A stretch of 64,000 nucleotides of DNA from an uncultured Pelagibacteraceae bacterium. GTDB lineage: Bacteria; Pseudomonadota; Alphaproteobacteria; Pelagibacterales; Pelagibacteraceae. The DNA lies in assembly GCA_902581405.1 (NCBI GenBank), contig CACHOJ010000006.1, positions 1 to 64,000 of the forward strand. The letters run 5' to 3'. The notes beneath the pieces were generated by a model. That model was not told the origin of the DNA. It saw nothing but the letters and a program-made list of their open reading frames with translations, and did not search any database. Shown here piece by piece: positions 1 through 64,000 of this stretch (position 1 is its first letter; the number at the start of each line of letters is the position of its first letter). The translations under genes were made by a program, and so were the position numbers.

Positions 1-822
1 GCTTAGTCTATTATAATCTTTTTCTGTTGTAATTATTTCTAACTTATTTTGAAATGCAATTTCTTTTATTTTACGTAAATCTTTATTTTTAAAATTATAA
101 TGATCAGGAAATATATATTTCCTAGATATATTAAATTTATATTTTTTAAGAGTTTTTTCAAACTCATCAGGGTTACCTATTCCACAAAAAAATAAATAAT
201 TCTTTTTTCTATTAAACTTACTTAGATTTACCGGTACATAATTTGAATAAAATAAATTTTTGTTAAATTTTTTTAGAATTGATGAAAGTATTCTATTTTT
301 CTTATTTCCAATTAAAAATATTGCACTATATCTTTTTAATATTTTTAAGTTTTCTCTTAAAGGCCCTGCGGGCAGTAAATATCCATTTCCAATACCATAA
401 GTAGTATTAAAGCAAGCTATTGATATGTCATAATTTATTTTTTTATCTTGCAAACCATCATCTAAAATAGCTACATTAAATCTTTTCTCAGCTTTATCTA
501 AGCTTAAACTTCTATTATGGTCACTAATCAATTTTCCATGACTTTGAAGGATTTTTATTTCATCGATCTGATCAGAATATTTTTTTTTTATAAATACAGT
601 TTTATATTTTTTTTTTATAATTTTATTTATTTCAATGCATAAAGATGTTTTCCCTGTTCCGCCTACGAATATATTTCCAACACATATAGTCTTAATTTTG
701 TAATTTTTTTTAGTGAGAAAATTTTTAAAAAAATTTATTAAAAAAGTAAAAATTGAAATTGGAATAAGTAAAAATGAAATATAATTTTTGTCATTTAAAT
801 ATGTTGGCTTTATTATTTTCAT
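1..822 (-). CDS. lpxK: Tetraacyldisaccharide 4'-kinase, 5' part (runs off the window)
   Basis: This is the N-terminal 274 residues of LpxK, which phosphorylates the 4' position of the lipid A disaccharide at the inner membrane. The ORF track omits it because it has no stop inside the window. The visible protein has an N-terminal hydrophobic stretch (about residues 14-30), then a Walker A motif GNIFVGGTGKTS near residue 50, then LDDGLQD and a C-terminal ITTEKDYNRL segment, all typical of the family. The ATG sits directly after the waaA stop with no spacer, so the two are cotranscribed. The Kdo transferase next door supports the lipid A assignment. The C-terminus lies beyond position 1. Confidence 0.93.
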   Translation of the reverse strand, partial: MKIIKPTYLNDKNYISFLLIPISIFTFLINFFKNFLTKKNYKIKTICVGNIFVGGTGKTSLCIEINKIIKKKYKTVFIKKKYSDQIDEIKILQSHGKLISDHNRSLSLDKAEKRFNVAILDDGLQDKKINYDISIACFNTTYGIGNGYLLPAGPLRENLKILKRYSAIFLIGNKKNRILSSILKKFNKNLFYSNYVPVNLSKFNRKKNYLFFCGIGNPDEFEKTLKKYKFNISRKYIFPDHYNFKNKDLRKIKEIAFQNKLEIITTEKDYNRLS

Positions 823-2064
823 TTAAATAAATTTATTAAGCTCTAATAAGTTTTGTTTTAATATGTTATACCCAATGTATTTTAATCTTTTATTTACATT
901 GTTACTTTGTGAAAAATTAATTTTTTGACGAACTAAAGACTTCATTTTTGCTATAGAATTTAATTTTGAAGCAACATTTAACCTATTTAATGTTTCATAG
1001 ACTTCTTTAAAATTCTCTATATTGGGACCATATAAAATATAATTTCCTAATCTGGCAGGTTCCAAAGGGTTTTGTCCTCCGTGTGGTATTAGAGACCCGC
1101 CTAAAAATACAACTTTAGATAAAGAATAAAATTTTGTAGCCTCACCGTAGCTATCAACAAGATATATGTCGGTATTCTTTTCTAAATTTCCAGATTTAGA
1201 ATGTAGTTGAGTTTTTATATTAATACTCTTTAGTTCATCCAGTATCTCCTTTTTTCTATTAATATGTCTTGGTATTATTATAGTTATTAAGTTTTTAATT
1301 TCAGACTTAAGTTCTTTATGTACTTTTCCTATAAATAGTTCTTCATTTTGATGAGTGCTTGCCGCACAAAAAATATTTTTTTTAGTAAATTTTTTTCTAA
1401 GGATTGAAATATTACTTTTTTCTTTATCTGTTTCTCCAAAAAATTTTAAATTTCCAATATGCTTAATATTTTTTGTTCCAAGTAAATATAAATACTTTTT
1501 AGACTCCAAATTTTGGGGTAACGCGAGAGTTATTTTTTTAAAAATCCTATTTGAAAAAGTTGGAAAAAATTTCCACCTATTAAAAGATTTTTTTGTAATT
1601 CTTGCATTTAAAAGAACTAATGGAATTTTTTTCTTGTCCAAATTATTATACATATTGGGCCATATTTCAGAGTCAACGAAGATTGCTAGTTTTGGTCTCC
1701 AATAACTAATAAAATATTTTGTTAAAATATTTAAATCGAATGGATAGAATTGGTGAATAGTTTTCTTAAATTTAAACTTCGAAAAAATTTGTGATGAACT
1801 CGTAGTAGATGAAGTAATTAAAATTCTTTTAATTCTTTTGTCTTTCTCAAATTTTTTAACAATTGGAATTATACTTAATATTTCACCTATACTAGCACCA
1901 TGTATCCAAATTGTACCATCAACATAATTTTTTTTAGCAAATACTCCATATTTTTCTAAAAATCTAGTTTGATCTTCTTTTCCTAAAAATATTCTTATAA
2001 AAATGATAATTGGAGAAAAAAGCAAAGCCAGAAATAATAAAAAATTATAAATAATAAACATCAA
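823..2064 (-). CDS. waaA: 3-deoxy-D-manno-octulosonic acid (Kdo) transferase
   Basis: WaaA transfers Kdo from CMP-Kdo to lipid IVA at the inner membrane. The 413-residue length fits the family (about 420). An N-terminal membrane anchor (residues 3-25) is followed by WIHGASIGEI with the catalytic glutamate, a PRH motif in mid-protein, and GGSLIPHGGQNPLEPARLG in the C-terminal GT-B half that binds the nucleotide sugar. It overlaps the end of msbA by 4 bp and abuts lpxK, so ubiA-msbA-waaA-lpxK reads as one minus-strand unit. Whether it adds one or two Kdo residues cannot be told from the sequence. Confidence 0.95.
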   Translation of the reverse strand: MMFIIYNFLLFLALLFSPIIIFIRIFLGKEDQTRFLEKYGVFAKKNYVDGTIWIHGASIGEILSIIPIVKKFEKDKRIKRILITSSTTSSSQIFSKFKFKKTIHQFYPFDLNILTKYFISYWRPKLAIFVDSEIWPNMYNNLDKKKIPLVLLNARITKKSFNRWKFFPTFSNRIFKKITLALPQNLESKKYLYLLGTKNIKHIGNLKFFGETDKEKSNISILRKKFTKKNIFCAASTHQNEELFIGKVHKELKSEIKNLITIIIPRHINRKKEILDELKSINIKTQLHSKSGNLEKNTDIYLVDSYGEATKFYSLSKVVFLGGSLIPHGGQNPLEPARLGNYILYGPNIENFKEVYETLNRLNVASKLNSIAKMKSLVRQKINFSQSNNVNKRLKYIGYNILKQNLLELNKFI

Positions 2065-3803
2065 CTTTTGTTTATTTGTTTATTATAATAACTCTTATAA
2101 ATATCAGATTTGTTTAACAGCTCTTCATGACTACCAGAGTCTGATACTATACCCTTATCCATAACATAAATTTTATCTGAATTTAATATAGTTGATAGTC
2201 TGTGAGCAATGACAACTGTTGTTTTATTCATGGTTAATTTATTTAGAGCTTTTTGTATTTTTTCTTCAGTCTCGGAGTCGAGTGAGGATGTGGCTTCATC
2301 AAGAAGAATAATTTTACTATCTTTTAAAAATGCCCTTGCAATCGAAACTCTTTGCTTTTCTCCACCAGAAAGTCTAACACCATTCTCTCCAATTACAGTT
2401 TGATATTTGTTCTCAAGTTTATCAATAAATTCTGAGCACATAGAAAGTTCAGCTGCCAAATATATTTCTTTATCACTGGCATCAGGTTTTGCATATTTAA
2501 TATTATTAAAAATAGTGTCATCAAATAATGTTACATTTTGATCAACTATAGAAATCTCTCTTCTTAAAGAATATAAATTAACCTCTTTAATGTTTTGTCC
2601 ATCTATTTCCAAAGAACCTGACTTCGGATCATAAATTCTAGGAATTAAACTTAACATTGTTGACTTGCCAGACCCACTTTGTCCAACCAAAGCTGTCATT
2701 TTACCACCTTTAATCTTTATATTTATGTCATTTAAGACTTTACTATCTATGTTAGCAGAGTAGCTAAAGCTTACATTTTTAAAATCTATAGTTCCTAAAA
2801 TAAAATCTAAATTTTTATTATTATTATTAGGTTTAATTAAGTTTTTTGTATCTATTATTGGAAGAATTCTTTTTGCAGCAGATAGCCCTTGACCAATGCC
2901 AACATTAATTTGTGCCAATGATTTCACTGGTTGGTAGGCCAACATCATTGCAGCTAAAAAAGAAAAAAAATTATTCAAACTTAATTGATCATTCATTATT
3001 AATTTTCCTGAGTAAAAAATTAATATTGCAATCATTATGCCTGTTAGAATTTCCATAATCGGAGTGGATCTAATAAATACAGTAGCTATTTTGATAGATT
3101 TTTCCTTAAGATCATTTACAAATTTCTCTGACCTTTTATTTTCAAACTCTTCTCTCTGGAAAATTTTTATAATTTTATGATTTTTGAATATATCGATCAA
3201 ATATTTATTTAAATCACCAGATTTTTCTTGAGCCTCGGTAACTACTTTACCCATTCTTTTACCTAATTTTTTAGCAGTCAAGGATGCAAGGGGGATCATT
3301 ATTAATGCTATTAATGCCAATCTCCAATTCTGAAAAAACATTACAAATAACAAACCGATTAATGTTAGGCCATCTTTAAAAAGCGCTAAAAATGATGTAC
3401 TTAACATACCGGTTATTTGATTTACATCAAAATTAAGATTCGAAATATATTTTCCAGTATGTTTATTTTCTATATTTTCTGTATCAGCTTTTATAAAAGA
3501 GTTAAGCATATTAATTTGTATTTCTTTTTTTACTTCTTCTGCAATTTTTATCATAGTAACTTTTGCCATATATAGAGAGATACCCTTTGTGGCGAAAGCT
3601 AATATTATAAATAACGGAATAATTATAAGTAAACTTTGATCTCGGTTAATAAAAATTTTTTCAATTGCCGGGTCTAATAGCCAAGCAGTCGCTGATGTAC
3701 TGCCGGCAACTAAAATCGAGAAAAATACAGCAAGAAAAATTTTGTTTAGATATTTTTTTGTATATTCATGGTACAGTCTTTTTAATGTTTCAATGCTCGT
3801 CAT
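2061..3803 (-). CDS. msbA: Lipid A export ABC transporter, ATP-binding/permease (MsbA type)
   Basis: This is a 580-residue half-transporter with an N-terminal six-helix membrane domain (about residues 20-310) fused to an ATPase domain. The ATPase shows Walker A GQSGSGKST, signature LSGGEKQRVSIARAF, Walker B IILLDEATSSLD and the H-loop IAHRLST. MsbA proteins flip lipid A-core across the inner membrane. The assignment among half-transporters rests on the neighbours waaA and lpxK. It starts 1 nt after the ubiA stop. A run of asparagines (PNNNNKN, about residue 325) links the two domains and is encoded by AT-rich repeats. Confidence 0.9.
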   Translation of the reverse strand: MTSIETLKRLYHEYTKKYLNKIFLAVFFSILVAGSTSATAWLLDPAIEKIFINRDQSLLIIIPLFIILAFATKGISLYMAKVTMIKIAEEVKKEIQINMLNSFIKADTENIENKHTGKYISNLNFDVNQITGMLSTSFLALFKDGLTLIGLLFVMFFQNWRLALIALIMIPLASLTAKKLGKRMGKVVTEAQEKSGDLNKYLIDIFKNHKIIKIFQREEFENKRSEKFVNDLKEKSIKIATVFIRSTPIMEILTGIMIAILIFYSGKLIMNDQLSLNNFFSFLAAMMLAYQPVKSLAQINVGIGQGLSAAKRILPIIDTKNLIKPNNNNKNLDFILGTIDFKNVSFSYSANIDSKVLNDINIKIKGGKMTALVGQSGSGKSTMLSLIPRIYDPKSGSLEIDGQNIKEVNLYSLRREISIVDQNVTLFDDTIFNNIKYAKPDASDKEIYLAAELSMCSEFIDKLENKYQTVIGENGVRLSGGEKQRVSIARAFLKDSKIILLDEATSSLDSETEEKIQKALNKLTMNKTTVVIAHRLSTILNSDKIYVMDKGIVSDSGSHEELLNKSDIYKSYYNKQINKS

Positions 3804-4670
3804 TTAGAAAATTTTTCCAACTAAAATATTTATAAAAATAATCATACCCAAAATATTATTACTTTTAAATTTTTTCAAACAAGTAGATGGATTGTTAACC
3901 TCAAGATCTTTAATTTGATATATGCTTAAATGATAAAAAGTTACAATTAAAGATAAAAAGTATGGAAATTTAAAATTCATTAAAATACCAATTGTGATTA
4001 AACAAATAAAAAAAAGTAAGTAACATAATGAAATAAATTTTTTTGGATTATCTTTAAATTTAATTGAAGTAGATTTAACTCCTATAATTTCATCATCTTT
4101 AATATCTTGATATCCATAAATTGTGTCGTATCCCAGTGTCCAAAATATGGCTCCAAAATAAAAAATTATAGGTATTATGCTTATTTCATTTTTAATGGAT
4201 ATCCAGGCCAGAACAAGACCATAATTAAAGGTAATTCCTAAAAATAGTTGGGGCCAGTAAGTAAATCTCTTCATCAAAGGGTATGTGAATGCCAATGGCA
4301 TTGATAATAGTGCCATCAAAATAGTGAATTTGTTAAAATTGATTAATACTAAAAATGCAATACCACATAAACTAATTGAGTAAATTATACCTAGATTTAC
4401 AGAAACTGTGCCTGAAGCAATTGGTCTATTTTTTGTTCTTTCAACTTTTTTATCAAAATTTTTGTCTACTATGTCATTTACAATACACCCAGCAGATCTC
4501 ATTAATATTGAACCCATTAAAAATAGAAAAAAATAAAAATAAAACATGTTTAAGTCAGATTTGAAATCATAAGCAATAGCAAGACCCCATAGGCAAGGCC
4601 AAAATAAAAGCATGTAACCTATTGGCCTATTTAATCTTGTAAGCTCAATAAATAATTTAATGTTTTGCAT
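3804..4670 (-). CDS. ubiA: 4-hydroxybenzoate polyprenyltransferase
   Basis: UbiA attaches the polyprenyl tail to 4-hydroxybenzoate in ubiquinone biosynthesis. It is an integral membrane protein of 288 residues with about eight hydrophobic helices. The first aspartate-rich motif NDIVDKNFDKKVERTKNRPIASG (about residues 65-87) and the second region GYDTIYGYQDIKDDEIIGVKST (about residues 180-201) are clear. The start ATG lies opposite the DUF2721 gene with about 50 bp between, so this is probably the promoter-proximal gene of the ubiA-msbA-waaA-lpxK run. Confidence 0.93.
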   Translation of the reverse strand: MQNIKLFIELTRLNRPIGYMLLFWPCLWGLAIAYDFKSDLNMFYFYFFLFLMGSILMRSAGCIVNDIVDKNFDKKVERTKNRPIASGTVSVNLGIIYSISLCGIAFLVLINFNKFTILMALLSMPLAFTYPLMKRFTYWPQLFLGITFNYGLVLAWISIKNEISIIPIIFYFGAIFWTLGYDTIYGYQDIKDDEIIGVKSTSIKFKDNPKKFISLCYLLFFICLITIGILMNFKFPYFLSLIVTFYHLSIYQIKDLEVNNPSTCLKKFKSNNILGMIIFINILVGKIF

Positions 4671-4674
4671 AATA

Positions 4675-4688
4675 ATTTACTTGTAAAT
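4675..4688. promoter_or_regulatory. Palindrome between divergent ubiA and DUF2721 genes
   Basis: ATTTAC-TT-GTAAAT is a perfect 6-bp inverted repeat with a 2-nt centre. It lies 5 nt upstream of the ubiA ATG and 35 nt upstream of the DUF2721 ATG, the only spacer available for both promoters. It could be an operator, but it is AT-rich and no matching regulator is nearby. Confidence 0.3.
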
Positions 4689-4722
4689 AGCAAAGCAGAG
4701 TTTCATAATCAAATTGATTCGA

Positions 4723-5130
4723 ATGAATATAGATTACACTGTAACTGCATTAATGTTTCCTGCAATACCTCTTATAATGAGTGTTTACAGCAATAGGTTT
4801 CATACCTTAAGTGGACTTATTAGAAAAATTCATGATGAATACGTTTTCGAAAAACACACCCCACCAGAATGGAAAGATCAACTTATAAACTTAAATAGCA
4901 GAATAGGAGTGTTAAAGTTTGCCATCATGTCAGCAGCCTTCGGTTTTCTTTTTAATATGCTTACAGTTTTTGCTCTTTATTTAGACAGTTTAATTATTGC
5001 AAGAGTAATTTTTGGATCATGCTGCTTGTCCATGATGATTTCAATTATTTTTTTTATCAGAGAAATACAAATCTCAGGTAAAGCTTTAAAACTTCATCTG
5101 TCAGATATGGATGTCCAGTTTAAGGAATAA
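4723..5130 (+). CDS. DUF2721 family membrane protein
   Basis: A small membrane protein of 135 residues resembling the DUF2721 family, whose function is unknown. It has a hydrophobic N-terminus (TVTALMFPAIPLIMSVYSNRF), then the charged segment SGLIRKIHDEY, and two further hydrophobic helices (about residues 67-88 and 92-112). The ORF track starts at a TTG (4714); I prefer the ATG three codons later at 4723. Its end overlaps the convergent quinone oxidoreductase gene by 11 bp. Confidence 0.75.
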   Translation: MNIDYTVTALMFPAIPLIMSVYSNRFHTLSGLIRKIHDEYVFEKHTPPEWKDQLINLNSRIGVLKFAIMSAAFGFLFNMLTVFALYLDSLIIARVIFGSCCLSMMISIIFFIREIQISGKALKLHLSDMDVQFKE

Positions 5131-6091
5131 TTACTGCTGGACCAGTAATCTTTCTTCCTTCTAAGTCCTTGTGAGCTTGCACAGCATCTTCTAGTTTATA
5201 TTTTTTATAAATTTCTATTTTTACATTTCCTGATGAAATTTTTTTAAATAACATACTTGCTGCTTCATGTATTTCATCGCTATTTGTAAAATATTGATTC
5301 ATTGCCGGCCTTACAAAATATATACCTTTTGGTTGCAGAGATTTAGAAACAATTATTGGATCAAGTGCTCCAGATGCATTACCAAAAGAAACCATGGTGC
5401 CCCTTAATTTTAAACATTCAATTGATTTATCATAAGTTGATTTACCTACACCATCATAAACAACAGAAACACCTTTGCCATCTGTTAGTTCCATAACTTT
5501 CTTTGCAAAATCTTCTTTTGAATAATTAATTACGTGGTCACAACCATATTTTTTTGCTATCTCTATTTTTTCCTGACTTCCAACTGTTCCAATAATATTT
5601 AATCCCAAACTTTTTGCCCACTGACAAAAGAATTGTCCAACACCTCCGGCTGCTGCGTGAAATAAAACTGTTTCTCCCTCTTTTGGAACATATGTTTTGT
5701 GCAATAAATAAAAAGTTGTCATACCTTTTGTCATAGCACTCGATATAATTTCTAAATCAATATTATCTGGAACTTTAACAATATTTTTTGAAGGGTAATT
5801 TCTGTGAGTTGAATAAGAACCCAATGGAGCTGCAGCATAAGCAACTTTATCTCCAACTGAAAAATTAGAAACATTTGAACCAATTTCTTTAATTATACCT
5901 GCCGCTTCTAATCCAATTCCTGTTGGTAGTTGAAGAGGGTATAAACCTGATCTATGATAAGTGTCTATATAGTTCAAACCAATAGATACGTGTTCTATCT
6001 GAACCTCATCAGCCTCTGGTTTATCTAAAGTGATCTCCTCTAGCTTAAGAACCTCAGGACCACCTGTATTTGTTACTTTAATTGATTTCAT
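5120..6091 (-). CDS. NADPH:quinone oxidoreductase (zinc-free MDR family)
   Basis: A 323-residue medium-chain dehydrogenase/reductase of the quinone oxidoreductase (Qor) type. The N-terminal GroES-like half contains GLNYIDTYHRSGLYP and GLEAAGIIKEIGSNV. The Rossmann half carries AAAGGVGQFFCQWAKSLG at about residues 145-162, and DGVGKSTYDKS later. The zinc-ligand cysteines of alcohol dehydrogenases are absent. It probably reduces quinones or other small electrophiles with NADPH in the cytosol. The pirin and DoxX genes lie just upstream on the same strand, suggesting a small redox or stress cluster. The exact substrate cannot be read from the sequence. Confidence 0.85.
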   Translation of the reverse strand: MKSIKVTNTGGPEVLKLEEITLDKPEADEVQIEHVSIGLNYIDTYHRSGLYPLQLPTGIGLEAAGIIKEIGSNVSNFSVGDKVAYAAAPLGSYSTHRNYPSKNIVKVPDNIDLEIISSAMTKGMTTFYLLHKTYVPKEGETVLFHAAAGGVGQFFCQWAKSLGLNIIGTVGSQEKIEIAKKYGCDHVINYSKEDFAKKVMELTDGKGVSVVYDGVGKSTYDKSIECLKLRGTMVSFGNASGALDPIIVSKSLQPKGIYFVRPAMNQYFTNSDEIHEAASMLFKKISSGNVKIEIYKKYKLEDAVQAHKDLEGRKITGPAVIIP

Positions 6092-6106
6092 TTTTAAAAA
6101 GTAATT

Positions 6107-6943
6107 TTATTTTACAAATGTACCTTTATGATAATCCTCAACTGCTTGCAAGATTTCTTGTTTAGTATTCATAACAAAAGGGCCGCCTCTTGCAATTTTT
6201 TCACCTATTGGTTTTCCAGCAATTAGAAGGAACTTAGCATTAGTTGAGCCATAAACCTTAAGTTTCTCACCCATTTCTAAAAGTATTAGTTTTGAATTTT
6301 CAATTTTTTGATGTTGTTGACTCCCAATTTTTATTTCCCCTTTAATTAAATAAATAAATGAATTGTGAGTCGAGGGCAAATCAAAATTGAACTCTTTATC
6401 TTTATTTAATTCAATATCAAAATAAATAGGTTCAACATTATGTTTTTTTATGGGTCCTTGAGCTTTTCTAAATTTACCAGCTATGACTTTGACAATTTTT
6501 TCTTCATCTAGGTGAGTTTGCATCTGATCAGCATCTATGTAGATGTAGCTAGGTTTACTCATTTTTAATTTAGCTGGCATATTGATCCATAATTGAAACC
6601 CATGTAACCTGCCTTCTTTCATTGCAGGCATCTCAGAGTGAATAATTCCGCTTCCTGTTTTCATCCACTGAACATCTCCTGCGGTCATTCTACCTTCACC
6701 GCCTGTACTATCTTTGTGCTCAAAATCTCCAGCTAACATATATGTTACTGTTTCTATGCCTCGATGAGGATGAGGTGGAAAACCAGCGATATAGTCCTCA
6801 CTATTTTCTGAGCCAAATTCATCTAACATTAAAAATGGATCAAAGTAGTTAGGTTCAACACCAATGCTTCTTTTTAATTTTACCCCGGCACCGTCAGATG
6901 CTGGTATAGGTTCGATAATTTGTTTAACTTCAATATTTGACAT
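6107..6943 (-). CDS. Pirin family protein
   Basis: A bicupin of 278 residues. The N-terminal cupin holds the pirin metal-binding signature FPPHPHRGIETVTYMLAGDFEHKDSTG (about residues 54-80) and GSGIIHSEMP further on, supplying the His/Glu ligands. The C-terminal cupin is more degenerate. Some bacterial pirins have quercetinase activity and others are regulators; the role here is not known. It lies 15 nt upstream of the quinone oxidoreductase gene and 7 nt downstream of the DoxX gene, so the three are probably cotranscribed. Confidence 0.9.
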   Translation of the reverse strand: MSNIEVKQIIEPIPASDGAGVKLKRSIGVEPNYFDPFLMLDEFGSENSEDYIAGFPPHPHRGIETVTYMLAGDFEHKDSTGGEGRMTAGDVQWMKTGSGIIHSEMPAMKEGRLHGFQLWINMPAKLKMSKPSYIYIDADQMQTHLDEEKIVKVIAGKFRKAQGPIKKHNVEPIYFDIELNKDKEFNFDLPSTHNSFIYLIKGEIKIGSQQHQKIENSKLILLEMGEKLKVYGSTNAKFLLIAGKPIGEKIARGGPFVMNTKQEILQAVEDYHKGTFVK

Positions 6944-6950
6944 TTTATGT

Positions 6951-7322
6951 TTAGAATTTTTTATCTAAGCTAAAATCTTTAGTTCCATTTATGAAAATAA
7001 ATAAAAACCCACCCGCTAAAGCTATATTTTTCAAAAATGATCCAAGTTGCATTTGGTCAGAAAAATCGTTGTGGAATATTACAGCTGTTGCAATACAAAA
7101 TAAACTTAATAAACCAGCGGATATTTTTGCCTTATATCCTAGTATAATTAATATTGGTGCAATTATCTCAAGTATTATTGCTGGAATAATTAAAATTCCA
7201 GGCAATCCAAAGCTCTCCATCCACTCAATAGTTCCATCATAATTACCAATTTTAAAAAAACCATTGAGAAGGAACAATGCTGAAATTAAAATTCTTGCGA
7301 TGAGATCTAGAATATTTGTCAT
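6951..7322 (-). CDS. DoxX family membrane protein
   Basis: A 123-residue protein with four predicted membrane helices and the DoxX-type N-terminus LIARILISALFLLNGFFKIGNYDGTIEWMESFGLP. Another segment, LLSLFCIATAVIFHNDFSD, also matches this family. DoxX-like proteins occur with redox enzymes and their biochemical role is mostly unclear. It leads the DoxX-pirin-quinone oxidoreductase group on the minus strand, with the haloacid dehalogenase gene 21 nt upstream. Confidence 0.82.
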   Translation of the reverse strand: MTNILDLIARILISALFLLNGFFKIGNYDGTIEWMESFGLPGILIIPAIILEIIAPILIILGYKAKISAGLLSLFCIATAVIFHNDFSDQMQLGSFLKNIALAGGFLFIFINGTKDFSLDKKF

Positions 7323-7343
7323 TGTAATAAAATAGTATCTTGC

Positions 7344-8006
7344 CTAAACAATATCAAGCAACTGTTTAAGATTATTTATTTCATTTTTTGGTGTGTAATC
7401 TAAATTATCAAAAATTGCATTGTTTCTATTGACCCAAATTGCGTTAAAACCGTAATTGCCACCTCCAGAAATGTCCCAAGTATTTGCGCTTAAAAAAGCA
7501 ACTTCCTTCTCTTTAATATTATATTTTTTAATTGGCATATCGTAAACTTTTGAACTTGGTTTAAAAATACTTACTTCTTCTACAGACATAATATCATCAA
7601 AAATATCATTGAGATTATTTCTATTCACTAATTCATCAAGAAGAGTAGGGGTACCATTTGAAAGTATTGACAGTTTATAATTTTTTTCTCTCAATAATTT
7701 CAGGGTTTCTTTTACCTCAGGGTATGGAGATAAAATTTTGTAAAGATCCAATAATTCAGTTCTCATATCTGGATTAATATTGAAAACTTTCATTGATTTA
7801 TCTAGGCTATCTTCTGTTACTTTCCAAAAATCTTTATGCCTGCTCATTAAACTTCTAAGCCAAGTGTATTCTAACTGAGTAGTCCTCCAATAATTTGAGA
7901 AATTTTCCCATTTAATACCAATTTTATCTTTACACTTTTCAGCTGCAGAATTTACGTCAAATAGAGTTCCATATGCATCGAAAATTATTGCTTTAATATT
8001 TTTCAT
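7344..8006 (-). CDS. Haloacid dehalogenase, type II
   Basis: A 220-residue HAD-superfamily protein close to (S)-2-haloacid dehalogenases. It has the nucleophile motif IIFDAYGTLFDVNSAA (Asp near residue 10), TTQLEYTWLRSLM with the substrate arginine, LSILSNGTPTLL (motif II), FKPSSKVYDM with the lysine, and FLSANTWDISGGGNYGFNAIWVNR at the C-terminal end. All residues of the dehalogenase set appear present, so hydrolysis of 2-haloalkanoates is plausible; related phosphatase activity cannot be excluded. Its ATG is only 16 bp from the divergent rsmE start. Confidence 0.85.
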   Translation of the reverse strand: MKNIKAIIFDAYGTLFDVNSAAEKCKDKIGIKWENFSNYWRTTQLEYTWLRSLMSRHKDFWKVTEDSLDKSMKVFNINPDMRTELLDLYKILSPYPEVKETLKLLREKNYKLSILSNGTPTLLDELVNRNNLNDIFDDIMSVEEVSIFKPSSKVYDMPIKKYNIKEKEVAFLSANTWDISGGGNYGFNAIWVNRNNAIFDNLDYTPKNEINNLKQLLDIV

Positions 8007-8022
8007 AAATTACTTTCTTGAT

Positions 8023-8733
8023 ATGAGTAATATTAGAATATTTTTCTCTGAAAGTTTATCTCTTAATTTAACTTCTTCACTTGCTAAACCACAATCACAT
8101 TATTTGACGAAAGTCATGCGAGTGAAAATTGGAGAAAATTTTTCTTTATTTAATAAATCTGGTGAATGGTTAGCCAAAATAGACAACATTTATGATGGAA
8201 AGGTAGAATTTAGCATTAAGGAACAATTAAGAAGAAAAGAAAATTCCCTGGATATTTGGTTAGCATTTTCACCTATTAAATCAAATTATTCAAATTTTAT
8301 GATTCAGAAAGCTACAGAATTAGGAGTTACAAAATTTTTCCCTATAATTTTTGATAGGACAATTGTTAGAAAAATTAATTCTGAAAGATTGGAAAAAATA
8401 ATAATAGAGGCAACAGAACAGTCAAATAGATTGAACCCTCCATATTTAGAAAAAACTCAAAATTTGAAAACTTTTTTAGAGAAAAATCAAAGTACAATGG
8501 ATCTAATTTTTACAGATCTTAATTCTAACAACAAAAAAATCGAAGTAGATAAAAAAAGCAAAAAACCTTTGTGTATTATAATTGGACCTGAAGGAGATTT
8601 TTCTGAGAAGGAAAGAGAAGCTATTTTAAATTTTAAAGATGTAAAATCAGTTAAGATCAATGACAATATATTGAGGTCAGAGACAGCAGTTATATCTTCA
8701 ATATCAATTCTAAGTTATATCTTAAATCTATAA
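8023..8733 (+). CDS. rsmE: 16S rRNA m3U1498 methyltransferase
   Basis: RsmE methylates U1498 of 16S rRNA. This 236-residue SPOUT protein has an N-terminal PUA-like domain (HYLTKVMRVKIGENFSLF) and the C-terminal knot with CIIIGPEGDFSEKEREAI and LRSETAVISSISILSYI, which form the SAM pocket. The divergent start of the dehalogenase gene is 16 bp away, so its promoter must reach into that gene. The last codons overlap the convergent sco gene by 6 bp. Confidence 0.92.
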   Translation: MSNIRIFFSESLSLNLTSSLAKPQSHYLTKVMRVKIGENFSLFNKSGEWLAKIDNIYDGKVEFSIKEQLRRKENSLDIWLAFSPIKSNYSNFMIQKATELGVTKFFPIIFDRTIVRKINSERLEKIIIEATEQSNRLNPPYLEKTQNLKTFLEKNQSTMDLIFTDLNSNNKKIEVDKKSKKPLCIIIGPEGDFSEKEREAILNFKDVKSVKINDNILRSETAVISSISILSYILNL

Positions 8734-9315
8734 ATATTTGTTAATCAATTTGATAGATTTTTTAATGTCGTCTCTGTGAGAAATCTTGGCAATATATTTT
8801 CCATCTTTTAATAGTATCACAGGTGAACTATGATCAATATTATAATCACCATTTTCAAAAAATATTTTTTGGCTAATTATTCCCCAAGATTGTGAAAGTA
8901 AAAAAATTTCGCCTGGATCTCCAGTAATTCCAACAAACTTATTATCAAAATTGCTGAGATAATCTTTTACCACATCAGGAGTATCTCTTTTAGGATCAAC
9001 GCTAATAAAAAATACTTTTATATCTTTTTTTTTATTTTTCTTAATTCTATTCATAACTATATCCATTTTATTTAATGTCATTGGACATATGTCAGGACAA
9101 TTTGTAAAACCAAAAAAAATTGCAGTTAAAGGTCCGTTAAAGGATTCTTGAGTTATTATATTATTGTTCATATCTTTAAGCTCAAAATCTGAGCCCTTGA
9201 ATGCTGCGACTGATTGATCTTTTTGTTCTTTCATTGATAAAAAGACAGGAAGCATTAAAAATAAGAATATAGTTAAGCATCCTGTTAATACTGCAATGGA
9301 GGTTTTTAATTTCAT
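8728..9315 (-). CDS. SCO1/SenC copper chaperone for cytochrome oxidase
   Basis: A membrane-anchored thioredoxin-fold protein of 195 residues that delivers copper to the CuA site of cytochrome c oxidase subunit II. An N-terminal membrane helix (about residues 8-27) precedes the domain. The copper-binding motif FTNCPDICPMTLNKMD (CxxxC, about residues 72-80) and the distal histidine in YNIDHSSPVILL are both present. It lies next to, and divergent from, the oxidase locus, which fits the role. No ctaG (CuB assembly) or surf1 gene is visible in this cluster. Confidence 0.93.
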   Translation of the reverse strand: MKLKTSIAVLTGCLTIFLFLMLPVFLSMKEQKDQSVAAFKGSDFELKDMNNNIITQESFNGPLTAIFFGFTNCPDICPMTLNKMDIVMNRIKKNKKKDIKVFFISVDPKRDTPDVVKDYLSNFDNKFVGITGDPGEIFLLSQSWGIISQKIFFENGDYNIDHSSPVILLKDGKYIAKISHRDDIKKSIKLINKYL

Positions 9316-9351
9316 TATTGTAAAATTATATATTCGGACTATATAAATAAT

Positions 9352-10029
9352 ATGTCTTTGATAAAGAAATTATTTGGCGCATTAACTGAGAAACCTTGGG
9401 AACAAAACCAAGCAGTTATAGACAGTGGCCACTCAGGCAAAACATTTGAAATATCAAATCAAATGTCAGCAGTAATAATTATATTTGGAGTGAGCACAAC
9501 TTTATTTAGTTTAATTTTTACTGGTTACCTTTACTCACTTCCACCTGAACAGGACACGACTTTTATTCTTAAAACAAATTTACTTTGGATAAATACATTA
9601 GTTTTAATTTTAGTAACAATATTTTTTAATAAGATTAGTAAAGATTTAAAAAATGGAATTACAAGTTCAATTAAAAAGAATTTAATTTATGTTGGTGGAC
9701 TAAGTTATATATTTTTATTCCTTCAATTAGCTCTGTGGTATCAATTAATGCAAACTGGAAATTTTGTTTCAACTAATACTTATTTCTCATCTTATTACTT
9801 CTTCACTGCGTTGCATGGTATACATTTGTTAGGAGGACTTTTTTTCTGGGGTAAAGTAAGTTCAAGAATTTTTAAATCAGAGGAGAGTGAATACAAAAAA
9901 GAAGAGAAAAGTATAAATGCGCTTTCTTTATACTGGTTATTTTTATTTATTGTTTGGTTAGTATTTTTTACAATAATGTTTGCGTACAATGATACTGTAA
10001 TTGAATTTTGTAAATCTTTGATTGCTTAG
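9352..10029 (+). CDS. Cytochrome c oxidase subunit III-like protein (paralogue)
   Basis: A 225-residue membrane protein of the heme-copper oxidase subunit III fold, separate from the canonical ctaE further on. A soluble N-terminus of about 40 residues precedes five predicted helices. YYFFTALHGIHLLGGLFFWGK resembles the FHG(F/I)H helix of subunit III, and ALSLYWLFLFIVWLVFF matches the final YWHFVDxVW region, but histidine and aspartate there are replaced. It could be an alternative subunit III or an assembly factor. It is divergent from sco with 36 bp between, and has no subunit I gene of its own. Confidence 0.75.
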   Translation: MSLIKKLFGALTEKPWEQNQAVIDSGHSGKTFEISNQMSAVIIIFGVSTTLFSLIFTGYLYSLPPEQDTTFILKTNLLWINTLVLILVTIFFNKISKDLKNGITSSIKKNLIYVGGLSYIFLFLQLALWYQLMQTGNFVSTNTYFSSYYFFTALHGIHLLGGLFFWGKVSSRIFKSEESEYKKEEKSINALSLYWLFLFIVWLVFFTIMFAYNDTVIEFCKSLIA

Positions 10030-10036
10030 ATTTATT

Positions 10037-10228
10037 CTAAAGAAATAAAACTAACACAGATCCAAACACTGCAATAATTATTAGCAAAATGTTTACTGAT
10101 CTAAGATATTTCTTCGTTTCAGGTTTAGCCTCTCCTTTTGAAAATCTTCCAGCTCCTAAAGAAATTACAAAATAGAATGCTAGAACTAAGACAAGTATTG
10201 TTATTAAAATACCTAATTTACCAAACAT
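10037..10228 (-). CDS. Small two-helix membrane protein in the oxidase locus
   Basis: A 63-residue protein with two predicted membrane helices (about residues 5-25 and 45-62) joined by the basic/acidic loop GAGRFSKGEAKPETKKYLRS. The layout and the loop weakly recall bacterial 'twin transmembrane' HIG1-like proteins, but the QRRQ-type signature is absent. It lies on the opposite strand between the subunit III paralogue and ctaC, with its stop only 7 nt from the former. A link to oxidase assembly is inferred from position only. Confidence 0.6.
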   Translation of the reverse strand: MFGKLGILITILVLVLAFYFVISLGAGRFSKGEAKPETKKYLRSVNILLIIIAVFGSVLVLFL

Positions 10229-10264
10229 AAATATATTGATTATATTAGTATAATTAATATGTTT

Positions 10265-10281
10265 TATGACATTTTGTCATA
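10265..10281. promoter_or_regulatory. Inverted repeat upstream of the oxidase operon (candidate operator)
   Basis: TATGACA-TTT-TGTCATA is a perfect 7-bp inverted repeat with a 3-nt centre, 34 nt upstream of the ctaC ATG and in the spacer shared with the divergent small membrane protein gene. It overlaps a possible -35 element, which would suit a repressor or redox-responsive operator. The cognate regulator is not identifiable. Confidence 0.4.
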
Positions 10282-10301
10282 GGTATTTATAAAATTATTA
10301 T
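10274..10301 (+). promoter_or_regulatory. Possible sigma-70 promoter for ctaC-ctaD-ctaE operon
   Basis: TTGTCA (5 of 6 to consensus) is followed after 16 bp by TATTAT. A start near 10308 would leave a leader of under 10 nt before the ctaC ATG. The fit is fair, but in DNA this AT-rich such matches arise by chance. Confidence 0.3.
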
Positions 10302-10315
10302 TCTATACAGGCACT

Positions 10316-11152
10316 ATGCATGCAGGAATTATATTTTTATTAGTCATCATCGGATCGATACTATTTCATATCTTTACACCTTGGTATTGGACAGACATAG
10401 CATCTAATTGGAAAGGAATGGATGATACAATAACACTTACTTTCTGGGTAGGTGGAGGAGTTTTCGTAGCTGTTTGTCTATTCATGATTTATTGCGTTTT
10501 TAGATACCAACATAAAGAGGGTAGAAGAGCAGAATATAAACCTGAAGACAAAAAATTAGAAAAAATTTTAACATGGGCAACAACATTAGGAGTTGCTGCT
10601 CTGTTAGCGCCTGGACTTATAATATGGAATCAATATGTAAATGTACCAAAGAATGCAATCGAAGTTGATGTAATGGCATGGCAGTGGGGATGGCAGTACA
10701 GATTACCAGGTAAAGATGGAAAATTAGGAACAACTCAAGTCAGGAACATCGCTGATAATAATCCGTTTGGCATCAATCCAGATGATCCATTTGGTAAAGA
10801 TGACATAATGGTAGAAAGTGATGTAATAAATTTAGAAAATAATAGACCTGTAAAAATTTTATTAAGATCTGTAGATGTACTTCATAACTGGTATGTGCCT
10901 CAGTTCAGGGCAAAAATGGATGCTGTGCCTGGGACAGTAACTTTTTATTGGTTTGAGCCTAACAAAGTTGGAGAATATGAAGTTTTATGTGCAGAGTATT
11001 GCGGAGTTGGACACTATGCTATGAGAGGTGGTGTTGAAGTTCAGGATAAAGCTGATTACGAAGCTTGGTTAGGAGAGCAAGAAACTTTTGAACAATTATC
11101 TGCTAGATATGAAAAATTAAACGTAGATGGGAACAAATTAGCTAAAAAATAA
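10316..11152 (+). CDS. ctaC: Cytochrome c oxidase subunit II
   Basis: Subunit II carries the binuclear CuA centre that accepts electrons from cytochrome c. The 278-residue protein has N-terminal membrane helices (about residues 3-22, 43-63 and 83-103) and a periplasmic cupredoxin domain. That domain shows DVMAWQWGWQY, then VLHNWYVPQFRAKMDAVPG, and the complete CuA set CAEYCGVGHYAM (two Cys, Glu, His, Met). There is no fused cytochrome c domain. It opens the plus-strand oxidase operon. The start ATG at 10316 leaves a leader that begins directly with a hydrophobic segment. Confidence 0.96.
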   Translation: MHAGIIFLLVIIGSILFHIFTPWYWTDIASNWKGMDDTITLTFWVGGGVFVAVCLFMIYCVFRYQHKEGRRAEYKPEDKKLEKILTWATTLGVAALLAPGLIIWNQYVNVPKNAIEVDVMAWQWGWQYRLPGKDGKLGTTQVRNIADNNPFGINPDDPFGKDDIMVESDVINLENNRPVKILLRSVDVLHNWYVPQFRAKMDAVPGTVTFYWFEPNKVGEYEVLCAEYCGVGHYAMRGGVEVQDKADYEAWLGEQETFEQLSARYEKLNVDGNKLAKK

Positions 11153-11195
11153 CAATTTAATAATTTAAAAAAATATATATATAAAGGATAAAAAT

Positions 11196-13034
11196 ATGTC
11201 AGACGAATACGATAACAATAAATCTTATCAAGCACAATCATCAGAGGTAATGGATGGTTCAACAGGTTCAGTGAGTCCTGACATAGATTATGTAAGACCT
11301 TCAGAAGTTGGTGAACAAGAATTGTACCATCCGCACAGTTTTATTGAGAAATGGGTATTTTGCCAAGATGCAAAAGTAATTGGTGTTCAATATTTTTTAA
11401 CTGCGGTTTTTACTGGAGTAGTTGGATTAATTTTATCTTGGTTAATGAGACTTCAACTAGGTTTTCCAGAGTTAGCTGGTTTCATGACTGCAGAACATTA
11501 TTATCAATTCGTAACCATGCATGGAATGATAATGGTAGTTTATTTTTTAACCGCACTATTTCTTGGAGGATTTGGTAATTATTTAATACCATTAATGGTT
11601 GGGGCAAGAGATATGGTTTTTCCATATGTAAACATGTTAAGTTTTTGGATGTTCTTTGTTGCCGTTGCAGTTTTGATGGCAAGTTTCTTTGTACCAGGTG
11701 GTCCTACAGGAGCTGGATGGACTTTATATCCTCCTCAAACAATTTTAGAAGGTACTCCTGGAGCAGGAATGGGAATTTTATTAATGCTTATTTCTTTATC
11801 TCTTTTTGTAATTGGATTTACAATGGGTGGACTAAATTACATGATTACAATTCTTCAAGCTAGAACTAGAGGAATGACATTAATGAGAATGCCCCTTACA
11901 GTCTGGGGTATATTTACTGCTACAGTGCTTGCAATGTTAGCATTTCCAGCATTATTGGTAAGTGCCATAATGATGACTTTAGATAAGGTTTTACAAACTA
12001 GTTTCTTCATGCCAACAATATTAAAGGCTGGTGAAGTTCTAGAATATGGTGGTGGAAGCCCAATTCTTTTCCAACACTTATTTTGGTTCTTTGGACACCC
12101 TGAGGTTTATATTGTTGCACTTCCTGCTTTTGGGATAGTTTCAGATTTAATTTCTGTTCATGCTAGAAAAAATATCTTTGGATATAGAATGATGGTTTGG
12201 GCAATTGTTGGAATTGGTGCATTAAGTTTCTTTGTTTGGGCACACCACATGTATGTAAGCGGAATGAACCCTTGGTTTGGTTTCTTCTTTGCAACAACTA
12301 CATTAATTATTGCAGTTCCAACAGCCATGAAGGTTTATAACTGGATACTAACTTTATGGAGAGGAAATATAAGAATTAACGTAGTTATGTTGTGGTGTTT
12401 AGGTTTTATAGTAACATTTGTTAATGGTGGAATTACTGGAATATTCTTAGGAAACGTATCAGTTGATGTTCCATTATCAGATACTTATTTTGTGATAGCG
12501 CACTTCCACATGGTAATGGGTATTGCACCGTTGATGGTAATTATGGGTGCAGTTTATCACTGGTTCCCATTAGTCGCGGGGAAAATGTTAGACGAAGGTC
12601 TTGGAAAATGGCATTTCTGGATTACTTTCTTAGGTGCATACTCTATTTATTTTCCAATGCACTATTTAGGATTTATTGGAGTTCCAAGAAGATATTTTGA
12701 AATGTATGATAGTCCATATATGACATCAGCAGTGGGAATGAATGAATTTATTAGTATTGCAGCATTCATAGTTGGCGCTGCACAATTTATTTTAATCTTC
12801 AATATAATTAAAACATTAAAAACAGGTAAAAAAGCTGAGCAAAATCCTTGGAAAGCTAATTCACTAGAATGGTACACTTCTACTGTTCCACCAGAACATG
12901 GTAATTTCGGTGACAGACTTCCGGTCGTGCACAGATGGCCATATGACTTTAGTGTTCCAGGGGCTAAGGAGGATTATATTCCACAAACTACTGCTCCGAG
13001 TGAAGTAATACATACAAAAGTAGAAAAAACATAA
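11196..13034 (+). CDS. ctaD: Cytochrome c oxidase subunit I (aa3 type)
   Basis: The catalytic subunit, 612 residues, binding heme a, heme a3 and CuB. It keeps the D-channel aspartate (LMVGARDMVFPYVN), the GHPEVY motif with the His-Tyr pair and gating glutamate, WAHHMYVSGMNPW (CuB histidines), the K-channel lysine (AVPTAMKVYNW) and the heme ligands in HFHMVMG. These mark an A1-type proton-pumping oxidase. It is longer than the usual 530-560 because of a roughly 45-residue acidic N-terminus and a hydrophilic C-terminal tail of about 70 residues. A clear ribosome site (AAAGGAT) lies 6 nt before the ATG. Confidence 0.97.
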   Translation: MSDEYDNNKSYQAQSSEVMDGSTGSVSPDIDYVRPSEVGEQELYHPHSFIEKWVFCQDAKVIGVQYFLTAVFTGVVGLILSWLMRLQLGFPELAGFMTAEHYYQFVTMHGMIMVVYFLTALFLGGFGNYLIPLMVGARDMVFPYVNMLSFWMFFVAVAVLMASFFVPGGPTGAGWTLYPPQTILEGTPGAGMGILLMLISLSLFVIGFTMGGLNYMITILQARTRGMTLMRMPLTVWGIFTATVLAMLAFPALLVSAIMMTLDKVLQTSFFMPTILKAGEVLEYGGGSPILFQHLFWFFGHPEVYIVALPAFGIVSDLISVHARKNIFGYRMMVWAIVGIGALSFFVWAHHMYVSGMNPWFGFFFATTTLIIAVPTAMKVYNWILTLWRGNIRINVVMLWCLGFIVTFVNGGITGIFLGNVSVDVPLSDTYFVIAHFHMVMGIAPLMVIMGAVYHWFPLVAGKMLDEGLGKWHFWITFLGAYSIYFPMHYLGFIGVPRRYFEMYDSPYMTSAVGMNEFISIAAFIVGAAQFILIFNIIKTLKTGKKAEQNPWKANSLEWYTSTVPPEHGNFGDRLPVVHRWPYDFSVPGAKEDYIPQTTAPSEVIHTKVEKT

Positions 13035-13043
13035 GAGAAATAA

Positions 13044-13754
13044 ATGTCTGAACCAAAAATAGACGGCTTCGAACTTAAACCAGGGTTTAAGGGAATGGCG
13101 TCTGATACAGCGTCAGACCAAACAATGTTCAAAGGTGTACATTGGGGTAAAGCCATGATGTGGATCTTTCTATTAAGTGATACTTTTGTTTTTAGTTGTT
13201 TTTTAATTTCATACATGAAAGGAAGAGGTTCAACTCCTGTCGAGTGGCCAAATCCTAGTGAAGTATTTGCACTAGAGGCATTTGGTGTACCTGTTCCGTT
13301 ATTACTGATTGCTCTTATGACCTTTGTCTTGATCACCAGTAGTGGAACAATGGCTATCGCTGTTAAATATGGATACGAAAAAAATAGAAAAATGTGCGGA
13401 TGGCTCTTGTTAGCAACGGCGTTAGGAGGTTTAACTTTTGTTGGGATGCAGGCTTATGAATGGTCAAAATTAATTCATGAGGGTGTTAGACCTTGGGCAA
13501 ATCCATTTGGAGCTGCTCAATTTGGATCATTTTTCTTTATGATAACTGGTTTTCACGGTTTCCACGTATCTATCGGAGTAATCTTTTTATTTATATATAC
13601 TTATAAAGTCTTTGCTGGCCACTACGAAAAAGGTAAAAAGGGATGGTTCACAAAATTAAAGGGCGATTATGTAGAAATTGAGATTTTAGGTCTTTATTGG
13701 CACTTCGTAGATCTTGTATGGGTTTTTATTTTTGCATTCTTTTACTTGTGGTAA
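13044..13754 (+). CDS. ctaE: Cytochrome c oxidase subunit III
   Basis: A 236-residue membrane subunit with about five predicted membrane segments. Family hallmarks are KAMMWIFLLSDTFVFSCFLI, GMQAYEWSKLIHEGV, FFMITGFHGFHVSIGVIF and the C-terminal LGLYWHFVDLVWVFIFAFFYLW. Subunit III stabilises proton pumping by the oxidase. The gene begins 9 nt after ctaD and is followed 8 nt later by the subunit IV gene. Compared with the paralogue upstream (9352-10029), this one retains the standard histidines and aspartate, so it is the canonical subunit. Confidence 0.95.
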   Translation: MSEPKIDGFELKPGFKGMASDTASDQTMFKGVHWGKAMMWIFLLSDTFVFSCFLISYMKGRGSTPVEWPNPSEVFALEAFGVPVPLLLIALMTFVLITSSGTMAIAVKYGYEKNRKMCGWLLLATALGGLTFVGMQAYEWSKLIHEGVRPWANPFGAAQFGSFFFMITGFHGFHVSIGVIFLFIYTYKVFAGHYEKGKKGWFTKLKGDYVEIEILGLYWHFVDLVWVFIFAFFYLW

Positions 13755-13762
13755 AATAAATT

Positions 13763-14122
13763 ATGGAAAATACAAATAATATTGAAAAAACAGACAAAAA
13801 AGAGGAAGCTTCCACACATAAAATTGGAATTTATCTTTGGATTTGGACTTTGTTATTCGTACTCAGTTTTTTTTCTTACATGGTCGACTGGTATCAATTC
13901 CAAGGAATGCTAAGATGGTCATTAATATTATTCTTCATGTTCCTTAAAGCTGGGCTGATAATGGCATTTTTCATGCACCTATTTTGGGAAAGATATGCAT
14001 TGGTAAACGTTCTTTTATGGCCAATGACAGCTATAGCTTGCTTCATATTTTTAATGGCAGCTGAATTTCAGTATACATTATTTTCAAGACTGTTTTATTT
14101 TGTAGTTGGAGGTGGAGCTTAA
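13763..14122 (+). CDS. Cytochrome c oxidase subunit IV (bacterial COX4 family)
   Basis: A 119-residue protein with three predicted membrane helices after a charged N-terminus of about 20 residues. LRWSLILFFMFLKAGLIMAFFMHLFWE matches the bacterial COX4/CyoD-like family, where a KxxL...FFMHL helix is conserved. It is an accessory subunit of the oxidase. It lies in tight order after ctaE, and a single base separates its stop from the next ATG. Confidence 0.83.
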   Translation: MENTNNIEKTDKKEEASTHKIGIYLWIWTLLFVLSFFSYMVDWYQFQGMLRWSLILFFMFLKAGLIMAFFMHLFWERYALVNVLLWPMTAIACFIFLMAAEFQYTLFSRLFYFVVGGGA

Positions 14123-14123
14123 A

Positions 14124-14387
14124 ATGGATGCTTACGGTTATTTAGCTTTCTTTTTAATACTTTTTGTAATTTTTATTTATATTGTGTGGTTTGGTTATTC
14201 AGTAAAAGTTGAAAACCAAAAAGAACAAGGAGATAAAGTCTCGATAAATCCTTATGATCAAATACCTTTGCGTAGAAGATTAATTGATAAGAAAAACAGC
14301 AAAGTAGGAATATTTGATCTTGGAAATCATATCTTAATAGCGGGTGTTATATTACTTGTAATATTTGTTTCACTGAATGTTGAGTAA
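14124..14387 (+). CDS. Small membrane protein of the oxidase operon, unknown function
   Basis: An 87-residue protein with an N-terminal membrane helix (AFFLILFVIFIYIVWFGY), a polar middle (VENQKEQGDKVSINPYDQIPLRRRLIDKK) and a C-terminal helix (HILIAGVILLVIFVSLNVE). I do not recognise the family. The track's TTG start at 14106 would overlap subunit IV; the ATG at 14124 lies 1 nt after that stop and is preferred. Its place between subunit IV and ctaB suggests a role in the oxidase or its heme supply, but this is inference. Confidence 0.7.
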   Translation: MDAYGYLAFFLILFVIFIYIVWFGYSVKVENQKEQGDKVSINPYDQIPLRRRLIDKKNSKVGIFDLGNHILIAGVILLVIFVSLNVE

Positions 14388-14389
14388 TA

Positions 14390-15304
14390 GTGACCACAAA
14401 TACAATTAAAAAAAAATCAGTTTCAATAAGTTTTTTATCTTACTTTAAATATCTTTTATTATTAATGAAGCCAAGAGTAATGTCTTTGGTTATTTTTACT
14501 TGTGCTGTTGGGTTATTAACAGCTCCTGTTTCAGTTTCATTTCTAAATTCAATAATTGCAATTTTTTTTGTTACTATGGGCGCAGGTGCTGCAGGTGCTC
14601 TAAATATGTGGTATGAGGCTGATCTTGATAAATTAATGACAAGAACTTGTCTTAGACCAATCCCTACTGGAAAAGTAAACAGGGAGCATGCTCTTTTATT
14701 TGGTACATTGCTATCAGTTATTTCTGTAGCCGGACTTTATTATTTTTCAAATTTAACATCAGCTTTACTATTATCTATAACAATAGCATTTTACGTATTT
14801 GTTTATACAATTTGGTTAAAAAGAAAAACACCACAGAACATTGTTATTGGAGGAGCATCTGGAGCGTTGCCTCCAGTTATTGGCTGGACAATAGCTACTA
14901 ACTCGCTAACATTTGAACCAATAACATTTTTCTTAATAATATTTTTTTGGACCCCATCTCATTTTTGGGCTCTTAGCCTTTATAAAGCAGATGACTATCA
15001 AAAAGCTAAAATCCCAATGCTACCGATTACTAATGGAATTGAAGAGACAAAGAAGAATATATTTGTTTATTCATTAATAATGTTACCGATAGTAATTTTG
15101 CCTTATTATATCGGGTTTGTTGGCGAAACATTTCTTATTGTTTCTTTATTACTGACATTTTATTACAACTATGTCTGTTACGATCTTCTTAAATTCAAAA
15201 AAAACAAATTTGAAATAAAGAAGGCTAAAAAGGTATTCTCTTACTCAATTTTTTACTTATTTTTGCTTTTTGTCTTATTTTTGGTAGACCAGATCATAAA
15301 ATAA
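14390..15304 (+). CDS. ctaB: Protoheme IX farnesyltransferase (heme O synthase)
   Basis: CtaB converts heme b to heme O, the first step to the heme a used by the oxidase upstream. It is a UbiA-superfamily membrane enzyme of 304 residues with both polyprenyl-diphosphate motifs: NMWYEADLDKLMTRTCLRPIPTG (about residues 72-94), and DDYQKAKIPMLPIT in the second half. Start is GTG at 14390, 2 nt after the preceding stop. The partner ctaA for heme a is not in the window. Confidence 0.95.
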   Translation: MTTNTIKKKSVSISFLSYFKYLLLLMKPRVMSLVIFTCAVGLLTAPVSVSFLNSIIAIFFVTMGAGAAGALNMWYEADLDKLMTRTCLRPIPTGKVNREHALLFGTLLSVISVAGLYYFSNLTSALLLSITIAFYVFVYTIWLKRKTPQNIVIGGASGALPPVIGWTIATNSLTFEPITFFLIIFFWTPSHFWALSLYKADDYQKAKIPMLPITNGIEETKKNIFVYSLIMLPIVILPYYIGFVGETFLIVSLLLTFYYNYVCYDLLKFKKNKFEIKKAKKVFSYSIFYLFLLFVLFLVDQIIK

Positions 15305-15345
15305 ATAATCCTATTTATTTTATAGGAAAATGGTAAAAAAAATTC

Positions 15346-16716
15346 ATGAAGTATGTAAGTACAAGAAATAATTCTAAAGAATATAGTTTTGAAGAGGTTT
15401 TCATCAAAGGTTTAGCTGATGACGGGGGACTTTATGTGCCTACATCTTTAAAAAAATTCAGTTCAGATGAATTGTCAGAGCTTAAAAATCTTAATTATAA
15501 TGATTTATCTACTGAAATAATAAATCAATTTTCATCAGACTTTATTTCAAAAGATGATCTTACATCATTAATTAAAAAATCTTATTCAACTTTTAGAGAA
15601 AAAGAAGTTGTTAAAATATCAAACATTGGAGATCTCAAATTATTAGAGTTATTTCATGGTCCTACATTAGCTTTCAAAGATGTGGCAATGCAGTTTATTG
15701 GTAACTTATATGAATATTATTTAAGTAAAAATGATAAAAAAATTAATATTGTTGTAGCAACTTCAGGTGATACTGGTGCTGCCGCTATAGATGCAATTAA
15801 AGGCAAATCAAACTTAAATATTTTTGTCTTACATCCTAATAATAGAATTTCACCAGTGCAAAGAAAGTTAATGACAACCGTAGAAGACAAAAATGTTTTT
15901 AATATTGCAATTGACGGAAATTTTGATGATTGCCAAAATATTGTTAAGCAAATGTTTTCGGATTTAAATTTTTCTAAATCAATAAATATGTCAGGGGTTA
16001 ATTCTATTAATTGGGCAAGAATAATTGCTCAAGCAGTTTATTATTTTTATACTTATTTTAAAATTAATGAAGATAAACCAATTTCCTTTTCAGTGCCAAC
16101 TGGAAATTTTGGAGATGTCTTTGCTGGATATCTTGCAAAAGAAATGGGATTACCAATAGACAAGCTAATCGTTGCAACTAATGAAAATGATATTTTGCAT
16201 AGAGCGATCTCTAATGGTGATTATATTTCTAAAAAAGTTAAAGAAACACTTTCTCCAAGTATGGATATTCAATTAGCAAGTAATTTTGAAAGATTAATTT
16301 ATTATGTGAATAATTCTAATTCTGACATTACATCAGATATAATGAAAAAAGTTAAGTATAATGAATATAAAATAGAAAAATCAAACTTAGACATTATCCA
16401 AAAAGATTTTATTTCAGAAAGTTGTGATGAAAATGAAACTTTAGAAATTATTAAAAAAAATTTTGAGATAAATAGTATCATATTAGATCCCCACACTGCA
16501 GTTGGAGTAGGAGCTGCAAATAAGCTTAATTTAAATGATTGTGTAGTTTTATCTACTGCTCATCCATGCAAATTTCCAGCTGCAACAGATAAGGCTATAA
16601 ATAAACATGAAGAACTACCTATAGAGCTACAATATGTCCATAGTAAAGAGGAAAATTTTCAACTATTAAAAAATGAAGCAGAGGCAGTTAAAAATTTCGT
16701 TAAAAGTAAATTATGA
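15346..16716 (+). CDS. thrC: Threonine synthase
   Basis: A PLP enzyme of 456 residues that converts O-phosphohomoserine to threonine. Key features are the N-terminal YVSTRNNSKEYSFEEVFIKGLADDGGLYVP, the PLP lysine in GPTLAFKDVAMQF (about residue 107), the substrate loop VATSGDTGAAAIDAI and PTGNFGDVFAGYLAKEMGLP. It belongs to the long (class I) threonine synthases. The partner homoserine kinase thrB is nearby at 18270-19235 but on the other strand. The stop overlaps the peroxiredoxin ATG by 4 bp (ATGA), so the two are translationally coupled. Confidence 0.96.
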   Translation: MKYVSTRNNSKEYSFEEVFIKGLADDGGLYVPTSLKKFSSDELSELKNLNYNDLSTEIINQFSSDFISKDDLTSLIKKSYSTFREKEVVKISNIGDLKLLELFHGPTLAFKDVAMQFIGNLYEYYLSKNDKKINIVVATSGDTGAAAIDAIKGKSNLNIFVLHPNNRISPVQRKLMTTVEDKNVFNIAIDGNFDDCQNIVKQMFSDLNFSKSINMSGVNSINWARIIAQAVYYFYTYFKINEDKPISFSVPTGNFGDVFAGYLAKEMGLPIDKLIVATNENDILHRAISNGDYISKKVKETLSPSMDIQLASNFERLIYYVNNSNSDITSDIMKKVKYNEYKIEKSNLDIIQKDFISESCDENETLEIIKKNFEINSIILDPHTAVGVGAANKLNLNDCVVLSTAHPCKFPAATDKAINKHEELPIELQYVHSKEENFQLLKNEAEAVKNFVKSKL

Positions 16717-17198
16717 AGTTAAAAGTAAACGATCAAATCCCTGACGTAAAAATATTCCATTTAGTTGATGGTGAACCTAAGGAACAAAATATATCTGAGG
16801 TATTAGGATCAAAAAAAATATTATTATTTGGTTTACCTGGTGCATTTACAGCTACATGCTCTAAATTTCATTTACCAGGTTACGTTAAAAATGCTCAACA
16901 AATCTTAGATAAAGGTATTGATAAAATATTTTGCCTAGCTGTTAATGACCCTTATGTAATGAATGCTTGGGGTGAAGCGAATAGTATAGGAGAAAATATA
17001 AATATGTTAGCTGATCCTTATTTGTCATTTACTAAGCTTATTGGTGCTGAAGTTGATAGAAACTCAAAAGGTATGGGAATGAGATCAAGCCGTTATGCAA
17101 TGGTTATAGAAAATCTTCAAGTTCAAAATATCCAAGAGGAAGAGGAAACTAAAAATTGTAGAGTATCCTCTGCAGAGGGAATTTTAGGTATTATTTAG
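16713..17198 (+). CDS. Peroxiredoxin (Prx5 type)
   Basis: A 161-residue peroxiredoxin that reduces peroxides with thiols. The catalytic motif is PGAFTATCSKFHLPGYV, with the peroxidatic cysteine near residue 49, typical of the Prx5 subgroup. A second cysteine occurs late in the protein (KNCRVSSAEGIL), and another in FCLAVNDPYVMNAWG. Its start is embedded in the thrC stop (ATGA). It is convergent with the DUF805 gene across only 28 nt, which contain the first copy of the GC-rich repeat. Confidence 0.9.
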   Translation: MKLKVNDQIPDVKIFHLVDGEPKEQNISEVLGSKKILLFGLPGAFTATCSKFHLPGYVKNAQQILDKGIDKIFCLAVNDPYVMNAWGEANSIGENINMLADPYLSFTKLIGAEVDRNSKGMGMRSSRYAMVIENLQVQNIQEEEETKNCRVSSAEGILGII

Positions 17199-17206
17199 CA
17201 AGACGA

Positions 17207-17220
17207 GGCGTTCTGTTGCC
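17207..17220 (+). repeat. GC-rich direct repeat, copy 1
   Basis: GGCGTTCTGTTGCC, identical to copy 3 and one base different from copy 2. The match with copy 3 extends to GGCGTTCTGTTGCCANGTG. It fills the short gap between the convergent peroxiredoxin and DUF805 genes. Confidence 0.8.
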
Positions 17221-17226
17221 ATGTGA

Positions 17227-17664
17227 CTATTTTCTTTTTCCTTTATAAATATTTTTTCCAAACCTATTATTTTTTTTGTCCCCACCTGTACAATAAAGCA
17301 CCAATAAATATATATACAATCCTAAAGATATAACTAAAAATACAAGCGACAAACCCTCCGAAGATTTTTCGGTTAAACGCTCCATTATATCAAAAGGCAA
17401 AGGAAGTAAAATAAACCATCCGCTTTTATTAATATCATGTAATCTCCTGACAGTGACTGCAATACCAGGGATTATCATTGCAAGAGCGAATATTGAAATT
17501 GTTCCGATAAATAATTTTATTGAAATAAATATCGTAGATATAGAAATTGCATAACCAAATGCGAGAAATAAATAAAAAAACCAAAATTCAGATCTAGATG
17601 CTCTACCTTTGAAATTAGCATATTTGTCTTTTACACATGTTTTTATTGCATTTTTAAAATTCAT
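17227..17664 (-). CDS. DUF805 family membrane protein
   Basis: A 145-residue protein with the DUF805 opening MNFKNAIKTCVKDKYANFKGRASRSEFWFFYLF and three or four membrane helices. AVTVRRLHDINKSGWFILLPLP is the conserved R-R-L-H-D-x-x-x-S-G-W motif of the family. Function is unknown; the family is common and scattered in bacteria. It sits alone between the thrC-prx genes and the rnhA run, with copies of the same 14-bp repeat on both sides, which suggests an inserted or exchangeable gene. Confidence 0.88.
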   Translation of the reverse strand: MNFKNAIKTCVKDKYANFKGRASRSEFWFFYLFLAFGYAISISTIFISIKLFIGTISIFALAMIIPGIAVTVRRLHDINKSGWFILLPLPFDIMERLTEKSSEGLSLVFLVISLGLYIYLLVLYCTGGDKKNNRFGKNIYKGKRK

Positions 17665-17684
17665 AAATCTTCCATTATTAAATG

Positions 17685-17698
17685 GGCGTTCTGTTACC
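17685..17698 (+). repeat. GC-rich direct repeat, copy 2
   Basis: GGCGTTCTGTTACC, one mismatch from copies 1 and 3, located 20 nt upstream of the DUF805 start. It overlaps a possible hairpin, TTCTGTT-acccggc-AATAGAA (7 bp with one G-U), that the other copies do not form. Confidence 0.75.
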
Positions 17699-17744
17699 CG
17701 GCAATAGAATAGAAAATAGCATATTTGCTCGTTTTATCAAAATA

Positions 17745-17777
17745 CTTCATTGAAACTTCATTGAATCTTCATTGAAC
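17745..17777 (+). repeat. 11-bp tandem repeat, three units
   Basis: CTTCATTGAAA, CTTCATTGAAT and CTTCATTGAAC follow one another without interruption. Only the eleventh base varies. The array lies in the 183-bp spacer between DUF805 and rnhA, the longest gene-free stretch in the window. Confidence 0.85.
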
Positions 17778-17796
17778 TTTATTTAAAGAAAACAAG

Positions 17797-17805
17797 TGTG
17801 GATAA
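17797..17805 (-). promoter_or_regulatory. Consensus DnaA box (single)
   Basis: TTATCCACA reads on the minus strand (TGTGGATAA on plus). It is a perfect 9-mer match to the classical DnaA box, 20 bp past the tandem repeat. I found no second consensus box beside it, so binding is possible but an origin is not supported. Confidence 0.4.
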
Positions 17806-17823
17806 GGGAATCCTTTAATAAGG

Positions 17824-17837
17824 GGCGTTCTGTTGCC
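17824..17837 (+). repeat. GC-rich direct repeat, copy 3
   Basis: GGCGTTCTGTTGCC, identical to copy 1. It lies 10 nt beyond the rnhA stop codon. Together, copies 1-3 bracket the DUF805 gene and the spacer beside it. Confidence 0.8.
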
Positions 17838-17847
17838 AGGTGCTCCG

Positions 17848-18270
17848 TTAGGAGTTTGCAGCTCCTCTAGCAATTAAATCTACTTCGTTGTTTAAAACAT
17901 CACTTGAGTGACCCTTAACCCAGTTCCATTTTATCTTAAATTCATTTGTTAGATTATCCAGTTCAGTCCAGAGCTCTTTATTTTTAACTGGTTGTTTATT
18001 TGCAGTTTTCCACCCATTTTTTTTCCAATTATGTATCCATTCAGTTATTCCTGATTTCACATATTTAGAGTCTGTGAAAATCTGAACACTGCTTCCTTTA
18101 GGAATTTTTTTAAGAGCTTTAATTGGAGCAAGCAACTCCATTTGATTATTTGTGGTATCTTTTTTGCTACCCTTTATCTGAATTTTTTTTTTATCATCAA
18201 TAATAATTGCAGCCCATCCACCATTTCCTGGATTACCTAAGCACGATCCATCAGTATAGATTTTTATCAT
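17848..18270 (-). CDS. rnhA: Ribonuclease HI
   Basis: A 140-residue enzyme that cleaves RNA in RNA-DNA hybrids. The catalytic set is visible: Asp in IKIYTDGSCLGNPGNGGWA, Glu in NNQMELLAPI, Asp in VQIFTDSKYVKSGI, and the last aspartate in NNEVDLIARGAA. The basic handle WIHNWKKNGWKTANKQPVKN is typical of bacterial RNase HI. It overlaps the stop of thrB by 1 bp and ends the long minus-strand run; no T-rich terminator follows. Confidence 0.95.
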   Translation of the reverse strand: MIKIYTDGSCLGNPGNGGWAAIIIDDKKKIQIKGSKKDTTNNQMELLAPIKALKKIPKGSSVQIFTDSKYVKSGITEWIHNWKKNGWKTANKQPVKNKELWTELDNLTNEFKIKWNWVKGHSSDVLNNEVDLIARGAANS

Positions 18271-19235
18271 TAGGAGTAATCCTTAAAAGAATTTAGTTTT
18301 CTATGAAAATTTAATTTATCTAAATATTCTTTTGGGTCTTTTATCTTTATCAATGCTTTTTTTGGAGTATTTAAATAATCATATGATCTTGTAAGAAGAT
18401 ATCTTAAAGCTGATCCTCTACATAAAGTATTGAAATTATTCTTTTCTTTAGTATTTAATTTACGTATTGATTGGTAACCTCTTAATAATTGAGCAGATTT
18501 ACTTTTATCTAGTACAAAAATTTTATTTCTTTTTTTAAAACATAGTGCATTAACACATGTAGCCAATTCATAAGCTAAAAAATCGTTTGCAGAAAAATAA
18601 AAATCAATAAAACCATAATATTTTTTCTTATAGAAAAAAATATTATCAATAAAAAGATCGCTGTGTATTATTCCATTTGGCATATTTTCTGGCCATTTTT
18701 TCTTAATATCGACTAAGTCGTTTCGCATAGTATTTATTAAATTACTTGAAAGTTTATTAATTCTTCGATCAATTCTACTTAGCAAAGGTCCCCAGGAATT
18801 TATTGAAAGTGAATTTTTTCTATATAATCTTAATTTTTTAGCAGCTAAATGTAGAAGAGCTGCATTTTTTCCAACTTGAAAACAGTCTTTATTTGTCAGT
18901 TGATTTTTGTCTTTTCCATCTAAAAAACTCACTAAACATGCTGTTTTATTTTTAATTTTGAATAAGTATTTACCTTTTTTATTCTTTATTGGCTCAGGAC
19001 ACTTAATTTTCTTTTTAGATAAACCAAACATCAAGTTCATAAAAAAAGGCAAATCTTTTTTCTGAACTCTTTTTTCAAAAATGGTTAATATTATTTTTCT
19101 GTTATTTGTTTTTATTAAGTAGTTTGTATTCTCAATTCCTTTTTTTATGCCTGAAAAAGATATAATTTTACCAACATTAAAGTTTTTCTCGATCAAGCTA
19201 AGATCGCTCCCATTTATTCTTGTATATACAGCCAT
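18270..19235 (-). CDS. thrB: Homoserine kinase (APH-fold, alphaproteobacterial type)
   Basis: A 321-residue kinase that phosphorylates homoserine for threonine synthase. The fold is the aminoglycoside phosphotransferase type (ThrB class II), not GHMP. The catalytic loop is NGIIHSDLFIDNIFF and the metal site FIDFYFSANDFLAYELA. N-terminal NYLIKTNNRKIILTIFEKR resembles the nucleotide-binding strands. It shares single-base overlaps with ispH upstream and rnhA downstream, an ispH-thrB-rnhA order common in alphaproteobacteria. Confidence 0.9.
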   Translation of the reverse strand: MAVYTRINGSDLSLIEKNFNVGKIISFSGIKKGIENTNYLIKTNNRKIILTIFEKRVQKKDLPFFMNLMFGLSKKKIKCPEPIKNKKGKYLFKIKNKTACLVSFLDGKDKNQLTNKDCFQVGKNAALLHLAAKKLRLYRKNSLSINSWGPLLSRIDRRINKLSSNLINTMRNDLVDIKKKWPENMPNGIIHSDLFIDNIFFYKKKYYGFIDFYFSANDFLAYELATCVNALCFKKRNKIFVLDKSKSAQLLRGYQSIRKLNTKEKNNFNTLCRGSALRYLLTRSYDYLNTPKKALIKIKDPKEYLDKLNFHRKLNSFKDYS

Positions 19236-20179
19236 TAATTTAATTTTCCTGGAATCTTAAATGTTACGTCCTCTTTTACTATTTCAACTTCCTCTATTTC
19301 TACAGTAAATTTTTTTTTAATATTTTCTATGAATTCATTAACTAATACTTCAGGAGCTGAGGCCCCTGATGAAATACCTATTGTTTTGCATTTAGATATT
19401 TTTTCAAGTGGAAAAGTACTTTCTGAATGAATTAATTCAGCATGTTCACATCCATTATTTTTAGCTACTTCTACCAATCTAACTGAGTTAGAAGAATTTC
19501 TACTACCAATCACAAACAAATTATCACACTCTTTTGCTATCTTTTTTACTGCTGCTTGCCTATTTGTTGTTGCATAACAAATATCATCTTTTTTAGGCTC
19601 GTGAATATCAGGAAAGCGTTTTTTTAAAACATTTATAATATCTTTAGTATCATCAACCGACAATGTTGTTTGAGTAATATAAGCAAGTTTATCGTTTTTG
19701 CCTCTTTGATAATTCTTTGCATCATCTATGGTTTCAATAAGATCAATCTTTCCAATAGCTACTTGACCCATGGTACCAATTACCTCAGGATGGTTTTTAT
19801 GACCTATAAGTAAAACTTGAACATCTTTTTTATTTAAACTTTCTGCTTCTCTGTGAACTTTAGACACTAGCGGGCAAGTTGCATCAACAAATATCATATT
19901 TAAACTTTCAGCTTCTTCAGGAACAGATTTTGGTACACCATGAGCTGAAAAGATAACAGGTCTTGTTTTATCTTCAATTTCATCAATTTCCTCAACAAAT
20001 ATTGCTCCAATTTTTTTTAAGCCATCTACTACATGTTTGTTATGAACAATTTCGTGTCTTACATATACAGGGGCACCATACTTTTCTATACTTTTCTTTA
20101 CAATTTCAATTGCCCTATCAACGCCTGCACAAAAACCTCTAGGAGATGCTAAAAGAATTTTAAGATGATTATTTTTCAC
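19235..20179 (-). CDS. ispH: 4-hydroxy-3-methylbut-2-enyl diphosphate reductase
   Basis: The last enzyme of the MEP pathway, making IPP and DMAPP. At 314 residues it matches the family. The three [4Fe-4S] cysteines lie in ASPRGFCAGVDRAI, FVDATCPLVSKVH and near GCEHAELIH/SKCKTIGISSGASAPE. The catalytic region TQTTLSVDD is present. Its start overlaps the end of a small membrane protein ORF by 11 bp. It lies directly downstream of the retinal pathway genes, whose C5 precursors it supplies; ispE is also in this window. Confidence 0.96.
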   Translation of the reverse strand: MKNNHLKILLASPRGFCAGVDRAIEIVKKSIEKYGAPVYVRHEIVHNKHVVDGLKKIGAIFVEEIDEIEDKTRPVIFSAHGVPKSVPEEAESLNMIFVDATCPLVSKVHREAESLNKKDVQVLLIGHKNHPEVIGTMGQVAIGKIDLIETIDDAKNYQRGKNDKLAYITQTTLSVDDTKDIINVLKKRFPDIHEPKKDDICYATTNRQAAVKKIAKECDNLFVIGSRNSSNSVRLVEVAKNNGCEHAELIHSESTFPLEKISKCKTIGISSGASAPEVLVNEFIENIKKKFTVEIEEVEIVKEDVTFKIPGKLN

Positions 20180-20342
20180 TTTGATCCTTCCTAAAAAAAG
20201 GGATTAAAAAAACAATACATGCAATTAGAAAAAAAAGACTGCCAAACATAGCCCAAAAGCTTCCTACACTTGATATAATAAAACCCAACGCAGAAATAAT
20301 GAATAAAATCCACCCAATTAAATTAATATTTTTATTACTCAT
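20169..20342 (-). CDS. Small two-helix membrane protein between blh and ispH
   Basis: About 57 residues from the ATG at 20342 (the track's TTG start is three codons earlier). Two hydrophobic helices (INLIGWILFIISALGFIISSV and FWAMFGSLFFLIACIVFLIPFF) end in the charged tail RKDQSEK. It overlaps blh by 8 bp and ispH by 11 bp, so it appears to be translated within this operon. I do not recognise the family. A role in retinal or isoprenoid metabolism is a guess from position only. Confidence 0.55.
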   Translation of the reverse strand: MSNKNINLIGWILFIISALGFIISSVGSFWAMFGSLFFLIACIVFLIPFFRKDQSEK

Positions 20343-21225
20343 TTTTTTCAATTAAATATTCGAGCAATATATGTGGAAAAGTTAATGAGGCCAATCCAAT
20401 AAAAATTACTCGATATATAGTTTCATTAAATTCGTTATAATTATTCAGAATTGATATTGAAATAACATATCCAAAAATTGTCAAAATTGTTAGTGGAAGG
20501 GCTTTTTTAATAAATACCGGTAAACCCTTTATCAAATTTTTATTTAATTCTCTAATCAAAGAAATCGAGTGCCTTATTGAATGTAAAAAGCAAAAGTAAA
20601 TCGTAAAAGCAATTATTGGATTTAGAAAATAATTTAGGATAAGTATTGACAAGTAATCCATCAATAATAATGATTTTGCTTCAAAACTTTTGTTTAATGA
20701 TAAAATAATTCCTGAAATTAAAGATAGTAAGATAAATATAAATAATACCTCATTAGATATTATTAAATTATTTGAAATATAAAAATTTAATGTTTCGAAT
20801 ATTGTTAATGTCTCTTCTTTGTGGAAAAATAAAGGTGAGGTAATTATTAATGATCCTTTTAAAAAATAAATTAATTCAAAATTTTTCTTCTGATTAATGA
20901 ATTCAGAGTCTTCTTTACCAAAATGGAAAGCGGCAATAATTAAAAACAACAAAAGTAACAATTTTGGAAATACTAACCAAATCAATATTGTAACTGCACC
21001 AATAAATAAATAACTCAAATAAAAAATATTCATTGATTTATATCCAAAGTATTTTATTAGCTTCTTTCCTTTAATATGATCCAGAGAACCATGAGATATT
21101 CCAATTGTTAAAATTAAGAATAATGAAATAATTAAGAAACTACCTTCTCTTAGGTATTCTATCCCAGATAAAAAAATACATAAATTAAAAAAAATTAAAG
21201 AGTGGTAAAAATTAATTTTGATCAT
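20335..21225 (-). CDS. blh: Brp/Blh-type beta-carotene 15,15'-dioxygenase
   Basis: An integral membrane enzyme of 296 residues that splits beta-carotene into two retinals. The conserved histidine positions are in GISHGSLDHIKGKK, FHFGKEDSEF, FLHSIRHSISLIREL and FPHILLEYLIE. About eight membrane helices are visible. It follows crtY with 5 nt between. Its product is the chromophore of proteorhodopsin; no rhodopsin gene is in this window, so the pump must be elsewhere. Confidence 0.92.
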   Translation of the reverse strand: MIKINFYHSLIFFNLCIFLSGIEYLREGSFLIISLFLILTIGISHGSLDHIKGKKLIKYFGYKSMNIFYLSYLFIGAVTILIWLVFPKLLLLLFLIIAAFHFGKEDSEFINQKKNFELIYFLKGSLIITSPLFFHKEETLTIFETLNFYISNNLIISNEVLFIFILLSLISGIILSLNKSFEAKSLLLMDYLSILILNYFLNPIIAFTIYFCFLHSIRHSISLIRELNKNLIKGLPVFIKKALPLTILTIFGYVISISILNNYNEFNETIYRVIFIGLASLTFPHILLEYLIEKNE

Positions 21226-21230
21226 TTAAT

Positions 21231-22295
21231 TTAAAAAAGAGCTTTTATAAAAATCCATTTAGGCATTTTTAATATTATTGATGAATCTTCTAAAAGATTA
21301 CTTTTATTCGACAAAAATTTTATAACAGTATTAGATTTATTATTAAACATCCTAAAAAAAATATTCGGCATTTTGCTTGGATTATTTTTCAGAACTTTCA
21401 AAAAAATATTATCGAGAAATTGATATTTCTTTTTAATTTGAAAAGTTTTCAATTTACTAATGTTTTCGATGTTTTCTCTTATATATTTACTTTGTTCTTG
21501 AATATTTAGAAAAGTATAACCAGTACTTAACCTTGTCATACCTCCAGCGGTTCCAATATTAATTTTATTTTTTACTTGGCTGATTACTGGATAAAAAAGA
21601 GGTATTGCACCCACCTCTTTATATGTAATCTTATAATCTTTTATTTTTAGATTATTCTCAATATATTCTTTAATTTGCTGATCATAGTCTTTTTGTGAGT
21701 CATCATTCATTTCTGATAACCAAGTTGTTTCAACCAATGCTGTCCTTTTTGAATATGGAAGTGTATAAAAAAAATGAACACTTCCTCTCTGTTCACAATC
21801 AAAATCCATTAGATTCATCATTTCTTCATCAAAAAATTCCTTTTTTGTTTCTATTTCTACACCACAAAAATGCTGCCATAGACCATTGTTTTGATTATCT
21901 AAATTTGGAACACTATTAAATACTAAAGAGTTATCAAAATTTAAATTTTGATCATTTTTGTGAAATGAAATATTTTTATTCTCTTTTAATCTATTGTTTA
22001 TCTTCTCATAAAATAGCCCACTATCAATACTCTGATATGGATAATTATCGCACTCCAGATGTTTAGTCCTTTGAGGCACATTTATAGAAAAATGTTTCCA
22101 ATTTTTTTTCACACAATCTTCAAAGTTATGCGGGAATGTCTTCCAAAAAGACCAAGTTTTATCTTTTTTGTATTCATTTCTTGGCTCAATAATAGCTAAT
22201 GTTTTATTTTTTAACTTATTATTTGTCTCTAATTCATATGCTAAAGATAATCCTGCGCAACCTCCTCCAATTATTACAAGATCAAAATCTTTCAT
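21231..22295 (-). CDS. crtY: Lycopene beta-cyclase
   Basis: A flavoprotein of 354 residues that cyclises both ends of lycopene to beta-carotene. The N-terminal dinucleotide site is FDLVIIGGGCAGLSLAYELE. KTWSFWKTFP (about residues 46-55), TALVETTWLS and GAIPLFYPV...NIGTAGGMTRLSTGYTF match CrtY-type cyclases. Its start overlaps the crtB stop by 14 bp. It links the crtI/crtB products to the blh gene downstream. Confidence 0.92.
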   Translation of the reverse strand: MKDFDLVIIGGGCAGLSLAYELETNNKLKNKTLAIIEPRNEYKKDKTWSFWKTFPHNFEDCVKKNWKHFSINVPQRTKHLECDNYPYQSIDSGLFYEKINNRLKENKNISFHKNDQNLNFDNSLVFNSVPNLDNQNNGLWQHFCGVEIETKKEFFDEEMMNLMDFDCEQRGSVHFFYTLPYSKRTALVETTWLSEMNDDSQKDYDQQIKEYIENNLKIKDYKITYKEVGAIPLFYPVISQVKNKINIGTAGGMTRLSTGYTFLNIQEQSKYIRENIENISKLKTFQIKKKYQFLDNIFLKVLKNNPSKMPNIFFRMFNNKSNTVIKFLSNKSNLLEDSSIILKMPKWIFIKALF

Positions 22296-23133
22296 TTAAA
22301 TTTATTTCCTCACTAATTAATTCGTGCTCTTTATCTCTAAGGTGATTATGTTTTTTTATCAATGATAGTTTTACTAGGTCAAATATAGATAAAATTGTTT
22401 GTAATATCTTGCCACTATCATTAACAAAAATTTTACCTGATTTATTATAATTTTGAATAGTTTGTTTTTTAATAATATTTCTTCCAATTTGTCTATAAAT
22501 TCTTCTTGCAACTAAAATTGAAAATCTAAGAGTTAATTGAATATCTTTTATTGATGAAAAGCTACTATCATAAAATAAATCTGCAGTAGCCAATGTTTCT
22601 TTTATGGTTTCAAAATTATGTTTTATATAAAACCTTTTATTTTTAGAGTCCTCTATCACATCTCTAGAAATATTTGTTAGTTGCATAGCTATTCCCAAAT
22701 CTATAGCCGATTTAAGAGAATTAGAGCTAGTGACATTTAAAATTTTTGCCATCATTAATCCAACAGTTCCTGCTACTCTATATGAATAAATTAATAATTC
22801 CTTTTTTGAATTTAATTTTACCTCGCTTTGAATATCAGACTCCACACCATCGAATAGGTCTTCTACAATTTTTGTGGAAATATTATATTCATCCATTAAT
22901 ACCCACATATTTTTTATTATCGGATTCTGAAATTCTTGATTGTTAAAATTATTTTTGAAGTTTAAAAATCTTCTTAATTTAACATCAATTGTACCTTCAT
23001 CGTCTGCTATATTGTCTAAAGTTCTACAAAAATCGTATAAATTAGAACACTTCAAGTAAGTTTCTTTTGGAAGAAAAAAACCAGCCCAGTTAAAAGATTT
23101 TGCGTATATTGATAGAAAATTTTTTTTATCCAT
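22282..23133 (-). CDS. crtB: Phytoene synthase
   Basis: A 283-residue trans-isoprenyl synthase joining two geranylgeranyl diphosphates to phytoene. The first aspartate motif is DFCRTLDNIADDEG (about residues 29-42) and the second is QLTNISRDVIEDSKNKRFY (about residues 151-169). YRVAGTVGLMMAKIL lies between. The gene shares 1 bp with the crtI stop (TAATG type) and overlaps crtY. A GGPP synthase (crtE/ispA) is not present in the window. Confidence 0.95.
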   Translation of the reverse strand: MDKKNFLSIYAKSFNWAGFFLPKETYLKCSNLYDFCRTLDNIADDEGTIDVKLRRFLNFKNNFNNQEFQNPIIKNMWVLMDEYNISTKIVEDLFDGVESDIQSEVKLNSKKELLIYSYRVAGTVGLMMAKILNVTSSNSLKSAIDLGIAMQLTNISRDVIEDSKNKRFYIKHNFETIKETLATADLFYDSSFSSIKDIQLTLRFSILVARRIYRQIGRNIIKKQTIQNYNKSGKIFVNDSGKILQTILSIFDLVKLSLIKKHNHLRDKEHELISEEINLNERF

Positions 23134-24590
23134 TACAAAATTTTGTCTAAGACTTTTGCTGAAGATAGTACTCCTGGTACACCTGCCCCAGGATGAGTGC
23201 CTGCCCCAACAAAATACAAACCATCAAAAACCTCTGATTTATTGTGAAATCTAAAATAAGCTGATTGGGTAAATTTTGGTTGAATAGAAAAACCTGAGCC
23301 ATATTTTGTATTTAACTCTTTCTCAAAATAATCTGGAGTTAAATAAAAATCCTCAACAATATTTTCACTTAGATTGGGCAGTAAACTTTCTTCCATTTTT
23401 TTAATAACTAATTTTTTCATTTTATCTCCCTCAATAGACCAATCTATACCAGATTGGTTATTGGGAACCGGCACCAACACATAAAAACAATCATGATTAT
23501 CAGGCGCCATAGATTTATCAGTAGCTGTTGGTCTATGTAAATAGTAACTAATATCGTCATTTAATTTTTTATTGTTAAAAATATCATCCAAGTGTTCCTT
23601 GTACTTATCTCCAAATTTGATGGTATGATGTTCAATGCCGTCGTAAACTTTTTTTGTTCCAAAGTAATACACAAACAAACCCATTGAATATTCCATTCTT
23701 TTCATTTTCCAATTAAAAATAGAATTACTACTATTTGTATTTGCTAATTTTGAGTAAACTGCAGGTGGATCAGCGTTGCAAATGACATTATCTGTCTCTA
23801 TTTTATCCCCGTTGCTTAGTTCAACGCCAGTTATTTTATTTTTATTTGATAAGATTTTATTTACTTCGCATCCTTTTAATATTTTTATATGTTCTTCATT
23901 CATTAGTTTTTCCATACCATTTATTATTTGTCCTGTTCCACCCATGGAGTAATGAATTCCCCATTTTTTTTCTAAATATAAAATTAATCCATATATTGAT
24001 GTTGTTGTAAAAGGATTACCACCTACCAATAGTGGGTGCATACTAAGTAATCTTCTCAATTTTTCATTTTCTATGTAAGATGAAACTAAACCATAAACAG
24101 ATTTATAACTCTTTAGGTTGAACAAAGAGGGTATTTGCTTTAACATAAACGAGGGTTTATCAAATGGTACATCTGATAATTCAGTAAATCCTTTATCGAA
24201 AATTTTTTTTGTAAAATTAACTAAATTTTTATAACCCTCGGCATCTTTTTCATTGATCTTTTTAATTTGATCAATCATCTCTTGTTCATTACCTGAGTAG
24301 TTGAATTTGAAACCGTCCTCAAAAACAAATTGATACCAGGTTTTGAGAGATCTAATTTCTAAGTAATCTTTTGAGTTTTTATTAAAAAGCTGGAATAATT
24401 CATCAATCAAATAAGGCGCTGTTATAACAGTTGGACCACCGTCAAATGTAAATCCATTTTTTCTAAAAACTCTTGCTCTTCCACCTAAATCTTTATGTTT
24501 TTCAATCAGGGTTACATTATGACCCTTAGCCTTTAATCTCAATGCTGCAGCCATACCCCCAAAACCTGATCCAATTACTATCGAATTCAT
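23133..24590 (-). CDS. crtI: Phytoene desaturase (CrtI type)
   Basis: A 485-residue flavoenzyme that desaturates phytoene to lycopene. It has the N-terminal FAD site SIVIGSGFGGMAAALRLKAKGHNVTLIEKHKDLGGRARVF and the CrtI C-terminal motif YFVGAGTHPGAGVPGVLSSAKVL. FDGGPTVITAPYLIDELF (about residues 51-68) is also typical. It begins 44 nt downstream of the atpF stop, so it could be transcribed from the F0 operon or from a weak TATAAA-containing promoter in that gap. Confidence 0.95.
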   Translation of the reverse strand: MNSIVIGSGFGGMAAALRLKAKGHNVTLIEKHKDLGGRARVFRKNGFTFDGGPTVITAPYLIDELFQLFNKNSKDYLEIRSLKTWYQFVFEDGFKFNYSGNEQEMIDQIKKINEKDAEGYKNLVNFTKKIFDKGFTELSDVPFDKPSFMLKQIPSLFNLKSYKSVYGLVSSYIENEKLRRLLSMHPLLVGGNPFTTTSIYGLILYLEKKWGIHYSMGGTGQIINGMEKLMNEEHIKILKGCEVNKILSNKNKITGVELSNGDKIETDNVICNADPPAVYSKLANTNSSNSIFNWKMKRMEYSMGLFVYYFGTKKVYDGIEHHTIKFGDKYKEHLDDIFNNKKLNDDISYYLHRPTATDKSMAPDNHDCFYVLVPVPNNQSGIDWSIEGDKMKKLVIKKMEESLLPNLSENIVEDFYLTPDYFEKELNTKYGSGFSIQPKFTQSAYFRFHNKSEVFDGLYFVGAGTHPGAGVPGVLSSAKVLDKIL

Positions 24591-24634
24591 AATACAGATT
24601 TTATATTATTTTGAGTAAATGTAACGTAATTAAG

Positions 24635-25132
24635 TTATGAATTAATTTTTTTTAATTCAGACTTTGCTTCTTCAAGATTTTTTTCAAAAAGATTATCTAA
24701 TTTGGACCTATCAACTGTTGTAGTCATAATCTTTTTCACAGACTCTAGTGCAATTTTAATTGATCTATCTTTGATTTCTTTGATTGCTGACTCTTTCATC
24801 TGATTTATTTTAGTTTGAGTTAAATTTTTCTTTATTTCAGAACTTTTATGAAACTTTTCATTCATGCTAATAACAAGCTGTTCTGATTCAGATTTGGCTT
24901 GATCGAGTATTTTTTTGGTTTCTCCTTCTACAGAGTTAAGTTTAGCCTGAGCCTCATCTAAGAGTTTCTTTGACTCAACTCTTAACTTTTCACTTTCTTC
25001 AATCTCCTTTTTTATATCTCCTATCATTTTTGTTAAGAGATTGTTTATATTCTGAGGAATTTTAAAATATACCAACAGACCAATAAATATAAAAAATGAA
25101 ATTGCTACCCAAAATGTTGCATCAAACGACAT
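24635..25132 (-). CDS. atpF: ATP synthase F0 subunit b
   Basis: A 165-residue peripheral stalk subunit. One N-terminal membrane helix (FWVAISFFIFIGLLVYFKIP) is followed by a long charged coiled coil (about residues 30-160). It dimerises with the b' subunit encoded just upstream, overlapping it by 11 bp, the alphaproteobacterial and photosynthetic arrangement. It is the last gene of the F0 operon; the F1 genes are not in the window. An 8-bp inverted repeat covers its final codons. Confidence 0.93.
   Translation of the reverse strand: MSFDATFWVAISFFIFIGLLVYFKIPQNINNLLTKMIGDIKKEIEESEKLRVESKKLLDEAQAKLNSVEGETKKILDQAKSESEQLVISMNEKFHKSSEIKKNLTQTKINQMKESAIKEIKDRSIKIALESVKKIMTTTVDRSKLDNLFEKNLEEAKSELKKINS
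24638..24659 (-). other. AT-rich stem-loop at the end of atpF
   Basis: TGAATTAA and TTAATTCA form a perfect 8-bp inverted repeat around a 6-nt homopolymer loop, ending directly before the atpF stop codon. It might act as a 3' mRNA-stabilising hairpin separating F0 from crt messages. It has no T-run after it and is weak because of its AT content. Confidence 0.3.
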
Positions 25133-25712
25133 CTTTTCTCTCTTTGTTTAATTTTGCTTGATCCTCTACTATTGCAGCAATACTGCTACTATTAACTTCT
25201 TCACCTATCAGCTCTTTTATTAATTCTGCAGATGTTTCGGCTGCTATTTTGTTTATTTTTTCACCTGATTTGTTTCTAAATTCAGACAACTCGTTTTCTA
25301 CTGAACTAATTTCTTCATCAAGATCTTTTTCTAATGCATTTCTTTTTTTATTAATATCCTCTAATATTTTTTGTCTAGCTTCATTAAAGTAGTTTTTTGC
25401 TTTAATTTTACTATCTAAAATAATTTTTTCATATTCATCAATTTTTTTTTGACTTTCTTCTTTTTGTTTATCTGCTGTTTCAATATTTTCTAGTATTTGG
25501 GACTTTCTAGTTTCCAGGTTATCGCTGATTTTAGGCAATATAACTTTGGTCAGAACAATAAAAAGTATTCCAAATGTGATGATAAGCCAGAATATTTGAG
25601 ATATCCAAAACTCTGGATTGAGTTGAGGCATACCACCACTTTCAGCAGCAAATACTGTATTAAAACATGCAAAGCATGTGACGAATACAAAAATAATTAT
25701 TTTTTTTAACAT
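25122..25712 (-). CDS. atpG: ATP synthase F0 subunit b'
   Basis: A 196-residue b-type stalk subunit. It begins with a signal-like segment (IIIFVFVTCFACFNTVFAAESG), then PQLNPEFWISQIFWLIITFGILFIVLTKVILPKI, the b' membrane helix, and a long coiled coil rich in Lys and Glu. It lies between atpE (3 nt upstream) and atpF. Paired b and b' genes in this order are typical of alphaproteobacteria. The N-terminal extension before the membrane helix might be a cleaved leader. Confidence 0.92.
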   Translation of the reverse strand: MLKKIIIFVFVTCFACFNTVFAAESGGMPQLNPEFWISQIFWLIITFGILFIVLTKVILPKISDNLETRKSQILENIETADKQKEESQKKIDEYEKIILDSKIKAKNYFNEARQKILEDINKKRNALEKDLDEEISSVENELSEFRNKSGEKINKIAAETSAELIKELIGEEVNSSSIAAIVEDQAKLNKERKDVV

Positions 25713-25715
25713 TAA

Positions 25716-25943
25716 CTAAAATGCAAATAAAATAATCAACGCAACTACTAGTCCAAATAATCCTGTAGCTTCAGCTAAAGCAAATCCTAATAATAAATTA
25801 GGGAATTGTTTTTGAGCTGCAGACGGATTTCTCATAGCACCAGATAAGTAATTACCAAAGATAATTCCAATACCAACTCCTGCACCTGCTAGTGCAATAG
25901 CCGCTAAACCTGCTCCTATCATTTTTGCTGCTTCTAATTCCAT
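25716..25943 (-). CDS. atpE: ATP synthase F0 subunit c
   Basis: The 75-residue ring subunit, a hairpin of two helices. Helix 1 has the glycine-rich face GAGLAAIALAGAGVGIGIIFGNYLSGAMRNP, then the loop RNPSAAQK. Helix 2 carries the ion-binding glutamate in LGFALAEATGLFGLVVALIILF. No Na+-type ligand set is evident, so proton coupling is expected. It has the strongest ribosome-binding site I noticed in the window, as suits a subunit needed in many copies. Confidence 0.97.
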   Translation of the reverse strand: MELEAAKMIGAGLAAIALAGAGVGIGIIFGNYLSGAMRNPSAAQKQFPNLLLGFALAEATGLFGLVVALIILFAF

Positions 25944-25947
25944 TCTT

Positions 25948-25954
25948 CCTCCTT
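25948..25954 (-). promoter_or_regulatory. Strong ribosome-binding site of atpE
   Basis: AAGGAGG on the minus strand, 4 nt before the atpE ATG. Most genes here have weak or no recognisable Shine-Dalgarno sequence, so this one stands out. It fits the need for many c subunits per complex. Confidence 0.8.
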
Positions 25955-25960
25955 TTTTTA

Positions 25961-26695
25961 TTAATGGTGTAAATTTAATGCATCATTCAAATAAATGCAT
26001 GTTAAAATTGCAAATACATACGCTTGAAGAAAAGCAACTAATATCTCCAAACCTGTAAGTGCAACTGAAAAACTTAGTGGAAGCCACCCACCAACAATTC
26101 CTAAGCTAATAACAAAACCGCCAAATACCTTCATCATCGTATGACCAGCCATCATATTTGCGAAAAGTCTTACAGATAAGCTAATCGGTCGACTTAAATA
26201 TGAGATAATCTCAATAACAACTATTAACGGCAGCAATACCATTGGAACTCCACTAGGAACAAATAATTTTAAATATCCTAATCCATGTTTTATAAATCCA
26301 ATAATTGTAACTCCAATAAAGATAAAAGCTGCTAACACAAATGTAACTATTATATGACTTGTGACTGTAAACGCATAAGGTATCATTCCAAACATGTTAC
26401 AAAATAGAACAAACATAAATAGTGAGAAAATAAAAGAAAAGTATGGTTTTGCTTTTGATCCAGCTGTATCACTTATCATTTTGGCCACAAAGGTATAACT
26501 GAGTTCTGACAATAGTTGTAATTTGTCAGGTATTAAAGTTTTTTTCTTAGCACCTAAATTAAAAATTATTAAAATAGCTAATGAGCTTATAACCATAAAT
26601 AAACTTGCATTGGTGAAAGAAATATCAACAGAGCCTAATTTTATTTCCGGTCCAATCCTATAAACATTGAATTGGTACATTGGATTTGATGCCAT
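25961..26695 (-). CDS. atpB: ATP synthase F0 subunit a
   Basis: The 244-residue stator subunit that forms the proton half-channels. The essential arginine is in ISLSVRLFANMMAGHTMMKVFGG (about residues 171-193), and the C-terminal GLEILVAFLQAYVFAILTCIYLNDAL matches. Five or six membrane helices are visible, with FCNMFGMIPYAFTVTSHI in the middle. It is placed 9 nt after atpI and 17 nt before atpE. Confidence 0.97.
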   Translation of the reverse strand: MASNPMYQFNVYRIGPEIKLGSVDISFTNASLFMVISSLAILIIFNLGAKKKTLIPDKLQLLSELSYTFVAKMISDTAGSKAKPYFSFIFSLFMFVLFCNMFGMIPYAFTVTSHIIVTFVLAAFIFIGVTIIGFIKHGLGYLKLFVPSGVPMVLLPLIVVIEIISYLSRPISLSVRLFANMMAGHTMMKVFGGFVISLGIVGGWLPLSFSVALTGLEILVAFLQAYVFAILTCIYLNDALNLHH

Positions 26696-26704
26696 TATAT
26701 TCTC

Positions 26705-26983
26705 TTATTTATTCTGCATTTTTTTTGCTGATTTAATTACATTCATGATACCTGCAATTACTCCTACAAAAAAAAATATTAAAATTAACCAGGGCTTAGT
26801 ACCAAACCAATTGTCTAAAATAAACCCAATAATTGTCCCAACAGCTACCGCAGCAACTAATTCTGTACTCATCTTAAAAGCGTGGCCCATTCCTGACGTC
26901 TTAGGCTCTTTATTTTCTAAATATTTAGACTTTGCTCTATTTTTTGCACTTTTAAGGCGAGTTTTGAAATCCTCATCTTTCAT
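26705..26983 (-). CDS. atpI: ATP synthase accessory protein I
   Basis: A 92-residue protein with a charged N-terminal half and two membrane helices in the C-terminal half (LVAAVAVGTIIGFILDNWFGTKPWLILIFFFVGVIAGIMNVIKSAKK). This matches the AtpI/AtpQ family that assists assembly of the c-ring or Mg2+ supply. It opens the F0 operon, 4 nt downstream of smc, so F0 transcription may begin within or before smc. Confidence 0.88.
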   Translation of the reverse strand: MKDEDFKTRLKSAKNRAKSKYLENKEPKTSGMGHAFKMSTELVAAVAVGTIIGFILDNWFGTKPWLILIFFFVGVIAGIMNVIKSAKKMQNK

Positions 26984-26987
26984 TAGC

Positions 26988-29561
26988 CTAAGCTACCATG
27001 TCCTCAGCTTTTTGAAGGTCAACAGCAACTAGTTGACTTATCCCTTTCTCTGGCATTGTAACCCCATATAATCTATCCATTTTTGACATTGTTAATGCGT
27101 GGTGGGTTACTATTATGAATCTTGTGGAAGTAATTTTTGTTAACTCGTTTAGAAGATTACAAAATCTAGTGACGTTTGCATCATCAAGTGGAGCATCAAC
27201 TTCATCTAATACACAGATTGGTGAAGGATTAGTTAAAAACACAGCAAATATTAGAGATAATGCCGTTAAAGCCTGCTCACCTCCTGAAAGCAGAGTAATA
27301 GATTGAAGTCTTTTTCCGGGAGGACTTACTAGCATTTCTAAACCAGCATCTAAAGGATCATCTGAGTCTACTAATTCTAATTTTGCACTACCCCCATTAA
27401 ATAACTTTGTATAAACTTCATTAAACTTTCTATTTACTCTTTCAAAAGCATCTAAAAGTCTTTCCCGACCTTTTTGGTTCAGTTCTGTGATACTCTCTTT
27501 TAGTTTTAATATTGCTGTAACAAGATCCTGTCTGTCTTGTTCCATTTTTTTTATTTCAGTTTTATACTTTTCAGTTTCATCGTCAGCTCTTAAATTAACA
27601 GAACCAAGCTTTTCTCTTTCCCTTTTTTTTTCATCTAGTAGCTCCTCTTGAGTAACTAGATCTGGAAATTCATCACTTTTTTCAAGATTTGAATAATCAA
27701 GAATTTTACTTTCTTCTAAATTTAACTCTGTCATTACCCTTTCCAAAAGATCATTTCTTCTTTTATTTAAACCCTCTATGGTAGCTCCAGAGCTTGCTTT
27801 TTTTTCCCTTATTTCAATTGAGCTTTCTTTTGTATTATTTAGCTCAATTCTTATTTCTGCAATACTATTATCTATTTTTTCAACTAAAACTTCATTTTCA
27901 TTTTTTTCATTTTCTGAAATTCTTAAATTTTCAGAAATCTTTCCTTTTTTTTCTGCTTGTGATTGAGGTTGTTTTTCTAGCAAATTTAATTTTTCTTCTA
28001 ACTTATTTTTTCTAGTGTTTAATTCGTTAACCATTTTTTCAGAATTGGTCAATAAATTTTGCCAACTTTCAAATTCCTGATCAATAATATTTATTCTCTC
28101 TTTTCTTTTTACAGATTCTCTTTTTATATTTTGGTTTTTGCTATAAGTTTCTGCGTAATCATCTTGCAATTTTTTTATTTGATCACTTTTAGAAGTTAAG
28201 GTTGAAATAGTATTGTCACTTTCAAAATCTTTAACTTTCATAGTTAAATAAGATAAATTTATAATGCACTCGTCTAAAATTTTTAGTGTCTGGTGATTTC
28301 TATTTTCAGAAATTAATTTTTTAACTTCCTCAATTTGGTTTTTTATATTATTTATAATTTCATTATTTTTTTGTAATGACTCCGCACTAAAACTATCAAG
28401 CAATGCATCCATTCTCTCTTGTTCACTTTTTAATTTTGATTTTGAATTTTCTAGGTCTTGATTTGACAGCTTCTCAGTCTCGTAGTACTTTGAATCCGTT
28501 TCAATTAAAGTATTTCTTTCCTCTTTAAGTCTTTTTTCATTTGAATTAGCGTCAATTACAATACTTTTTTCTCTATCTATATCTTCGTCTATAACTTTAA
28601 TAGAATTTTTTATTGTATCTATTTCTTCGTTTATCCTAGTACTTTCTTCATCTAAAGCTTTAAGCTCAAGATTTAATCTTTGTATCTTAGACAAATTCTC
28701 AATATTCTTTTGTCTAATTGGTTCTACTCTTTCAAGTTCGTTTTTAATTTTAGTTTCTAACTCATTAATTTTTTTATTAAATTCCTCTACTTTAGTATCT
28801 GCTTCGGTATTTACTTCATTTTCTAAACTAATTTCTTTATCAATTTCTATAAGTCTTAAATAATATAGACCCGCCTCTACTTTTTTGATTTCTTCAGAAA
28901 TTAATTTATATTTTGCTGCTTCTTCAGCTTGTTTTTCTAAACTTGCAAGTTGTCTTTCTTGCTGTCGTCTAAGCTCATCTGCTCTTTTGAGATTATTTTC
29001 TGCTGCTCCTAATCTGATTTCAGCCTCATGTCTTCTTACATGAAGTCCTGCTATTCCAGCAGCTTCTTCAAGTATTGCTCTTCTATCAGATGGTTTTGCA
29101 GTAACTAATGCTCCTATTCTTCCTTGACTTATTAATGATGGTGAATGAGCTCCAGTGGATAGATCTGCAAAAAACATTTGCGCATCCTTTGCCCTAACTT
29201 CTTTGTTGTTTATGTAAAACTTTGACCCTTTATCTTTTTCAATTTTTCTTCGAATTTCTATTTCATCCAATTCGTTATATTGATGAGGGCCATCTTTATT
29301 TTCATTATTTAAACTTAAAACTACTTCAGCAATATTCTTTGATGGTTTATTTGACGTACCTGAAAATATAACATCTTCCATCCCTGAACCTCGCATACTT
29401 TTTGCCGAGGTTTCTCCCATGCACCACCTAAGTGACTCAACTATATTTGATTTGCCACAACCGTTAGGCCCGACAATACCAGTGAGCCCTTTTTCAATAA
29501 GAAAATTTGTTTTCTCTGCAAATGACTTAAAGCCATTTAATTGGATTTTTTTAAACTCCAT
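26988..29561 (-). CDS. smc: Chromosome segregation ATPase Smc, short form without visible hinge
   Basis: An 857-residue Smc. The N-terminal head has Walker A GIVGPNGCGKSNIVE (about residues 28-42), SAKSMRGSGMEDVIFSGT and SLISQGRIGALVTAKPSDRRAILEEAAGIAGL. The C-terminal head has LLSGGEQALTALSL (about 757) and Walker B PICVLDEVDAPLDDANV. Between them everything is charged heptad-like coiled coil; the glycine-rich globular hinge seen in Smc is not recognisable. Usual length is 1,150-1,190. The head motifs are intact and the frame is unbroken, so it looks functional rather than decayed. It follows dsbA by 8 nt and precedes atpI. Confidence 0.9.
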   Translation of the reverse strand: MEFKKIQLNGFKSFAEKTNFLIEKGLTGIVGPNGCGKSNIVESLRWCMGETSAKSMRGSGMEDVIFSGTSNKPSKNIAEVVLSLNNENKDGPHQYNELDEIEIRRKIEKDKGSKFYINNKEVRAKDAQMFFADLSTGAHSPSLISQGRIGALVTAKPSDRRAILEEAAGIAGLHVRRHEAEIRLGAAENNLKRADELRRQQERQLASLEKQAEEAAKYKLISEEIKKVEAGLYYLRLIEIDKEISLENEVNTEADTKVEEFNKKINELETKIKNELERVEPIRQKNIENLSKIQRLNLELKALDEESTRINEEIDTIKNSIKVIDEDIDREKSIVIDANSNEKRLKEERNTLIETDSKYYETEKLSNQDLENSKSKLKSEQERMDALLDSFSAESLQKNNEIINNIKNQIEEVKKLISENRNHQTLKILDECIINLSYLTMKVKDFESDNTISTLTSKSDQIKKLQDDYAETYSKNQNIKRESVKRKERINIIDQEFESWQNLLTNSEKMVNELNTRKNKLEEKLNLLEKQPQSQAEKKGKISENLRISENEKNENEVLVEKIDNSIAEIRIELNNTKESSIEIREKKASSGATIEGLNKRRNDLLERVMTELNLEESKILDYSNLEKSDEFPDLVTQEELLDEKKREREKLGSVNLRADDETEKYKTEIKKMEQDRQDLVTAILKLKESITELNQKGRERLLDAFERVNRKFNEVYTKLFNGGSAKLELVDSDDPLDAGLEMLVSPPGKRLQSITLLSGGEQALTALSLIFAVFLTNPSPICVLDEVDAPLDDANVTRFCNLLNELTKITSTRFIIVTHHALTMSKMDRLYGVTMPEKGISQLVAVDLQKAEDMVA

Positions 29562-29569
29562 CCAATGAG

Positions 29570-30151
29570 TTATATCAGTTTTTCAATATATTTTTTTAAT
29601 TTTTTATAGTTTTTAGGATTTTCGAACTTTTCACCGTTGATTATAAGTGTTGGAGTTGCCTCTATTTTGAAGTTTTTTGCCCCATCGATTCGGTCTTCTA
29701 AAATAAAATCTTCAATTTTTGAGTTGGCAATACAATTATCAAAATTTAATTTAAAACCAGATTCTTGAACTACTCTTTTTAAATTTTTATTGAGATCCTC
29801 AATTGTACTTCCTCTTACCCAGCTACTTTGATTGTTGTATAAGTGATGAAGTATTTCTGATTTTCCGTCATTCCTACAATGAGCTATTTTTGCTGCATTA
29901 AATGCAGCTATATCTAGAGGAAAATTTCTATATTCAATCGAAATTAAATTTTTATCTATAAAATCAGTTTTTAGCTTTGGATAAATGTCTCTATGAAAAT
30001 CTCCACAATGACTACAAGTCAAAGACTCGAACACCACAAGTTTTACTTTTGCATCAACATTGCCGTCTTTAATATGTTTAATTTCTGCTGTTGCGTTAAA
30101 ACTAATAAAAAATATCGATATTATGAACGTTTGTATTAATATTTTTTTCAT
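29570..30151 (-). CDS. DsbA family thiol-disulfide oxidoreductase
   Basis: A periplasmic thioredoxin-fold protein of 193 residues. A signal peptide (MKKILIQTFIISIFFISFNATAE) precedes the active site SLTCSHCGDFH (CSHC, about residues 46-49). The cis-proline loop is IEATPTLIINGEKF. A further cysteine pair lies at KIAHCRNDG and FDNCIANS. It probably introduces disulfides in exported proteins. It couples to the DciA gene through a 4-bp ATGA overlap; DUF721-dsbA-smc next to mutY is a familiar alphaproteobacterial order. Confidence 0.92.
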   Translation of the reverse strand: MKKILIQTFIISIFFISFNATAEIKHIKDGNVDAKVKLVVFESLTCSHCGDFHRDIYPKLKTDFIDKNLISIEYRNFPLDIAAFNAAKIAHCRNDGKSEILHHLYNNQSSWVRGSTIEDLNKNLKRVVQESGFKLNFDNCIANSKIEDFILEDRIDGAKNFKIEATPTLIINGEKFENPKNYKKLKKYIEKLI

Positions 30152-30627
30152 CTTGTTTTAAATATTTTATTTAACTCTAATAGAGATTGTTTAATTCTAT
30201 CATTCTTAATATTGGTAATCTTCTTAATATTTTTGCTATTTGTCGCATTATTAATTTTATTATCTCTAGTTTTTTTGAATTCTCCCTCAAAGGTCTTTAA
30301 CCTTATATTATCGACCACATTATAACCAAAAAAAATATTTATTTTTTTTAAAATTTCTTTCTTAGAATATTCTAGTTCAACTTCATTTCCTCTTTTAACC
30401 ATTATACTTAAATAGCTTCCATTTAATTTTGAGTTTTTATAAGAAATTGGATAGCAAACATTAAATAATTCTTTGCCAACAAGAAATTTCCAATTATCTA
30501 AAGTATTTGAATAAATTTGTCCTTTTTTATTCAATATTCTTTTTGCTTCTTGGGGCAATGTATCTTTAAAAGATCTTAGTCCTTGAACAGATTTATTTCT
30601 CTGCTTAGTATTATATTTAAAATTCAT
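30148..30627 (-). CDS. DciA-like (DUF721) protein
   Basis: About 159 residues from the ATG at 30627. The DUF721 core runs through LRSFKDTLPQEAKRILNKKGQIYSNTLDNWKFLVGKELFNVCYPISYK, followed by YLSIMVKRGNEVELEYSKKEILKKINIFFGYNVVDNIRLKTFEG. DciA proteins help load the replicative helicase DnaB in bacteria lacking DnaC; that role here is by family. The C-terminal third is Lys/Asn-rich and probably disordered. The track's TTG start is rejected because the ATG abuts the mutY ATG exactly. Confidence 0.78.
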   Translation of the reverse strand: MNFKYNTKQRNKSVQGLRSFKDTLPQEAKRILNKKGQIYSNTLDNWKFLVGKELFNVCYPISYKNSKLNGSYLSIMVKRGNEVELEYSKKEILKKINIFFGYNVVDNIRLKTFEGEFKKTRDNKINNATNSKNIKKITNIKNDRIKQSLLELNKIFKTR

Positions 30628-31614
30628 ATGACAAATCAAAACATACCAAATAAAATTTTAAAATGGTACGACAATAATAAAAGAAATCTTCCTTGGCGAA
30701 AAAAAGTCTCTAAAAGTCAAAAAGAATATTCTACTTTAGTAAGTGAATTTATGTTGCAACAGACTCAAGTAAAAACAGTAATCCCATATTTTGAAAATTT
30801 TACCACGAAAATCCCAGATTTAATAAGTTTATCAAAAGTTAGAGATGCTAAATTGATGAAATGTTGGGAGGGTTTAGGATATTATTCAAGAGCAAAAAAT
30901 CTAAAAAAAACAGCAAAAATAATTATAAATAAATTTAAGGGAAAGCTTCCAAATAATGAGGAAGGTTTAAAATCGCTACCTGGGATAGGAGATTATACTG
31001 CAAAAGCTATTATGGCAATTGCATTCAACAATAAAATAATCCCACTAGATGGAAATGTTGAAAGAGTTTTGAAAAGAGTATTTTATTTAAAAAAAGAAAA
31101 AGAAATTTCTAAAGAGAATTTACATAAAAAAAAATCTTTTTTTGGGGAAACAAACAGAGCTAGTGATTATGCTCAAGCCATAATGGAAATAGGCGCATTA
31201 ATTTGTAAACCAACAAAACCAATTTGTAATCAATGTCCAATTTCTAGAGATTGTAAATCTTTTAAAAAAAACGATTTTCAGATTGTAAAAATAAATAAAT
31301 TTAATAAACAAATATTTTTTGAGGCAAATATTTTTCAAAATAAAAAGAATAATTATTACCTTTTAAAAAACAGAAAATTTAATTTTTTAAAGGATATGCC
31401 TATATTTCCAATGAATGAGATAACTAAAATAAAATTTAGAAAACACGTGGGAAAAAGGATCAATATAAAAATGTCTAATATGGATATGAGAATTGCAATT
31501 ACGATGAAAAATAATTTACCAGAAAAGAAAAATGGTTTTTTTGTTGATGTAAAAGACTTAACTAATTTGACTTTACCTTCATTTACAAAGAAAATAATTA
31601 ATACTATCAGATAA
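30628..31614 (+). CDS. mutY: A/G-specific adenine glycosylase
   Basis: MutY removes adenine mispaired with 8-oxoguanine. From the ATG at 30628 it has about 328 residues. EFMLQQTQVKTVIPYFENF holds the catalytic glutamate, LKSLPGIGDYTAKAIMAIAF is the helix-hairpin-helix, PLDGNVERVLKRVF carries the catalytic aspartate, and CKPTKPICNQCPISRDC (C-x6-C-x2-C-x5-C) binds the [4Fe-4S] cluster. A reduced C-terminal NUDIX-like domain follows. The track start at 30583 (TTG) would overlap the divergent gene. The ATG shares a CATATG palindrome with that gene. Confidence 0.94.
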   Translation: MTNQNIPNKILKWYDNNKRNLPWRKKVSKSQKEYSTLVSEFMLQQTQVKTVIPYFENFTTKIPDLISLSKVRDAKLMKCWEGLGYYSRAKNLKKTAKIIINKFKGKLPNNEEGLKSLPGIGDYTAKAIMAIAFNNKIIPLDGNVERVLKRVFYLKKEKEISKENLHKKKSFFGETNRASDYAQAIMEIGALICKPTKPICNQCPISRDCKSFKKNDFQIVKINKFNKQIFFEANIFQNKKNNYYLLKNRKFNFLKDMPIFPMNEITKIKFRKHVGKRINIKMSNMDMRIAITMKNNLPEKKNGFFVDVKDLTNLTLPSFTKKIINTIR

Positions 31615-31618
31615 ATTA

Positions 31619-32749
31619 ATGAAAAAAATTGCAATAATTGGTGGAGGAATATCGGGGTTATATTTTGCAAATATTTTAAATAGTGAAAAAAATTTTGAAT
31701 ACAAAATATTTGAAAAAAAAAATAATTTTAATTTCCAAGATGGTTATGGAATTCAACTATCAGTAAATAGTATTAAGTTATTGAATAACATAGGATTTAA
31801 AAATCTACCTGCATCTGAAGTTAGCTTTCCGTCAAAAGTGAATTTCATACAAGCAAATAACTCTAAAAAAATTTGCGATATAGACCTTACACAATTTAAT
31901 GATCCATTAAATCGATACACAACACTAAAAAGATCAACATTATTAGAATTTTTATTTAAGAATGTGCCTGAAAATCAGATTAAATTTAATTCAAATATAA
32001 CAAAAATAGAAAAGGCGAATGGCTTCAGAATTACTTTGGATGAAAATACACATGAGGAATTTGATTATTTGATAATTGCTGATGGTATTTTTTCAAAAAC
32101 GAAGTCATTGATATTGAATGATATTACAAATCCAAAATATAACTTTAATGTCGCTCTTAGAGGTAAGTTAAGGGGTGATTATGGTAGTAATATTTCTATT
32201 TATATGGCATCAAACAGTCATTATGTGATCTATCCGATAAACCAAAATAATGAATATAATTTTGTAGCTATCATAAAAAAAAAATTATCATCAGATGAGC
32301 TAAGAAATTATGATTTATTTAAATCTAATGAGTTTTTAAGCTCTTTAAGATCAAATTTACAAAAAACATCACAAATAAGCTTTGGAAATTTAAGTGAATT
32401 AAAATCTTTTCCTGTTTACGTAAGCAGCAAATTTCCGAGTTTAAATGAACAAAATATATTTTTATCCGGTGATGCTCTGTTCACTTTCCCACCATCATTT
32501 GCTCAAGGTGCGTCCCAAAGTATTGAGACCGCAAACGATATATTAAAAAGTATTTTAAATGGTTCAACTGAATACTATCAAAAAAGAATTGAAAATATTT
32601 CCTCTATAAATGACAAATCAAAATTTAACCATTTTTCATTCCATTTATCAAATCCTTTAAGTGTCTTTATTAGAAATAATATTTTGAAGTTTCTCTCAAA
32701 AAATAAAACATTTCTTGAAAATTATTTGGGTAAAATTTATAGATCTTAA
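31619..32749 (+). CDS. FAD-dependent monooxygenase (aromatic hydroxylase-like)
   Basis: A 376-residue flavoprotein of the p-hydroxybenzoate hydroxylase superfamily. It has the N-terminal GxGxxG site MKKIAIIGGGISGLYFANIL, a DG-type motif in EFDYLIIADGIFSKTKSLI and the second FAD motif NIFLSGDALFTFPPSFAQGASQSIETANDIL (about residues 280-310). Possible roles include ubiquinone-ring hydroxylation or salicylate-type hydroxylation; the sequence does not decide. It starts 4 nt after mutY and shares the TTAA palindrome stop with ccrM. Confidence 0.8.
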   Translation: MKKIAIIGGGISGLYFANILNSEKNFEYKIFEKKNNFNFQDGYGIQLSVNSIKLLNNIGFKNLPASEVSFPSKVNFIQANNSKKICDIDLTQFNDPLNRYTTLKRSTLLEFLFKNVPENQIKFNSNITKIEKANGFRITLDENTHEEFDYLIIADGIFSKTKSLILNDITNPKYNFNVALRGKLRGDYGSNISIYMASNSHYVIYPINQNNEYNFVAIIKKKLSSDELRNYDLFKSNEFLSSLRSNLQKTSQISFGNLSELKSFPVYVSSKFPSLNEQNIFLSGDALFTFPPSFAQGASQSIETANDILKSILNGSTEYYQKRIENISSINDKSKFNHFSFHLSNPLSVFIRNNILKFLSKNKTFLENYLGKIYRS

Positions 32750-33819
32750 TTTGTAGGTCTTAGTCTTTGTCGTAAATCATCAATTGGCTTTAAAGAATTT
32801 CCAGATTTATAATGCCAAAATGTCCATCCATTACAACTTTCTGCACCAATAATTTTTGCTGCCACTTTATGGATTGATCCTTCTGATTGTTGATATTTTA
32901 TACTACCATCTATCATAATTTTTGCATTTACTTTTTTCTTTTGGTCATAAATTTCTGTTCCAGGTTTAATCAGACCCATTTCAACTAATGATCCGAAAGG
33001 AATTCTTGGTTTAGTTCTGTTATTTTGTAAAGTATCTAGATATTCATCTTTTATGATATTTGTATTCTCTAATCTTTTCTTAGCAGCATCGAAATAATAT
33101 TTTTCTTTTTCAATTCCAAAATAATTTCTACCTAATTTTTTTGAAACAACAGCTGTAGTACCGGATCCTAAAAATGGATCCAAAATGAAATCATTTTTGT
33201 TTGATGAAGCTAATATTATTCTATGAATTAAAGACTCTGGCTTTTGTGTAGAATGAACTTTTTTTCCATTTTTTTTTAATCTTTCTTTTCCATTACAGAT
33301 TGGGAAATTCCATGTGGATCTCATCTGCAGGTCATCATTTAAACATTTTAATGATTGATAATTAAAAGTATATTTGGATTCTTCGCTTTTTGAGGCCCAA
33401 ATAATCGTTTCATGTGCATTGGTAAACCTCGTTCCTCTAAAATTTGGCATTGGGTTATTTTTATTCCAAATTACATCATTTAGTATCCAAAAACCCAGAT
33501 TTTGGATCGTAGTACCAACTCTAAATATATTGTGGTAGCTACCTATAGCCCAAATTGTTCCATCCTTTTTTAAAATTCTTTTACATTCTTTTAACCACTC
33601 AAAAGTAAATTCATCATAGCTTTTAAAACTTTCAAATTGATCCCATTTATCATTAACAGCATCCACTTTAGATCTATCCGGTCTTCTTAATTCTTTTTTT
33701 AATTGAAGGTTATAGGGAGGGTCAGCGAAAATAAGATCAAAAGTTTCGTCAGGAATTTTTTTTAATTCCTTTAAACTGTCTCCATTAATAATTTTATTTT
33801 TTAAAGTTTTAACACTCAT
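32746..33819 (-). CDS. ccrM: Cell-cycle regulated adenine DNA methyltransferase (CcrM type, GANTC)
   Basis: A 357-residue beta-class N6-adenine methyltransferase. Motif IV LIFADPPYNLQL (about residues 30-41) precedes motif I DPFLGSGTTAVVSKKLGRNYFGIE (about residues 215-238), the CcrM order. The C-terminal roughly 95 residues (GSLVEMGLIKPGTEIYDQKKKVNAKIMIDGS...SCNGWTFWHYKSG) form the extra domain seen in CcrM. The length is that of CcrM (358). There is no restriction partner, so it is a solitary regulator of replication and transcription. Two GANTC sites lie in its own upstream region. Confidence 0.93.
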   Translation of the reverse strand: MSVKTLKNKIINGDSLKELKKIPDETFDLIFADPPYNLQLKKELRRPDRSKVDAVNDKWDQFESFKSYDEFTFEWLKECKRILKKDGTIWAIGSYHNIFRVGTTIQNLGFWILNDVIWNKNNPMPNFRGTRFTNAHETIIWASKSEESKYTFNYQSLKCLNDDLQMRSTWNFPICNGKERLKKNGKKVHSTQKPESLIHRIILASSNKNDFILDPFLGSGTTAVVSKKLGRNYFGIEKEKYYFDAAKKRLENTNIIKDEYLDTLQNNRTKPRIPFGSLVEMGLIKPGTEIYDQKKKVNAKIMIDGSIKYQQSEGSIHKVAAKIIGAESCNGWTFWHYKSGNSLKPIDDLRQRLRPTN

Positions 33820-33836
33820 TTTTTAAATATTAATTA

Positions 33837-33853
33837 GACTCCAGAGAAGAGTC
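33837..33853. promoter_or_regulatory. Two GANTC sites in inverted orientation upstream of ccrM
   Basis: GACTC-cagagaa-GAGTC places two sites for the expected CcrM target GANTC 17 nt upstream of the ccrM ATG, as 5-bp inverted arms with a 7-nt spacer. In Caulobacter the ccrM promoter also contains GANTC sites and is shut off by methylation. Autoregulation here is inference. Confidence 0.55.
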
Positions 33854-33894
33854 CGCGTCAACCTGTGATTGAATTATTTTGAGACTACTTGTTG

Positions 33895-34473
33895 CTATTT
33901 TTTTTTAAGACTCAATATGTTGTGTATTGGACTGAATGTTTTGCGATGAAACCTAGTTATTCCATATTTTCTAATAGCGTTAGTATGATCTTTGGTTCCA
34001 TAACCTGCATTTGAGTCCCATTTGTATTTTTTGAAACTTTCTGACATTTTGAGTATCAGTTTATCTCTTGATACTTTTGCAACAATTGATGCTGCAGATA
34101 TCTCTTTTATTTTTTGATCTCCTTTGATTACTGTTTTTGTAATGTAATTATTCAAATCTGGGGATTTATTTCCATCAACAAGTACTAAATTTGGTTTAAC
34201 TTTTAGTTTTTTTATTGCTCTCTTCATAGCTAATAGACTTGCATTTAATATATTAAGTCTTTCTATTTCTCTAATTGATGCTGATCCAATAGCCCAAATA
34301 GAATTTTTTTTTATATACTTAGATAATTTTTCTCTCTCAATTTTTTTCAGTTTTTTAGAGTCTTTAATTTCTTTTTTATTTATTTTAGGATTAAATATAA
34401 CCGCTGCAGCATAAACTGGACCAATCAAACTACCTCTACCAACTTCGTCAACACCAGCAACAATTTTTTTCAT
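33895..34473 (-). CDS. rnhB: Ribonuclease HII
   Basis: A 192-residue enzyme that nicks DNA at embedded ribonucleotides. The metal-binding residues are in VAGVDEVGRGSLIGPVYAAAVIF (Asp, Glu), NLVLVDGNKSPDL and EISAASIVAKVSRD. GYGTKDHTNAIRKYGITRFHRKTFSPI is the family C-terminus. Its ATG overlaps the stop of the 45-residue ORF upstream (ATGA), so translation is coupled. A 75-bp gap with the GANTC pair separates it from ccrM downstream. Confidence 0.95.
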   Translation of the reverse strand: MKKIVAGVDEVGRGSLIGPVYAAAVIFNPKINKKEIKDSKKLKKIEREKLSKYIKKNSIWAIGSASIREIERLNILNASLLAMKRAIKKLKVKPNLVLVDGNKSPDLNNYITKTVIKGDQKIKEISAASIVAKVSRDKLILKMSESFKKYKWDSNAGYGTKDHTNAIRKYGITRFHRKTFSPIHNILSLKKK

Positions 34474-34607
34474 TGAGCTATAAAAAAATGATACAAAAAT
34501 ATTCCGATAATTAATCCTTTAATGAATATGATCCGCAATAATCCATAATTAGAAATATTAAGTTTTTCTTTCCACCAACTTATATATTTTTTATGTATTT
34601 CTATCAT
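34470..34607 (-). CDS. 45-residue single-helix membrane protein, unknown (absent from ORF track)
   Basis: A short ORF of 45 codons plus stop: a charged N-terminus (MIEIHKKYISWWKEKLN) followed by one hydrophobic helix (about residues 23-43) and AQ at the end. Its ATG lies 7 nt after the UDG stop and its TGA overlaps the rnhB ATG as ATGA. No other ORF fills this interval, and tight coupling on both sides is what a real gene would show in this compact genome. The family is not recognised; function unknown. Confidence 0.6.
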   Translation of the reverse strand: MIEIHKKYISWWKEKLNISNYGLLRIIFIKGLIIGIFLYHFFIAQ

Positions 34608-34614
34608 TTTAGAT

Positions 34615-35319
34615 TTAAACAGATATTTTTAATTCATCTATTTTTTTCCTGATTAATTTTAAATCAGCCCAAGAATATTTTTTTTGATCAGCCTGTCTTA
34701 ACAAGTAGGCAGGATGAAATGTTATCATTGTTAAATATGTTTTGTTATGAATGATTAGCTCTTTCCAAACACCTCTTTCTTTTGAAATTTTTATTTTGGA
34801 ACCAAAAAGCGACTCCATGGCTGTACTACCCATTAGAATTAAAATTTTAGGATCAATTATCGCGATATGTTGCCTAAGATAATTTGAGTATCTATTTATT
34901 TCTGATGGCTCAGGCTTTCTATTATTTGGTGGTCTATAATTTACAACATTAGTTATATAAATATTGTTCCTTTTTATCTGAATTGCCTCTAGCATTTTGT
35001 TTAATAATATTCCTGCATCTCCAACAAAAGGTTTTCCTTGTTCATCTTCTTTTTGCCCAGGTCCTTCGCCTATAATCATTATTTTACTTTGATTGTTCCC
35101 ATCAGCAAATACTAATTGCTTAGCATTATTTTTCAGCTCACAATTATCTATATTTTTAATTTCATTTCTCAATTTAGAAAGTAGTTTAATTTTATCTTCT
35201 AGTTGTGGTTTAGTTTTTAGTCTGTTAATTGGTTTATCACTAAATATATACTCAATTTCGTTTGAGTTAAGCTTTTCAAGGTTTAATATGTCATTTTGAT
35301 TTTTGAAGTTTAAAGTCAT
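34615..35319 (-). CDS. Uracil-DNA glycosylase, family 4-like, lacking the Fe-S cysteines
   Basis: A 234-residue glycosylase of the family 4/5 type. KIMIIGEGPGQKEDEQGKPFVGDAGILLNKMLEA (about residues 79-112) is the catalytic motif, and FHPAYLLRQ the second motif. Family 4 enzymes bind a [4Fe-4S] cluster with four cysteines, but this protein has only one cysteine (residue 60). The usual Cys in NxxxCRPP is Tyr (NVVNYRPPNNRKP) and the next is also Tyr. Alphaproteobacterial relatives also appear to vary here, from memory. It should still excise uracil from DNA, given the intact motifs. Confidence 0.85.
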   Translation of the reverse strand: MTLNFKNQNDILNLEKLNSNEIEYIFSDKPINRLKTKPQLEDKIKLLSKLRNEIKNIDNCELKNNAKQLVFADGNNQSKIMIIGEGPGQKEDEQGKPFVGDAGILLNKMLEAIQIKRNNIYITNVVNYRPPNNRKPEPSEINRYSNYLRQHIAIIDPKILILMGSTAMESLFGSKIKISKERGVWKELIIHNKTYLTMITFHPAYLLRQADQKKYSWADLKLIRKKIDELKISV

Positions 35320-35329
35320 AAATTTATAT

Positions 35330-37003
35330 ATGAAAATTTTGATCGTAATTTTATCATTTTTAGCACTTCAAACCAGCACATATTCAAGCACTTCTGAAAA
35401 TAATAAATTCAACCAGAAGTACTTATCTAATTATTTTTCTGCTTTAGTCTCATCTGGAAATCAAAAAAACGAAGAAGCACTTGAATACTTTAATTCATCA
35501 AAATTTTTAATTCAAAAACATGATAATTTTTTAAAAAAATATGTTTTTTCCTTAGTTTTAAATGGACAAGTTAAAAAAGGAATAGATCAAATAAAAATTT
35601 CAAAAAATGATATCAACTCAAATACTTTCGAGCTTAATCTTCTATTTTTAGTTGATAGTTTAAAGAAAAAAGATTTTAAGCAAGCAAATAAAAGATTTAA
35701 AGAATTTCAGTTTAATAAAGATGATGGAACATATGAATATGTAATTTATAAAATTTTAAAAGATTTCAATTATCTATTTCTAAAAAAAGAAACTGTTGAG
35801 GATAACAAGTATGGAACATTAAGTTTAATTTCTTCAGCTTTTCAAAATTGTTATTTAAATTCCCCAAACACCAGCTCATATTTTGGAAAATTATTAAATA
35901 GTTCTGATGGTGATTATTCTCGATACATGTTCTTTTATTTTGCAAACTTAATTGAAAATAATGATATTAAAAAAGTTATTAAAGTTTCTAAAACGATCGA
36001 GTCTATTGGTGACAGTATATTATTACATCAAATCAAAGATTGGATAGATAATGCTGAATACAAAAAATTTGAGTCCCATTTTTCATGCTCCAACGAAAAT
36101 GATATTTTAGCAGAGATTTTCTATTTGATAGCTAATTTATTTTCAACACAAAATATTTACGATCAGTCCAATTTTTATTTAAGAATCTCTGAATACTTAA
36201 ATCCTAAGTTTTACTTTAACCAGTCTCTCCTTGCTGAAAATTATTACTTAAATAACAATAACAACCAAGCTACTAAAATTTTAGAAAAATTTAAAAAAAA
36301 AGATAAATTATATTTTTGGTATAAAACAAAAAAGATAGGGAGAATATTATCTGAAGATAATAGTGAGGAAGAGGCTATCAAGTATATAAATAAGAATTTT
36401 AATTCTATAAAAAAACCTACAGAAAAAATACTTTATGATTATGCGAATATAAATAAAGGTTTTGAAAAGTATGAAATTGCAATTGAATATTATACAGAGT
36501 TACTCAAAAATGTTGATCAAAGTTCATATGCAATCTCAAGAATTTTATATAGGAGGGGGAGCAGTTATGAACGAACAGGAAATTATGAGAAGGCTGACAG
36601 AGATTTAATTGAAAGTTTAAAAATGTATCCAAATGAACCATACACATTAAATTATCTAGCTTATAGCTGGTTAGAAAGAAATTATAAAATAGATGAAGCC
36701 ATAAATATGATACAAAAAGCGCACAAACAAAAAGAAAATGATCCATACATCACCGACTCTGTTGGATGGGGATTTTATTTAATTGGTGATTATATCAATG
36801 CTGAAAAATATCTTAAAAAAGCATTACAACTAATGCCAGATGATCCAATTGTTAATGATCATTATGGTGATGTCCTTTGGAAACTAGACAAAAAATTACA
36901 AGCAAAATATTATTGGCAAGCAGTTTTAGGACTTGAAGAGACAGAAGATGAAATGAAATCGAAAGTAAAATTGAAATTATTAGAAGGTTTAGAAAAATCA
37001 TAA
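35330..37003 (+). CDS. Secreted tetratricopeptide repeat protein
   Basis: About 557 residues from the ATG at 35330 (the track's TTG at 35303 would overlap the divergent UDG start). A signal peptide (MKILIVILSFLALQTSTYSS) is followed by a poorly conserved helical region and then TPR units in the C-terminal 200 residues, such as YRRGSSYERTGNYEKADRDLIESLKMYPNEPYTLNYLAYSWLERN and AEKYLKKALQLMPDDPIVNDHYGDVLWKLDKKLQAKYYWQAVLGLE. Proteins of this kind upstream of ispE are common in alphaproteobacteria. The function is unknown. Confidence 0.8.
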   Translation: MKILIVILSFLALQTSTYSSTSENNKFNQKYLSNYFSALVSSGNQKNEEALEYFNSSKFLIQKHDNFLKKYVFSLVLNGQVKKGIDQIKISKNDINSNTFELNLLFLVDSLKKKDFKQANKRFKEFQFNKDDGTYEYVIYKILKDFNYLFLKKETVEDNKYGTLSLISSAFQNCYLNSPNTSSYFGKLLNSSDGDYSRYMFFYFANLIENNDIKKVIKVSKTIESIGDSILLHQIKDWIDNAEYKKFESHFSCSNENDILAEIFYLIANLFSTQNIYDQSNFYLRISEYLNPKFYFNQSLLAENYYLNNNNNQATKILEKFKKKDKLYFWYKTKKIGRILSEDNSEEEAIKYINKNFNSIKKPTEKILYDYANINKGFEKYEIAIEYYTELLKNVDQSSYAISRILYRRGSSYERTGNYEKADRDLIESLKMYPNEPYTLNYLAYSWLERNYKIDEAINMIQKAHKQKENDPYITDSVGWGFYLIGDYINAEKYLKKALQLMPDDPIVNDHYGDVLWKLDKKLQAKYYWQAVLGLEETEDEMKSKVKLKLLEGLEKS

Positions 37004-37006
37004 TTA

Positions 37007-37855
37007 ATGAAATTTGAAAAGATTAAATCACATGCAAAAATTAATTTATCTCTAAATGTTCTAGGAAAAAAAAACTCTAAACTTCATAACTTAGAAACTA
37101 TAGTTGGTTTTCTAGACTTACATGACGATATTTACATAAAGAAAACAAATAAAAAAAACCATATAATAAAATTTACTGGAAATTTTTCTAATAAAATTCC
37201 AAAAAAGAATACTATCAGTAATTTATTAAAAGTTTTAGATAAAGCAAAAAAACTAAAAAATCAAAAATATCTTATTTCAATTAAAAAAAATATACCCCAA
37301 GAAGCAGGGTTGGGAGGTGGGTCAATGAATGCAGCTTCCTTAATAAATTATTTGATTAAAAAAAATATAATCTCATTGAAAATGAAGGAAAAACAAAATT
37401 TATGTTCAAAAATTGGTTCAGATGTTATTTTAGGTACAGATCAAAAAAATCTTGTATTAGCTTATAAAAATAAAATAAAAAAAATTAAAAAAAACCTTAA
37501 AATTTTTACTTTGTTGATTAAACCCAATTTTGGTTGTTCTACAAAAAACATATATGCTCAAGTCAGAAATTATTCAAAACCTCAATTTTCTAAAATTAAA
37601 TCAAAAAATATTAAATTCAATTCTCTTTCAAAAATGAAAAATGATTTAGAGCTAATATCTTTGAACATGTATCCAAGACTACGGAAACTTAGAGATTTTT
37701 TTTTGAGTATAGATAAAAATTCTCATGTAAGAATGACAGGATCAGGTTCAACAATTGTGGGATACTTTATGTCCAAAAAAGCCGCACTAAATGCAAAGAA
37801 ATTATTAAAAAAAAAATATAAAAACTATTGGTGTAATTTATCAAAAACTATATAA
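37007..37855 (+). CDS. ispE: 4-diphosphocytidyl-2-C-methyl-D-erythritol kinase
   Basis: A GHMP kinase of 282 residues in the MEP isoprenoid pathway. N-terminal SHAKINLSLNVLGK matches the family, and the ATP loop is IPQEAGLGGGSMNAASLINYL (about residues 94-114). The third motif is HVRMTGSGSTIVGYF. It starts 3 nt after the TPR gene. The sequence is very lysine-rich (about one residue in five in places), probably a result of AT bias. It supports the same pathway as ispH at 19235-20179. Confidence 0.94.
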   Translation: MKFEKIKSHAKINLSLNVLGKKNSKLHNLETIVGFLDLHDDIYIKKTNKKNHIIKFTGNFSNKIPKKNTISNLLKVLDKAKKLKNQKYLISIKKNIPQEAGLGGGSMNAASLINYLIKKNIISLKMKEKQNLCSKIGSDVILGTDQKNLVLAYKNKIKKIKKNLKIFTLLIKPNFGCSTKNIYAQVRNYSKPQFSKIKSKNIKFNSLSKMKNDLELISLNMYPRLRKLRDFFLSIDKNSHVRMTGSGSTIVGYFMSKKAALNAKKLLKKKYKNYWCNLSKTI

Positions 37856-37886
37856 AGATTTTTTTTGTGATATATGAAATTAATTT

Positions 37887-37961
37887 TGGGGTGTAGCCAA
37901 GTGGTAAGGCAGCGGTTTTTGGTACCGCCATTCCTAGGTTCGAATCCTAGCACCCCAGCCA
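37887..37961 (+). tRNA. tRNA-Gln (anticodon UUG)
   Basis: A full cloverleaf of 75 nt with encoded CCA. Acceptor TGGGGTG pairs with CACCCCA, discriminator G; D arm GCC...GGC; anticodon stem GCGGT/ACCGC around the loop TTTTGGT (anticodon TTG, reading CAA and CAG by wobble); variable loop CATTC; T arm CTAGG-TTCGAAT-CCTAG. The CCA ends 3 nt before the ATG of the next gene. No separate promoter box is obvious; it lies 31 nt after ispE. Confidence 0.97.
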
Positions 37962-37964
37962 ATT

Positions 37965-39239
37965 ATGTTTAATTTTTTAAAAAAAATTTTAAAAACCAGC
38001 AGAGAACCTAATCTTAGAGAAAGATCTTTTTCAAAAATATATAATAACACTGAGGTTTCTAAAATTTTTGATGCTATATCAAATTTCAACGAAACCAGTG
38101 AGATTAGATATGTAGGAGGATGTGTTAGAAAAATATTAAATCAAGAAGAAGTAGATGACATAGATTTAGCAGTAAATTTAAATCCAAATGAAGTTAAAGA
38201 ATGTTTGCAATCAAATAATATTAAATTCTTTGAAACAGGAATAGAACACGGAACTATAACAGCTAATTTAGGTAAGAAGAATTTTGAGATTACGTCTTTG
38301 AGAGAGGATGTAGATACTGACGGAAGGCATGCAAATGTTAAATATACCAACGATTGGCTAAAAGACTCATTAAGAAGAGATTTTACATTTAATTCTATTT
38401 ATGCAGACAAAGAGGGCAATCTGTTTGATCCAAATGGTGGAGCCGAACATTTAGAAGAGGGCAAGGTTACATTCATCGGAGATCCAAATAAAAGAATTCA
38501 AGAAGATTACTTAAGAATATTAAGATATGTTAGATTTTTTCTAAATTATAGCAAAGAATCTCATCATTTATCAGTACAAAAATCTATCAAGCAAAATATT
38601 TCAGGCATTGGCAACCTTTCAAAGGAAAGATTAATTAGTGAATTAAAAAAAATTATTTTATCAAAGAGCATTCTAAAAATATCTGAAGACCCTTTTTCTT
38701 TGGAAATTTTAAAAACTATTTTTCCTCAACTCGTAAATTTAAACTGTTTAGGTAAACTAAATAATTATTCAAAAAGTTTATTAAATAAAAAATCATTTGT
38801 TTTTTTGATTTCTTATTTAATAATTGATGAGACGGATAATGCGAATTATTTTTTATTTAAATATAATCTTTCTAACGAAAACAAAAAAAGAATAAAATTT
38901 TTAATTGATAACTATTATCTATTCTCTGAAAAAGATTATTTTAGTAAGAAAAATCTTAAACGAATTTATTATTTTAATGACAAATCTTATGTTATTGATT
39001 TATTAGATTTGAAAATTTTCAATTCTAAAGTGGCATCAAACAAACTCATTGAGTTAAAAAAATATTTTGAAAAATTTGAAAAGCCTATTTTTCCTTTAAA
39101 TTCTAGGGATTTGCTTGACAAATATAAAGCAAAAGAAGGCAAAGATTTTGGACAAAAAATTAAGTTGCTTGAGAATATTTGGTTAAATAATAGCTTTAAA
39201 TTGAGTAAAAAAGAAGTTGATGAAGTTTTTAGTAATTAA
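37965..39239 (+). CDS. cca: CCA tRNA nucleotidyltransferase / poly(A) polymerase family
   Basis: A 424-residue class II nucleotidyltransferase. [30 protein letters not shown] (about residues 49-78) contains the catalytic aspartates, [14 protein letters not shown] the B motif and [14 protein letters not shown] the RNA-binding neck. The family adds or repairs the 3' CCA of tRNAs. The ATG lies 3 nt after the CCA of tRNA-Gln, so cleavage at the tRNA 3' end would leave an almost leaderless message. The next in-frame ATG is far inside the catalytic domain, so this start is firm. It shares a TTAA stop with greA. Confidence 0.92.
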
Positions 39240-39712
39240 ATATATTTAACGTCTTTAATTTCAAAATTTTTAACACCAGCAGGTGTTTTAATTTCAACTA
39301 AATCTCCTTTATTTTTGCCAATCAGACCCATACCTATCGGTGATTTAAAGTATATAAGTTTTTCTTTTAAGTCAGCCTCATCTTTTCCAACAATTTTATA
39401 TTTAACATTTTCGTCGGTATCTAAGTTTTGAAGTAGTATTGTAGAACCAAATATAACTTTTCCATCATTATCTAATTTAGAAACATCAATTACATTAGCT
39501 CTAGCTATAATATCTTCAACTTCTTGAATCCTACCTTCATTATGTGATTGTTGTTCCTTAGCCGCATGATATTCAGCATTTTCTTTTAGATCCCCGTGAG
39601 ACCTTGCCTCGGCTATCGAAGCTACTATTTCAGGTCTTTTTTTTTCTTTTAAAAAAATTAATTCTTCTTTTAATTTTTCTAATCCTCTAACTGTAATGGG
39701 TTCTTTTTCCAT
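39236..39712 (-). CDS. greA: Transcription elongation factor GreA
   Basis: A 158-residue factor that rescues backtracked RNA polymerase by stimulating transcript cleavage. The N-terminal coiled coil ([60 protein letters not shown]) carries the [13 protein letters not shown] tip. The C-terminal FKBP-like domain ends in [32 protein letters not shown]. The gene follows hemF on the map but is transcribed after it with 3 nt between. Confidence 0.96.
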
Positions 39713-39715
39713 ATT

Positions 39716-40543
39716 TTATCTCCATTTTGCAACAGGAGGTAGAGACATTAAAATAGCCTCAACATTTCCATTAGTTTGCAAACCAAATTTTGTACCTCTA
39801 TCGTATAGCAAGTTAAACTCAACATAACGACCTCTTTTTTCTAACTGAATTTCTTTTTGTTTATTTGTCCATTGTTTTTTATATTTTTTTAATATTATCT
39901 CTCTAAAGATATTTTTAAAGCTTATTCCAACTTCCCTGACAAAACTAAAATCCTTTTCCCAATTCTCTTTTTTATAATCAAAGAAAATACCTCCTATTCC
40001 TCTTGGCTCTTTTCTATGGGGTAAGTAAAAATATTCATCACACCATTTTTTATATTTTTTGTAATAGTTTTTATTATGTTTATCACATGAAACTTTTAAT
40101 TCTTTATGAAACCATTTTTCTAAACTTTTATCTTTTAGACAAGGCGTAACATCCATACCTCCACCAAACCATCCATGTGAGGTATAAATATATCTAGTAT
40201 TAAAATGCATTGCTGGAACGTGAGGGTTTTGCATATGCATTACTATTGATATGCCTGATGCCCAAAAACTGGGGTTCTTATCACCACCTGGCATTCTATT
40301 TCTAAATTTTTTTGAAAATTTTCCGTAAACCTCTGAAAAATTCACTCCAACTTTTTCAAAAATTTTTCCATTTTCTAATATTCTAAATTGGCCTCCACCT
40401 TCATTAGATTTTTTTCCTCTTTCCCAATTATTAATTTTAAAAATATTTTTTTTACCCTCTAATTCCTCTATTTCTTGACAAATCACTTCTTGTAAAGTTT
40501 TAAACCAATTTCTAGCTAATTTTTTTTTTATTAATTCGTCCAT
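39716..40543 (-). CDS. hemF: Oxygen-dependent coproporphyrinogen III oxidase
   Basis: A 275-residue cytosolic enzyme that decarboxylates coproporphyrinogen III to protoporphyrinogen IX using O2. Motifs are WERGKKSNEGGGQFRILENGKIFEKVGVNFSEVYG, the metal/substrate region VPAMHFNTRYIYT, WFGGGMDVTPC, and KKWCDEYFYLPHRKEPRGIGGIFFDY (about residues 155-190). YVEFNLLYDRGTKFGLQTNGNVEAILMSLPP is the C-terminal motif. It supplies heme for the oxidase and bc1 genes in this window. The start overlaps the trmL stop by 13 bp. Confidence 0.95.
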   Translation of the reverse strand: MDELIKKKLARNWFKTLQEVICQEIEELEGKKNIFKINNWERGKKSNEGGGQFRILENGKIFEKVGVNFSEVYGKFSKKFRNRMPGGDKNPSFWASGISIVMHMQNPHVPAMHFNTRYIYTSHGWFGGGMDVTPCLKDKSLEKWFHKELKVSCDKHNKNYYKKYKKWCDEYFYLPHRKEPRGIGGIFFDYKKENWEKDFSFVREVGISFKNIFREIILKKYKKQWTNKQKEIQLEKRGRYVEFNLLYDRGTKFGLQTNGNVEAILMSLPPVAKWR

Positions 40544-41013
40544 AAATAATTAGTTTGTCTTATATTTTCAGAAAGAATAATTGCAACTGATGAAGCTAAA
40601 TTTAGAGATCTTTTTTTTTCAACCATTGGTATTTTTATTCTATGATTCGCTATTTTATGAACTTTTTGAGGAACACCAGAACTTTCTCTTCCAAATAAAA
40701 GTGTATCTCCATCTTTAAATTTAAAGTCCATATATGTTTTATTTGCTTTAGTTGTCATCAATATTACTCTATCGTTTTTTTTTGCTTTAAAAAAATCCTC
40801 AGAGCTTTTGTACGTTTTGATCATACTTTCATCCAGGTAATCCATCACTACTCTTTTAAAACGCTTATCGCTAAGAAGGAAACCACAAGGCTCAATTATC
40901 TCCAATATTGCACCTAGGCAAGAGCAAGTCCTAGCAATTGCTGCTGTGTTTTGGGGTATATCTGGCTCGTAAAGTGCGATTTTTGGCCTAGAATTATTTG
41001 TTTTGTGTGTCAT
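40531..41013 (-). CDS. trmL: tRNA (cytidine(34)-2'-O)-methyltransferase
   Basis: A SPOUT methyltransferase that modifies the wobble base of leucine tRNAs. KIALYEPDIPQNTAAIARTCSCLGAILEIIEPCGF is the N-terminal knot strand, and LLFGRESSGVPQKVH and IPMVEKKRSLNLASSVAIIL form the SAM site. The track start is an ATG at 41055 (174 residues); I favour the ATG at 41013, which removes an unusual 14-residue extension (MISYEEKDIFSIAR) and leaves room for promoters opposite petA. Either start is possible. Confidence 0.85.
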   Translation of the reverse strand: MTHKTNNSRPKIALYEPDIPQNTAAIARTCSCLGAILEIIEPCGFLLSDKRFKRVVMDYLDESMIKTYKSSEDFFKAKKNDRVILMTTKANKTYMDFKFKDGDTLLFGRESSGVPQKVHKIANHRIKIPMVEKKRSLNLASSVAIILSENIRQTNYLWTN

Positions 41014-41081
41014 TCTTGCTATGGAAAAAATATCTTTTTCTTCATATGAAATCATATATTAAGAAAAAATTAAAATAATAA

Positions 41082-41600
41082 ATGTCTGACTCAGATAAAA
41101 AAAAACCAAATAGAAGAGACTTCATATTAACGGCAACAACAGCTGCGGGGGCTGTCGGTGTTGGTGCTGCAGTATGGCCATTGGTTGATCAAATGAACCC
41201 CGATGCTTCTGTGAAAGCACTAGCCAGTACCGAGGTAGATGTAAGCTCAGTTCAACCTGGTCAATCGATAACTGTTATATGGAGAGGAAAACCTGTTTTT
41301 ATTAAAAGAAGAACTCAAGATGAAATCGATAGTGCAAGAGCTGTAGATTTAAGCGAATTAAAACATCCAGAAAAAGATGAGGATAGAGCTAAAGATCCAG
41401 AATGGCTTGTTATGCTAGGAGTATGCACTCACCTTGGATGTGTTCCTTTGACAGATAAGGGTGATTACAATGCATGGTTTTGTCCATGCCATGGTTCTCA
41501 CTATGATACATCAGGTAGAATTAGAAAAGGTCCAGCTCCAACAAATATGGAAGTTCCTAAATATGAATTTGTAAATAGTAACACTATAAAAATAGGATAA
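41082..41600 (+). CDS. petA: Ubiquinol-cytochrome c reductase Rieske iron-sulfur subunit
   Basis: A 172-residue protein of complex III. A twin-arginine start ([26 protein letters not shown]) gives a Tat-dependent, uncleaved membrane anchor. The [2Fe-2S] ligands lie in CTHLGC (about residues 115-120) and [20 protein letters not shown] (about 134-153), two Cys and two His with the stabilising disulfide pair. It opens petABC on the plus strand; the promoter lies in the roughly 70 bp before it, facing trmL. Confidence 0.96.
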
Positions 41601-41611
41601 TAAAAATATAA

Positions 41612-42880
41612 ATGAGTGATCACGAATACACACCGAAGTCAAAAGTTGGAAAATGGTTTAATGATAGACTTCCATTGCTTACATTAGCAAACCATTTAAC
41701 TGACTACCCAACACCAAAAAATCTAAATTACTGGTGGACTTTTGGAGGCATTTTAACTTTTTGTTTAATAACTCAAATCATTACAGGAATTATTTTAGGT
41801 ATGCATTATGTAGCTCATGCTGATTTAGCTTTTCAAAGCGTTGAACATATAATGAGAGATGTAAACTATGGTTGGTTAATAAGATACGTGCATGCAAATG
41901 GTGCTTCAATGTTTTTTTTAGCTGTTTATATTCATATTTTTAGATCTCTATATTATGGATCATATAAATCACCGAGAGAAGTTATTTGGATTATTGGTAT
42001 GTTGATTTATTTTTTAATGATGGCTACTGCATTTATGGGTTACGTTCTACCATGGGGGCAAATGAGTTTCTGGGGTGCAACAGTAATTACAAATTTGTTT
42101 AGTGCCATTCCTTTAGTAGGAGATAGTATAACTACTTGGTTATGGGGAGGTTACTCAGTAGATAATCCAACTTTGACAAGATTTTTTAGTTTGCATTATC
42201 TTTTTCCATTTTTAATTTTAGGATTAGTCATTCTTCATATTTGGGCACTTCATGTCCCAGGAAATAATAATCCGATTGGTATAGATATAAAAAAACCGTC
42301 AAAAGACACTGTTCCTTTTCATCCATACATAGTGATTAAAGATTTATTTGCGCTTTTGATATTTTTAATAATTTTTGCTTTTTTTGTATTCTTTTCACCT
42401 AATATATTAGGACATGCAGACAATTATATCGAGGCAAATCCATTAGTTACACCAGCTCACATAGTGCCAGAGTGGTATCTGTTACCTTTCTATGCGATAC
42501 TGAGATCAGTGCCCGATAAGTTGCTTGGGGTTATAGCGATGTTTGCGGCAATATTTGTATTAGTTATTCTTCCATGGTTAGATACTTCTAAAGTTAGATC
42601 AACTGTCTTTAGACCAATATACAAACAGTTTTACTGGTTTTTAGTAGCAGATGTTTTGATACTTGGATACGTTGGTGCAATGCCAGCAGAAGGACTGTAT
42701 TTATTGATCGCAAGAGTTGCCACTGCTTATTATTTCGCTCATTTTTTAATAATACTTCCATTTTTAGGAATGAAAGAAAAGACTACACCATTACCACTTA
42801 GTATTACAGAGCCTGTGCTAGGAGGTTCTGCTGATATGGCGATGGCTAAAAATAATTCTGATTATAAAGAGAAGTTGTGA
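41612..42880 (+). CDS. petB: Cytochrome b of the bc1 complex
   Basis: A 422-residue membrane subunit with eight predicted helices binding hemes bL and b[34 protein letters not shown] and [30 protein letters not shown] supply the paired histidines. The Qo-site motif is [16 protein letters not shown] (PEWY). [25 protein letters not shown] also matches. Its stop overlaps the petC GTG start by 4 bp (GTGA). The short hydrophilic C-terminus [17 protein letters not shown] is outside the family core. Confidence 0.97.
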
Positions 42881-43662
42881 AAAACTTTTTCAAATTAATC
42901 ATCTTTGTTACTCTAATTTCAAGTCTATTTTTTTCAAATGTAAACGCTGCTGGTGAGAAACAAGAACTATTGAAAGTTGATTGGAGCTTCAAAAGTTTTT
43001 TTGGAAAGTTTGATAGAGCATCTTTGCAGAGAGGGTATCAGGTCTATTCAGAAGTTTGTGCATCATGTCATTCTTTGAAACATTTAAGTTATAGAAATTT
43101 AGCAGAAAAAGGGGGACCAGAATTCACAGAGCTTGAAGCTAAAGCAATTGCTTCAAATTTTGAAGTTACAGATGGACCAAACAGCGATGGAGAAATGTTT
43201 GAAAGACCTGCAAAACTATCCGACAAATTTGTTATGCCATATGCAAATGTCCAGGAAGCCATAGCAGCTAATGGTGGGGCATATCCACCAGATATGTCAG
43301 TATTAGTAAAAGCTAGAGGTGGTGGAGCAAATTATATTTATTCTGTCTTAATGGGATATGAAGATCCTCCAGCAGGCATGGAACTCGATGATGGTGTATA
43401 TTATAATAAATATATGTACGGTAATAAAATTAAAATGGCATCTCCTTTAGATGATGACATCGTAGAGTATATTGATGGAACAAAAGCAACTGTCGATCAA
43501 ATGGCCAAAGATGTAACAACTTTTTTACAATGGACTGCAGAACCACATCTGGAAACAAGACATAAAATGGGTTTTAGAGTAATAATTTATTTAATAGTAT
43601 TAACTATATTGGTTTACTTTAGTATGAAAAAAATATGGTCACGTATTGAAACGAAAGTTTAA
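42877..43662 (+). CDS. petC: Cytochrome c1 of the bc1 complex
   Basis: A 261-residue subunit. A signal peptide ([21 protein letters not shown]) is followed by the heme-c site [17 protein letters not shown] (CASCH), the axial methionine near KMASPLDD, and a C-terminal membrane anchor ([22 protein letters not shown]). GTG start, coupled to petB. The last 24 bp overlap the convergent ychF gene. Confidence 0.95.
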
Positions 43663-44715
43663 TATATCTCCATCATTAACTATATAATCTTTACCTTCCA
43701 ATCTCATTTTTCCAGCTTCCTTAGATTTTAACCAACCTTTATTTTTTAAAAAATCTTCAAATGATATTGTTTCGGCCCTAATGAAACCCTTTTCAAAATC
43801 AGAGTGAATTTCTCCAGCAGCCATAGGTGCTGTTGAGTCTCTTGTAATTGTCCAAGCCCTTGATTCTTCAGGACCAGATGTAAAAAAAGTTTGTAAACTT
43901 AAAAGATCATATCCTTTTCTAATTAATGAATTAAGACCAGTCTCAGACATGCTTATCATATCCATGTAGTTTTTTTTTTCATTTTCATCTTCAAGTTGAT
44001 TAATTTGATTTTCTATATCTGCTGATATTATTAATGTATTTTCTTCCCCAAATTTTTTTATAAATTCCTTAGTATATTTATTTCCTGATTTAATACTTTC
44101 TTCATCAACATTGCATACATATAGCTTTGGTTTGGTTATAAGAAGACCGCTATTTTTCAAAGTTTTGTGATCAAATCCATTTGTAATTAATGTTAAATCT
44201 TCGTCCTGGTTAATTATTTTTTGTGCTATTTCTAATAATTTTAACTCCTCATTTTCAACGTTTTTTTTATTTTTCTTATCAAGTCTTTTTTGAATAGACT
44301 CTAAATCTGCAAGTTTCATTTCGGTTTCGATTATCTCCAAATCTCTGACTGGATTGACATCGGGATTTACATTTTGAATATCTTCTGAGTCAAAACACCT
44401 TATCATATGAATAATTGCATCAACCTCACGGATATGCGATAAAAATTTGTTACCAAGTCCTTCTCCTTTAGAAGCTCCCTTGACAAGTCCTGCGATATCC
44501 ACAAAGGATATTGTTGTATTTATTTTTTTTTTTGATTCTGAAATGATAGCTAATTGATCAAGTCTTTCATCTGGAACTGCAACTATACCAATATTTGGAT
44601 CAATTGTACAAAAAGGAAAATTTTCTGCTTGTGCTTTAGCTGAGTTAGTCAAGGCATTAAATAAAGTTGATTTACCAACGTTAGGCAATCCAACGATTCC
44701 ACATTTAAAACCCAT
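43639..44715 (-). CDS. ychF: Ribosome-binding ATPase YchF
   Basis: A 358-residue Obg-related P-loop ATPase. G1 is [20 protein letters not shown]3 [23 protein letters not shown] and the nucleotide specificity region [50 protein letters not shown] is the TGS-domain start. YchF binds ATP and the ribosome and is linked to oxidative stress response. It lies right before pth in the same direction (1 nt apart), the typical pairing. Confidence 0.95.
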
Positions 44716-45276
44716 TTAATTATTATTAACTGTACTTGAAAATAAATCTAATTTTTTATCAATTAAGATGCTTAGAGAGTCAATAATATTATTGGTAATT
44801 GAGTCCAAGTGAACTTGTTCGTCCTCATTAAAATCGTTCAAAACATAGTCAGAAACAGATATTTTACTCTCTGGTTTGCCTATACCGATACGAACTCTTG
44901 AATATTCCTTCCCAATAAATTTATCAATCGATGCAATACCGTTATGACCTGCACTTGAACCACCAAACTTAGCTTTTATTTTACCAAACTCCACATCTAA
45001 GTCATCATGGAACACAATTACATCTTCAGCATCTATTTTAAAGTATTCAAGTAATTCTCTAATACATATTCCAGAATTATTCATGAATGTTAATGGTTTG
45101 ATTGCATATATTTTCTTATCACCTATATTTCCTGTAGTTAGCAGTCCTTTAAACTTAGGTTTTTGTTTTGATAATCCAAACTTTTGATTTATGGCATCTA
45201 CGATTTTAAAACCAATGTTGTGTCTATTATTCTGACTATTTGGAGTCGGATTTCCTAAACCAACAAGTAACAACAT
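44716..45276 (-). CDS. pth: Peptidyl-tRNA hydrolase
   Basis: A 186-residue enzyme that recycles peptidyl-tRNAs. LLVGLGNPTPNSQNNRHNIGFKIVDAI contains the catalytic His, KPLTFMNNSGICIRELLEYF the family signature, HDDLDVEFGKIKAKFGGSSAGHNGIASI the central motif. It sits between rplY and ychF in the same order as in many alphaproteobacteria. Confidence 0.96.
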   Translation of the reverse strand: MLLLVGLGNPTPNSQNNRHNIGFKIVDAINQKFGLSKQKPKFKGLLTTGNIGDKKIYAIKPLTFMNNSGICIRELLEYFKIDAEDVIVFHDDLDVEFGKIKAKFGGSSAGHNGIASIDKFIGKEYSRVRIGIGKPESKISVSDYVLNDFNEDEQVHLDSITNNIIDSLSILIDKKLDLFSSTVNNN

Positions 45277-45312
45277 ATCAAATTAAATTTTGAAAAGAAC
45301 TTTCACTATTTA

Positions 45313-46029
45313 TTATTTTTTCTCTGATGAAGATTTATCTTCTTCTTTAGATTTATCACCTTCTGCTTTATCTACCTCAGTTGAAGCTTTTTCTCCACTA
45401 TCAGCACCTGCTTCAACTCCCTCTTTTGCTTCTCCTTCTCCTGTCTCTGCTGGTTTCTCAGGTTCTTTAACAACTGTAGGAGCTGCAACCGTCGCAATCA
45501 CAAAATCTCTTCCTTGAATAGTTGGGGTTACATTTTCTGGCAAATTAATAGATGAGATTTTTATACTTGTTCCTATATCTAATCCTTCCAAATCAACAAC
45601 GAGCTCAGTAGGAATATTTTCTGCAGGACATCTTAGCTCAACTTGACGCCTTACAATATTTAGAACACCTCCTCTTTTAAGTCCTGGGGATAATTCATTA
45701 TTTATAAATTTCACGGGTATTTCTAAAATAATTTTACCACCTTTTACAATTCTCATGAGATCAATATGGATTGGCTCATCAGTAACTGTATCGAAAGAAA
45801 TATTTCTTGTTAAAACCTTCTGTTCTTTACCATCTAGATTTATTGATATTACATTTGATAAAAAATTTTCTTTGTTAATTAAATTTTTAATTTCTTTAGT
45901 TGAGATTGTAATTTTCTGATTTGGATCTTCTCCACCATAAATTATTCCTGGAACATTACCATTATTTCTTAGGTCTTTTACTTGACCCTTGGTTTTAGTA
46001 TCTCTAATTATAGCTTGTATTGTGCTCAT
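45313..46029 (-). CDS. rplY: 50S ribosomal protein L25 (Ctc form)
   Basis: A 238-residue long-form L25 that binds 5S rRNA. The N-terminal domain holds TKGQVKDLRNNGNVPGIIYGGEDPNQKI, and the Ctc extension includes PIHIDLMRIVKGGKIILEIPVKFINNELSPGLKRGGVLNIVRRQVEL. The last 50 residues (EKPAETGEGEAKEGVEAGADSGEKASTEVDKAEGDKSKEEDKSSSEKK) are a low-complexity acidic/Lys tail, probably disordered. The serine/proline-rich plus-strand ORF opposite (45290-45517) is its shadow. Confidence 0.95.
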   Translation of the reverse strand: MSTIQAIIRDTKTKGQVKDLRNNGNVPGIIYGGEDPNQKITISTKEIKNLINKENFLSNVISINLDGKEQKVLTRNISFDTVTDEPIHIDLMRIVKGGKIILEIPVKFINNELSPGLKRGGVLNIVRRQVELRCPAENIPTELVVDLEGLDIGTSIKISSINLPENVTPTIQGRDFVIATVAAPTVVKEPEKPAETGEGEAKEGVEAGADSGEKASTEVDKAEGDKSKEEDKSSSEKK

Positions 46030-46071
46030 AAATTGCTGGTTTTTAACTGATGTATGGTAATTTTACAAGAG

Positions 46072-47004
46072 TTATTTAAATAGATCTGAAACAGATGTCG
46101 AATTAGAAATCCTCTTTATAGCTTCAGCTAACAATACTGATATTGATAATACCTCAATATTTCGCGCTTTTTTAAATTTATCTGAACTGTCTATGCTGTC
46201 AGTAATTACTAAATTTTTAATTTTTGAATTTTTAATATTTTTTACCGCATCTCCACTAAAAACGCCGTGAGTAGCATACACATGAACTTCTCTGGCACCT
46301 CTTTTTAGCAATGCATCTGCTGCATTTACTATAGTTCCTCCTGAATCAATTATATCATCAGTCAGGATACAAACTTTATTTTTAACATTTCCAATAACAT
46401 TCATAACTTGTGATTTACCTGGGCTTGGTCTTCTTTTATCAACTATTGCCAAACCAACATCTAATTTTTTTCCTAATGCTCTTGCTCTTTCCACTCCTCC
46501 TACATCAGGCGCAACACAAATTAAATTTTTATTTTTTATTTTTCTTTTTATGTGCTTAGCAAAAATTGGCGTAGCAAATAAGTTATCTACTGGAATATCA
46601 AAAAATCCTTGAATTTGTCCAGCATGTAAATCTACAGTTACTACTCTGTCAGCACCTGCATTAGTTATCAAGTTAGAGACTAATTTTGCAGATATAGATG
46701 TTCTCGGCACAACTTTTCGATCTTGTCTTGCATAACCAAAATATGGTATTACTGCAGTTATATTTTTTGCTGATGATCTTCTTAGTGCATCGATGCACAA
46801 AAGTAATTCCATCAAATTATCATTTGCTGGTGAAGAAACTGATTGAATAATAAAAATACTATTTCCTCTTATATTTTCATTAATTTCGATATATATCTCC
46901 CCATCAGAAAATTTTCTAATACTAGTGTTAACTAATTTATTTTTAAGATTTTTAGAGATTTTACTACTTAACTGTTTGTTGCTATTTCCAGTGAGAATCT
47001 TCAT
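46072..47004 (-). CDS. prs: Ribose-phosphate pyrophosphokinase
   Basis: PRPP synthase, 310 residues, for nucleotide, histidine and tryptophan synthesis. [15 protein letters not shown] begins the N-terminal half; [26 protein letters not shown] is the ATP site, [24 protein letters not shown] the metal site and [21 protein letters not shown] the ribose-5-phosphate loop. It precedes rplY with 42 nt between. Confidence 0.97.
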
Positions 47005-47018
47005 TATTTGAGAATAAT

Positions 47019-47771
47019 CTATTTAATCATAATTACAGAAATATTTCTACCATAATCATTTAATTTATTTTTTAAAGATTTTCTTGCGCTAAAAAAATTG
47101 TTACTTGTTTTATAAGTATCTTTTTTGATAATTTCAACGTTTTTCACACCTAAATTCAAAAAGTTTTGTCTGATATATCCATTCAAGCTAAAATAAATTT
47201 TATTATTTTTATAATTAAAAAATTTTTTATTAGATTTTTCTTTGGTAATGAACTTATTTAAGAAATCTCTCTTTACTTCATAGTTCTTATTGCTAATACA
47301 AGGGCCTACTACAACTATCAAATCTTTAAAATTACTACCCTTGATTTTGAACTCTTTTAAAGTTGTGGATACTATTTTTTTGAATGCACCCCTCCATCCA
47401 GCATGAATTGCACTTATCAAATTATTAACAGGGTCATAGATTAAAATTGGTGCACAATCTGCTGTAAGAATACCTAAAGCAATACCCTTTCTATCTGTTA
47501 ACAATGAGTCACCCTCTAATCTTTTTTTAGGAATTTTGCTTATTTTATGAACAATATTACTATGGATCTGATTTAAAAGGACTAGGTTGTTCTTACTACA
47601 GCCTATTTTCTTACAAACCTTTTCTATATTCTTTGTGATATCTTTAATTTTATCATTAGATCCAAAACCACAGTTTAAACTCTTATAAATACCTTTTGAG
47701 ACGCCACCCTGTCGGTCAAAAAAACCATGTCTAATATTTTTAAATTTGATCAGCTTTTTTGACTTAATCAT
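47019..47771 (-). CDS. pgeF: Purine nucleoside phosphorylase/laccase-domain protein (PgeF/YfiH)
   Basis: A 250-residue protein of the YfiH family. [32 protein letters not shown], the metal triad regions [19 protein letters not shown] and [20 protein letters not shown], and [12 protein letters not shown] are all present. Members act on purine nucleosides or edit muropeptide precursors; the older laccase name is doubtful. It overlaps the MidA-like gene by 1 bp. Confidence 0.9.
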
Positions 47772-48853
47772 TATTCAAAACCAAAAAAATTGTTATTATT
47801 GAATTTATATCCAAATATCACTTTAAAAAGTTTACCCATTTGTTTTTCTTCAAGAAGTCGAGTTAATGTTTCTGACATATATTTTTTTTGTTTTTTTGTC
47901 ATTTTTCTTTCTAAAATTTGAGCTCTTTTGATTATCCCCATTCTCTCAAGGAAAAATTTCTGACTGACAATATTGGTTACTTTAAGGTTATTTTGAACAA
48001 AAAACTCTTTTAATAAACTGAAATTTACCAGCGAGGTTATGTCGGCTTTGCCAAGATTCCTGAACATATTTTCCATTGAAATTTTTTTATTATCCATAAC
48101 AGCCTGTATAGTATTTAAGTTTCTGCTTGTTGAATAACCATAATCAATTAACAGAATACCCCCTGTGAGTTCAGAAATTTTTTTTATTATTTTGCTTAAT
48201 TCTAAAAATCCTTTTTTTGGAAATTCAATAAATTTTAGTTTTTCTAATGTTTTGAAAGATCTGACTTGATCTCTATCTTGATTATTACCTGTTATAAAAA
48301 TTTCAGAAATATTATCTTTACTTTCAAAAGTAAAACATTTTTCAAAAAATTGGTTATTTTTGTTAGTAAATTGTTTAATCGGGATTGCATCAAAAAATTC
48401 ATTTCCAAAAAAAATAACTGGTCCATTATTAATTGAATTAAAGTTTGTAATCCATTTTACTTTTTTATTATTTATTTTTTTTTTTTGTAATTTTTTTAAA
48501 AAATTACTCTTTTCATATAAATAAATCTTTGTAGCTTTGTTAATTTCAGGAAAACTTTTTAATGTATTTATTAAAATCTTTGTTAAACTGCCATCTCCAG
48601 GCCCCAGTTCTATAAAATTAAATTTTTTTGGTTTGCCCATTTTTTCCCAAGTTGAAATTAACCATATAGTTATAATTTCTGAAAAGAGATTTGATATAGT
48701 TGGAGATGTTATAAAATCTCCATTTTCTCCAAATGGATCTTTACTTGTGTAATAACCTACTTTTGGTTCATAAAGAACTTTTTCAACAAATTCATCAACT
48801 GGTATTGGACTCTTTAATTTAATGTTAAATATTTTGTTATGTATTTTTGTCAT
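47771..48853 (-). CDS. SAM-dependent methyltransferase, MidA/NDUFAF7 family
   Basis: A 360-residue protein. FVEKVLYEPKVGYYTSKDPFGENGDFITSPTISNLFSEIITIWLI is the family signature, and FNFIELGPGDGSLTKILINTL the SAM-binding loop, with VIFFGNEFFDAIPIKQF further on. NDUFAF7/MidA methylates an arginine of a complex I subunit during assembly; by family this one may do the same for the bacterial NADH dehydrogenase, which is not in the window. Overlaps lgt by 17 bp. Confidence 0.88.
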   Translation of the reverse strand: MTKIHNKIFNIKLKSPIPVDEFVEKVLYEPKVGYYTSKDPFGENGDFITSPTISNLFSEIITIWLISTWEKMGKPKKFNFIELGPGDGSLTKILINTLKSFPEINKATKIYLYEKSNFLKKLQKKKINNKKVKWITNFNSINNGPVIFFGNEFFDAIPIKQFTNKNNQFFEKCFTFESKDNISEIFITGNNQDRDQVRSFKTLEKLKFIEFPKKGFLELSKIIKKISELTGGILLIDYGYSTSRNLNTIQAVMDNKKISMENMFRNLGKADITSLVNFSLLKEFFVQNNLKVTNIVSQKFFLERMGIIKRAQILERKMTKKQKKYMSETLTRLLEEKQMGKLFKVIFGYKFNNNNFFGFE

Positions 48854-49610
48854 TTCTATTAAAATAAATGATAAATCCAGTCAAAACCATTATTGCGCTT
48901 AAAAATATTCCCATACTAATATTTCCAAAAAGGTATCCGATGTGTTTATCTGGTTCTCTAAAAAATTCTGAGCTAATTCTAAAGCATCCGTAAATTATCA
49001 AAAACATGATAGAGCATTTTCCAACTTTATAATTTTTGTTAAAAAAAAATAAATTCATTAATATAAACAAAACTATTCCCTCCAGGAAAGCCTCATATAA
49101 TTGAGATGGGTGTCTTAATTTATTATCATAACTTGGAAAATAAACTCCCCAATTAGAATTTGTGACTTTTCCTACCAATTCTCCGTTAACAAAATTAGAA
49201 ATTCTTCCAAGAAAAATTCCTATTGGAGCGGTTATTGCGACTAAATCTAAAAAAATATAAATATCTTCATTTTTTTTTTTTGAAAATAAGTATGTAGAAA
49301 AAATTACACCAATTACTCCTCCATGAAATGACATGCCACCATTCCATATAATCAAAATTTCAATTGGATTACTCAAAAAATATGTAAAATTGTAAAAAAT
49401 TACATAGCCTAACCTGCCTCCAATTATAATTCCAATTATTAAATATGAGATGTAATCTTCAAAAAATTTTCCAATAATATCATTTTTAATGAGTATTTTT
49501 TTACAATATATCCAACCAAAAATAATGCCAAAAATATATGCTAATGAATACCACCTTATACCAAAAGAAAATACCTCAAATGCGACTGGGTCAAAATTAT
49601 TAGTAAACAT
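48837..49610 (-). CDS. lgt: Prolipoprotein diacylglyceryl transferase
   Basis: A 257-residue inner membrane enzyme that attaches diacylglycerol to the lipobox cysteine. RWYSLAYIFGIIFGWIYCKK is the N-terminus, GGRLGYVIFYN and GMSFHGGVIGVIF hold the catalytic region, and FLGRISNFVNGELVGKVTNSNWGVYFP the Lgt signature with the essential Arg. Seven helices are visible. It heads the minus-strand run lgt-midA-pgeF-prs-rplY-pth-ychF. Confidence 0.96.
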   Translation of the reverse strand: MFTNNFDPVAFEVFSFGIRWYSLAYIFGIIFGWIYCKKILIKNDIIGKFFEDYISYLIIGIIIGGRLGYVIFYNFTYFLSNPIEILIIWNGGMSFHGGVIGVIFSTYLFSKKKNEDIYIFLDLVAITAPIGIFLGRISNFVNGELVGKVTNSNWGVYFPSYDNKLRHPSQLYEAFLEGIVLFILMNLFFFNKNYKVGKCSIMFLIIYGCFRISSEFFREPDKHIGYLFGNISMGIFLSAIMVLTGFIIYFNRNDKNT

Positions 49611-49660
49611 TAATATAATTTATTATAAGTTAGTAAATATAATTCTGTTAAATAATTATT

Positions 49661-49903
49661 ATGTCAAAATCAAGGTTCGTATTTGATAAATTCGCAAAGC
49701 TAATTGAACAAGGTTTAATTAACTACAAAGATATTTCTGATGAGATAATATCTATACTTAAATCTAAAAGAGACGAAATTGTATTTAAAATGAAATTAGC
49801 AAGCAAAGAAGAGGTTGAAATTTTAAACAAAAGAATAAGCATTCTTGAAAAAAAGTTACAAGAGAAAAAAAAAAGAAAAAAAACTAGTAAGGTAAAGAAA
49901 TAG
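49661..49903 (+). CDS. ubiK: UbiK-like accessory factor (BMFP domain)
   Basis: An 80-residue amphipathic coiled-coil protein: KFAKLIEQGLINYKDISDEIISILKSKRDEIVFKMKLASKEEVEILNKRISILEKKLQEKKKRKKTSKVKK. The family (YqiC/BMFP) aids aerobic ubiquinone synthesis with UbiJ and binds membranes. The lysine-rich C-terminus overlaps the convergent histidine kinase gene by 20 bp. It lies 50 bp from the divergent lgt, as in many alphaproteobacteria. Confidence 0.8.
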   Translation: MSKSRFVFDKFAKLIEQGLINYKDISDEIISILKSKRDEIVFKMKLASKEEVEILNKRISILEKKLQEKKKRKKTSKVKK

Positions 49904-51200
49904 TTACTTTAAGACCTCCCAATCTCGATTTATTAAATTTAATATCTCCACCATGAGATTTCACAATATCAGATGAGATTGATAATCCTAAACCAACACT
50001 TGATTTAGAATCAGATCTACTTTTATCTACTTTATAAAATGGTTTAGTAATATTTTGAAATTCTGATTTATCTACTCCTGGACCATCATCATCTATTGAA
50101 ATAAGAATAATTGAGTTTTTTTTTTCTGAATTTACTGAAATTTTTTTTGCATATTTAACTGAATTGTCTAATAAATTATTAATACATCTTGTAATAAGGT
50201 TTTTTCTGCCGTTAAAATAAATTTTCTTTGCTATTTTTTTCTCAATATTTTTATTATCATATTTAGAAACTATTTCATCTAGAAGTTCAGAAATATTAAA
50301 TGTTTCGGTTTTGTCTTGAGCTCCTGTGCTTGTAAACTGGAGATATTCATTCAGCATTTTTTCCATTTCATCAACATCTTTTGATATTTTTTCCGATAGA
50401 TCTTTGTCTTTTATTATCGCAAGCTGTAGTTTAATTCTTGTCAAAGGTGTTCTTAAATCATGACTAATACCAGACAACATTTCAGATCTTTGATTTAAAT
50501 GTCTAAGAATCCTTTTTCTCATTTTTTCAAATTCAAGACCAGCTTTTCTTATTTCTAAAGCACCAGATGGTCTAAACTCCTCAATCTCCTCGCCTCTACC
50601 AAATCTTTCTGATGCTTGTGCAAGTTTTGTTATTGGTCTTGTTTGATTTTTGAGGAAAATCATTGCAACTGCTATCATTAAAATCGCAGGAACTGTTATC
50701 CAAAAAGCAAATATCCTTATTGATGATGCCTGAATTCTTTCTTTAGGAAAGAATATTTGCAAAACCCCATCTCTAAATTTAATTCTTAAATCTACAACTT
50801 CTTTATAAGAAATAGTATTAAACCAGTGTTCTCCAATTTTAGGTTTTAATTCTCTCCTTAAAGTTCTGTCCATTGGACTGAACCATCTTTCAACTTTAAT
50901 ATCCGGTAGTTTTTCATCCTCTAAAAATCTAACAGAAAAACTAAAATTTTTATTATAAAGATCAGTAACTATTTTTTTATTATATTCATTCTCATTGTCA
51001 TAAATATCAATAATAGTAACTATTTCACTCACCAAAGCTCTTGTTAGTCCTTTGTTTGTCTTTATCCATAAACTATCAAAAAAAACTAAAGATATAGTGA
51101 TCTGTAAAATTACTATTGGTACTGCTACAATTAGTAATCCTCTATAAAATAACCGTTTAGGTAATATGTTTTTAAAAAATTTACTCAATCCAAAGAACAT
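49884..51200 (-). CDS. Sensor histidine kinase (EnvZ-like)
   Basis: A 438-residue membrane kinase. Two membrane helices (about residues 18-40 and 158-180) bracket a periplasmic sensor of about 110 residues. A HAMP domain follows (KNQTRPITKLAQASERFGRGEEIEEF), then GISHDLRTPLTRIKLQLAI with the phospho-His (about residue 248), and the ATPase motifs NLLDNSVKYAK, DDGPGVDKSE and SVGLGLSISSDIVKSHGGDI. It overlaps the response regulator gene by 20 bp. In SAR11 this pair is usually called EnvZ/OmpR. Confidence 0.9.
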   Translation of the reverse strand: MFFGLSKFFKNILPKRLFYRGLLIVAVPIVILQITISLVFFDSLWIKTNKGLTRALVSEIVTIIDIYDNENEYNKKIVTDLYNKNFSFSVRFLEDEKLPDIKVERWFSPMDRTLRRELKPKIGEHWFNTISYKEVVDLRIKFRDGVLQIFFPKERIQASSIRIFAFWITVPAILMIAVAMIFLKNQTRPITKLAQASERFGRGEEIEEFRPSGALEIRKAGLEFEKMRKRILRHLNQRSEMLSGISHDLRTPLTRIKLQLAIIKDKDLSEKISKDVDEMEKMLNEYLQFTSTGAQDKTETFNISELLDEIVSKYDNKNIEKKIAKKIYFNGRKNLITRCINNLLDNSVKYAKKISVNSEKKNSIILISIDDDGPGVDKSEFQNITKPFYKVDKSRSDSKSSVGLGLSISSDIVKSHGGDIKFNKSRLGGLKVTISLPY

Positions 51201-51858
51201 ATCCTTCTCCTCTTATAGTTTGTAGATATTTGGGATTTTTTGGATTTTCTTCAATTTTCTTTCTTAGTCTGGTGACGATCACATCAATTGATCTCTCTTT
51301 ACTTAAATCTATCAGGTCTGCAATTTCATCTCGTTGAAATATCTTTCCTGGAGAATTTATCATTTTGTCCAAAATCATTTTTTCAGTATTGTTAATTTTT
51401 AAACTTTGGTCTTTTTTGAAGATAAGTTGTTTTTTAAGATCAATTTTTATATCCCCAAATTCAATTATTCTCTTAATTTGTAATGATTTGGTTTTAGTCA
51501 GAATATTATTTATTCTTAAAATTAGCTCTTTGGGCTCAAATGGTTTTGTCAAATAATCATCTGCTCCTAACTCTAATCCCTCTATTCTCTCTGATGGTTC
51601 TCCTTTAGCAGTTAGTAGTAAAATTGGAGTATCAATTCTTTTTTTATGTTCATGAGTGAATTCTAATCCTGTTTTACCTGGCATCATTATATCTAATACT
51701 ATTAAATCAAATTTGACTATTTTAGTTTTTTCAATTGCTTCAATTGAATCTTTAGCAGTTGAAACAAGATAGTTATTTTGGTTAAGGTACTCTCTTACAA
51801 GATCTCTAATTCTATCATCATCATCAACTATTAATATATGAGCTTTAAATTTTTTCAT
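51181..51858 (-). CDS. OmpR-family response regulator
   Basis: A 225-residue two-domain regulator. The receiver has ILIVDDDDRIRDLVREYL with the acidic pocket, LIVLDIMMPGKTGLE carrying the phospho-Asp (about residue 56), and the Lys in YLTKPFEPKELILR. The DNA-binding winged helix is LIDLSKERSIDVIVTRLRKKIEENPKNPKYLQTIRGEGYVLW. It is encoded between the MarR and kinase genes, overlapping both. The MarR-OmpR order recalls the PetP-PetR pair of Rhodobacter. Confidence 0.93.
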   Translation of the reverse strand: MKKFKAHILIVDDDDRIRDLVREYLNQNNYLVSTAKDSIEAIEKTKIVKFDLIVLDIMMPGKTGLEFTHEHKKRIDTPILLLTAKGEPSERIEGLELGADDYLTKPFEPKELILRINNILTKTKSLQIKRIIEFGDIKIDLKKQLIFKKDQSLKINNTEKMILDKMINSPGKIFQRDEIADLIDLSKERSIDVIVTRLRKKIEENPKNPKYLQTIRGEGYVLWIE

Positions 51859-52288
51859 TGATAATTTTTTTTAGAACTTTGTCGAAACTTATAACCTCAT
51901 TGGACTCTGAACTTAAAAATGCATCATATATTCTTTTTTTTTGAGCAGAAAATATTTCATCAAAGATCTTTTTACCATTTTCAGTCAAATATACGTGCTT
52001 AACTCTGGTATCAACCTCATCCCTCTTGAATTCTATAGCATTAATTTCTACTAAATCATTTAATACTCTATTAAGACTTTGTTTAGTCACTTTAAGTTTT
52101 TTTAATAAAGTTGAAATAGTTATACCTTCATACAAAGAAATTAGATGTATTACTTTATTATGAGCAGTTCCCAATGCATGTTTGTCCAAAACCTTTTTGG
52201 CATCAGCGACAGTTTCTCTATATCCATTGAATATTTTTTCAATATATTCTTTTAATTGATGATCTTTAAGATATAAAAGTTTTTTCAT
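51845..52288 (-). CDS. MarR family transcriptional regulator
   Basis: A 147-residue winged helix-turn-helix protein. ALGTAHNKVIHLISLYEGITISTLLKKLKVTKQSLNRVLNDLVEINAIEFKRDEVDTRVKHVYLTENGKKIFDEIF covers the HTH and wing (about residues 38-112). Its stop overlaps the response regulator start by 14 bp, so all three regulators are one unit. It is divergent from ilvE. The ligand is unknown; PetP of Rhodobacter is a comparable MarR protein next to an OmpR-type PetR. Confidence 0.85.
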   Translation of the reverse strand: MKKLLYLKDHQLKEYIEKIFNGYRETVADAKKVLDKHALGTAHNKVIHLISLYEGITISTLLKKLKVTKQSLNRVLNDLVEINAIEFKRDEVDTRVKHVYLTENGKKIFDEIFSAQKKRIYDAFLSSESNEVISFDKVLKKIINEKI

Positions 52289-52302
52289 AATGGTAAGTTA
52301 TA

Positions 52303-52331
52303 TTGACATATTATATATACAAAGATATTTT
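52303..52331 (+). promoter_or_regulatory. Candidate sigma-70 promoter of ilvE
   Basis: TTGACA, a perfect -35, is followed after 17 bp by TATTTT (4 of 6). A start near 52338 would give a leader of about 12 nt before the ilvE ATG. The 61-bp spacer also has to hold the promoter of the divergent marR gene. Supported by the -35 only. Confidence 0.45.
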
Positions 52332-52349
52332 TTCTAAAAAATAAATCTA

Positions 52350-53231
52350 ATGATACCGTTCGATAAAAGAGAGGGAAAAATTTGGTACAATGGTGATCTT
52401 GTTGAATGGCAAGATGCCAAAGTGCATGTAATTAGTCATGGACTTCACTACGCTAGCCTAGTTTTTGAGGGGCTTAGAGTTTACGATGGTGAAATTTTTA
52501 AATTACAAGAACATACTGATAGATTATATCATTCAGCAAAAAGAATGGATATCACAATCCCTTATACAAAAGATGAAATTAATGCAGCATGTAATCAAAT
52601 AATAAAAATTCAAAATGTTCAGAATGGTTATGTAAGACCTTTCGCTTGGAGAGGTAGTGAAATGATGGGGGTATCAGCTCAAAAAACAAAAATTAATGTT
52701 GCAGTTGCCACTTGGGAGTGGGGAGATTATTTCGATCCTAAGTTGAAAACTGAGGGGATTAAATTAAATATTTCAAATTGGCGAAGACCTGCACCAAATA
52801 CCATTCCCTGGGACAGTAAAGCGGCTGGCTTATATATGATTTGTACACTTTCAAAACATGAAGCTGAAAGACAAGGGTATAGTGAGTCTTTAATGTTAGA
52901 CCATGAAAATAATGTTGCAGAGTCAACAAGTGCTAATATTTTTTTTAAAGATAAAAATGGAGAACTTCATACACCAATTCCAGACTCTTTCTTAAATGGA
53001 ATTACAAGACAAACTGTAATTGAGCTTGCGAAATCAAAAAATATTAAAGTACATGAAAGAAAAATAAAACCTGATGAACTTTCTAACTTTGAAGGATGTT
53101 TTTTAACAGGAACAGCTGCAGAAATTACTCCCATATCACAAATTGCTGAAAATAATTATGAAGTTTGTGATGTAATTTTAGATTTGTTGGACAGTTATGG
53201 AAAACTAGTTAGAAAAAAGAAAGCTGCTTAA
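52350..53231 (+). CDS. ilvE: Branched-chain amino acid aminotransferase
   Basis: A class IV PLP aminotransferase of 293 residues for the last step of Val, Leu and Ile synthesis. KIWYNGDLVEWQDAKVHVISHGLHYASLVFEGLRVYDGEIFKL is the N-terminal signature; WDSKAAGLYMICTLSKHEAERQGYSESLMLD holds the PLP lysine, and AESTSANIFFKDKNGELHTPIPDSFLNGITRQTVIELA the cofactor-binding C-terminal motif. It shares a TTAA stop palindrome with the convergent pgsA gene. Confidence 0.95.
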   Translation: MIPFDKREGKIWYNGDLVEWQDAKVHVISHGLHYASLVFEGLRVYDGEIFKLQEHTDRLYHSAKRMDITIPYTKDEINAACNQIIKIQNVQNGYVRPFAWRGSEMMGVSAQKTKINVAVATWEWGDYFDPKLKTEGIKLNISNWRRPAPNTIPWDSKAAGLYMICTLSKHEAERQGYSESLMLDHENNVAESTSANIFFKDKNGELHTPIPDSFLNGITRQTVIELAKSKNIKVHERKIKPDELSNFEGCFLTGTAAEITPISQIAENNYEVCDVILDLLDSYGKLVRKKKAA

Positions 53232-53812
53232 TCTTTATTATCTTCAGAAATAGCGTGATCAATCCCTTTTCTTAAATATTCATAAGCTGTATACAAAGTA
53301 AGGAAAGCAGAAAGCCATAATAAAATTATCCCAATAGTCTGAGCATTATAATCTTGGAAATTTATAATTTTATTTCCAGTGTCGCCTGTAAGCAAAATAG
53401 AAATTGAAAACATTTGGAGAAAAGTTTTTACTTTTGCTAAACTTGAAACAGGTAGTTTAACACTTCCTTTTGCCAAAAATTCTCTTAAACCAGATATTAG
53501 TATCTCTCTTGTTAATATAATTATAGCAGCTATTACTTCATAATTTTTAATAGTTCCATCCATAACTAACAATATTAGTGCTGTTGCTACTATAATTTTA
53601 TCTGCAATTGGATCTAATAATTCACCAAGTTTAGACTCTTCTTTAAACATTCTGGCTAATAATCCATCTAAAAAATCTGTAAATGATGCGATTACAAATA
53701 AAGCAAATGGAATTACATCTCCATAAAAACCTGGTAAATAAAATGTAAAAACAAATATAGGGACAATTATAATTCTACCTATTGTTAGATAATTTGGAAT
53801 TTTGATTTTCAT
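53228..53812 (-). CDS. pgsA: CDP-diacylglycerol-glycerol-3-phosphate 3-phosphatidyltransferase
   Basis: A 194-residue membrane enzyme that makes phosphatidylglycerol phosphate. The catalytic motif is [28 protein letters not shown] (D-G-x2-A-R-x8-G-x3-D-x3-D, about residues 42-69). [21 protein letters not shown] is the N-terminal helix. It overlaps uvrC by 4 bp, the common uvrC-pgsA pairing. Confidence 0.94.
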
Positions 53813-55644
53813 TCGTGAAAGAAATTATATATCTTTTTAGCAACTTTTTCCTCAACTCCCTCAACAGTTTTTATTTCATCTAAGCTAGCTGACTCAACAG
53901 CTCTTGCTGAGCCGAAATGGTTTAAAAGAGCTCTTTTTCTTATAGATCCAATACCATCAATTTGATCAAGTAAAGACTTGCTAATACCTTTTTTCCTTTT
54001 AGCTCTATGAGCGCTAATCGCAAATCTATGAGACTCATCTCTTAATCTTTGTAAGAAAAATAGAGTAGGATCATTCTTTTCAAACTTAAATTCTTTGCCA
54101 TTATGAAAAAAGGTTTCATTTCCACTATTTCTAAATTTACCTTTAGCAATTGCTATCATAGGAATATCATGCAAGCCTAATTCATTAAGCGTTTCTCTTG
54201 CTACAGAATATTGACCTTTTCCTCCATCAATTATTACTAAGTCTGGCATGGTTAAATAATGGTCCTTCTCTTGAACAGCTCTTTTAAATCTTCTGTTTAA
54301 AACTTCACGCATCATTCCATAATCATCTTGTTCATTTTTTTTAATCTTAATATTAAATTTTCTATATCTTTTTTTAATAAAACCTTCCTCTCCATATGTA
54401 ATTAGTGCGCCTACACTATTAGTTCCCTGAATATGACTATTGTCATAAACTTCGACTAAATTAATATTATTTTCTAAATCAAATTTTTTAGAAACATTAT
54501 CAAATAGTTCTTTGTTATTTTGGCTTTCGTAAATTTTTCTATTTAAGCTGTCCTTTGCATTTTTGAGTGCTTGATTTACAACTTTGAGTTTAGATCCTTT
54601 TTTCGCTACTGAAATATTTATTTCTTTATTCTCTTTTTGTGAAAGTGTTTTTTCAATTAAAACTTTTTCTTTAATATCTTCGCTTAAAATAATCGAGCTC
54701 GGCACACTTTTGTTTTCATAGAATTGAGAAACAAATGAGTTAAGAATTTCTTTAATATTATCATCTGGATCATGTTTCGGAAAAAAAGCTTGATTACCCC
54801 AATTTTGTTTTGACCTGTAGAAAAAAACCTGAATACACGCTTTTCCAGATTCTTTGTAGCCAGCTATTACATCTGCCTCTACTAAATTTGCCTCATTTAT
54901 TCTTTGAGATGACTGAATAATATTTAAAGACTTTATTCTATCCCTTAATATTGCAGCTTTTTCAAAATCTAAATCTTCACTAGCCTTTTCCATTTGGTTT
55001 GATAAATTTTTTTGAATTTTTCTTGATTTCCCTGATACGAATTCAATTGCGTTGTCTACAGACATCTTATATTCATTCTCTTCTATATATCCAACACATG
55101 GCCCAGAACATCGCTTAATTTGATAAAGAATACATGGTCTCTCTCTTTTTTTAAAAACTGTGTCATCACAAACTCTAAGCTGAAAAATTTTTTGGATCAT
55201 TTTAATCGTCCAATTTGCAGACCCGGCTGAAGCGAATGGTCCAAAATAAAAACCTTCCTTAGTTTTTTTTCCTCTGTGTCGTCTAATTTGAGGCCATTTA
55301 TCTTGATTACCAATAAAAATAAATGGAAATGATTTATCGTCTCTTAAGAGAATATTAAATCTAGGTTTATACTTTTTAATTAAGTTTGCTTCTAAAAGTA
55401 GTGCCTCACTCTCATTTGAGGTACTGGTAATTTCAATTTTGGTTGTTTGAGATAACATTCTCTCAGTTCTAATTATATGATTTTTCTCTGATACATAACT
55501 TTTTAACCTATTTGGCAAGTTTTTTGCCTTACCAACATAAAGTATCTCGTTTTTAGAATTTAACATCCTATACACTCCAGGAAGTTTGGGTATAAGCGGT
55601 AACTCTTTTTTTATAGCTTCTTTACCGATATCAGAGCTTATCAT
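53809..55644 (-). CDS. uvrC: Excinuclease ABC subunit C
   Basis: A nuclease that makes both incisions in nucleotide excision repair; about 611 residues from the ATG at 55644. The GIY-YIG domain is [31 protein letters not shown], the UVR motif [23 protein letters not shown], the RNase H-like domain [37 protein letters not shown] and [19 protein letters not shown], and the C-terminal Hh[21 protein letters not shown]. The track's TTG start (55674) adds ten residues overlapping folB and is disfavoured. Confidence 0.95.
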
Positions 55645-56056
55645 GGCTTCTTTTTTTTGAAATTTGAATACCAACGGATGAACAATCTTTCATGATTTCT
55701 AATTTCTCAATTTGAAGACTTATTTTATCAATTCTTTTGTCTTTGAATAGTTCATCGAATACATCTTCCGCTAATGTTTCAAGAAAATTATAATGTTTAT
55801 TTTTGATAAGTTTTTTTATCAATTTTACAATTTTTGCATAATTTACGATTGATTTAATATCTTTATCGTTAGAAGGTTTTTTGTCTTCATAATTCACCTC
55901 TAAATTAAATTTTACTTTCTGGGGAGCTTTTTTTTCAAAATCAAAATAACCAAGTTTTAAGTCAAGAATAAGCTCTTTAATAAGTACCTTTTTTTCGTAA
56001 TTAAATAGGGTTTTATTCTTATCTATTTTAATAATTTTAAGATTATTTTTTCTCAT
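55631..56056 (-). CDS. folB: Dihydroneopterin aldolase-like protein
   Basis: A 141-residue T-fold protein: [67 protein letters not shown] with the catalytic Glu, and [27 protein letters not shown]. FolB splits dihydroneopterin in folate synthesis. The usual first Lys/His positions are modified and the C-terminus is basic. It sits with an SDR of pteridine reductase type two genes upstream, supporting a pterin role. Overlaps uvrC by 14 bp. Confidence 0.85.
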
Positions 56057-56057
56057 A

Positions 56058-56987
56058 TTATTTAAGTCTTGAGGTAATATAATCTAAAATGACTGGATTA
56101 TAATATTGAAAACAATCAGCCATATTCATTACGTGTCCTGGATTTTTTTGTTTTGAAACATTTTCTTTCCAGTCATATCCTCCTACCACACATTTTTTTC
56201 CATTAACTTTATAATTCTCTGAAATAACAATTCTTTTAACACCAGGGACTTCTTCTAACCAATCTGATAACAGTCCTTCATACTTATCTCTAGGATGAGT
56301 AAAGGCTAGAACGGGTACATTATTTGATTTTTTAATATTATCAATCTGTCTTTGTCTTAGCTCTGCAGGACCTGGGCGCTTTTTAGCAAATTTTTTTAGT
56401 GCCTCTTCAGGACCAACTTTTTTGACTTTATATTTTTTGGAAAGTTTACCAAAACAAGCTTGCATGTACGATATACCTCCACCTACTTTATCAGGATGAG
56501 CAGCTAATAACATTAAAGTTAATAGACCACCACAAGAGTGACCTGATATAATAATCTGTTTTCTGGGAACTCCTATATTTACAAATTTTTCAACCAATTC
56601 TAAGTTTTTTTCAACTCTTTTATCTAATTTATGTTTACCCACATAAGGGGTTTTAGATTTCCACCAGCTTTTTTTCAATGACATATCCCCCGCAAAGTCA
56701 TTAGAGCAAAAGTTATAAACCATAATTTTCTTACCATTAATTTCCTCATCGACTAGAGATGCTTGATTTTTTAGATCCATTGCCCAAACACATTCACTCT
56801 TTTTTGCCTCATCATTTGTGTTTTGACCATGATTAAAAATAATGATAATTTTATTTTTAGGGTCCTCAACAACAAAACCTTCTTTTATTTTAGCTGATTT
56901 AGTAATAAATCCACTTTTTAAAATTTTATTAGCATGAACATTATTAGAGATTAATAAAAATATTAAAATTAAAAAAATTTTTTTCAT
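56058..56987 (-). CDS. Secreted alpha/beta hydrolase-like protein
   Basis: A 309-residue protein with a signal peptide ([22 protein letters not shown]). IIIFNHGQNTNDEAKKSE resembles an oxyanion strand, and IIISGHSCGGLLTLMLLAAHPDKVGG (about residues 145-170) is the nucleophile elbow. PVLAFTHPRDKYEGLLSDWLEEV probably holds the acid, and KNPGHVMNMADCF the histidine. The substrate is unknown; location should be the periplasm. It lies between folB (1 nt) and the SDR gene (ATGA overlap). The dienelactone hydrolase fold is likely. Confidence 0.78.
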   Translation of the reverse strand: MKKIFLILIFLLISNNVHANKILKSGFITKSAKIKEGFVVEDPKNKIIIIFNHGQNTNDEAKKSECVWAMDLKNQASLVDEEINGKKIMVYNFCSNDFAGDMSLKKSWWKSKTPYVGKHKLDKRVEKNLELVEKFVNIGVPRKQIIISGHSCGGLLTLMLLAAHPDKVGGGISYMQACFGKLSKKYKVKKVGPEEALKKFAKKRPGPAELRQRQIDNIKKSNNVPVLAFTHPRDKYEGLLSDWLEEVPGVKRIVISENYKVNGKKCVVGGYDWKENVSKQKNPGHVMNMADCFQYYNPVILDYITSRLK

Positions 56988-57720
56988 TCTTTACTTCCCA
57001 CAATATCTGGTGTTTGCCAGTTTAGATTTTGACCACTATCAATAGCTAAGACTTGCCCTGTAATAGATATATTTTTAATAAAAAAGTCAACAGTATTACA
57101 TACCTGTTCAACATCTACTTGTCTTTTTAATGGAGTTGCCATGTATTGTTTTTTGAAATGTTTCTCACTTTGCCTCTTGTTTTTGATTGTAGGGCCTGGT
57201 GCAATACCATTTACTCTTATTTTTGGAGCTAAACTCATTGCACTAGTCTTGGTCAAAGTATAAAGACCAGTTTTACTGATAGTATAAGAAAAAAAGTATG
57301 GTGTTAGTTTAAATACTCTTTGATCAATTATATTAATAATATTGTTATTTTTTCCTTTAATATTTTTAGCAAATTCTTTTGATAGAAGAGCAGGTGTTCT
57401 TAAATTAGTTCTTAAGTGATGCCCCCAACTATCAGTAGTAAAATTCTCTAATTTGTCATTTTCAAAAAGTGATGCGTTGTTTATCAGACAGTCAAAATAT
57501 TTAAGTTTACTTTTTGCAAACTTAACAATTTTGTTTACATCTTTTTCTACACTTAAATCTCCTTTTACCAAATAAACCTTTGTACCATTTTGTGATAATT
57601 CTTTTTTAAGATTTTCTGCTTTTATTTTTGATTTGTTGAAATGAATAACTATTTCAATCCCTTTGCCAGAGAGTCTTCTAGCTATAGCAGCTCCAATTCT
57701 GGTGGCCCCTCCTGTAATAA

Positions 57721-57739
<19 letters not shown>
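56984..57739 (-). CDS. SDR family oxidoreductase, pteridine reductase-like
   Basis: A 251-residue short-chain dehydrogenase. The cofactor loop is [32 protein letters not shown], where Thr-Gly-Gly and HFNKS favour NADPH. The catalytic tetrad includes [20 protein letters not shown] and [20 protein letters not shown] (YxxxK), followed by [10 protein letters not shown]. It resembles FolM-type dihydromonapterin or pteridine reductases, which fits folB downstream. Stop codon TGA overlaps the hydrolase ATG (ATGA); the start overlaps uvrB by 19 bp. Confidence 0.82.
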
Positions 57740-62130
<4,391 letters not shown>

Positions 62131-62142
62131 GTAATTGTAAAA

Positions 62143-62526
62143 TTATTTTGATTTTCTTTTTTTTTCTAACCCAAAAATAGGAGAATTCCTGAATCTCAGA
62201 ACTAATATAGCTATTGCAATTAGCACGATTGCTCCAGCTTCATACAACAATACTTCTGGATTTATTGATTTTCCTTGCAATATTATAAATCTAGCAAGTG
62301 CTGTAATAGCAATAAACAATGGTAAAGTTATTTGAATGGATTGACTTTCCCAAAATACTCTAACCATTGCTAAAACTTCTAAGTATAGAAAAAGTAACAG
62401 CAAATCAGCTAAAGTGACTTTTTGAACTTCAATCATTTGATATATTTCTATACCGAATGCAATAACAGTAGCCCCAAGTATTATTACTAAAGCTAATAAT
62501 TGAATTTGTTTTACAATATTCTCCAT
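62143..62526 (-). CDS. PsiE family membrane protein
   Basis: A 127-residue four-helix protein. IEVQKVTLADLLLLFLYLEVLAMVRVFWESQSIQITLPLFIAITALARFIILQGKSINPEVLLYEAGAIVLIAIAILVLRFR matches the phosphate-starvation-inducible PsiE family. Role unknown; in E. coli psiE responds to phosphate and cAMP. It lies between trxB and the epimerase gene on the same strand with short gaps of 26 and 12 nt. No Pho box is visible. Confidence 0.88.
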   Translation of the reverse strand: MENIVKQIQLLALVIILGATVIAFGIEIYQMIEVQKVTLADLLLLFLYLEVLAMVRVFWESQSIQITLPLFIAITALARFIILQGKSINPEVLLYEAGAIVLIAIAILVLRFRNSPIFGLEKKRKSK

Positions 62527-62552
62527 AAAATTATTTTATAAATGATATTCTA

Positions 62553-63500
62553 TTAATTTGCAGCTAAATATTTCTCTGCCTCTAATGCAGCCATACAGCC
62601 CATTCCTGCTGCAGTTACTGCCTGCCTATAAATTTTATCCTTCACATCTCCAGCTGCGTAAACTCCTGGAATGTTAGTCTCGGTAGAATCGCTTTTAGTA
62701 ATTAAATACCCTGTACTATCCATTTCTAGCTGATCTTTAAATAAAGATGTAGCAGGATCATGTCCAATAGCTATAAATAATCCATCTATCTTTAAATCTG
62801 ATGTTTCATTAGTTTTAACATTTTTAATTTTTAATCCTTTTACATTTTTTGGCTCATCATCACCTATTACTTCTTCAACAACAGAGTCCCAAATAATCTC
62901 AATTTTTTTATTTTCCATTAATTTTTTTTGTAATAGTTTCTCAGCTCTAAGTTCATCTCGTCTATGAATTAATTGTACCTTTGATGCAAATTTTGTAAGA
63001 AACATAGCTTCTTCTACTGCAGCATTTCCCCCACCAACAACTGCAACTGTTTTATCTTTAAAAAAAAAGCCATCACATGTTGCACATGCCGATACTCCAA
63101 ATCCTTTAAATTTTTGTTCAGACTCAATGTTTAACCATCTTGCTTGTGCTCCAGTAGAAATAATAATTGAGTCTGCAGTATATTTTTGTCCTCCATCACC
63201 AATTGCCTCAAACGGTTTAGATTTTAAATTTACTGATTGGATATGATCTTCAACTAAATCGGTTCCAACTGCCTTTGCCTGTTCCCTCATTTGTTCCATT
63301 AACCATGGTCCTTGAATAACATCTGCAAATCCAGGGTAGTTCTCAACATCAGTAGTTATAGTTAATTGACCACCCGGTTGCATACCAGCAACTAACATTG
63401 GTTTAAGCATGGCTCTTGCAGCGTAAACGGCAGCAGTATAACCAGCTGGCCCTGATCCAATTATTAACACTTTTGTATGTTTAGTTGGTTTTTCACTCAT
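62553..63500 (-). CDS. trxB: Thioredoxin-disulfide reductase
   Basis: A 315-residue FAD enzyme that reduces thioredoxin with NADPH. The FAD site is KVLIIGSGPAGYTAAVYAARAMLKPMLVAGMQPGGQL, the redox-active disulfide is SACATCDGFFFKDKTVAVVGGGNAAVEEAMFL, with the NADPH site overlapping it, and the C-terminus has GVYAAGDVKDKIYRQAVTAAGMGCMAALEAEKYL. It supports the peroxiredoxin and other thiol enzymes here. Divergent from the ELM1 gene with 20 bp between. Confidence 0.97.
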   Translation of the reverse strand: MSEKPTKHTKVLIIGSGPAGYTAAVYAARAMLKPMLVAGMQPGGQLTITTDVENYPGFADVIQGPWLMEQMREQAKAVGTDLVEDHIQSVNLKSKPFEAIGDGGQKYTADSIIISTGAQARWLNIESEQKFKGFGVSACATCDGFFFKDKTVAVVGGGNAAVEEAMFLTKFASKVQLIHRRDELRAEKLLQKKLMENKKIEIIWDSVVEEVIGDDEPKNVKGLKIKNVKTNETSDLKIDGLFIAIGHDPATSLFKDQLEMDSTGYLITKSDSTETNIPGVYAAGDVKDKIYRQAVTAAGMGCMAALEAEKYLAAN

Positions 63501-63520
63501 ACAGGTCTATATAGTAAATA

Positions 63521-64000
63521 ATGAGCAAATTAAAAGGTATATTATTGACTGAGGGCATGCACGGTATGCTTAGCCAAGTAGAAGGTTTAGCCAAAGCTCT
63601 TGATCTTGATTTTACTCACCACAAGGTTGAACTTAAAAGTTTATGGAGTTTAATTCCAGCAAAATTTACACCAATTTCTCAAAATGTTTACAAAAAAATA
63701 AAACATTCAGATTTTGATATAATAATTTCTTGTGGAAGAAAAAGTATAATTCCATCAATCCATTTAAAAAGTATCTCAAACAAAAAAGTTTTTAATATTC
63801 ATATACAAGATCCAAAAATAAACTTTGATTATTTTGATTTTATTGTAGCACCCGAACATGACGGAATTAGTGGTTCAAATATAATTAATACGAAAGGTGC
63901 AATTCACTATCTTACAAAAGACGAAATAGAAGAAAATAAGGATTACTTAAACTCATTTATAAAAAAAGATAACAGAAAGATTTGGTGCCTAATTATGGGT
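63521..64000 (+). CDS. ELM1-family (DUF1022) protein, 5' part
   Basis: A gene running off the right edge: 160 codons visible from the ATG at 63521, without a stop, so absent from the track. The protein begins MSKLKGILLTEGMHGMLSQVEGLAKAL and has FDIIISCGRKSIIPSIHL and KVFNIHIQDPKINFDYFDFIVAPEHDGI, which match the mitochondrial fission ELM1-like family of alphaproteobacteria. Its bacterial role is unknown; a glycosyltransferase-like fold is suggested for relatives. The C-terminal half is missing from the window. Confidence 0.8.
   Translation, partial: MSKLKGILLTEGMHGMLSQVEGLAKALDLDFTHHKVELKSLWSLIPAKFTPISQNVYKKIKHSDFDIIISCGRKSIIPSIHLKSISNKKVFNIHIQDPKINFDYFDFIVAPEHDGISGSNIINTKGAIHYLTKDEIEENKDYLNSFIKKDNRKIWCLIMG

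Follow-up and report, generated by a model that had tools for sequence, protein, structure and literature searches.

The two GANTC sites just upstream of ccrM in this uncultured Pelagibacteraceae genome are likely part of the ccrM promoter itself, as judged by their fixed positions relative to predicted -35 and -10 elements; their inverted-repeat form is not the point. With one CcrM site in the promoter spacer and another on the -10 element, we consider it fairly probable that this promoter is responsive to methylation, most likely via GcrA. More tentatively, we propose that it may serve as a GcrA-read, replication-coupled switch in SAR11 bacteria lacking CtrA, and that the published bablM "RNA" may be that promoter and not an RNA.

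The GANTC pair and the predicted ccrM promoter

The window, i.e. the whole stretch of 64,000 nucleotides that was analysed, has uncultured Pelagibacteraceae as its nearest named records. The features around the ccrM start are:

32746-33819, minus strand: ccrM, GANTC adenine methyltransferase, 357 aa (domains and closest solved relative)
33816-33885, minus strand: match to Rfam RF01784, "bablM sRNA" (49.6 bits, gathering score 38)
33833-33861, minus strand: predicted ccrM core promoter, TTGACG-N17-TCTAAT (TTGAC in 76/76 genus sequences, TAAT near-invariant)
33837-33841, minus strand: GANTC site 2 (GAGTC), over the first two -10 bases (GAGTC in 75/76)
33849-33853, minus strand: GANTC site 1 (GACTC on the coding strand), in the -35/-10 spacer (GANTC in 70/76)
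33858-33872, minus strand: imperfect inverted repeat TCAATC-ACA-GGTTGA, overlapping the -35 element, with TTCAATC at 33867-33873 (genus conservation)
33895-34473, minus strand: rnhB (RNase HII), upstream neighbour of ccrM on the same strand

The ccrM product contains N6_N4_Mtase and RAMA domains and its closest solved chain is Caulobacter CcrM (6pbd, E 5e-139), which bears out the first-pass annotation of the gene as a GANTC methyltransferase. The position and layout of the pair were also as claimed there: GACTC (33837-33841), 7 nt and GAGTC (33849-33853) lie 17 nt upstream of the ccrM ATG at 33819, within the 75-nt rnhB-ccrM spacer (33820-33894; coding strand, TTCAATCACAGGTTGACGCGGACTCTTCTCTGGAGTCTAATTAATATTTAAAAAATG). 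The pair is not, however, the only short inverted repeat in the spacer, as had been stated, since TCAATC-N3-GGTTGA is a second one.

On the coding strand, TTGACG and TCTAAT, with 17 nt between them, give 10/12 matches to a sigma-70 promoter, an assignment made by sequence only. A promoter scanner passed over this arrangement, since it accepts nothing but A as the second base (position 2) of a -10 element and ccrM has C there. By reading, the ccrM spacer holds no CtrA-type TTAA-N7-TTAA box. About 13 nt (33820-33832, minus strand) separate the predicted -10 element from the ATG, which would leave the ccrM transcript with a very short leader; in the second SAR11 family (f2) this distance shrinks to about 7 nt.

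The second repeat includes TTCAATC, which is near-invariant among 76 distinct genus sequences (T at -31 in 97%, other positions in 100%) and not present in the upstream regions compared from family f2. As TTCAATC-N4-GTTGAC (33858-33873, minus strand), an almost unvarying segment in the genus, it overlaps the -35 element. Genus g173 carries GATTCAA-N7-TTGAATC between its GANTC sites, TCAA-N7-TTGA being common to both. TTCAATC-N4-GTTGAC is a possible operator of some regulator.

Conservation and genomic distribution of the sites

The initial estimate that GANTC occurs by chance once per 370-380 bp was too generous to chance. The window contains 91 sites in 64 kb, or one per 703 bp, compared with 175.6 +/- 12.8 in shuffled sequences, and GANTC is about 2-fold depleted relative to base and dinucleotide composition in the window and in genomes G000 and G012. 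Because of this depletion, only about 0.001 GANTC pairs at ≤12 bp are expected in the 75-bp spacer, and the pair is indeed notable against chance. Elsewhere, five pairs at 10-13 bp occur over ~700 kb of the window's genome; such pairs are therefore not unique genome-wide, and conservation, not rarity, carries the case. Genome-wide reads covered about 0.70 Mb (~63%) of the window's genome, itself 78% complete, and the complete genome of a congener, G012.

The proposed comparison of the spacer across SAR11, with counts that are raw genome or sequence tallies ignoring kinship, upheld both sites among the 76 distinct upstream sequences of the genus, in 70/76 (site 1, GANTC) and 75/76 (site 2, GAGTC). 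The middle base of site 1 is A in 37, C in 26, T in 4 and G in 3 of the 70 GANTC-bearing sequences, the distance between the sites is 11 or 12 bp, and site 2 follows the -35 element as TTGAC-N15-GANTC in 29/29 genus genomes. Site 1 thus tolerates any middle base and a 1-nt shift in spacing while keeping its G, A, T and C, which argues for selection on GANTC and not on a palindrome. The emphasis originally placed on the inverted repeat was accordingly misplaced: only 26/76 pairs are palindromic through the middle base, and hence fully complementary.

A search of the order with TTGACN{2,6}GANTCN{6,7}GANTC found one match per genome in most genus genomes and matches in 140/197 order genomes, whereas the reversed-pattern control gave mostly zero. 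In family f2, TTGAC-N14-GANTC precedes ccrM in 19/19 genomes. Other genera of the window's family have a shifted pair, a single site or none upstream of ccrM, although GcrA is kept in all 22 tested; the arrangement is therefore not indispensable.

GANTC lies inside a predicted -35/-10 promoter in many other alphaproteobacteria as it does in SAR11. Among 68 alphaproteobacterial ccrM upstream regions from outside the order, TTGAC stands exactly 14 nt before GANTC in 26, from 20 families (15 nt in two further regions and 13 nt in one). No TTGAC-N14-GANTC occurred on the reversed and complementary sequences of the 68 regions, and composition shuffles of a 41-sequence subset gave ~0.1 matches on average. 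All 26 matches continue with A-NNN-T after GANTC, i.e. A and T at -10 positions 2 and 6, which the search never selected. Within the 20 nt after TTGAC, 45/68 regions have at least one GANTC and 24/68 at least two. Two genomes, G069 and G196 (loci L200 and L201), carry GANTC downstream of a CtrA-like TTAA-N7-TTAA box, and are in this respect Caulobacter-like and unlike SAR11. The spread of the 14-nt layout suggests that the Caulobacter ccrM arrangement may not be typical.

Genome-wide, no signal for a fixed promoter position was seen among 144 intergenic GANTC sites, and in both genomes examined ccrM was the only gene preceded by the TTGAC-GANTC-(-10) arrangement. Counting intergenic against coding sites, another check that had been proposed, showed higher intergenic density in G012 (1.67 versus 1.19 per kb) and in the sampled part of the window's genome (1.49 versus 1.34 per kb), both with a simple ORF caller. 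Of 209 orthologous upstream regions in two genomes, 16 carry GANTC in both (2.9 expected). Part of these are shared divergent spacers and tRNA T-arms; the conserved GANTC upstream of some genes is nothing more than such a T-arm (GTTCGANTC).

The clearest shared regions besides ccrM are those of umuDC and recA. Upstream of umuDC (G000:C1:19057-19084, L168), three GANTC sites lie at 11 and 12 bp, an array found in 27/61 genomes, all within the genus, and absent in family f2; in G012 an SOS-like box, GTTC-N7-GTTC, stands at the umuDC start codon. The array was discarded as a replication origin, the GC-skew minimum of G012 being at 1.29 Mb, about 270 kb off. Upstream of recA (G000:C1:22305-22335), ATGATTC follows an SOS-like box in 26/61 genomes, again all within the genus, and the site in G000 and G012 reads TGATTCG, the Caulobacter GcrA-type extended motif. 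CGATTCG- or TGATTCG-type GANTC sites also stand before a gene for an 827-aa helicase-like protein, near GAGAAC motifs (G012 1183955; G000:C2:77013).

GcrA, CtrA and the proposed mechanism

GcrA is the established m6A reader of alphaproteobacteria and binds methylated GANTC and sigma-70. The window's genome encodes GcrA (113.9 bits, cut-off 26.9); 49 N-terminal residues align to the Caulobacter DNA-binding domain and the C-terminal part gives a sigma-binding match, both domains aligning to Caulobacter GcrA (7ye1). GcrA was detected in 54/61 relatives, many of them incomplete, and the layout is present without a GcrA match in a few SAR11 genomes, e.g. G038 (99% complete) and G041. Across the class, GcrA presence and the layout showed no association (26/29 versus 32/39 genomes, Fisher p = 0.5) in a test without power. 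As to CtrA, none of the four Trans_reg_C (OmpR-type) proteins of the complete congener G012 reaches the NCBIfam cut-off (best score 133.5, 350 needed, with a model made for Rhodobacterales), in agreement with Brilli et al., who reported ctrA missing from Pelagibacter (PMC2877005).

In the mechanism that we propose, a sigma-70 promoter just upstream of ccrM would hold two CcrM sites, the first between its -35 and -10 elements and the second over the -10 element. CcrM would methylate both sites, replication would leave both hemimethylated, and their methylation state would alter promoter use, most likely via GcrA, so that ccrM expression would be coupled to replication without CtrA. GANTC is methylated in situ in SAR11, and SAR11 methylomes display an ori-ter GANTC gradient that fits a delay in the methylation of newly made strands (PMC9516812). 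The ccrM gene of G012, at a distance of about 190 kb from the GC-skew minimum, would therefore turn hemimethylated early in replication.

Caulobacter, which like SAR11 encodes both GcrA and CcrM, offers two comparisons. Its GcrA/CcrM-dependent sigma-70 promoters ctrA P1, mipZ and ftsZ contain methylatable GANTC, as does SAR11 ccrM; Caulobacter GcrA binds methylated GANTC and, at ctrA P1, where GANTC is next to the -35 element, covers -35 to -10 of the fully methylated promoter (PMC3667746). In SAR11, by contrast, the target would be ccrM itself, and the two GANTC sites lie one helical turn apart with the second over the predicted -10 element; neither site fully matches the consensus YGAKTCK (site 2, G-GAGTC-T; site 1, G-GACTC-T, coding strand), which was derived from Caulobacter (PMC7987155). 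The Caulobacter ccrM promoter concerns the same gene and likewise has GANTC sites nearby, and its expression is linked to methylation state ("most probable" according to PMC3973325), ccrM being activated by CtrA and transcribed only from hemimethylated DNA (PMC2217572). As that promoter needs CtrA, and no CtrA turned up when the OmpR-type proteins of G012 were scored, the comparison is only partly apt.

The idea of ccrM self-regulation thus stands as plausible, given the conserved sites and the methylation of GANTC in SAR11 (PMC9516812), but its direct carry-over from Caulobacter does not, CtrA being absent in the complete congener. The feedback may be positive, by analogy with ftsZ and mipZ, which methylation activates in Caulobacter (PMC3708114), or negative, as reported for Caulobacter ccrM (PMC2217572). 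GcrA as the reader protein, the transcription start site and promoter activity at ccrM are what we infer here.

Alternative readings and implications

Given the detection of GcrA in so many relatives despite incomplete genomes, and its role as m6A reader of the class, we think it unlikely that RNA polymerase or a different repressor responds directly to methylation at this promoter, giving negative feedback without GcrA. Such a mechanism would suit sites that overlap the -10 element and spacer, as well as those layout-bearing SAR11 genomes that gave no GcrA match, and would parallel the transcription of Caulobacter ccrM from hemimethylated DNA only (PMC2217572). A reading of the GANTC pair as a hairpin terminator for rnhB draws on the single terminator-like stem of 7 pairs reported by a scanner, but the stem has only 3 G-C pairs, its tail (AATTAATATT) is a poor U-run, and termination there would stop transcription right before ccrM; with full arm complementarity in just 26/76 sequences, we regard this reading as practically ruled out by the arm counts. 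Least credible is a chance pair without function, kept by descent: similar pairs do exist elsewhere in the genome, but the conservation across families of sites whose middle base is free and whose place in the promoter is fixed, together with the minute expectation in the spacer, speak against it.

The same DNA segment has been published as bablM, a candidate RNA between rnhB and a DNA methylase from a 2009 P. ubique screen, in which stem 1 showed no mutations and stem 2 a few compatible ones; that description of a two-stem RNA nowhere mentions GANTC or CcrM (PMC2704228). A structured RNA with two hairpins 5' of ccrM, acting as a leader or sRNA, would accord with this publication, with the RF01784 match above the gathering score and with a modest folding z-score of -1.6. 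The second stem, however, is the GANTC pair, and its core arises because GANTC is self-complementary, any two copies pairing at four of five positions. Among the genus sequences, pairing at variable positions equals the column-marginal expectation (N.N 32 versus 32.0; flanks 67 versus 67.0 and 60 versus 59.9), i.e. there is no covariation beyond chance; stem 1 is invariant and so uninformative in this regard, and seven natural variants with a lost site break or weaken stem 2 without compensation. Moreover, RF01784 matches the genus sequences tested but none in the other genera, families and orders tested, whereas TTGAC with GANTC spans the class, in some cases as a single GANTC that can form no stem, and the predicted -35/-10 elements fall within the supposed RNA. 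A DNA promoter would explain the bablM segment better than an RNA, which we consider very improbable.

Read as a promoter, the published RNA family bablM gains a DNA-based re-reading, with the general caution that any self-complementary methylation site will mimic an RNA hairpin when present twice. For SAR11, which is abundant in the ocean, methylomes suggest late CcrM action, yet these bacteria appear to lack CtrA, the Caulobacter timer of ccrM. Having the sites of CcrM itself at fixed core-promoter positions would provide a concrete timing route in a very small free-living cell-cycle circuit, and their conservation suggests that CcrM marks help control CcrM's own production.
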